Shown: positions 1 through 23,948 of the stretch, piece by piece
Layout of the letters: each line of letters begins with the position of its first letter
Numbering within the stretch: the first letter of the stretch is position 1
Source: a virus
IMG/VR virus record: IMGVR_UViG_3300023176_002924
Location: 1-23,948 of that record
Reading direction: 5' to 3' (one strand)
DNA length: 23,948 nucleotides
The notes under the pieces: generated by a model
The model's input: the letters and a program-made list of their open reading frames with translations, nothing else
The model's database searches: none
Told to the model about the DNA's origin: nothing
Made by a program: the position numbers and the translations under genes

Positions 1-1284
1 AGCTTTTGTTGTTCTTACACCTTTATCCGCTTGCCCAGAAAATCCTGCAGATAATCTTTTACCACTTCTACCCATGTTTTCCGTAAATAACATATTTTCA
101 TATTCTAAATCCTCGAATAAAGTTACCGATACTTGTTCACCTATATCATTAATTTCTACTAATACTTGTGCATCATTATAGTGTTTTGCTAATTGATAGA
201 TAATATCAGTAAAATCTCTTGGAGTAATCATATTATCTCTAAAAATACATACTTGCAAATATGGCATTTTAGTCACATCAATAATTTGGAATGCTGAATA
301 ATCTAGTCCTTTTCCACGAGAAACATCGACAGTCATAACATAAGATCTTTGCGCTTTTGGAGATTGATACATTTTAACCCCGTGCGATTCATGAATAGGA
401 TCTTTATATACTAATTCTTTAAGTTTCCATCCAGCAATTAATGTTCCAGAACTACCTAAAAATTCACACTCCATTTCTTGCGCAAATTTTTCTTCATCAA
501 AATCCATAGCAGCAAGAGTTTCTTTTCGCCAGGCTGCGTCTCTTCCAGGAACATCATTCCATTTAACTTCAATAAATTTATATCCATTCCTTCCATCTTT
601 TGCACCTTCACACGTTTTATAAAAATGATTTAAACCATTTGGTGTAGATGTTAATAATATCTTTGTAGTATCACCAGAAGAAATTGTTGGAAATACAGAA
701 GCAAAAAATTCATCCCAATTTTCAACAAATGCTGTTTCGTCTATATAAAGGAAAGATACAGATTTACCACGAATAGCTGAAGAAGATGTAGCTGCAGCTA
801 TAATTTTAGAACCATTTTCAAATTCAACAGTTCCTTTATTCCATTCAACTACACCTTGTTGCATCCATTTTGGTAATGCTTCATACGCAACTTTAATTCT
901 TTCTAAAATTTCTCTCGCAGCATCACCCTTATTTGCTAATAAAGCGACCGTTTTATGCTCATTAAATAAAATATAATGCAATATTAAACAAACAGCAGTA
1001 GTAGTTTTACCTGCCTGACGAGATGTAACTACTACTGTTCTTCTATTATTACTAGTAGTATCAATAATTTCACTTTGATAAGGATATAAATCTATAGGTA
1101 TTAATCCACGATCAACATGAACAATTTTGATGTATGTTTGTGAAAAATGAATTGGATCAGCAGCACATTTTAAAAATTCTTGGACCATTTCTTCGGTCCA
1201 ATTAATGTTTACGCCTTTTCTTTTAAGATTTACATTTCCTAAATAGGATTTATAATCATCAATATCTTCAATTGTTTGTTGCAT
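1..1284 (-). CDS. 17: Terminase large subunit gp17 (partial, C-terminus beyond left edge)
   Basis: This is the packaging motor ATPase and headful nuclease of T4-like phages, which docks on the portal and drives DNA into the prohead. I translated 428 residues from the ATG at 1284 to the window edge. The Walker A motif SRQAGKTT is at about 88-95, Walker B FLYIDE at about 178-183 and the coupling motif TSTPNGLNHFY at about 212-222. The RNase H-fold nuclease begins with DVSRGKGLDYS, where D320 and D328 fit the first two metal ligands and E377 (VLVEIND) fits the third. T4 gp17 is 610 aa with a longer N-terminus, so roughly the last 100 or more residues are missing here. The start overlaps the end of gene 16 by 17 nt, as expected for co-expressed terminase subunits. 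Identification is very secure. Confidence 0.97.
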   Translation of the reverse strand, partial: MQQTIEDIDDYKSYLGNVNLKRKGVNINWTEEMVQEFLKCAADPIHFSQTYIKIVHVDRGLIPIDLYPYQSEIIDTTSNNRRTVVVTSRQAGKTTTAVCLILHYILFNEHKTVALLANKGDAAREILERIKVAYEALPKWMQQGVVEWNKGTVEFENGSKIIAAATSSSAIRGKSVSFLYIDETAFVENWDEFFASVFPTISSGDTTKILLTSTPNGLNHFYKTCEGAKDGRNGYKFIEVKWNDVPGRDAAWRKETLAAMDFDEEKFAQEMECEFLGSSGTLIAGWKLKELVYKDPIHESHGVKMYQSPKAQRSYVMTVDVSRGKGLDYSAFQIIDVTKMPYLQVCIFRDNMITPRDFTDIIYQLAKHYNDAQVLVEINDIGEQVSVTLFEDLEYENMLFTENMGRSGKRLSAGFSGQADKGVRTTKA

Positions 1285-1678
1285 CGTCTTTATTCATTAA
1301 TTTTAGTAAATCGCTGGTGCTTCCAACAAATAAATTATTATTAATTGTTCCTGCTATTTCTTCTGGTTTTAATAAATCTTTTTTCTTTTTTTGTATTTCT
1401 AATAAATCTTTATTTACATCAACCAAAGTTTTAATCATTTGAGCTAAAACTTCATATGAACGAGGGTGTTGAGATTGATCTGCAATAGACATTAACTCAT
1501 CCATTGCGCCATGTCCTTTCTCTATAATATCATATAAGTTTTGTCTAACGTATTTTAAATCTTGTTCTGCTTCATGATCTGTTTGAATAGATGGTTTATA
1601 AGCTGTAGGTAATTGCGTATCATTTTCTATTTCAATAGGATTCATATTTAAAACATCACTAATTATATCTTTACTCAC
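1268..1678 (-). CDS. 16: Terminase small subunit gp16
   Basis: The 136-aa product fits the T4 small terminase, a ring-forming regulator that binds DNA and stimulates gp17 ATPase and cutting. The central part (about 37-105) is a long, charged, predicted coiled coil with the family-type pattern VRQNLYDIIEKG...ELMSIADQSQHPRSYEVL, followed by a Lys-rich stretch (KKKKDLLK). The ends are low-complexity and probably flexible. The start codon is GTG at 1676-1678, overlapping the TAG stop of gene 15 by one base, and the 3' end overlaps the gene 17 start by 17 nt. Length and position between genes 15 and 17 match T4 order. Sequence similarity to the family is moderate, so context carries part of the call. 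Confidence 0.92.
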   Translation of the reverse strand: MSKDIISDVLNMNPIEIENDTQLPTAYKPSIQTDHEAEQDLKYVRQNLYDIIEKGHGAMDELMSIADQSQHPRSYEVLAQMIKTLVDVNKDLLEIQKKKKDLLKPEEIAGTINNNLFVGSTSDLLKLMNKDDATNN

Positions 1679-2547
1679 TATTCAATGTCCTTAGGGTCTT
1701 GTATATCTACAATAAATCCATAATTGTCTTCCGATGAAATGTTATTGGCAGAAATACTTAATGCAGAATTAGAAGTTGGTTCACCGTTTGCAGTTAATCC
1801 TGGGCTGACATCAACAGAAGCTATTGCATTAACTAAAGATGAATCAATATCATTATATAATGATGAATCATATAATTCTGTATTTGCAACGTTAATAATT
1901 CCAGAATTTTTGATAGGACCAAAGAATTGTGCTTTCATAACAAAATTTAAAGTCCAAATAAGAGATCTTCTACTGTCATAATCTCCTTCATATACATCAT
2001 CTTGAGAAACATCAGTTAAAACTAAAGGAACATCTAAAACAATATCAGGATCATTTATTAATTTAACCGTAGTATTCCATTCTGGAGTAAAATATGGTAA
2101 AATTTGTTCAACAATTGCAGTGCCATCTTCTGTATTCTTACAAAATACAGAAAGTGAAAAATTTATATCGTATGGAACCGGATTGTATGTATATTTTCTG
2201 CTAGTATCATCACTTGTAACATCTTTAACAATAAACCTATTAATAGTAGATAATTTTCTTTCTGGCGCATAATTCATTCCTACAATTTCAAATCCTAAGC
2301 GAGGTAAAACTATAGCAACAGGCCTAGTCATAGGATCTTCATCACTTTGTGCACCAGTATAACCAGTTATTCCGCCAGTAATTCTTGATAAAAATTTATC
2401 ACGGGGTCCATATGCTATAGGTATTTTTATAGATTGAATTACTTTACCATTATTATCTTTTCGATTAATCCAAAGATCATTAAATAGTGTGCCAAATAGA
2501 ATAACATACTTTTTTATCATTTCGTGGTAAAAAGTTTGGCCAAACAT
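1678..2547 (-). CDS. 15: Tail sheath stabiliser / tail completion protein gp15
   Basis: The 289-aa protein fits T4 gp15 (272 aa), which forms the hexameric ring capping the finished tail and connecting it to the neck. Diagnostic similarities are the N-terminal MFGQTFYHEMIKKYVILFGTLF (T4 starts MFGYFYNSSFRRYATLMGDLF), the IPIAYGPRDKF segment, YNPVPYDINFSLSVF and IVEQILPYFTPEWNTTV (T4 IVEQILPYFQPHFNTTM), then SRRSLIWTLNFVM. The C-terminal 70 or so residues are Asn/Ser-rich and not obviously conserved. The ATG overlaps the gene 14 stop by one base (TAATG), and the TAG stop overlaps the GTG of gene 16 by one base, so translation is probably coupled through the cluster. Confidence 0.95.
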   Translation of the reverse strand: MFGQTFYHEMIKKYVILFGTLFNDLWINRKDNNGKVIQSIKIPIAYGPRDKFLSRITGGITGYTGAQSDEDPMTRPVAIVLPRLGFEIVGMNYAPERKLSTINRFIVKDVTSDDTSRKYTYNPVPYDINFSLSVFCKNTEDGTAIVEQILPYFTPEWNTTVKLINDPDIVLDVPLVLTDVSQDDVYEGDYDSRRSLIWTLNFVMKAQFFGPIKNSGIINVANTELYDSSLYNDIDSSLVNAIASVDVSPGLTANGEPTSNSALSISANNISSEDNYGFIVDIQDPKDIE

Positions 2548-3275
2548 TAAATATTACCTTCAGAAAATGGATTTGTTTCACTAAAATCAATAATATTATC
2601 ACCATCTGTTTCTAAAGTTACATTATCTGCAAAAGGATCAGTTGAAATAAATGATGTATTTGCGTTTTGTATTCTTCCCGTATCAACATCAATTATAATA
2701 TCACCATTTGCGTATAAATCACCCCGATCAAGAATTCCAGCATCTAATGAATATTGTTTTTGAATTGAATCTATTGCATCTAATCCTGTACTCAATTCTT
2801 CATTACTATATTCAAATAATTCACAACGAATATCATATGTTTGTAACCCACCCATTTGATAAAATACTGCCTCATGCTCTACAAATTTAACTTGATAAAC
2901 ACGATTTGTTAATGGTAAATAAATTAAATCGCCTTCTCTTGGTCTACTTTGTATTTCAATAGCACCAATTTCATTATTAAAAACCCTTTGTGCAATAGAG
3001 AACGTAATTTCATCTCTAATTTGAACACCAAATTTAGAAAGAAAATCACCCTCTCCTTCGAATCCTTCAATATTCTTAATATACATTTCAACCAAATACG
3101 TATTAACATATCTAGAAATTCTATCTTCGTTAAATGTAGAATCAATTGCTACTAATTGCCGCGGAGAATAATAAACGTCGTGGCCATACATTTTAATAGA
3201 CTCGATAATTAAATCTTCTATTAAATTTTTTTCTGCATAACTATCAAAGTTATTAAAAAATACATTAGTAGCCAT
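2547..3275 (-). CDS. 14: Neck protein gp14
   Basis: The 242-aa product matches T4 gp14 (256 aa), which with gp13 closes the head portal after packaging and forms the site of tail joining. Supporting stretches are the early ADV-like segment LIEDLIIESIKMYGHDVYY followed by PRQLV, the central EGFEGEGDFLSKFGVQIRDE that mirrors T4 [20 protein letters not shown], and GDLIYLPLTNRVYQVKFVE with EAVFYQMG. A C-terminal acidic NPFSEGN tail resembles the short acidic ending of the T4 protein. It follows gene 13 after 54 nt, the longest spacer in the neck cluster. AGGAA lies 14-15 nt upstream of the ATG, rather far for a ribosome binding site. Confidence 0.95.
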   Translation of the reverse strand: MATNVFFNNFDSYAEKNLIEDLIIESIKMYGHDVYYSPRQLVAIDSTFNEDRISRYVNTYLVEMYIKNIEGFEGEGDFLSKFGVQIRDEITFSIAQRVFNNEIGAIEIQSRPREGDLIYLPLTNRVYQVKFVEHEAVFYQMGGLQTYDIRCELFEYSNEELSTGLDAIDSIQKQYSLDAGILDRGDLYANGDIIIDVDTGRIQNANTSFISTDPFADNVTLETDGDNIIDFSETNPFSEGNI

Positions 3276-3281
3276 AACTGG

Positions 3282-3309
3282 TTGACATTTCCTGTTTTTT
3301 GCGTATAAT
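3282..3309 (+). promoter_or_regulatory. Perfect sigma70-type promoter sequence on the plus strand (antisense)
   Basis: TTGACA at 3282-3287 and TATAAT at 3304-3309 are separated by 16 nt, an exact match to both bacterial sigma70 hexamers. It lies in the gene 13/14 spacer but points against every gene in the window, so transcription would begin near 3316 and run antisense into gene 13. A short inverted repeat (TAGCT-ATTG-AGCTA) follows at 3309-3322. No plus-strand ORF worth calling follows. Whether it is used is unknown, and chance in AT-rich DNA is possible. Confidence 0.4.
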
Positions 3310-3329
3310 AGCTATTGAGCTAATAATAA

Positions 3330-4073
3330 TTATCCTCTCATATCCATTACTGGTAATGAGTAGTTATTAATCATTTGTTCTTCTAGTTTAGTAATTTCTG
3401 CTTGAGCATCATCGTACAGTTTAGCGCCATTAAAGGTTATACCGCCAGGCAATTGCATCCCTTCAAATTTTGTTAAATTAGAACCCCATTGTCTTTTAAT
3501 TAATTGCGTAGTATAATGCTTAAGCCATCTGTCATTCCAAACATCTGTGTATGTATCTGGATCTACGATTTCGTAAGCTTCTACTAAAACATATTTGTCT
3601 AATTCTAAAGCAGCCTCGCCTTTATCAATGTGTAATATATTTCTATGTCTATTATAACGTATAGGAGTTCTACCTACTAAAATTTCTTGAACTAACGCAA
3701 GATGTTCCATTGACATGTAATAATCGATTAATCCAACATTAACTAATGTATATAAATCATTTAAAGCAATTTGATATCGTATATTAAATAAATCACCAGC
3801 ACTAGTTGCAGGATCACTCATTTCAAATATTTTTACAACTCCCATTATATTTTCCGGAAGAGTAATAGATTTATCATCAATGTTTTGCTGAGTTATTTGA
3901 TGCTTATAATAAACTTTTGATGTTCCATCGAAATGATAATCATAGTAAAATCTTAAAGCTTCATCAATTCTATCATCTACTTGATCATCATCTACATTAA
4001 TTTCTATTACTGGCTTACCTAAAGCTCTTAAGCAATATTCTTTAAATTCAGATCTTGTAGTTGGATTAGCCAT
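3330..4073 (-). CDS. 13: Neck protein gp13 (head completion)
   Basis: The 247-aa product fits T4 gp13, the head-completion/neck protein that binds the portal with gp14. Features typical of the family are the N-terminal TRSEFKEYCLRALGKPVIEINVDDDQVDDRIDEAL, the FYYDYHFDG segment, ITLPENIMGVVKIF, and the C-terminal half with DVWNDRWLKHYTTQLIKRQWGSNLTKFEGMQLPGG. The ATG at 4073 is preceded by AGAGAT at a reasonable ribosome-binding distance. It opens the 13-14-15-16-17 series, which is collinear with T4. In T4 the fibre gene 12 and wac lie upstream of gene 13, and here a fibre and accessory block also occupies that side. Confidence 0.95.
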   Translation of the reverse strand: MANPTTRSEFKEYCLRALGKPVIEINVDDDQVDDRIDEALRFYYDYHFDGTSKVYYKHQITQQNIDDKSITLPENIMGVVKIFEMSDPATSAGDLFNIRYQIALNDLYTLVNVGLIDYYMSMEHLALVQEILVGRTPIRYNRHRNILHIDKGEAALELDKYVLVEAYEIVDPDTYTDVWNDRWLKHYTTQLIKRQWGSNLTKFEGMQLPGGITFNGAKLYDDAQAEITKLEEQMINNYSLPVMDMRG

Positions 4074-4087
4074 TATTGTATCTCTAG

Positions 4088-4900
4088 TTAAAGTGTAATT
4101 TCATCCATGTTAACACTGCCATGTAAAGCTATAAATGCTAAAATTGTATCGTCACTTGTTGCAATAATTTCTTGTGAATTTGTTGGATCATAATCAACGT
4201 ATTGATTTATTGATACGTTTTCAGAATTTATAGTAAAAGAACCATTTAAACATACAATTCTACCACCAATTGCACCTGGAAATACTTTTGTGTTCATTGT
4301 TTCTGAAGAAGAAAGTTGCGCGCAATCCCACAGTTGAGTTGGAGTATCTAATGTCTGTAAGCTTGGAGGTACACCTATTTGCCAACACTCCCAGCCGCCT
4401 ACTCCGGCTACTAGTTTACTTCCAGTATTTCGAAAATAAGATTCTGGATTTAAATTTAATCCATTTTCACACACTGTAGATTCAATTTGATTTCCAGTAT
4501 CATATTGAATGATAATATCTTCTTGTGAATTTAATTTTAAAGTGTGCGTTCCATTTCCCCTAATAATCCCTATATGATAACATGGGCACAAGATTTCAGG
4601 ATTATACGAAGAATGATTTGTATATACGTCATCTATATTTAACTTCAATATAGGCGTTTTTCTAATCATATTTACGTCACTTATAGTGCTAGATAAGTGC
4701 ATATTTTCTCTTAAATCAATCTCGGGATCATCTCCTGCACATAATATATAATGATTTTCACTTAAAACAGATTTTAATACTACTAAATTCCTCCAATATA
4801 TCTGATGATCATCAACATCAAACATACCTTTTGTAACCGTTACACCCGGACCAAAAGCAATATTAGTGTGTGAATCGTAATTTATATTTCTAACTGTCAT
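4088..4900 (-). CDS. Unrecognised 270-aa protein, cupin-like C-terminal region
   Basis: I do not recognise this protein with certainty. It has no signal peptide or membrane segment. The last 60 residues, GGRIVCLNGSFTINS...NQYVDYDP...IIATSDDTILAFIAL, have the alternating short beta strands, the Gly turn and the late acidic pair of a cupin barrel half, but no complete metal-binding His set is visible there. The N-terminal half contains several Cys and His residues (for example CPCYHIG), which is unusual for a phage structural protein. It lies 2 nt after the preceding gene and 14 nt before gene 13, so it is part of the same transcription unit. A sugar-modifying or virion-decorating role would fit its two glycosyltransferase-like neighbours, but that is inference. 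Confidence 0.8.
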   Translation of the reverse strand: MTVRNINYDSHTNIAFGPGVTVTKGMFDVDDHQIYWRNLVVLKSVLSENHYILCAGDDPEIDLRENMHLSSTISDVNMIRKTPILKLNIDDVYTNHSSYNPEILCPCYHIGIIRGNGTHTLKLNSQEDIIIQYDTGNQIESTVCENGLNLNPESYFRNTGSKLVAGVGGWECWQIGVPPSLQTLDTPTQLWDCAQLSSSETMNTKVFPGAIGGRIVCLNGSFTINSENVSINQYVDYDPTNSQEIIATSDDTILAFIALHGSVNMDEITL

Positions 4901-4902
4901 TT

Positions 4903-5676
4903 TTAACCTGCGCTATTTCTAGATTTTAAACATCTACCATTGTTAATTGGTAAATATTTTTCATTTATATCCATTTTTAATTTTAGAATCATATCTGATT
5001 CTTTTTTTGCAATTTGTTCAATGTTTCTAATATATTTATAATTCAAATGATCTGTGTACTCTAATAAACGATTAAAATTATATGTCCATGCTTCTGCAAC
5101 AGTACATCTTCCAGTTTTTACAAATTTTCTATAATCATGACATACAGCACTTAATCCCTTTACGCCATAATTTAAACAGTTCTTAGCATCAAACGCATGA
5201 TCTATTAAAGGATCTTCTTTATGTAAATAGTTTATTGGCATATCTGTTACTGCCACTTTACTTAAAAATCCGGAATCTTGTTCAGGAATATAATTAAATA
5301 AGAATGGATTTAATATAAAAAATGATAAATCTGCTATTCCAGGATTTGCTTTTATTCTTAAATTATTATAATAACTTGCAAGATTTGAATCTTTTGAAAA
5401 AGTATATCTTTTATTTTTATAAAACGCAAAATTCGAATTGCAAATAGAATTATATTGTAAATTAATTAAATTTAGATCGCATATAATTCCACTGGCCAAG
5501 GCAATAGTTGGTCTTGTACAATTTTTTAATACAGTATTAACTTTTTTATTATTTTCACATTGAATAATTGACCATTTCCAATCTGGAGTATTTTTTTTCA
5601 AAGAATTAATAGTTAAAGGTAAAAGATCATTATCATTATTTAATATGATAACATCAAATTTTTGAATGTTGCTCAT
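4903..5676 (-). CDS. Possible GT-A-like glycosyltransferase-related protein
   Basis: I place the start at the ATG at 5676 (257 aa), which gives MSNIQKFDVIILNNDN. An upstream in-frame ATG at 5742 would add 22 Lys/Ile-rich residues and push the overlap with the preceding gene to 89 nt. The chosen start has GAGG upstream and a 23-nt overlap. The opening DVIILNNDNDLLPLTINSLKKNTPDWKWSII resembles the first beta-alpha-beta of family 2 type glycosyltransferases (vsvIilN...Sl). No clear DxD motif is seen, although TDMPINYLHKEDP in the middle might hold acidic ligands. The C-terminal third is helical and charged. Function is therefore tentative, but coding is supported by tight packing in the operon and the adjacent glycosyltransferase-like gene. 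Confidence 0.75.
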   Translation of the reverse strand: MSNIQKFDVIILNNDNDLLPLTINSLKKNTPDWKWSIIQCENNKKVNTVLKNCTRPTIALASGIICDLNLINLQYNSICNSNFAFYKNKRYTFSKDSNLASYYNNLRIKANPGIADLSFFILNPFLFNYIPEQDSGFLSKVAVTDMPINYLHKEDPLIDHAFDAKNCLNYGVKGLSAVCHDYRKFVKTGRCTVAEAWTYNFNRLLEYTDHLNYKYIRNIEQIAKKESDMILKLKMDINEKYLPINNGRCLKSRNSAG

Positions 5677-6565
5677 GTTCAAATTTATCCTCAAAATATT
5701 TAAAATAATTATAAATTCTTTCTTCTTGATTTTTACTATCAACTGAAATCAATCCGTTAAAATTACAAGAAAATATTGATTTCAAATCTTGTTGTATTTC
5801 TTTTTTCATTTCGTTTGGATTTTTTTTATCAAAATATATATGCTTATAAAAATTGGAATAAGTATATGATCCACGTTCTTTTCCAACGTATGCTGTATCT
5901 AACCCTTTAATAAAGGCGATAAGGCCCATTTCAGTATTTTCACAAAATCCAACTTTATTACAATTAGCAAGAATTTCATGTCCGGACAATTCTTTATTGA
6001 TAATGTTATTTTTTCCAAATTTATACTGTAGATGAGATAACATAGATTCAGGTGTTATAGGATGACACTTTATTTTAGCATTTTCACTTTTTATTAATTG
6101 CGTTATTTTATCTTCATCTACAATTTTATTGTAAATATTGTTGCCGGGTAAAAATATAACAAAATCGTTATAATCTTTATTTCGCGTAGGTCTCAATGAA
6201 TATTTGTCGACATGTTTCTCATATAAAATGTTGAAAATATTTTCACCATCTTCATTAATTTTTGTCTTTTTACTTTCTTTAATTATTTCAGAATTTCTTA
6301 ATCTAGATGAACATCTAATATATACAAATTTACCTAAACAATCTGTATAAAAATATCCAGAAATTTTATTATCATTTCGAGAGGAATAAGAAACATCATA
6401 TTCTAATTTCGTTTTTCTTTCTTCAATTTCTTTAAATGGTAATTTTTCTCGTAATTTTGTTAATTCAACGTCATTACTAACAGATCTTAACGCGGTACCA
6501 GATTTAAAAAAATGTGCAGATATATTTCCTAAATTGTCATCACTCGCTAGAAATTTTAGTGGCAT
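5654..6565 (-). CDS. Possible GT-B / capsule-synthesis-like protein
   Basis: This 303-aa protein has no confident family. The region 134-230 resembles the C-terminal half of GT-B proteins such as polysaccharide or CDP-glycerol transferases: FVIFLPGNN, then IKCHPITPES (the 'K.HP' signature, HP at 168-169), then SGHEILANCNKVGFCENTEMGLIAFIKGLDTAYVG (residues 194-228). The last stretch matches the pattern in which a cluster of small residues and a conserved Glu precede a helix and 'GkPv'. The N-terminal 130 residues are charged and unassigned. The ATG overlaps the preceding 56-aa ORF by 26 nt and has GAGG about 9 nt upstream. Together with the next gene it may glycosylate a virion or host surface component, which is inference from motif shape and position only. 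Confidence 0.72.
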   Translation of the reverse strand: MPLKFLASDDNLGNISAHFFKSGTALRSVSNDVELTKLREKLPFKEIEERKTKLEYDVSYSSRNDNKISGYFYTDCLGKFVYIRCSSRLRNSEIIKESKKTKINEDGENIFNILYEKHVDKYSLRPTRNKDYNDFVIFLPGNNIYNKIVDEDKITQLIKSENAKIKCHPITPESMLSHLQYKFGKNNIINKELSGHEILANCNKVGFCENTEMGLIAFIKGLDTAYVGKERGSYTYSNFYKHIYFDKKNPNEMKKEIQQDLKSIFSCNFNGLISVDSKNQEERIYNYFKYFEDKFEHEQHSKI

Positions 6566-6710
6566 TTTTTAATTCCTCAATATTTTTTTCTAATGCTATA
6601 ATATCTTTTTCAAATTCATTTAATCTATCATCAACTTTTCTAAAATGTTCCATAATGATTGTAATCATAACTTCAAATTTATTATCTAATGTTTCAAAAC
6701 TTTTTTCCAT
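6540..6710 (-). CDS. Small 56-aa coiled-coil protein
   Basis: A short ORF fills the space between the 933-aa rod and the glycosyltransferase-like gene. It reads MEKSFETLDNKFEVMITI and continues with a regular heptad-like alternation of hydrophobic and charged residues (FRKVDDRLNEFEKDIIALEKNIEELK), which predicts one long helix or coiled coil. A good ribosome binding site, AAGGTG, lies about 7 nt before the ATG. It starts 11 nt after the rod gene and overlaps the following gene by 26 nt, the dense packing seen for real genes here. I do not recognise a family. A fibre-assembly helper or an oligomeric accessory is possible. Confidence 0.7.
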   Translation of the reverse strand: MEKSFETLDNKFEVMITIIMEHFRKVDDRLNEFEKDIIALEKNIEELKNATKISSE

Positions 6711-6721
6711 AATAATTCACC

Positions 6722-9523
6722 TTATAGTGTCCAAGTATTACCATCCCAAGTCTGAGGAATTAATGTATCTAACGTTGTATCGTATACTGTTAACGTAGTT
6801 CTATTAGTATCTATATCAGTATTATAACCAGTATCAAATACCGTTAACGTAGCTCTAGTAGTAATTCTGTCTGTATCATATCCAGTATCAAACGCTGTTA
6901 ACGTAGTTCTAGTAGTATCTATATCAGTATTATAACCAGTATCAAATGCGGTCAGCGTAGTTCTAGTAGTATCTATATCAGTATTATAACCAGTATCAAA
7001 CGCTGTTAATGTAACTCTATCAGTGTCTCTATCAGTTGATACTGCGGTATTGAATGCCGATTCATACGCTGTTACAGTAGTTCTATCCGTATTTTTGCCA
7101 GTATCAAATGCAGTTAACGTAGTTCTAGTAGTATCAATTGTCGTATTTTGACCAGTATCAAATGCCGTTAACGTAGTTCTATCCGTATTTTTGCCAGTAT
7201 CAAATACCGTTAACGTAGTTCTAGTAGTAGCAATATTAGTACCAAATACTGAATCATACGCTGTTACAGTAGTTCTATTGGTTGCTATTGCAGTATTAAA
7301 TGCTGATTCATACGCTGTTACAGTTTGTCTATCAGTATTATAACCAGTATCAAATACCGTTAACGTAGTTCTACTAGTTCCTATTGCCGTATTGAATCCT
7401 GATTCATACGCTGTTACAGTAGTTCTATCCGTATTTTGTCCAGTCTCAAACACTGTTAATGTTTCTATGTTTGTTTCTACTGCAGTATTAAACGCTGATT
7501 CATACGCTGTTACAGTAGTTCTATCCGTATTTTTTCCAGTCTCAAACACTGTTAATGTAATTACATTGGTTTCTACTGCGGTATTAAACGCTGAATCGTA
7601 TGCTGTAATCGTATCTCTATTCGTATTTCTTAGAGTCTCAAATGCAGTTAACGTAGTTCTAGTAGTATCTTTGGTCGTATTGGCGCCAGTATCAAATACC
7701 GTTAGTGTAGTTTTAGTAGTACTAATATTAGTACCAAATCCTGATTCATATGCTGTAACTGTATTTCTATTAGTTCCTACTGCGGTATTAAATGATGATT
7801 CATATGCTGTAACTGTATTTCTATTAGTTGATACTGCGGTATTAAATGCTGATTCATACGCGGTAACTGTAGCTTTATTAGTTTCTACTGCGGTATTGAA
7901 TGACGAATCATACGCCGTAACAGTTGATCTATTAGTTGAGACAGAGGATGTGGCCCTATTGATCTGAAATGACCCGCCACCAAATTTATCAGATTGAATT
8001 AACGGTCCTTTGTAATAAGTAAATCCATCAGGATGCGCATAGCCGCTCAGGATCAGTGGGCCACTGTATTTTTGTACCGATGCCCAGATAACAGAGGTGG
8101 TCGCAGTACCTGATTGGGCCCAAACATACGAGCCGGCGACTATCGTATTTGGTCCTTGCGCGCCTGTAGTATTAAATACCGTCAATGTAGCTCTAGTAGT
8201 AGCAATATTAGTATTTTGTCCAGTCTCAAACACTGTTAATGTAGATCTAGTAGTACTAATATTAGTATTCAAACCCGTCTCAAACGCTGTAAGTGTAGTT
8301 TTAGTAGTATCTTTGGTCGTATTGGCGCCAGTATCAAATACCGTTAGTGTAGTTCTAGTAGTATTGATATTAGTATTAAACGCTGATTCATACGCGGTAA
8401 CTGTAGCTCTATTAGTTCCTACTGCGGTATTAAATGCCGATTCATATGCTGTAATCGTATCTTTATTCGTATCTCTTAGAGTCTCAAACGCTGTAAGTGT
8501 AGTTCTAGTAGTAGCAATATTAGTATCTTGACCAGTCTCAAACACCGTTAATGTTTCTATGTTTGTTTCTACTGCAGTATTAAACGCTGTAATAGTATTT
8601 TTAGTAGTATCTTTGGTCGTATTTTGTCCAGTCTCAAACACTGTTAATGTAATTATATTGGTTTCTACTGCGGTATTGAATGCTGTAATAGTATTTTTAG
8701 TAGTATCAATATTAGTATCTTTACCAGTATCAAATGCTGTAATCGTATCTTTATTGGTTGCTACTGCAGTGTTGAATGCTGTAATAGTAGATTTAGTAGT
8801 ATCAATTGTCGTATCTTGACCAGTATTAAACACCGTTAGTGTAGTTTTAGTAGTAGCAATATTAGTATTAAACGCTGAATCGTATGCTGTAATCGTATTT
8901 TTGTTGGTTTCTACTGCAGTGTTGAATGCTGTAATCGTATTTCTGTTGGTTTCTATTGCAGTATTGAATGCCGATTCATATGCTGTAATCGTATCACGAT
9001 TAGTTTCTACTGCAGTATTAAACGCTGTAACCGTATCTCTAGTAGTATCAATTGTCGTATCTTGACCAGTATCAAACACCGTATTAAAAGCAGTAATCGT
9101 ATCACGATTAGTTTCTACTGCAGTATTGAATGCTGAAACAAAAGCAGTAACCGTATTACGATTAGTTTCTACTGCAGTATTGAATGCTGAAACAAAAGCA
9201 GTAACCGTATTACGATTAGTTTCTACTGCAGTATCAAACGCGGTAATAAATGCAGTTACTGTAGCTTTATTGGTTGCTACTGCGGTATTAAATGCTGATA
9301 CGAAAGCAGTAAGAGTAGTACGATTCGTATTGAATGTAGTAAGGAATAATGTATCAATTGTAGCATTATAAAAATCACCTAAAGAAATAGCGCCAGTAGG
9401 TTTAGCTGGATCTGGAAATTGTCGTACATAATTAATGTTTAGACTGATACTACTATTGCTAGTATTACCCATCTCGACATTAATGTCAGACATTGATATT
9501 GGGCCTGAACCTTGTAGCGCCAT
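6722..9523 (-). CDS. 933-aa Thr-rich repetitive tail-fibre rod
   Basis: Residues 1-57 (MALQGSGPISMSDINVEMGN...GAISLGDFYNA) form the short N-terminal virion-attachment module seen in many marine phage structural proteins. From residue 67 to 920 the protein is almost entirely repeats of the form N/T-R/K-x-T-[VIL]-T-A-[FY]...T. I parsed 45 complete units: 30 of 18, 13 of 14 and 2 of 22 residues, plus one partial unit. Residues 453-530 are a non-repetitive insert (WAQSG, GYAHPDGF, KFGGGSF). The end is LIPQTWDGNTWTL with no chaperone domain. Hydrophobic spacings 3-4-7, 3-4-4-7 and 3-4-4-4-7 fit heptads mixed with hendecads or pentadecads, hence a trimeric rod. A late promoter and AAGAG ribosome binding site precede the ATG. 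The preceding gene encodes an S74 chaperone. Confidence 0.9.
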   Translation of the reverse strand: MALQGSGPISMSDINVEMGNTSNSSISLNINYVRQFPDPAKPTGAISLGDFYNATIDTLFLTTFNTNRTTLTAFVSAFNTAVATNKATVTAFITAFDTAVETNRNTVTAFVSAFNTAVETNRNTVTAFVSAFNTAVETNRDTITAFNTVFDTGQDTTIDTTRDTVTAFNTAVETNRDTITAYESAFNTAIETNRNTITAFNTAVETNKNTITAYDSAFNTNIATTKTTLTVFNTGQDTTIDTTKSTITAFNTAVATNKDTITAFDTGKDTNIDTTKNTITAFNTAVETNIITLTVFETGQNTTKDTTKNTITAFNTAVETNIETLTVFETGQDTNIATTRTTLTAFETLRDTNKDTITAYESAFNTAVGTNRATVTAYESAFNTNINTTRTTLTVFDTGANTTKDTTKTTLTAFETGLNTNISTTRSTLTVFETGQNTNIATTRATLTVFNTTGAQGPNTIVAGSYVWAQSGTATTSVIWASVQKYSGPLILSGYAHPDGFTYYKGPLIQSDKFGGGSFQINRATSSVSTNRSTVTAYDSSFNTAVETNKATVTAYESAFNTAVSTNRNTVTAYESSFNTAVGTNRNTVTAYESGFGTNISTTKTTLTVFDTGANTTKDTTRTTLTAFETLRNTNRDTITAYDSAFNTAVETNVITLTVFETGKNTDRTTVTAYESAFNTAVETNIETLTVFETGQNTDRTTVTAYESGFNTAIGTSRTTLTVFDTGYNTDRQTVTAYESAFNTAIATNRTTVTAYDSVFGTNIATTRTTLTVFDTGKNTDRTTLTAFDTGQNTTIDTTRTTLTAFDTGKNTDRTTVTAYESAFNTAVSTDRDTDRVTLTAFDTGYNTDIDTTRTTLTAFDTGYNTDIDTTRTTLTAFDTGYDTDRITTRATLTVFDTGYNTDIDTNRTTLTVYDTTLDTLIPQTWDGNTWTL
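6764..7933 (-). repeat. Second in-frame repeat array of the rod
   Basis: This region codes for residues 531-920: 23 units (15 of 18, 7 of 14, 1 of 22 residues), nearly the same make-up as the first array. Near the 3' end successive units are close to identical at the DNA level (for example around 6890-7000), pointing to recent duplication or homogenisation. The 22-residue unit here carries its extra tetrad (DRDT) at the front, unlike the one in the first array. Confidence 0.9.
7934..8167 (-). other. Non-repetitive, G+C-rich domain inserted in the rod
   Basis: This stretch codes for residues 453-530 between the two repeat arrays. It is Gly/Tyr/Trp-rich and has no Thr repeat. By hand count, 8041-8160 is about 54% G+C, against about one third in 8221-8280. 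The difference suggests a separately acquired domain, perhaps a receptor-binding or kink element in the rod. I recognise no family. Confidence 0.75.
8168..9325 (-). repeat. First in-frame repeat array of the rod (42/54/66-nt units)
   Basis: This region codes for residues 67-452 of the 933-aa protein: 22 complete units (15 of 18, 6 of 14, 1 of 22 residues) and a 10-residue partial unit. All unit lengths differ by multiples of four residues (12 nt). DNA similarity between units is high in places, so slippage and unequal recombination are likely. The reading frame is kept throughout, which marks it as a coding repeat and not a CRISPR or iteron array. Confidence 0.9.
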
Positions 9524-9542
9524 TTAAATTTCTCTTATATAT

Positions 9543-10082
9543 TTAACTATTTATAGTTTTAAGTTCATCTATTTGTTTTTGTTGTTCTTTGACAACTTCA
9601 ATGAGCAAAGCTACTATTCTGTCATATTTTACGGCTAATAATCCATTTTCTCTTTCTGCTACAAGTTCAGGTAAAACATTTTGTAATTCTTGTGCAATAA
9701 CTCCTACATCTGCTTTTCTAATATTATAATCATCAACTCCGCCTACACTTTCTAAATGGGCATCAGTCCAATCAAAGTTATATCCATTTAAAGCTTTTAC
9801 TTTTTCAATAGGATTTTCAATATTTCTTACATTTTCTTTTAACCTAGAATCAGATGAATAAAACGCAGTTATATCGCCTGTTGCAGTAATATTGCCAGTA
9901 ACTGAAATTCCTGCAGAAAAAGTCATCGCACCTGCGGCGGTATCTGCAACATCACTTCTCAAAAAGTTTGCGCCTTCAATTCCATCCACCGTATCTGCAT
10001 TTAATCCAGACCCAGGCCCATCATTACCGGCGTGCCAAACAAGTGAACCACCTATAGTTGTTCCTGTTCTAAGTTTCGACAT
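9543..10082 (-). CDS. 179-aa near-minimal S74 intramolecular-chaperone fibre protein
   Basis: Residues 16-43 (WHAGNDGPGSGLNADTVDGIEGANFLRSD) are a tail-fibre repeat module, and 44-73 is a short beta-rich linker (GISVTGNITATGD). From about 76 the protein is a Peptidase_S74 chaperone. SSDSRLKEN at 76-84 holds the conserved Ser for self-cleavage. GYNFDW, VGVIAQELQNVLPELV and VKYDRIVALLIEVVKEQQKQIDELK (final trimeric coiled coil) are all family signatures. In S74 proteins such as endosialidase the domain trimerises and folds a beta-helical fibre, then cuts itself off. Here almost nothing remains to be folded in cis, so it may be a very short fibre or act on a neighbouring fibre. AGAG precedes the ATG, which overlaps the 54-aa ORF by 14 nt. 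Confidence 0.93.
   Translation of the reverse strand: MSKLRTGTTIGGSLVWHAGNDGPGSGLNADTVDGIEGANFLRSDVADTAAGAMTFSAGISVTGNITATGDITAFYSSDSRLKENVRNIENPIEKVKALNGYNFDWTDAHLESVGGVDDYNIRKADVGVIAQELQNVLPELVAERENGLLAVKYDRIVALLIEVVKEQQKQIDELKTINS
9548..9555 (-). promoter_or_regulatory. T4-type late promoter before the 933-aa rod
   Basis: The minus strand reads TATAAATA, the exact T4 late (gp55-dependent) -10 box. It lies inside the last codons of the preceding S74 gene, 24 nt before the rod ATG. Confidence 0.7.
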
Positions 10083-10233
10083 TATTATTCTCTATTAAAT
10101 TAAGTAATTCTTGCATTCTTTCAATATATTGATTTTCAATAGATCGTCTTTCTTCTTCAGTATTTCCTAGATCTATTTGAGTATTTATAAAACCAATTTC
10201 GTTTAATGCTGCATCGATTTCTTCTTGTGTCAT
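10069..10233 (-). CDS. Small 54-aa helical protein
   Basis: The ORF starts at an ATG that overlaps the TGA stop of the 502-aa gene by three bases (ATGA arrangement) and ends 14 nt inside the S74 gene. The sequence MTQEEIDAALNEIGFINTQI followed by a Glu/Arg/Gln-rich helix (TEEERRSIENQYIERMQELLNLIEN) predicts a short acidic helical hairpin or coiled coil. AGGG-type purines directly upstream could serve as a ribosome binding site. Coupled translation with both neighbours supports a real gene. I recognise no family. An assembly helper for the adjoining fibre proteins is a reasonable guess. Confidence 0.72.
   Translation of the reverse strand: MTQEEIDAALNEIGFINTQIDLGNTEEERRSIENQYIERMQELLNLIENNNVET
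10182..10189 (-). promoter_or_regulatory. Possible late promoter box inside the 54-aa ORF
   Basis: The minus strand reads TATAAATA about 100 nt before the S74 gene start. It is an exact late box, but it is inside a coding region (codons for FINT), so it could be chance. Confidence 0.35.
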
Positions 10234-11738
10234 ACCCTTACCCTCAAATACGCTTTACGTTTATACGTACTATCACTAGCGCCAGAACCATCTTCTTTAA
10301 TTAATCTCGGTGTTCCTGCCGTGTTTATACCTATTGCTGCATATGTATTTCTTACATCAGCAGCATTAGTATTCCATAGATAAATTGTCCCATAACCTTT
10401 TTTCCACATAAAAGATCCGGCATTTACTAATAAATTTCGTAAATTTGGATTATTATCGTGCAATAATTCAGTACCTATTGCATCGTAGGATGTTAGAATC
10501 CAATAATTACCATTAGCTACACTATTGATAGCACTTGCTAAATTATCTGCTGCAGTGCCTGAATCATGTATATCATACGTTGTATTTGAAACTATTCCAA
10601 ACGTAGATCCATTTACGACAGTTAATTGTAATCCTCTTCCTGTTGCAACACCGGTCGAAGAACCATTTACAGTAACTGCTCTATTACCTTCTACAGCAAA
10701 AACGTCTGTACCGTCATCGCTTCTTGCCTGGCCAACACCCGCTGTTCCGGTTGCAGTGATTTCAGTGCCTTCAACAATTCTATCTGCTAACAGCGTATCA
10801 ATACTTCTATCATATTTAAACCTACTCGTATATGTAGGCTCAGTAATTTCTGTTAACTCTAAGTTATCAATATGAACATGAGTTCCTCGTGCATTTTGTG
10901 CTTGATACGTAAATCCAATTTTTAAATCATTATATAAATTAAAATATCCTGCGGCTGCACCCCCTGTATATTTTGCGTCATATGCTCCAGTGGTTGGGTT
11001 ATTAACCCACTCTGTTTCTGGATCTGTTCCTAGTGTTGGTGCGGGTCGTGCATCCCTTTTTCTATATAAATTTCCATTATAACGAATTCCATAATCACCG
11101 CCAGACGGATATTGAGTAGTTGAGTTCCAATCATATGCTCCTGCTACCCAGTTTAAATAAGTATTGCTCACCGTAAATTCATATGAAAAATGCTGCCATT
11201 CCCAAGTATCAAATGCTGATATAGTAGACGACCATGGTGATGTTAAATTAACTCCATTTGAAGACCATCCAACAGTATATGCAATATAATTCTGCATGCC
11301 GTAACCACCACTATATCCGCGATAGTCATAACTGAATCTAAATTTTTTCCCATCAGTTCTTAAAGTAGTTGGATCCGGAAATAAACGCATCCCTCCCCAA
11401 GTATTACTACTCGCAATATCTGGGGCTCTTTTAATGACATACCCATAACGATTGCCTGCTATAGTATTACGTTCACGACTCGATACAGATATATTCGCTT
11501 GTGTATATGTACCATAATCTCCGCCAATTGTTCCAGTATCTGGAGATTTAGTAGGTGATTTATCATAAATTATATCATACCCTTCATCTACATCATATAC
11601 TTGAAGATCACCATTCGATTTAAGCTTCATTTGGCCAGCTGGCAAACTTGCAGTAGTATCAATTTCTCCACCACCACTAGTACCATTGACCAAAGTTAAT
11701 TCATTATAATTTTTTCTATAAATTAATTTACTAGTCAT
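10230..11738 (-). CDS. 502-aa fibre-associated protein with jelly-roll-like and GG (FAM3/ILEI-like) domains
   Basis: The middle (about 85-300) is rich in Trp/Tyr and beta strands and ends in HVHIDNLELTEI, the usual closing strand of carbohydrate-binding jelly rolls. Residues 367-485 fit the GG domain: GRGLQLTVVNGSTFGIVSNTTYD, a helix (AADNLASAINSV), NGNYWILTSYDAIGTELL, LRNLLVNAGS, then NTYAAIGI and a basic tail. This domain is known from eukaryotic FAM3/ILEI proteins and from the T4 long-tail-fibre hinge protein gp35. By analogy the protein may be a hinge or connector, or a glycan-binding tip. It starts one base after the stop of the 1392-aa fibre, consistent with partners in one fibre. The GG call rests on motif pattern only. 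Confidence 0.85.
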   Translation of the reverse strand: MTSKLIYRKNYNELTLVNGTSGGGEIDTTASLPAGQMKLKSNGDLQVYDVDEGYDIIYDKSPTKSPDTGTIGGDYGTYTQANISVSSRERNTIAGNRYGYVIKRAPDIASSNTWGGMRLFPDPTTLRTDGKKFRFSYDYRGYSGGYGMQNYIAYTVGWSSNGVNLTSPWSSTISAFDTWEWQHFSYEFTVSNTYLNWVAGAYDWNSTTQYPSGGDYGIRYNGNLYRKRDARPAPTLGTDPETEWVNNPTTGAYDAKYTGGAAAGYFNLYNDLKIGFTYQAQNARGTHVHIDNLELTEITEPTYTSRFKYDRSIDTLLADRIVEGTEITATGTAGVGQARSDDGTDVFAVEGNRAVTVNGSSTGVATGRGLQLTVVNGSTFGIVSNTTYDIHDSGTAADNLASAINSVANGNYWILTSYDAIGTELLHDNNPNLRNLLVNAGSFMWKKGYGTIYLWNTNAADVRNTYAAIGINTAGTPRLIKEDGSGASDSTYKRKAYLRVRV

Positions 11739-11739
11739 A

Positions 11740-14700
11740 TTATGCGAAATCGAATATCAAATCACCGGCCGCATCCTCATACATCGACCATGTTCCTGGG
11801 GTATTATTAACTTTAACAGCGCTTCCGTTAGTTATCAGCTCTATATCTCCACCAGAGTACATATCCGCAGTAGCTTCTATATCTCCTACAACTTTGACTA
11901 CAGTTCGTGTTTCTGTTCCAGAAAATATCCATCCATCAGTGCTATTACCGCCTGTAGTTGTAACCGCGCCATCAGAATGTAAATATTGAATAGTACCTAC
12001 TTGTCCATACGATCCCGAAGCATGGTCACTAAAATCAATAGTTGCCCCAGCACCATTTGTAGCAGAACGAACAGTAATACCACTATCGCTTGTAAATGTT
12101 TTCGCACCAGTAAAATTTTGTGTAGTTGTAAGATGTGCGGTATCAGCATCTAAATAATCAGAAGCAATAACACTACCGTTCCATGTACCTGTAGCAATTG
12201 TACCCAAAGTTGTCACATTCGATGATCCTGTCCACCCACCAAGGCCGTCGGGTGTTACAGCCCGAGTGGCATCAGTGCCCGTATTTGTTTCGGCTATAGT
12301 TGCTAACTCGACGATACCAGAAACTGTCGTACTAGCAGCTGGCTCATCACCAGTGTTTGTACCACTAAGATTAGAAATATATGCTGTACTAATTGCACTA
12401 CCTTGCCAAGTACCTGAAGTGATAGTACCAACTTGTGTGATAGCTAAGGCATTAATGTCAGCTTGTGTCTGATCTGCTGTTGCACCATCTTCTACGTTAA
12501 TCAATGCTCTTACTTCAGCAGCAGTAAGGTCTACAGGATTTGCTGCTGATCCTGTATTATTACCTTTGATGGTATTATTTGACATATTACTAAGTTTATC
12601 ATTTGAAACGGCATCATCAGCAATCATCTCTGCAGCTACTTGAACTTCTCCAATCAAACCTGCTGCTGTTCCACCCAATAATCTATTACCGGTAACAAGA
12701 TTTTGCATTTTAGCATATGTTACAGCATCATCAGCAATAACAGTTGCTCCATCACCGGTTGATGTTACGTCGCCGGTGTGGTTGGGGTGTGTATAAGCAT
12801 TAGCATTAGTATCGATGGTATCTAACTTGGTACCATCAGTTGCAACATCTCGGCCATCGACGGTACCGGTAAGAGTAATATTTCCTTGGACATCAAATAC
12901 AGCGCCTGAGCCACTATAGCGAAGTATATTATCACTTGAATCATCAACTATAGCAAGGGTCATATCACCACTTGCACCAGCCTTAAAAACAAAACCTTCA
13001 CCGGGATCTGCAATTTCTAATTGATTAACTCCAGTTATATTAAAATTCGTTCCAGAAATGCCGTTATTAATATCAAACCCACTAATACCGCCACTAGCAA
13101 CCAGTCCTCCACTAAACGTCTTAGCGCCTGTAAATGTTTGTGCACCAGTTAGATGGGCAGTATCTGAATCAAGATATGCTGAAGCAATAACACTACCGTT
13201 CCATGTACCAGATGAAATAGTACCAAGTGTTGTGATGCTAGTACTGCCAGCCCAAGTAGATAGTGCTGTATTTTCTACATTGTTAAGACTTAAATCAGTT
13301 TTAACTTCTGACGCACTTCTTCCTTCTAATCCGGATGCAGTAAATTTAGCATAGTCATTATCAGCAACAGTTGCAGAGTCTATAACTACGCTATTAGTGT
13401 CTGCAATACCAAAGGTAAGTGCATCCTGTTTACCACTCACTGTAGTATTTAAAGCAGCAATGTCTACGCCGTCGACTGTTCCTGTTAAAGTAAAGTTTCC
13501 ACTAGCGTCAAAAGCTGCAATTTCAGCACTTCCATGAAAAATTTGTAGTTCTGAAGAATCGTTATCATTAGCATCAAAATATAAATTTAAACCTGCAAGT
13601 GATTTAATAGAAGTTGCATTTGTACCGTTTCCACTGGCGTCGTCATCAAAATCAATTGTTGATGCTTGAGTAGATCCTGTGATTGTATCTAACGTAATTC
13701 CGCCGCTGAACGTTTTTGCACCAGTAAAGGTTTGTGTACCCGATAGATGAGCAGTATCAGAATCAAGATAAGCCGACGCAATAACACTGCCTTGCCAAGT
13801 ACCAGATGAAATAGTACCAACTTGTGTGATTGCTAATGCATTAATGTCAGCTTGAGTCTGATCTGCTGTTGCACCATCTTCTACACCAGTTGCAATATTA
13901 TGATAAGTACTACCATCATTTGTAAATTCCCAGCGATCATTAGTTTCATTATATTGTAATAATACGTTTGCAGATGTTCCACGTTCAAGTTCAATACCAC
14001 CATTCTGTGATGGAGTTCCTGTTTCATCAGAATTCAAAATAAGTATCGAATCACCAATATTAACTTCGTTTGAATTAATTGTAGTTGTTGTACCAGAAAC
14101 AGTCAAGTTACCACTAACTATTACATCGCCTGACATAGTAAGTTGAACGTCAGCAGCATCTCCAATTGTAGTATCAGTACTAATTTGTCCTAATCGTGTT
14201 CTTAAATTAGCAACACTGACATCTTCATCAGTATTATCGCTCGCTGGTATTGTTACAGTTGAAACATCAATCGCTGTAATATGTCCATTAGCATCCGACG
14301 TTACACTTGTAACAGCCTCAAATGTTCCACCATACGCTGGAGCATCTGTAGAAGTTGTATCAGATCTGGTGGGTGTTGGGTGAATATAATTAATAGTTCC
14401 GGCTTGATCTACGTCTAAGTTTGTTCTTGCAGTAGCAGCATCTGAAGCGCCAGTACCGCCGTGGGCAACGGCAACGTCTGTACCTTGCCATGTACCTGTT
14501 GCAATAGTACCAAGAGTTGTTATATTAGTTGATCCTGGCCATGTAGATAGTGCAGTGTTTTCTACGTTGTTAAGACTAAGATCAGTCTTAACTTCAGAAG
14601 CGTTTCTTCCTTCAAGACCTGTAGCTGTAAATTTAGCATAGTCATTGTCAGCTACTGTCGCTGAGTTTATAACTACACTATTTGTATCTGCAATGCCAAA

Positions 14701-15918
14701 TGTAAGCGCATCTTGTTTTGCATTCCAAGTAGCAGCAGATGAAATGTAAGCATCGGCAATCGCTGTACCTTGCCAAGTACCTGAAGTGATAGTACCTACT
14801 TCAGTAATTGCTAGTGAATTAATATCTGCTTGTGTTTGATCTGCTGTTGCGTTAGTTTCAATACCTTCGAGCTTTGTTACTTGCTCGTCCGTCATTGCGC
14901 CCCATGCAGAAGTATTTGCCGCAGGAATACTTGCGTTTGTTCCAGTGCTGCTTGTAATTTCTAAAGCAGTATCATTCGCAGTTGCGGTTAAATCTGTTAC
15001 ACCAGTTGGTAGAGTAAAATTGTTTGCTTGAACTGCAGTAACGTGACCTCTTGCATTTGTAGTGACAGAAGAAATAGCAGTAAACGTACCTTCATTAGCA
15101 AGAGTATTATTTCCCGCAGTAGGATCTGATCTTGTTACATCAGCGTGATTAATAACAATGTCAGTTTCTGTTGATTTATCGGCTGTAAAATCACCGCCGG
15201 TAATTGTTAAACTTATTTCTGTTCCTTCGTTAATATCCAATAAACCATCATTAGGTACAGCGCCAGCGGGTAGTGTAAATGTATTTGCCTGAATTGCTGT
15301 AACATGCCCGCGAGCATTTGTTGTTACACCAGTAATCGCGCTAAATGTACCTTCATGTGTAAGTGTATCTGCGCCTGCAGCTGGATCTGATCTTGTTACA
15401 TCAGCGTGATTAATAACAATGTCAGTTTCTGTTGATTTGTTTGCAGTAAAATCGCCACCAGTAATAGTAAGAGCAATCTCTGTGCCTTGGTTTATATCAA
15501 GTAATGCGTCATTAATATCAGACGGGACTGCGTATCTTCCATCTAAATTTATAACAACGTCTGATAATTGTCCAGATCTTGTTAGAGTAAGATTGCCATC
15601 TCCTGTTCCAAAACTTCCACCGTCGACGTAATTATCTGTGGTTGAAACTGTTTGGAAAGTTAAAGTACCTTCGCCGTCGGTTACGAGAATTTGTGCATTA
15701 GCGCCATCTGATGTTGGAAATGCATAATCTCCAATTTGAAAAGAAGAAACATTTGCACCTATTTCGAAAAGGGTTGTTCCATCTGTAGAATAAAGAATTC
15801 TATCATTGACGTTAATGGCTAATTCGCCGACATCAATAAATGCAGAATCTTCAGTATTTGCAACTTCTGGTAGATTGCCCGCAACATTTGTGCGTTTTAT
15901 TTGAAATTTAGTAGCCAT
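11740..15918 (-). CDS. 1392-aa modular tail-fibre protein
   Basis: The N-terminus MATKFQIKRTNVAGN...GELAINVNDRILYSTDGTTLFEIG is a virion-anchoring module shared in outline with the 384-aa fibre. The rest is built of fibre modules in varied copy number: two to three LLDINEGTEI..LTITGGDFTA units (first 350 residues), two LTFGIADTNSVV..ENTALSTW units (about 400-466 and 830-886), several GTWQGS..IASAYLDSDTAHL and FTGAKTFSGG units, one AVAHGGTGASDAAT, and a TVSGTTTTINSNEVNIGDSI module. It ends with a GGDIELITNGSAVKVNN beta segment and no chaperone domain. A late promoter lies upstream and AGAGA precedes the ATG. It is a candidate long-tail-fibre subunit, and the following GG-domain protein could connect to it. 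Confidence 0.92.
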   Translation of the reverse strand: MATKFQIKRTNVAGNLPEVANTEDSAFIDVGELAINVNDRILYSTDGTTLFEIGANVSSFQIGDYAFPTSDGANAQILVTDGEGTLTFQTVSTTDNYVDGGSFGTGDGNLTLTRSGQLSDVVINLDGRYAVPSDINDALLDINQGTEIALTITGGDFTANKSTETDIVINHADVTRSDPAAGADTLTHEGTFSAITGVTTNARGHVTAIQANTFTLPAGAVPNDGLLDINEGTEISLTITGGDFTADKSTETDIVINHADVTRSDPTAGNNTLANEGTFTAISSVTTNARGHVTAVQANNFTLPTGVTDLTATANDTALEITSSTGTNASIPAANTSAWGAMTDEQVTKLEGIETNATADQTQADINSLAITEVGTITSGTWQGTAIADAYISSAATWNAKQDALTFGIADTNSVVINSATVADNDYAKFTATGLEGRNASEVKTDLSLNNVENTALSTWPGSTNITTLGTIATGTWQGTDVAVAHGGTGASDAATARTNLDVDQAGTINYIHPTPTRSDTTSTDAPAYGGTFEAVTSVTSDANGHITAIDVSTVTIPASDNTDEDVSVANLRTRLGQISTDTTIGDAADVQLTMSGDVIVSGNLTVSGTTTTINSNEVNIGDSILILNSDETGTPSQNGGIELERGTSANVLLQYNETNDRWEFTNDGSTYHNIATGVEDGATADQTQADINALAITQVGTISSGTWQGSVIASAYLDSDTAHLSGTQTFTGAKTFSGGITLDTITGSTQASTIDFDDDASGNGTNATSIKSLAGLNLYFDANDNDSSELQIFHGSAEIAAFDASGNFTLTGTVDGVDIAALNTTVSGKQDALTFGIADTNSVVIDSATVADNDYAKFTASGLEGRSASEVKTDLSLNNVENTALSTWAGSTSITTLGTISSGTWNGSVIASAYLDSDTAHLTGAQTFTGAKTFSGGLVASGGISGFDINNGISGTNFNITGVNQLEIADPGEGFVFKAGASGDMTLAIVDDSSDNILRYSGSGAVFDVQGNITLTGTVDGRDVATDGTKLDTIDTNANAYTHPNHTGDVTSTGDGATVIADDAVTYAKMQNLVTGNRLLGGTAAGLIGEVQVAAEMIADDAVSNDKLSNMSNNTIKGNNTGSAANPVDLTAAEVRALINVEDGATADQTQADINALAITQVGTITSGTWQGSAISTAYISNLSGTNTGDEPAASTTVSGIVELATIAETNTGTDATRAVTPDGLGGWTGSSNVTTLGTIATGTWNGSVIASDYLDADTAHLTTTQNFTGAKTFTSDSGITVRSATNGAGATIDFSDHASGSYGQVGTIQYLHSDGAVTTTGGNSTDGWIFSGTETRTVVKVVGDIEATADMYSGGDIELITNGSAVKVNNTPGTWSMYEDAAGDLIFDFA
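15122..15438 (-). repeat. 56-nt identical direct repeat, 261 nt apart, within the 1392-aa gene
   Basis: Bases 15122-15177 and 15383-15438 read identically on the plus strand. The 261-nt period equals 87 residues and reflects a tandem duplication of the TITGGDFTA...INHADVTRSDP module. Confidence 0.85.
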
Positions 15919-15944
15919 ATTGTTCTCTATATAGATATAAACAA

Positions 15945-15960
15945 TAACTTATATAAGTTA
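15945..15960. promoter_or_regulatory. Perfect 16-bp palindrome in a fibre-gene leader
   Basis: TAACTTATATAAGTTA is fully self-complementary. It lies between the late box at 15969-15976 and the 1392-aa ATG, so it would be at or just after the transcription start. A second palindrome, TCTATATAGA, is at 15926-15935. It could be a protein-binding site or weak hairpin, and has no G+C-rich stem to act as a terminator. Confidence 0.35.
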
Positions 15961-15968
15961 CCCTATTT

Positions 15969-15976
15969 TATTTATA
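15969..15976 (-). promoter_or_regulatory. T4-type late promoter before the 1392-aa fibre
   Basis: The minus strand reads TATAAATA. It overlaps the TAA stop of the 2OG oxygenase gene and leaves a leader of about 50 nt before the fibre ATG at 15918. Confidence 0.7.
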
Positions 15977-16598
15977 CAAACTTTGGCCCGTAAACCCACC
16001 AAACAATTGACTTTCTTAGTCCAGTTTTTACTCTACCAACTCGATGTAAAGTCCAGGAAGGAAATGCAATTAAAGTATTTCTTTTTTGTTCTAACGTAGT
16101 TAGTACACCAGAATCCATTATTTGGAATTTTCCACCTTTATATTCTTCTGGATCTGATAGAATTAAACTAAAACTTAATTTTCTATGCATTGCAGAATTC
16201 ATTTCTAAATTTGTATTTAAATCTGAAAATTTATCACAATGTAAAGAATAGTGTTGACCTTTATAATACGATGTCAATTGTATAAAATTAAAACCAGTTA
16301 GATTAAATCCAAAATAAGCATCATTGATACTTTCTGTTAATGTATAGAGAGAATGGAACGCAGCAATAGATAATTCATTTGTATCATCGTAGTTATAAAA
16401 ACTTAAATTAGAAGATCTAATTTTTGAGTCTTTTATTCCATCACTACTGTCGATACCATCTTTTCTTATTGCTTGAGGATCTGTTGAATTAAAATATTCT
16501 TCTAAAATATTTAATTCGTCTTCTGGCATAGCATTTTCAAAAATTAAATAATCTTCTTGACATAATAATTTTTTTTCTGGATAGGGCGTTAATGGCAT
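15972..16598 (-). CDS. 2OG-Fe(II) oxygenase
   Basis: The 208-aa protein belongs to the 2-oxoglutarate/Fe(II) dioxygenases, which hydroxylate proteins, nucleic acids or small molecules using O2 and 2-oxoglutarate. The facial triad is visible as H120-x-D122 (GQHYSLHCDKF) and H185 (FPSWTLHRVGRV), and R195 (TGLRKSIVWW) fits the 2-oxoglutarate-binding Arg. The core strands RKLSFSLILSDPEEYKGGKFQI are typical of the P4H/PiuC-like branch. The length is normal for a phage single-domain enzyme. Such genes are frequent in marine T4-like phages. Here it sits alone inside the fibre module, behind a late-promoter-like box, so it is likely made with virion proteins. Its substrate cannot be read from the sequence. 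Confidence 0.92.
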   Translation of the reverse strand: MPLTPYPEKKLLCQEDYLIFENAMPEDELNILEEYFNSTDPQAIRKDGIDSSDGIKDSKIRSSNLSFYNYDDTNELSIAAFHSLYTLTESINDAYFGFNLTGFNFIQLTSYYKGQHYSLHCDKFSDLNTNLEMNSAMHRKLSFSLILSDPEEYKGGKFQIMDSGVLTTLEQKRNTLIAFPSWTLHRVGRVKTGLRKSIVWWVYGPKFV

Positions 16599-16623
16599 AA
16601 TATAATTCCATAATATAAAATAC

Positions 16624-16631
16624 TATTTATG
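16624..16631 (-). promoter_or_regulatory. Variant late promoter before the oxygenase gene
   Basis: The minus strand reads CATAAATA, one base from the T4 late box. It overlaps the stop codon of the 314-aa S74 gene and lies 25 nt before the oxygenase ATG, the same geometry as the exact boxes. Confidence 0.5.
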
Positions 16632-17571
16632 TATTTTTTAAAGCATCTATTTCGGCTTTGAGTGCTTTGCACACTGATATTAAAAACGCAGATAGTTTTT
16701 GATAATCTACAGCTTTAAATCCATTTTCACGAGTTTCAACTAATGTAGGTTGTATTTCTTCAATTTCTTGTGCAATTACACCAATAGCGTGACCGGTTTG
16801 TTGATGAATATCTGGAAAAGGAATCCAATCATATTCATATCCATTTATTTGATCTAACTTAGATAAAGCATCAGTGATAGGAGTAATATTTTCTTTTAAT
16901 CTTTGATCCGAAGAAGCAAACGCTGTAACATCACCGGTACAAGAAAGTGCACCTACGATTCTACTATTTCCATTAACATGTAAAGCATATGCGCCGGGAG
17001 CAGTATTAACGCCTACTCTAGTTGCAGTTGTATCAACGTGTAAAATTGGAGTTGCAACAGCACCAAATACTGTATTTCCACCAGTAACATTAAGTACTTC
17101 ATCTGCAGAAAGATATTTAAAAACTACGTCTGAACCAGTTCCAAAGTTGATAGCTTGATCGTCAACTAAAGTAACACTACCTTTTCTCATACGAACATTT
17201 GCAGCTATATGATTTTCAGGATCAGGATCAGAAACATCACCAAAACTCAATGTTTTTTCTGCGGTACCAAAATATTCATCATCTTCATCTGAGCGTAAAA
17301 ACTGGCTTGAAGATAAACCTCCGACTGCAGATCCATTTACATTAGTTAATTGAGAACCATTTCCAAAGAAATACGGCGCTACAACATTTGCAGCAGCTTC
17401 AATAGCATTTTGTGTATTTCCACTGTGTGATTGCCCAATCGACATTACGCCATTAGTACCATCAACATAAAATTTATTAGTGTTTACTGTAATATTAGCA
17501 TCACCTATAACGACGTCGCCGTCTGTAGTTAAGCCTTCTAATACTTCAAATTTTATTGCTTGATTTGCCAT
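16627..17571 (-). CDS. 314-aa tail-fibre protein with C-terminal S74 chaperone
   Basis: Residues 1-215 are beta-rich fibre sequence (VVIGDANITVNTNKFYVDG, PYFFGNGSQLTNVNGSAV, RVGVNTAPGAYALHVNG), of the type found in fibres folded by S74 domains. The chaperone begins at about 220: SSDQRLKEN (220-228) has the conserved cleavage Ser, GYEYDW follows, then GHAIGVIAQEIEEIQPTLV and a closing helix KLSAFLISVCKALKAEIDAL for trimerisation. On family knowledge, the last 95 or so residues are probably removed after folding. The gene begins 3 nt after the 137-aa gene. It is clearly related to the 179-aa S74 protein over the chaperone but has a much longer fibre part. Confidence 0.94.
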   Translation of the reverse strand: MANQAIKFEVLEGLTTDGDVVIGDANITVNTNKFYVDGTNGVMSIGQSHSGNTQNAIEAAANVVAPYFFGNGSQLTNVNGSAVGGLSSSQFLRSDEDDEYFGTAEKTLSFGDVSDPDPENHIAANVRMRKGSVTLVDDQAINFGTGSDVVFKYLSADEVLNVTGGNTVFGAVATPILHVDTTATRVGVNTAPGAYALHVNGNSRIVGALSCTGDVTAFASSDQRLKENITPITDALSKLDQINGYEYDWIPFPDIHQQTGHAIGVIAQEIEEIQPTLVETRENGFKAVDYQKLSAFLISVCKALKAEIDALKNT

Positions 17572-17574
17572 TTA

Positions 17575-17988
17575 TTAGATCCTAAAAATGCCAGAAGTAT
17601 TCCAAGTGACGTCAATATTACCGCCACTAGGAGTAATTGGAAAACCTGTAATACCAGTATCTAACCACGCTACTAATCTAGATGTTGTTGTAACTGATGT
17701 GTCAATCCAAATGAGTAATGCTTCACATGGATCGCCGGCAGGAACAGATAAGAACGATACATCATCAGCGTTAAAAATACCATCTGTAACTGTTTTATTA
17801 GATAAAGTTATTGTAGAAATAATACTAGCACCAGGAATATCTGAATAGAAAGTATCTGTTGGATCATACGTTCCACCAGCAACACCAGTATCAATTAATG
17901 AAACTTTAACGGTAGAAGTGCTAAGAGCTGTATCAGAATCTCCATTCAATAATGCTTGCTTATAATCTGGATATATCGCATTAGCCAT
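17575..17988 (-). CDS. 137-aa phage structural protein
   Basis: This protein resembles a small family found next to tail-fibre genes in many phages. It starts MANAIYPDYKQALLNG and contains VKVSLIDTG, a FYSDIPG segment, a NKTVTDGIFNADDVSF segment (the 'dGvfdA.DvtF' pattern), DPCEALLIWIDT, SRLVAWLDTGITGFPITPSGG and WNTSGIFRI at the end. It is all-beta with no catalytic motif, so it is probably a virion or fibre-tip component. The ATG overlaps the stop of the 67-aa gene by 8 nt. The exact role in the family is not established as far as I know. Confidence 0.85.
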   Translation of the reverse strand: MANAIYPDYKQALLNGDSDTALSTSTVKVSLIDTGVAGGTYDPTDTFYSDIPGASIISTITLSNKTVTDGIFNADDVSFLSVPAGDPCEALLIWIDTSVTTTSRLVAWLDTGITGFPITPSGGNIDVTWNTSGIFRI

Positions 17989-18184
17989 CTACTTTTTCCT
18001 CTTTTTCTTCTGTTTCAGTTTGTTGTGGTGTTAATTGACTAATTTGTGTTTGTAAGTTATCAATAACTTCTTTTGCAACCTGTAATTGTGTTTCTAAGTT
18101 AATAACATCAGCTAATGCTGCGTTTAGTTTTCCTTGTTGTACTTGTACATATTTGTTAATAAAATCAACTTGTCCAGCTTCCAT
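17981..18184 (-). CDS. Small 67-aa coiled-coil protein with acidic tail
   Basis: Residues 1-52 form one amphipathic helix with heptad spacing (FINKYVQVQQGKLNAALADV, LETQLQVAKEVIDNLQTQI), then a Thr/Gln turn and an acidic end (ETEEKEEKVDG). Size and layout, a short coiled coil followed by an acidic tail, recall the T4 fibre-assembly chaperone gp57A (79 aa), but I see no specific sequence match. It lies 18 nt after the 384-aa fibre and overlaps the 137-aa gene by 8 nt. It could be a fibre chaperone or a small structural subunit. Confidence 0.82.
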   Translation of the reverse strand: MEAGQVDFINKYVQVQQGKLNAALADVINLETQLQVAKEVIDNLQTQISQLTPQQTETEEKEEKVDG

Positions 18185-18202
18185 AATTTATTCACCTTTT
18201 AT

Positions 18203-19357
18203 TTAAAATGTTCCTCCGTCCAAACTTGTAAATGTCGGGACACCGCTTGCATCTAATTGTAATACGTCATATGCTACACCAGCAACCTCAGCAAGAGCGC
18301 TAGTACCTTGACCATACAATAAAGAATTTGTTGTTACACTAGATTTTCCAGTACCACCATGTTCTACTGCAAGATCTGATGTTAATGTTAATGACGCTGC
18401 AGCTAAAGCACCCATATCTACTGGAGCTAATGTACCGGTACCTACAGTATCACCTGTAGGCTCAGTCGCTAATCCAGTGATAAATTTAAAAGTGCCTGCA
18501 TCTGATGCATCTCTAAATAACCCTGCGTATTTAGTACCAGTATCATCGTATTCACCATAAAATCCAAAATCTACTGCATCTGTTTGGTTATTAGAAGCTA
18601 ACTTAATCATGTTATCTTCTACTGCTAACGTTGACGTAGTAATCTCGGTAATGCTACCTTGTACATATAAATTACCAGTAGCTGTAATATCTCTAAACGT
18701 TACATCATCTGTAGTTGCAACTGGCTGTCCAATATTAATGCCAGTACCATCTACAGTAACGCCCGTACCGCCAACCGCATATAAACCTGAAGAATTGGCT
18801 AATAAACCGTCTTGTGCATCTACCGCTACATCATCAGCGTTTACAGTAATACCATTACCAGTTCCTACGGTAAGTGTTCTACTTATTGTAATATCACCAC
18901 CGCCGGTTAAACCAGAACCGGCAGTAATATTAACAGCAGAATGATCAATGTGTTCATTCGATACGAAGTTAATTAAAGCATCGTGATCAATCGCAGCATC
19001 TCTGGCATCTACATAAGCTTTAATTGATTCAGAAGATGCAATAGAAGTATTTGAAACACCTGTAGTCATAGTATCATCATCAATGATACTAGTAATACCG
19101 TACGGCGTGCCACTTGGTCCTAACGTTACTTTAGAAGTTTTTACTTCATCAATAAATGAAATTGAATTTGCGACTAATGCTTGATTAGCTGTTAAGACTC
19201 CTGGAAATCTTTCACCGGCAATTGCAGTTACTGCACTAAAATTACCAATATATAATACGTCACCATTGCCAGACCACGCTAACTCACCATTGGCTAAACT
19301 TAAAGGTTCAGCAACGGTTTCAGATCTTTTAATTTGTATTAAGTTTTGTGTTGCCAT
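18203..19357 (-). CDS. 384-aa tail-fibre protein
   Basis: The N-terminus MATQNLIQIKRSETVAEP...NGELAWSGNGDVLYIGN is the same kind of virion-anchoring module as in the 1392-aa fibre (QIKR, GELA, D.LY). The following parts are beta-rich modules: GSGLTGGGDITISRTLTVGTGNGITVNAD, a duplicated GLYAVGGTGVTVDGTGINI, ITATGNLYVQGSITEITTSTLAVEDNMIKL, and AVEHGGTGKSSVTTNSLLYG. The last residues, FTSLDGGTF, match the ending of the 81-aa protein (DGGSF). No chaperone domain is present. GGAG lies upstream of the ATG. It is likely a short or side-fibre subunit in the same operon as the 67- and 137-aa genes. Confidence 0.9.
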   Translation of the reverse strand: MATQNLIQIKRSETVAEPLSLANGELAWSGNGDVLYIGNFSAVTAIAGERFPGVLTANQALVANSISFIDEVKTSKVTLGPSGTPYGITSIIDDDTMTTGVSNTSIASSESIKAYVDARDAAIDHDALINFVSNEHIDHSAVNITAGSGLTGGGDITISRTLTVGTGNGITVNADDVAVDAQDGLLANSSGLYAVGGTGVTVDGTGINIGQPVATTDDVTFRDITATGNLYVQGSITEITTSTLAVEDNMIKLASNNQTDAVDFGFYGEYDDTGTKYAGLFRDASDAGTFKFITGLATEPTGDTVGTGTLAPVDMGALAAASLTLTSDLAVEHGGTGKSSVTTNSLLYGQGTSALAEVAGVAYDVLQLDASGVPTFTSLDGGTF

Positions 19358-19375
19358 CTAAGACTCCAATTTAAT

Positions 19376-19621
19376 TTAGAAGCTTCCACCATCCATATAA
19401 GCTAGTTTTATTTCATATTTTTGATTACTAGAATTATATTGGAGAGTGGCTCCATCTACTTTATTTACCTCAGTTACGCTTTCAATAGATTTTAAATCAG
19501 ACAATACAATATCCTTTACAGTGTTTCTTAAAGTTAAAGGGGCGCTTGTTTGCAAACGACCAGCACTGTTATTGATATCAATTTCAAGACCGTATGATCT
19601 TTGAAAATTTTGATCTGCCAT
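19376..19621 (-). CDS. 81-aa fibre-associated structural protein
   Basis: This short protein (MADQNFQRSYGLEIDINNSAGRL...) has the sequence TLQYNSSNQKYEIKLAYMDGGSF at its end, a segment common at the C-terminus of marine phage fibre and structural proteins and shared in its final residues with the downstream 384-aa fibre. The start has a good ribosome binding site (GGAG, 6-7 nt) and a late promoter 23 nt upstream. It could be a free-standing end-module that caps or joins fibres, or the remnant of a longer fibre that lost its middle. No enzymatic motif is seen. Confidence 0.8.
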   Translation of the reverse strand: MADQNFQRSYGLEIDINNSAGRLQTSAPLTLRNTVKDIVLSDLKSIESVTEVNKVDGATLQYNSSNQKYEIKLAYMDGGSF

Positions 19622-19644
19622 TTAAATCTCCAACTATTTGTTAT

Positions 19645-19652
19645 TATTTATA
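19645..19652 (-). promoter_or_regulatory. T4-type late promoter before the 81-aa gene
   Basis: The minus strand reads TATAAATA directly after the stop of the 109-aa gene and 23 nt before the 81-aa ATG. It probably drives the 81-, 384-, 67-, 137- and 314-aa genes. Confidence 0.7.
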
Positions 19653-19982
19653 TTAAATTTTAGTTACACCAGGATTTACTGTTAAAATACCTTCTATAAT
19701 TCTAGAAACAAGTCCTAAATCATTAGTCAATTCAACATCATAAACATATCTTCCAGGCTCCATTGAATTTGTAGTTGTAGAATCTAGTGTTAATGTAACA
19801 GTACCGTCGGGAACACTTAAAGCTACACCAATATTAATCGCAGTAGAAGAAGTATAATATCTTCTAATTTGACCTGCTCCAGTATATCCTTGTAGATCTA
19901 TTGCAGCACCATCTTCTTTTAATGTAATAACAGTTTCCCAATCAGCACCTTGATCTATATTTAAATTTGCTTTCGTTGCCAT
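19653..19982 (-). CDS. 109-aa Ig-like / BppU-N-like structural protein
   Basis: The sequence follows the pattern of small beta-sandwich phage proteins related to the N-terminal part of baseplate upper proteins: NIDQGADWETVITLKEDGAAIDLQGYTGAGQIRR, a segment DGTVTLTLDSTTTNSMEPGRYVYDVELTND, and GILTVNPGVTKI. The 'G.dw', 'dL.Gyt...qIR', 'l.l....t..l..G.Y.YD.e' and closing 'G...v.p.vT' features are all there. It is probably a virion component linking fibres or the baseplate. Its ATG overlaps the stop of the large upstream fibre by one base (TAATG), so the two are translationally coupled and may be partners. Confidence 0.85.
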   Translation of the reverse strand: MATKANLNIDQGADWETVITLKEDGAAIDLQGYTGAGQIRRYYTSSTAINIGVALSVPDGTVTLTLDSTTTNSMEPGRYVYDVELTNDLGLVSRIIEGILTVNPGVTKI

Positions 19983-22900
19983 TAAGTTGTCTCTATTTTA
20001 ACTACATTAAATCTATGTATATCTGTTCCTGTTGCATCAGGACAGTTTGCATTTAAAATAATATGACTATTGTTTGTTGTTGGTGTAATTGTTACATCTA
20101 TGCTATTACTTATTTCGCCATATCTGGAGAAAAATACATCTGTTCCATTATGTACACACATAATTTCTACACCATACGCACTCGTAGCATCATTTTCATT
20201 TCTACCCTGTACAATATACTTGAATCCTCGAGATTCACTGAAAGGTAAACTATCAATTTCTTGATCGCCTGTAGCAGTAACTGCGGTTTCAGTTGCTAAC
20301 ATAGCAACACCGTTTGCAGTTAATACTTCAATTTCTAGTGAAAAGATATTTGCTACACCTTCAACAATAATATTTGTAAATGTTGCATTAGCGTTAAAAT
20401 CTGATTCTGCATTAACTGTTAAAGTATCAGCGCCATCACTACCTAAAACAGTATTATTATTAACAGTTAATGCATTAATATTTGCATCATTACCAAAGAT
20501 ATCCCATCTTAATGACGATGAACCTAAATCATCACCTGAAGTTGCAGGATATAAGTATGTTGCTACAGAAGTATTAGAAAGGAATGCATCCCACCTATGA
20601 GTTGAATCTCCAAGATCTTGTCCTGTTTCGTTCGGTTTTGCTGTACTTCCAAATGTTACTGCGCCAGTGAGCGTTGAAGAAGAAGTTACTGTAGCAGTAC
20701 CAGTAACTTTAAATGCTTCTGTTGGAGTATCAGTTCCACCTACATGCAATTTGGATGAAACATAACCACTACCATCAACGTTAAGGCCATCGCTAACTGC
20801 GGTGCCTGTTACATTTACGCCGGTGTCTGACGTTTGTAATTTGCTAGCAGCTGCATAATATAATTCAACAGCCCCGTCAGCAGTCATATCAATGTAGTTT
20901 CCACCTTCTGTATTTTCGATAACTACATTATTGCCTTGTACTATTAAACTTCCAGCACCATTTTCCGTGATGTATGAATGGTTATCAGCACTACTATGAT
21001 ACAATTGAAAATCTTGCTCGTCGCCTAATTGTAATTTATCGTTATCACCCGCAACAAAACCATCGGCAACAACATTACCCGTAACAGTGATACCACCTGC
21101 CTGTGTATCTAACTTTGCAACACTATTATGATATAGTGTTGCTTCACCGCCAGCAGTACCGACAAAATAATTTCCACCTTCAGTGTCTTCTATAACTACA
21201 CCATTAGCTTGAAGTGCTAAAGAACCTGTACCAGATTCTCGAACATATGAAGTTGTACCATCATTAAAAATTTCCATCGTGGTGCCAAGAGTAACTTTCT
21301 CGCTGTTACCCATTGTTAAACCATCAGAAATAATTGTGCCTGTTACCGTAACACCAGTATTAGTTGTTTGTAATCTTGCGGTTGCAGCAGAATATAGAAT
21401 TGCCGAAGTATTTGTACCGCTTGCAGATATAATTGGTGTAATACCGCCAGAACCATTGTCTGATGAAATAATTACATCTGCATTATCAGCATTATTTGTA
21501 ATGTTTAAATTGCCAGTTTTATTTGTAATAAGAGAAGCTGTACCATTATGATATAATTCTAGATCTTGAGCAGCACCTAGCTGTACTCTTTCATTGTCGC
21601 CTGCGACAAAACCATCTGATACAACATTACCGGTAACAACAACACCACCTGTTGCAGTAGCTAATTTAGCAGCGCCGGCATAATATAAATTTAAAGCCCC
21701 ACCAGCCGCCATATCAATATAATTTCCACCTTCTGTATTTTCAAGGATCATATTATTACCTTGAAGTACTAATGAACCGCCGCCTGATTCTTTGATGATA
21801 GAATTGCCTGATGCTTCATGGAAAATTTGTAAATCTTGAGAAGCACCTAGTTGTAATTTTTCTCCATCTCCTGCAACGAAACCATCTGATACAACGTTAC
21901 CGGTAACTGTAATTCCACCGGCCTGAGTAGTAAGTTTTTGTGCATTATTGTGATACATCACGACCGCGCCATTTAATGTTGCAGTAACATATGCTTCTGA
22001 ACCGGTATGACTTCTTACTTCTAGCTTATCAGTAAATAAATTTGTATTAGTGGAACCTCTGACATCTAAAATCGCAGTATTGATATTTGCTCGTGCGCCA
22101 GTATGATAAATTGAAAGATCTGCATCAGTTCCCATCGTAATAAAGTTATTATCATCAAAATTAAGGGTATTAGCTGATTTATCCCATGTAAGAGTATTAA
22201 CTGAGGTAGAACCTTCAATGCTAATATCATCTTCGAATAGTGAAGTACTTCTTACACGCAGTGTACTTGTATTAGCTAAATCAGTAATATGAACTTGATT
22301 ATTATTAGCTAATAGCGCTGGTGAATCGTCTGGCGAATATAGATAGGTTCCAACACCATCATCGCCAACAAGGTAACGCGACGCATCTGCAGCGCGCAAT
22401 GTAAGATCTGTTGCTTGGATAATTAATGAACCAGTTCCTGACTCAGAAATGATAGAATTATTTGCAGCAGCATCAAAATAAATTTCTAATTCGCCGTCTG
22501 TACCAAATGTTGCTTTCGCGTTATCATTCCAATTCATTGTACGTGTTGTAGCAGTCCATGTTAATGCATCTTCATTTGTTGATACCGCATCAGATTCAAA
22601 CTTAACATTAGATTGAACACGCAATGTATCTGTATTTGCTTCACCTTCGATTTCAACACCATAAGACTTAGTAGCAAGTTTTTGTGTACCATAATGATAA
22701 AGAACAACATCACCGCTACTACCATCGGCTCTAATATAATCTGCTACGCCACCGTTGCTGTCGTCTGTAGCAATAAGAATATCGGCGTTATCAGCATTAT
22801 TTTTAATAACAATGTTGCCAGTAGAGTTGTCAATTCGTGAAGTAGTAGCATCGTGATAAATAGATAAATCACCACTCGTACCAAAAGTAGCATAGTTATT

Positions 22901-23948
22901 GTCATTAAAGTTAAGAGTATTTGCTGACTTATCCCAACTAAGAGCTTCACCGCTTGTAGAACCTTCAATGCTAATATCATCTTCGAATAGCGATGTAGAT
23001 CTAACACGCAATGTATTTGTGTTAGCTAAATCAGTAATATGAACTTGATTATTATTTGATGTTAATGCAATAGTGTTATCCGGCGAATATAAGTACGTAG
23101 CAACACCATCAATGCCTTCTAAATATCTAGAATCATCTGTCGCTCTTAAAATTAAATTAGTACCTTCAATAACTAAATTTCCAGTTGCAGTTTCTGCAAT
23201 GATAGAATTATTTCCAGTATTATCGAAATAAATCTCAAGATCACCGTCTGTACCGAACGTGGCCTTAGCATTGTCATTCCAATTAAATGTTCTAGTTGTA
23301 GCAGTCCATGTTAATGCATCTTCATTTGTTGATACCGCATCAGATTCAAAATCGACATTACCTTGAACTCTTAAGGTATCGGTATTAGCTTCACCTTCAA
23401 TATTAATCCCGATGTTTGTTGTTTCTAATTTATTAGCATTATTATAATAAAGTTTAACGGCCAGATTTTCCTGTGCATCGATCAATGTTTCTAAACCATC
23501 AGCACTTCTTACAATAAAATTATTAGTATCTAGATAAACCTTGCCGGTACCAGATGTATCTTGTAAATATGTGTGTGATCCATCGTGACGAATTGTGAAA
23601 TCATCATCATCACCCCATGTAACAATTGTATCATCACGATAATGCCAAGTATTAGCAGATGCATCCCAGAATACGTTATTAGAGTTTAATCCTGTAGATC
23701 CATCGAAGTTTGCATCGCCTAAAACTCTTGCTGTTGAAGTATTAGCTTCGCCATACACTTCGATGCCAGTTGAATTTGTTTGAAGTTTTGCAGTATTATT
23801 ATGATAGAGAGTTACTTCGCCGGCAGTATTAGCGACAATAGCATTTACTGTGCCGGTTGCGTTTTGAATTAATAAATTTGTGGCAGTCCAGATGTGAGTA
23901 TTGCCAGTTCCACTATCTACGATGTAACTATGTGAACCATTGTGGTAG
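19982..23948 (-). CDS. Very large modular tail-fibre protein (5' end beyond right edge)
   Basis: The frame is open to the right window edge, so the gene is partial: 1321 residues are visible and the GTG at 23758 is an internal Val codon in the repeat G-[IV]-E-x-x-GEAN. The N-terminal visible part holds two copies of a 250-residue block (GEANTDTLRV, DALTWTATTRT, AKATFGTDG.LEIYFD, YLYSP, NNQVHITDLAN, LFEDDISIEGSTS). Then follow about five units of 85-90 residues with VVVTGNVVSDGFVAGD, QDLELYHN, LVLQGNNMILENTEGGNYI and LYYAGAAKL. After these come LGDSTHRWDAF and LGSSSLRWDIF, the usual fibre signatures. The last 100 residues (DSLPFSESRGFKYIVQGRNEN...) look like a C-terminal beta domain. A beta-helical or beta-solenoid fibre is expected. 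Confidence 0.92.
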   Translation of the reverse strand, partial: YHNGSHSYIVDSGTGNTHIWTATNLLIQNATGTVNAIVANTAGEVTLYHNNTAKLQTNSTGIEVYGEANTSTARVLGDANFDGSTGLNSNNVFWDASANTWHYRDDTIVTWGDDDDFTIRHDGSHTYLQDTSGTGKVYLDTNNFIVRSADGLETLIDAQENLAVKLYYNNANKLETTNIGINIEGEANTDTLRVQGNVDFESDAVSTNEDALTWTATTRTFNWNDNAKATFGTDGDLEIYFDNTGNNSIIAETATGNLVIEGTNLILRATDDSRYLEGIDGVATYLYSPDNTIALTSNNNQVHITDLANTNTLRVRSTSLFEDDISIEGSTSGEALSWDKSANTLNFNDNNYATFGTSGDLSIYHDATTSRIDNSTGNIVIKNNADNADILIATDDSNGGVADYIRADGSSGDVVLYHYGTQKLATKSYGVEIEGEANTDTLRVQSNVKFESDAVSTNEDALTWTATTRTMNWNDNAKATFGTDGELEIYFDAAANNSIISESGTGSLIIQATDLTLRAADASRYLVGDDGVGTYLYSPDDSPALLANNNQVHITDLANTSTLRVRSTSLFEDDISIEGSTSVNTLTWDKSANTLNFDDNNFITMGTDADLSIYHTGARANINTAILDVRGSTNTNLFTDKLEVRSHTGSEAYVTATLNGAVVMYHNNAQKLTTQAGGITVTGNVVSDGFVAGDGEKLQLGASQDLQIFHEASGNSIIKESGGGSLVLQGNNMILENTEGGNYIDMAAGGALNLYYAGAAKLATATGGVVVTGNVVSDGFVAGDNERVQLGAAQDLELYHNGTASLITNKTGNLNITNNADNADVIISSDNGSGGITPIISASGTNTSAILYSAATARLQTTNTGVTVTGTIISDGLTMGNSEKVTLGTTMEIFNDGTTSYVRESGTGSLALQANGVVIEDTEGGNYFVGTAGGEATLYHNSVAKLDTQAGGITVTGNVVADGFVAGDNDKLQLGDEQDFQLYHSSADNHSYITENGAGSLIVQGNNVVIENTEGGNYIDMTADGAVELYYAAASKLQTSDTGVNVTGTAVSDGLNVDGSGYVSSKLHVGGTDTPTEAFKVTGTATVTSSSTLTGAVTFGSTAKPNETGQDLGDSTHRWDAFLSNTSVATYLYPATSGDDLGSSSLRWDIFGNDANINALTVNNNTVLGSDGADTLTVNAESDFNANATFTNIIVEGVANIFSLEIEVLTANGVAMLATETAVTATGDQEIDSLPFSESRGFKYIVQGRNENDATSAYGVEIMCVHNGTDVFFSRYGEISNSIDVTITPTTNNSHIILNANCPDATGTDIHRFNVVKIETT
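22545..23350 (-). repeat. 56-nt identical repeat marking a 750-nt tandem duplication
   Basis: Bases 22545-22600 and 23295-23350 are identical, and a second shared stretch at 22211-22240 and 22961-22990 has the same 750-nt offset. The fibre gene therefore carries a tandem 250-residue block duplication (copies about 22648-23397 and about 22100-22647, the second fading at its end). Confidence 0.85.

Follow-up and report, generated by a model that had tools for sequence, protein, structure and literature searches.

Gene layout of the late-region block

The window, by which we mean the whole 23,948-base virus record analysed here, covers the late region of a T4-like phage, encoded on the minus strand. 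Along this region, terminase-like, sheath-stabiliser, gp14- and gp13-like genes are followed by a block of four genes, a 933-aa rod and then the fibre genes. The gp13 gene (3330–4073; phrog_211, E = 2.6e-44) lies directly next to the gene C end of the block. Gene C (4088–4900; 270 aa) and gene B (4903–5676; 257 aa from its ATG, the longest ORF opening with TTG at 5742) encode orphan proteins, and gene A (5654–6565; 303 aa) encodes a putative GT-B glycosyltransferase of the phrog_26179 family with likeness to KpsC and sialyltransferases. A coiled-coil-like ORF of 56 aa (6540–6710) separates gene A from the Thr-periodic rod (6722–9523; 28% Thr), the proposed acceptor of gene A. The 56-aa ORF overlaps the start of gene A, and the start of gene B overlaps its end; because neighbouring ends throughout the block overlap or almost touch, a single transcript of the four genes is suggested. 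The three consecutive genes that an earlier note had placed before gp13 are real minus-strand ORFs, but the 56-aa ORF had been missed and the block comprises four genes. These genes recur, with proteins 100% identical, on a pair of IMG/VR contigs, the size of one being 106,333 bases.

Gene A is the only one of the three larger genes in the block for which the earlier note's reading found support; its proposals of a second glycosyltransferase of GT-A type in gene B and of a cupin in gene C found none. Relatives of both genes were found only in copies of this virus and not in the relatives that carry gene A and a rod. Gene B gave nothing of interest in Pfam at E ≤ 10, and its single-sequence model (pLDDT 30.6) is useless for fold reading. 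Its comparison with the gene following gene A in other phages gave scores reached by 49/500 shuffles for DLP_6, 8/500 for KVP40 and 151/500 for D479; with the local alignments to the DLP_6 and KVP40 genes at or near shuffle level, the GT-A reading was set aside. Gene C matched nothing in Pfam or NCBIfam, and the cupin reading found no profile support; its only profile match was phrog_7415 (E = 0.054), together with a weak match (E = 0.19) to a lactococcal phage baseplate protein.

Several other features were seen in the fibre region of the window. A 2OG-Fe(II) oxygenase (PF13640, E = 1.2e-13) lies inside the fibre cluster at 15972–16598, two separate fibre-like genes (9543–10082 and 16627–17571) carry the Peptidase_S74 intramolecular chaperone domain, and the gene at 10230–11738 matches ILEI (PF15711) at E = 3.5e-6, barely over its cut-off.

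Gene A and known sugar transferases

Gene A belongs to a phage protein family without a named function. Residues 3–292 of its 303 align to positions 3–287 of the 302 in phrog_26179 (E = 1.2e-42), and a weaker match was found to phrog_30602 (E = 6.8e-11); neither family is named for a function. A tblastn search brought up relatives from 35 Vibrio, 9 Caulobacter and 1 Stenotrophomonas phage records, 45 in all. When bacterial genomes were scanned for the gene A family, a single locus (L123) came back, which lies on a phage-like contig inside a MAG. The GT-B-like C-terminus proposed earlier holds up in that its motifs are present, KCHP at residues 166–169 and ENTEMGLIAFIKG. The K-x-H-P motif is invariant in 21/21 relatives, and 23 columns are invariant in an 18-sequence set, including Y56, D57, D120-K121-Y122, P140, N143, K166, H168, P169, E212 and G271.

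The predicted structure points in the same direction. The AlphaFold2 model built from the 18 sequences reached a pLDDT of 79.9 and a pTM of 0.81, and most of the PDB rows that Foldseek ranked highest were glycosyltransferases of GT-B type or epimerases with a GT-B fold; no row reached E ≤ 0.001, the best standing at E = 2.5e-3. A second structural alignment, in whose ranking the absence of a chain excludes no chain, placed E. coli KpsC (6mgc) first (Z 10.8, rmsd 4.2, 233/303 residues aligned, 10% identity), followed by more KpsC and by WbbB (Z 9.5) among other GT-B enzymes, with polysialyltransferase 5wc6 (Z 8.6, 125 aligned) and KrkA ranking lower. The gene A sequence profile also aligned collinearly but weakly, around K-x-H-P, with the two domains of a KpsC-like protein from bacteria. 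At the level of Pfam, the window protein matched neither Capsule_synth (PF05159) nor Glyco_transf_52 (PF07922) at E ≤ 1; two relatives scored below the curated cut-offs, Lullwater gp42 against Capsule_synth (E = 0.006, 16.5 bits, cut-off 20) and KVP40.0256 against Glyco_transf_52 (E = 5e-4, 19.8 bits, cut-off 26.1). Predicted fold and motif together support the reading of gene A as a GT-B glycosyltransferase.

The retaining beta-Kdo transferases KpsC, WbbB and KrkA (GT107, GT99, GT140) share with the gene A model their GT-B fold and with its sequence the (K/R)xHP CMP-binding motif, which, according to PMC12887879, is common to retaining Kdo transferases and sialyltransferases. They differ from gene A at the catalytic site. 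In these enzymes the nucleophilic Asp of QxxxD is described as absolutely conserved (PMC9587256 and PMC12887879). The corresponding loop, which follows strand one of the C-terminal domain, has QxxxD in none of the 21 gene A sequences and LPGxN or a near variant in its place, a correspondence based on predicted strand order and a weak alignment. A Q...D pair occurs elsewhere, within 50 residues before K-x-H-P, in 2/21 relatives (L016, L017). Identity to the Kdo transferases is only about 10%, and gene A adjoins a phage fibre gene and does not lie in a capsule locus. Since QxxxD is missing, we do not file gene A in GT99, GT107 or GT140; catalysis by the retaining Kdo-transferase route is unlikely for the same reason, and activity may have been lost. 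Judged by its sequence, gene A probably resembles a CMP-sugar transferase in its working, and an inverting route would be our guess. The HP-motif sialyltransferases (GT52, GT38) likewise share K-x-H-P with gene A, and the sub-threshold match of KVP40.0256 is to one of their families, but mainly the C-terminal half aligns.

The missing QxxxD could also mean that gene A is a degenerate glycosyltransferase fold which acts as a folding or assembly chaperone for the repetitive fibre and is no enzyme at all. Tight linkage to the fibre gene and the small proteins often found alongside would fit such a role, but a pure scaffold would hardly need an invariant nucleotide-binding K-x-H-P, nor so many invariant columns, and we consider it unlikely. 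A CMP-sugar synthetase (PF02348) was found in 0/7 phage records searched, so the donor would come from the host or would be another sugar. PF00535 had no match in the one genome searched, the 106-kb copy of the window virus.

Co-occurrence of gene A with Thr-rich proteins

In every testable IMG/VR locus, gene A has a Thr-rich protein close by. Scanning IMG/VR under the guidance of a profile yielded 29 loci with gene A, which together with the window virus's own copy (L043) make 30, among them Lullwater and Cr30 as represented in IMG/VR (L014, L015). Three loci (L035, L037, L041) end too near gene A and were left out of the count. Each of the 27 testable loci has, no more than two genes upstream of gene A, an ORF whose Thr content is 18% or higher, and most of these proteins are Thr-periodic. 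Clustering at 90% identity left 18 gene A types, and each of the 16 testable ones had a Thr-rich protein upstream. The earlier note had asked whether the genes co-occur with the Thr-rich rod, and for gene A they do; it had counted occurrence in phages lacking Thr-rich fibres as evidence against its proposal, and gene A turned up in no such phage, with the possible exception of Vibrio phage D479, which has gene A and no rod within the 14 kb read. A full-text search of the open-licence literature returned no paper linking these genes.

Thr-rich fibres might simply be common beside late genes in aquatic phages, which would make the co-occurrence an artefact of ascertainment: every locus was found via gene A, and the Thr cut-offs (18% and 20%) were chosen after the rods had first been seen. 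Yet among ORFs more than three genes from gene A in the same loci, just 1/216 reaches 18% Thr. As a negative control, a gp13 search returned 80 loci, in 50 of which the upstream DNA amounts to 3 kb or more; a periodic rod of 20% Thr or higher was found in a single locus, that of the window virus, and gene A in two, both copies of the window virus. The Percyvirus comparison described below hardly depends on a cut-off either, and we regard an artefact as highly improbable. Lower cut-offs in the control added four loci (L062, L072, L084, L092), whose tail proteins near gp13 have another tetrad repeat, (Y/F)-(T/A/S)-G-x where read, in loci that lack gene A. Periodicity in a fibre does not by itself call for gene A.

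The rods themselves are regular in their Thr spacing and variable in sequence. After a short non-repeat N-terminal region, the window rod repeats Thr (or Ser) four residues apart, some steps being of 2 residues, and the autocorrelation of Thr pairs peaks at lag 4 (z 13), lag 14 (z 14) and lag 18 (z 18), odd lags being depleted. Even Thr spacings are in excess in 10/11 rods (z 4.3–22); the exception is the 116-aa protein of Cr30, which is rich in Thr and Tyr and has no significant periodicity (z 0.2). The residue preceding Thr varies by rod: the window rod favours N, T or D, whereas L036, which like L040 is of a Pro-Thr type, has P in 68 cases. Homology scans starting from two rods returned only the query contigs and were uninformative, and tblastn from one rod gave the query or nothing; low complexity and fast divergence of the repeats are the probable cause. 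No useful match came from PDB chains when two rods were used as queries. With the Lullwater rod, tblastn found seven records, all of them Caulobacter phages that also carry gene A.

Small proteins accompany the pair in many genomes. Small ORFs precede gene A in DLP_6, KVP40 and D479 as well; the 56-aa window ORF scores as similar to those of DLP_6 and KVP40 (scores reached by 1/1000 and 0/1000 shuffles) but not to that of D479 (424/1000), coiled-coil composition inflating such scores. In most uncultured loci, a protein of ~160–170 aa, mostly beginning MLYA or MLYV, lies between rod and gene A, and one of ~60–70 aa with paired cysteines follows gene A (in L020, phrog_13558 and a sub-threshold DUF6171). 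The former is conserved at ~168 aa (L020 6825–7328, L031 3314–3823 and equivalents); its L020 copy had no Pfam or PHROG match of interest, and it is possibly a helper of fibre assembly.

The pairing recurs at varied places in the genome: before gp13 in the window and Cr30, before the tail-tube-cap and gp53 genes in L020, between fibre and holin in Lullwater (Quill is similar), and among hypothetical genes in KVP40. In KVP40 the protein two genes upstream of gene A, KVP40.0254, has 29% Thr and a lag-4 excess reached by 0/2000 shuffles, and a 72-residue coiled-coil-like ORF lies between the two. In DLP_6 the small ORF and gene A stand shortly before gp13, and the Thr-periodic segment (parity z 13.6) is not adjacent to gene A but forms part of AAY80_265, to which it is fused and whose annotation reads baseplate wedge subunit. 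A large unannotated ORF is also cut by the two ends of DLP_6's linear record (L013 7894–10488, L008 3–1655); the annotation therefore omits a structural gene that precedes gene A.

Within Percyvirus, a phage has either both rod and gene A or neither of them. Both are lacking in Percy and KSC, whose tail fibres are 1013 and 1054 aa long, whereas DCM, BL198 and ERS have a 408-aa fibre, then a 217-aa rod, then gene A. The first 290–297 residues of the short fibre match the first 322–339 of the long one at 50–59% identity. This is a swap of fibre-tip cassettes, a truncated fibre with rod and gene A against a long fibre. Cd1, Scott, Brevundimonas BC and Babayka have neither rod nor gene A in the stretches read. 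Host ranges of these phages are reported in PMC11053796; its host-range remarks do not separate the cassette groups, as ERS (with the cassette) and KSC (without it) are both narrower, and its main text does not use the term 'glycosyl'.

Many phages are known to encode glycosyltransferases whose target is LPS or DNA, and the relatives of gene A are capsule and sialic-acid enzymes. Gene A might accordingly modify some other target, such as the host surface in superinfection exclusion, another virion protein or DNA, and owe its linkage to the rod to transfer in a late-gene cassette. That the pairing recurs at different genome positions, and that the two genes occur or are lacking jointly within Percyvirus, makes this quite unlikely in our judgement.

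A proposed sugar-coated fibre and its analogues

We consider it likely that gene A is a GT-B glycosyltransferase decorating the neighbouring Thr-periodic rod; its activity, acceptor, donor, linkage, timing and role we infer, while the genes, the motif, the predicted fold, the co-occurrence and the Percyvirus fibre-tip swap are observed. Gene A would be expressed late, along with the genes for fibre and neck, and would take a nucleotide sugar from the host, probably a CMP-sugar (CMP-Kdo or a sialic-acid-like sugar), a donor that we think probable because gene A has K-x-H-P. With most Thr of the rod at even spacings, the hydroxyls of an extended chain would point to the same side, and sugars would be put on these regularly spaced positions before or during virion assembly. 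The virion would then bear sugar in the form of a coated fibre, standing in place of the ordinary tail-fibre tip or extending it, with a putative role in adsorption or shielding.

Gene clusters of serine-rich repeat adhesins hold dedicated glycosyltransferases. A repeat adhesin co-encoded with its glycosyltransferase is the closest functional analogy to the proposed pair of rod and gene A, in that a hydroxyl-rich repeat protein is encoded together with sugar-attaching enzymes. The adhesins, O-glycosylated repeat proteins of Gram-positive bacteria (PMC6973325), are cell-surface proteins exported by accessory Sec, whereas the rod would be a virion part. A second analogue is CryoSeek II (PNAS 2025; cited in PMC12967142 and PMC12689565), whose title describes freshwater glycofibrils with glycans coating linear tetrapeptide repeats. 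To judge from that title, these are sugar-coated linear repeat proteins of the kind proposed for the rods; the window rod itself combines its lag-4 Thr peak with 2-residue steps. A link between phage rods and such glycofibrils would be attractive.

More tentatively, and with considerable doubt, a widespread mobile cassette of Thr-periodic fibre, small helper and KpsC-like glycosyltransferase may build sugar-dominated fibres that replace receptor-binding tips, phages of this kind being a source of the freshwater tetrapeptide-repeat glycofibrils. If true, Caulobacter podoviruses, KVP40-type vibriophages, DLP_6 and uncultured T4-like phages would carry a fibre-glycosylation cassette of their own, a repeat chain and an enzyme would be seen to take the place of fibre tips, and unannotated genes of well-known phages such as KVP40 would be explained. 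Lullwater or DCM on Caulobacter CB15 would provide a cultured, harmless test system, and environmental glycofibrils would gain a possible genetic origin.

Sites in the CryoSeek II glycofibrils reportedly include hydroxylated proline as well as Ser/Thr. A 2OG-Fe(II) oxygenase hydroxylating the rod before glycosylation was considered as a regular component and rejected, PF13640 being present in just 2/16 module contigs and absent from Lullwater and Cr30. L031, like the window, carries one, and for the Pro-rich rods the oxygenase is a lead. The long ORF after gene A in L123 resembles a 2OG-Fe(II) oxygenase by eye.

Follow-up and report, generated by a model that had tools for sequence, protein, structure and literature searches.

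The window analysed here, a 23,948-nucleotide stretch from a marine virus, carries on its minus strand an open reading frame (ORF) for a Thr-rich repeat protein of 933 amino acids (Table 1). Its gene content marks the window as part of a T4-like myovirus genome: genes for a terminase, a tail-sheath stabiliser, head closure and an adaptor lie downstream of the rod gene, and fibre genes with S74 chaperone domains lie upstream. A 106-kb contig was 99.99% identical to the window over 14.8 kb. The upstream run of fibre genes includes two separate S74 (chaperone of endosialidase) fibre proteins (9543–10082 and 16627–17571), a 502-aa fibre-like protein (10230–11738) whose C-terminal half matched an ILEI-type domain (PF15711) just above the cut-off, and, between fibre genes, a 208-aa ORF (15972–16598) that by eye resembles a 2-oxoglutarate/Fe(II) oxygenase. 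Downstream of the rod, two ORFs (4903–5742 and 5654–6565) overlap by ~90 bases as listed; the former is listed with a TTG start, and its true start is probably later. The rod protein itself had no sequence match in Pfam, PHROG or PDB.

Using the strict anchor T[LVI]T[AV][FYV], we found 46 unit starts in the protein, spaced by 18 (30 times), 14 (12 times), 22 (twice) and 88 residues (once). Residues 56–69 form a 13th 14-mer with a degenerate anchor (IDTLFLTTFNTNRT), and the spacing of 88 residues (446–533) comprises a normal unit start followed by a non-repeat domain. The unit lengths given in the original prediction were recovered (30 units of 18, 12–13 of 14 and two of 22 residues), and they differ by multiples of four residues throughout. 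Its further claim that the units sum to the protein length holds only after the 55-aa N-terminus, the central insert and the C-terminal tail are excluded, and it mentioned neither the ~75-residue non-repeat central domain nor the mirror-symmetric unit order. The N-terminal segment, which had no match in the phage records searched, is presumed from its position to be the base or anchor.

Table 1. Features of the Thr-rich repeat protein and its gene (nucleotide positions are those of the window).
Feature	Residues	Positions	Strand	Basis
Whole gene, Thr-rich repeat protein, read as a folded-back fibre		6722..9523	-	Open reading frame
N-terminal segment (MALQGSGPISMSDINVEMG...ISLGDFYNAT)	1–55	9359..9523	-	Non-repeat
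Arm 1	56–452	8168..9358	-	Unit parse; Thr rail 58–452
Tip domain (TGAQGPNTIVAGSYVWAQSG...GFTYYKGPLIQSDKFGGGSFQINRA)	453–525	7949..8167	-	Interrupts the Thr rail; matched by profile of relatives' tips
Arm 2, arm 1 unit lengths reversed	526–922	6758..7948	-	Steps mirrored at i+j=982
C-terminal tail (...WDGNTWTL)	923–933	6725..6757	-	By-eye likeness to YWDGSQWTED of relatives
22-residue unit, arm 1	142–163	9035..9100	-	Unit parse; pairs with the sole other 22-mer
22-residue unit, arm 2	816–837	7013..7078	-	Unit parse; mirror partner of 142–163

Both arms follow the same grammar, a rail of Thr residues in 4-residue steps broken by single 2-residue steps (2-steps), so that every unit measures 2+4k residues; rods were parsed by this rail, Thr density alone being too coarse. 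In the window protein, the rail positions are 92% Thr and 8% Ser, the 2-steps hold Leu, Val or Ile with no exception, and the interior of each 4-step holds a large residue, mostly Phe, Tyr, Arg, Lys, Ile or Val. From residue 56 to 452, the units of arm 1 measure 14, 18, 18, 18, 18, 22, 14, 18, 14, 18, 18, 14, 18, 14, 18, 14, 18, 14, 18, 18, 18, 18 and 18 residues. Read outward from the central domain, arm 1 gives 18, 18, 18, 18, 18, 14, 18, 14, 18, 14, 18, 14, 18, 18, 14, 18, 14, 22, 18, 18, 18 and 18, and arm 2 gives the same list. All 23 of the 23 2-steps are mirrored at i+j=982, compared with a best of 20 matches in 2000 trials with shuffled unit orders; the same units allow 1,193,808 distinct orders, which makes this a ~1-in-1.2-million order. 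The original prediction proposed that the choice of tetrads could tune the local twist of the rod, which misses the main constraint: whatever unit one arm uses recurs at the mirrored position of its counterpart.

As the gene is made of tandem repeats, the mirror might be regarded as a structurally meaningless by-product of repeat expansion at the DNA level. However, the parallel (direct) register of the two arms gives only 16/23 matches, and reverse-complementing a Thr codon (ACN) never yields another Thr codon; therefore, an inverted DNA repeat cannot give the mirror, which exists at the protein level only. The residue complementarity and the two-gene mirrors described below would, in addition, need selection, and we consider this explanation scarcely credible.

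The residues that face each other across the mirror axis are complementary. With the pairing axis fixed from 2-steps only, 871 of the 1252 cases of facing large residues paired an aromatic residue with Arg/Lys (482 expected, His being counted as aromatic in this test), and three paired Arg/Lys with Arg/Lys (161 expected). The aromatic:Arg/Lys preference weakened once the axis was shifted. As a control for unit polarity, equal-length units were shuffled inside each protein: 738 aromatic:Arg/Lys pairs were observed against 606 ± 9 after shuffling, and a single Arg/Lys:Arg/Lys pair against 58 ± 5. In the window protein, the facing pairs comprised 47 aromatic:cation, one cation:cation and no aromatic:aromatic pair, with Phe-Arg (24), Phe-Ile (17), Tyr-Arg (9), Phe-Lys (8) and Tyr-Lys (6), and the facing pairs at its 2-steps were aliphatic:aliphatic in 23 of 23 cases. 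The Asn or Thr described earlier at every second core layer is only half the picture: position 17 of the 18-mers is mostly Arg or Lys and faces an aromatic residue of the other arm.

Relatives were sought among viral contigs by the DNA pattern of two 2-steps 18 residues apart. At least 119 viral-contig stretches matched, and among the matches listed most underlying ORFs were 25–50% Thr. A search with the conserved ends of relatives yielded 80 loci, and 49 ORFs were compared as complete members. The mirror was seen in dozens of viral proteins (26–47% Thr, arms of ~70–500 residues), and pairs were fully mirrored in L153 (42/42), L160 (35/35), L138 (32/32), L175 (27/27), L154 (17/17) and L072 (15/15). 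In Thr-rich cellular ORFs from a genome-contig scan, used as negative controls, the mirror was absent (z −0.8 to 1.1). Many relatives share a layout of N-terminal domain, arm, non-repeat domain, arm and a VYERLTATG..YWDGSQWTE C-terminus; of the VYER...YWDG C-terminus of the main subfamily, the window protein carries TWDGNTWTL only, and its N-terminus differs. Relatives' units include lengths of 6, 10, 26, 30 and 34 residues, all 2+4k. Thus, the steps of four in the expected 14+4k rule hold in homologues, whereas 14 as the floor does not, given the units of 6 and 10 residues. Across 30 mirrored proteins, the mean rail step was 3.28–3.58 despite units of 6 to 42 residues. Similar Thr-rich rods with little or no mirror seen within or between genes also occur (L023, L048, L071 and L274, with N-termini MPNT.. 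and MRWLWNRIDFW..); the unit parse of some of these was ambiguous.

Searches with the whole rod mostly failed, probably because low-complexity filters mask it: tblastn against phages gave Stenotrophomonas phage DLP_6 as the single match, and viral contigs gave the near-identical contig only. The window-like pattern, with an aliphatic residue at the 2-step, was found only in the same virus and in L210, a DLP_6-like mirrored rod. The VYER...WDG ends were not found in cultured relatives, and three relatives (L113, L037 and L122) matched no PHROG family. Given that no Pfam or PHROG family and no PDB sequence match was found, members of the class are probably annotated as hypothetical proteins throughout. 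We found no description of Thr-rich, palindromic or hairpin phage fibres in the literature, of which subscription journals were poorly covered. The class looks widespread in uncultured viruses.

The mirror axis, determined from unit order alone, is also locked to the termini of the relatives. We defined an offset by subtracting two residue positions from the axis, those of the conserved C-terminal Tyr and of the conserved N-terminal Trp/Phe. This offset was 7 in 31 of 46 listed proteins; the 31 range from 311 to 1074 aa but include close relatives and do not represent 31 independent events. Otherwise, this subfamily gave 6 for one protein present as three near-identical copies and 8 for L200, and a second subfamily (668–1556 aa) had an offset of 10 with the sole exception of L109. 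The constant offset indicates that the two arms are equal almost to the residue, whatever their length. Most known phage fibres are parallel trimers, and the straight parallel trimeric rod with tetrad-tuned twist read from the sequence originally would also suit the helix modelled by AF2 (see below). It leaves unexplained the equal arms, the mirrored order, the locked axis and the complementary facing residues; the half lengths, which would be independent in such a rod, are mirror-identical in the window protein, and in relatives the axis is tied to the termini. We regard this architecture as very improbable.

In some cases, a Thr-rich rod without an internal mirror is encoded next to another Thr-rich gene of the same orientation. 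In the clearest gene pair (L122; 3017–6652 and 6695–9820, encoding 1212 and 1042 aa), 58 of 59 2-steps were mirrored across the two proteins over ~1,000 residues, with 137 aromatic:cation and no cation:cation pairs. Cross-gene mirrors were also found in L013 (61/64), L031 (41/52), L117 (34/51) and L042 (14/14 in the shorter partner). The fit was weak or nil for the gene pairs of L023, L048 and L274; L023, L048 and L071 had no single-chain mirror, and for these rods a partner gene either went undetected or fitted poorly. The two-gene mirrors mean that the arms can be separate polypeptides, and they would be hard to explain by anything other than physical antiparallel pairing. By eye, the C-terminal region of the first L122 protein appeared Hint/intein-like, with no Pfam match at E 0.1.

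Taken together, these patterns make it highly probable that the window protein is an antiparallel hairpin fibre, with the tip domain at the far end and both termini at the virion. The chain would exit the virion via arm 1 (56–452), form the tip (453–525) and come back via arm 2 (526–922), placing residue i opposite residue 982−i and both termini together at the base. The arms would be held by a code in which Thr is opposite Thr at every fourth (or second) residue; between these facing Thr residues, Phe/Tyr of one arm would meet Arg/Lys (or an aliphatic residue) of the other, and at the 2-steps Leu/Val/Ile of one arm would meet an aliphatic residue of the other. If the arms are to stay in register, any change in unit length would need a mirrored match, which would keep the arm lengths equal. 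Mirror-image arms most likely mean a chain that folds back, and the single straight rod of ~0.13 micrometre proposed originally should give way to a fibre that would measure ~59 nm in its alpha form. Against the hairpin stand the single-chain AF2 models, in which arm 1 was helical without its partner arm and the arms of L113 had very low confidence, and the Thr-rich rods of the wider class that show no mirror in one chain.

A mirror-ordered chain could instead pair, fully in register, with another copy of itself. In such a straight antiparallel homodimer, arm 1 would lie on arm 2 of the other copy, and the central domains would meet in the middle of a bipolar rod of double length. The sequence is compatible with this arrangement, and the two-gene forms show that separate chains can pair. 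However, relatives that lack a tip have a short turn exactly at the axis (VVGG|KPAA, ITDGK|SSG and VVAN|KPAA), and this tight turn favours intrachain folding. Furthermore, both termini are tied to the axis, as would fit a shared base, and a tail part with two identical ends would be odd. We therefore consider the homodimer unlikely. In the tip-less members L072, L175, L176, L185, L186 and L202, the axis turn was rich in Gly, Lys, Asn or Pro.

For the tip of the hairpin, a signature common to the central domains of relatives was identified (GGFTYxRG...Y.I.R). A profile of relatives' tips matched the window protein at residues 448–534 only (i-E 1.1e-5, single sequence), and hhalign of relatives' tips against the window tip gave P 0.0015, yet a low probability; on these comparisons, we hold with moderate confidence that the tips may be related. 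The tip of L113 was predicted to be beta (AF2, pLDDT 76–87) and was the only confident part of that model. Compared with predicted viral structures, the L113 model best matched a Gp38-like receptor-recognising protein (E 5e-3, prob 1.00), and a fold search of the model against PDB gave nothing significant. In close relatives, both ends are kept and the tips differ, as expected of a receptor-binding part. Given its position, the neighbouring genes and a single weak fold match, the tip would most likely bind a receptor: it would be shown to the host surface, with the fibre acting as a receptor-binding spacer.

The evidence on the fold of the arms points in two directions. The full window fibre would be about 59 nm long if its arms are alpha and about 130 nm if they are beta. 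In the alpha version of the hairpin, an antiparallel coiled-coil with heptad/hendecad stripes would carry a beta tip. The window protein has a mean step of 3.58, units of 14, 18 and 22 residues only and Leu/Val/Ile at the start of every unit; in agreement with the 3-4-4 hydrophobic spacing reported originally, its hydrophobic periodicity is strongest at 100 degrees, with a relative power of 4.2 (0.66 at 180 degrees). Single-sequence AF2, in which the partner arm was absent, modelled residues 48–445 as almost all helix (pLDDT mostly 55–70). In contrast, most relatives have a hydrophobic peak at 180 degrees and arms of 35–47% Thr, and their mean steps of 3.28–3.45 and runs of 6-residue units lie outside or at the edge of the coiled-coil range, 10/3 being 'at the very edge' (PMC4786415). 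We give alpha arms somewhat less than an even chance.

The beta version, a long antiparallel ribbon with Thr and the large residues all on one face and several hairpins packed together, seems to us just as plausible as the alpha one. The caution about a beta form voiced in the original prediction proved apt, as the 6- and 10-residue units and tight turns of relatives fit beta. The even-only spacings of the family, its Thr content, the beta-turn-like tight loops at the axis (DGK, GGKP) and the low-confidence AF2 strands in mirrored register at the base of L113 also suit it, and AF2 with 15 sequences modelled the L113 arms without helix, at very low confidence. Against it stand the helix-like spacing and composition of the window protein and its helical AF2 model. 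Whether the class is beta with the window protein drifted to a helix-like form, or both folds occur, we judge to be about evenly balanced.

The proposed hairpin resembles SMC/Rad50/MukB proteins, in which the chain runs out, forms a central hinge domain and comes back, with equal, helical arms paired antiparallel and an ATPase at the end. The window protein shares the out-and-back chain, the central domain and the equal arms, with helix predicted only without the partner arm. We found no sequence relation between them, a Pfam search detected no ABC ATPase head at its termini, and we know of no Thr rail or mirrored unit grammar with an aromatic:Arg code in SMC/Rad50/MukB. Fibres of the T4 gp34/gp37 type and those with S74 chaperones are parallel trimers with a C-terminal tip. 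Like phage long tail fibres, the window protein lies among tail genes, combines a rod with a putative receptor-binding tip and has a Gp38-like match for a related tip; unlike them, it has the tip in the middle, and both ends are proposed to lie at the base. Similar 18/5 and 11/3 spacings and insertions of 2, 4 or 6 residues occur in trimeric alpha/beta coiled coils and autotransporter stalks (PMC4786415), but these are parallel trimers whose chain halves are not mirrored.

A cultured example is a T4-like baseplate wedge protein of DLP_6 (KU682439, AAY80_265; 1288 aa), which bears a mirrored rod (14/19 pairs, z about 10) with the Thr rail, 2+4k units, mirrored arms and aromatic:Arg pairs. It differs in that the rod is fused to a baseplate wedge domain, with an extra domain before the rod, and it is annotated as a wedge protein only; the paper on this phage (PMC5349666) places a gp7 wedge initiator at the corresponding point of the gene order. 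The Thr rail was absent from the related wedge proteins of phiM12, Cr30, Melnitz, Mosig and RHph_I1_18, which indicates that the DLP_6 fibre is an add-on at the baseplate.

These proteins probably represent a new class of viral fibres, in which two strands, from one chain or from neighbouring genes, would run antiparallel over 80 to 1,000 residues. It is likewise probable that their register is set by a residue code (Thr:Thr and aromatic:Arg/Lys), akin to base pairing. Because the mirror lets residue-level contacts be mapped from one sequence alone, the structure is directly testable. A register code that works also across two gene products would be of interest for designing long protein duplexes. 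If true, the hairpin would be a long-fibre design unlike the usual parallel trimer, with its receptor-binding domain in the middle of the chain.
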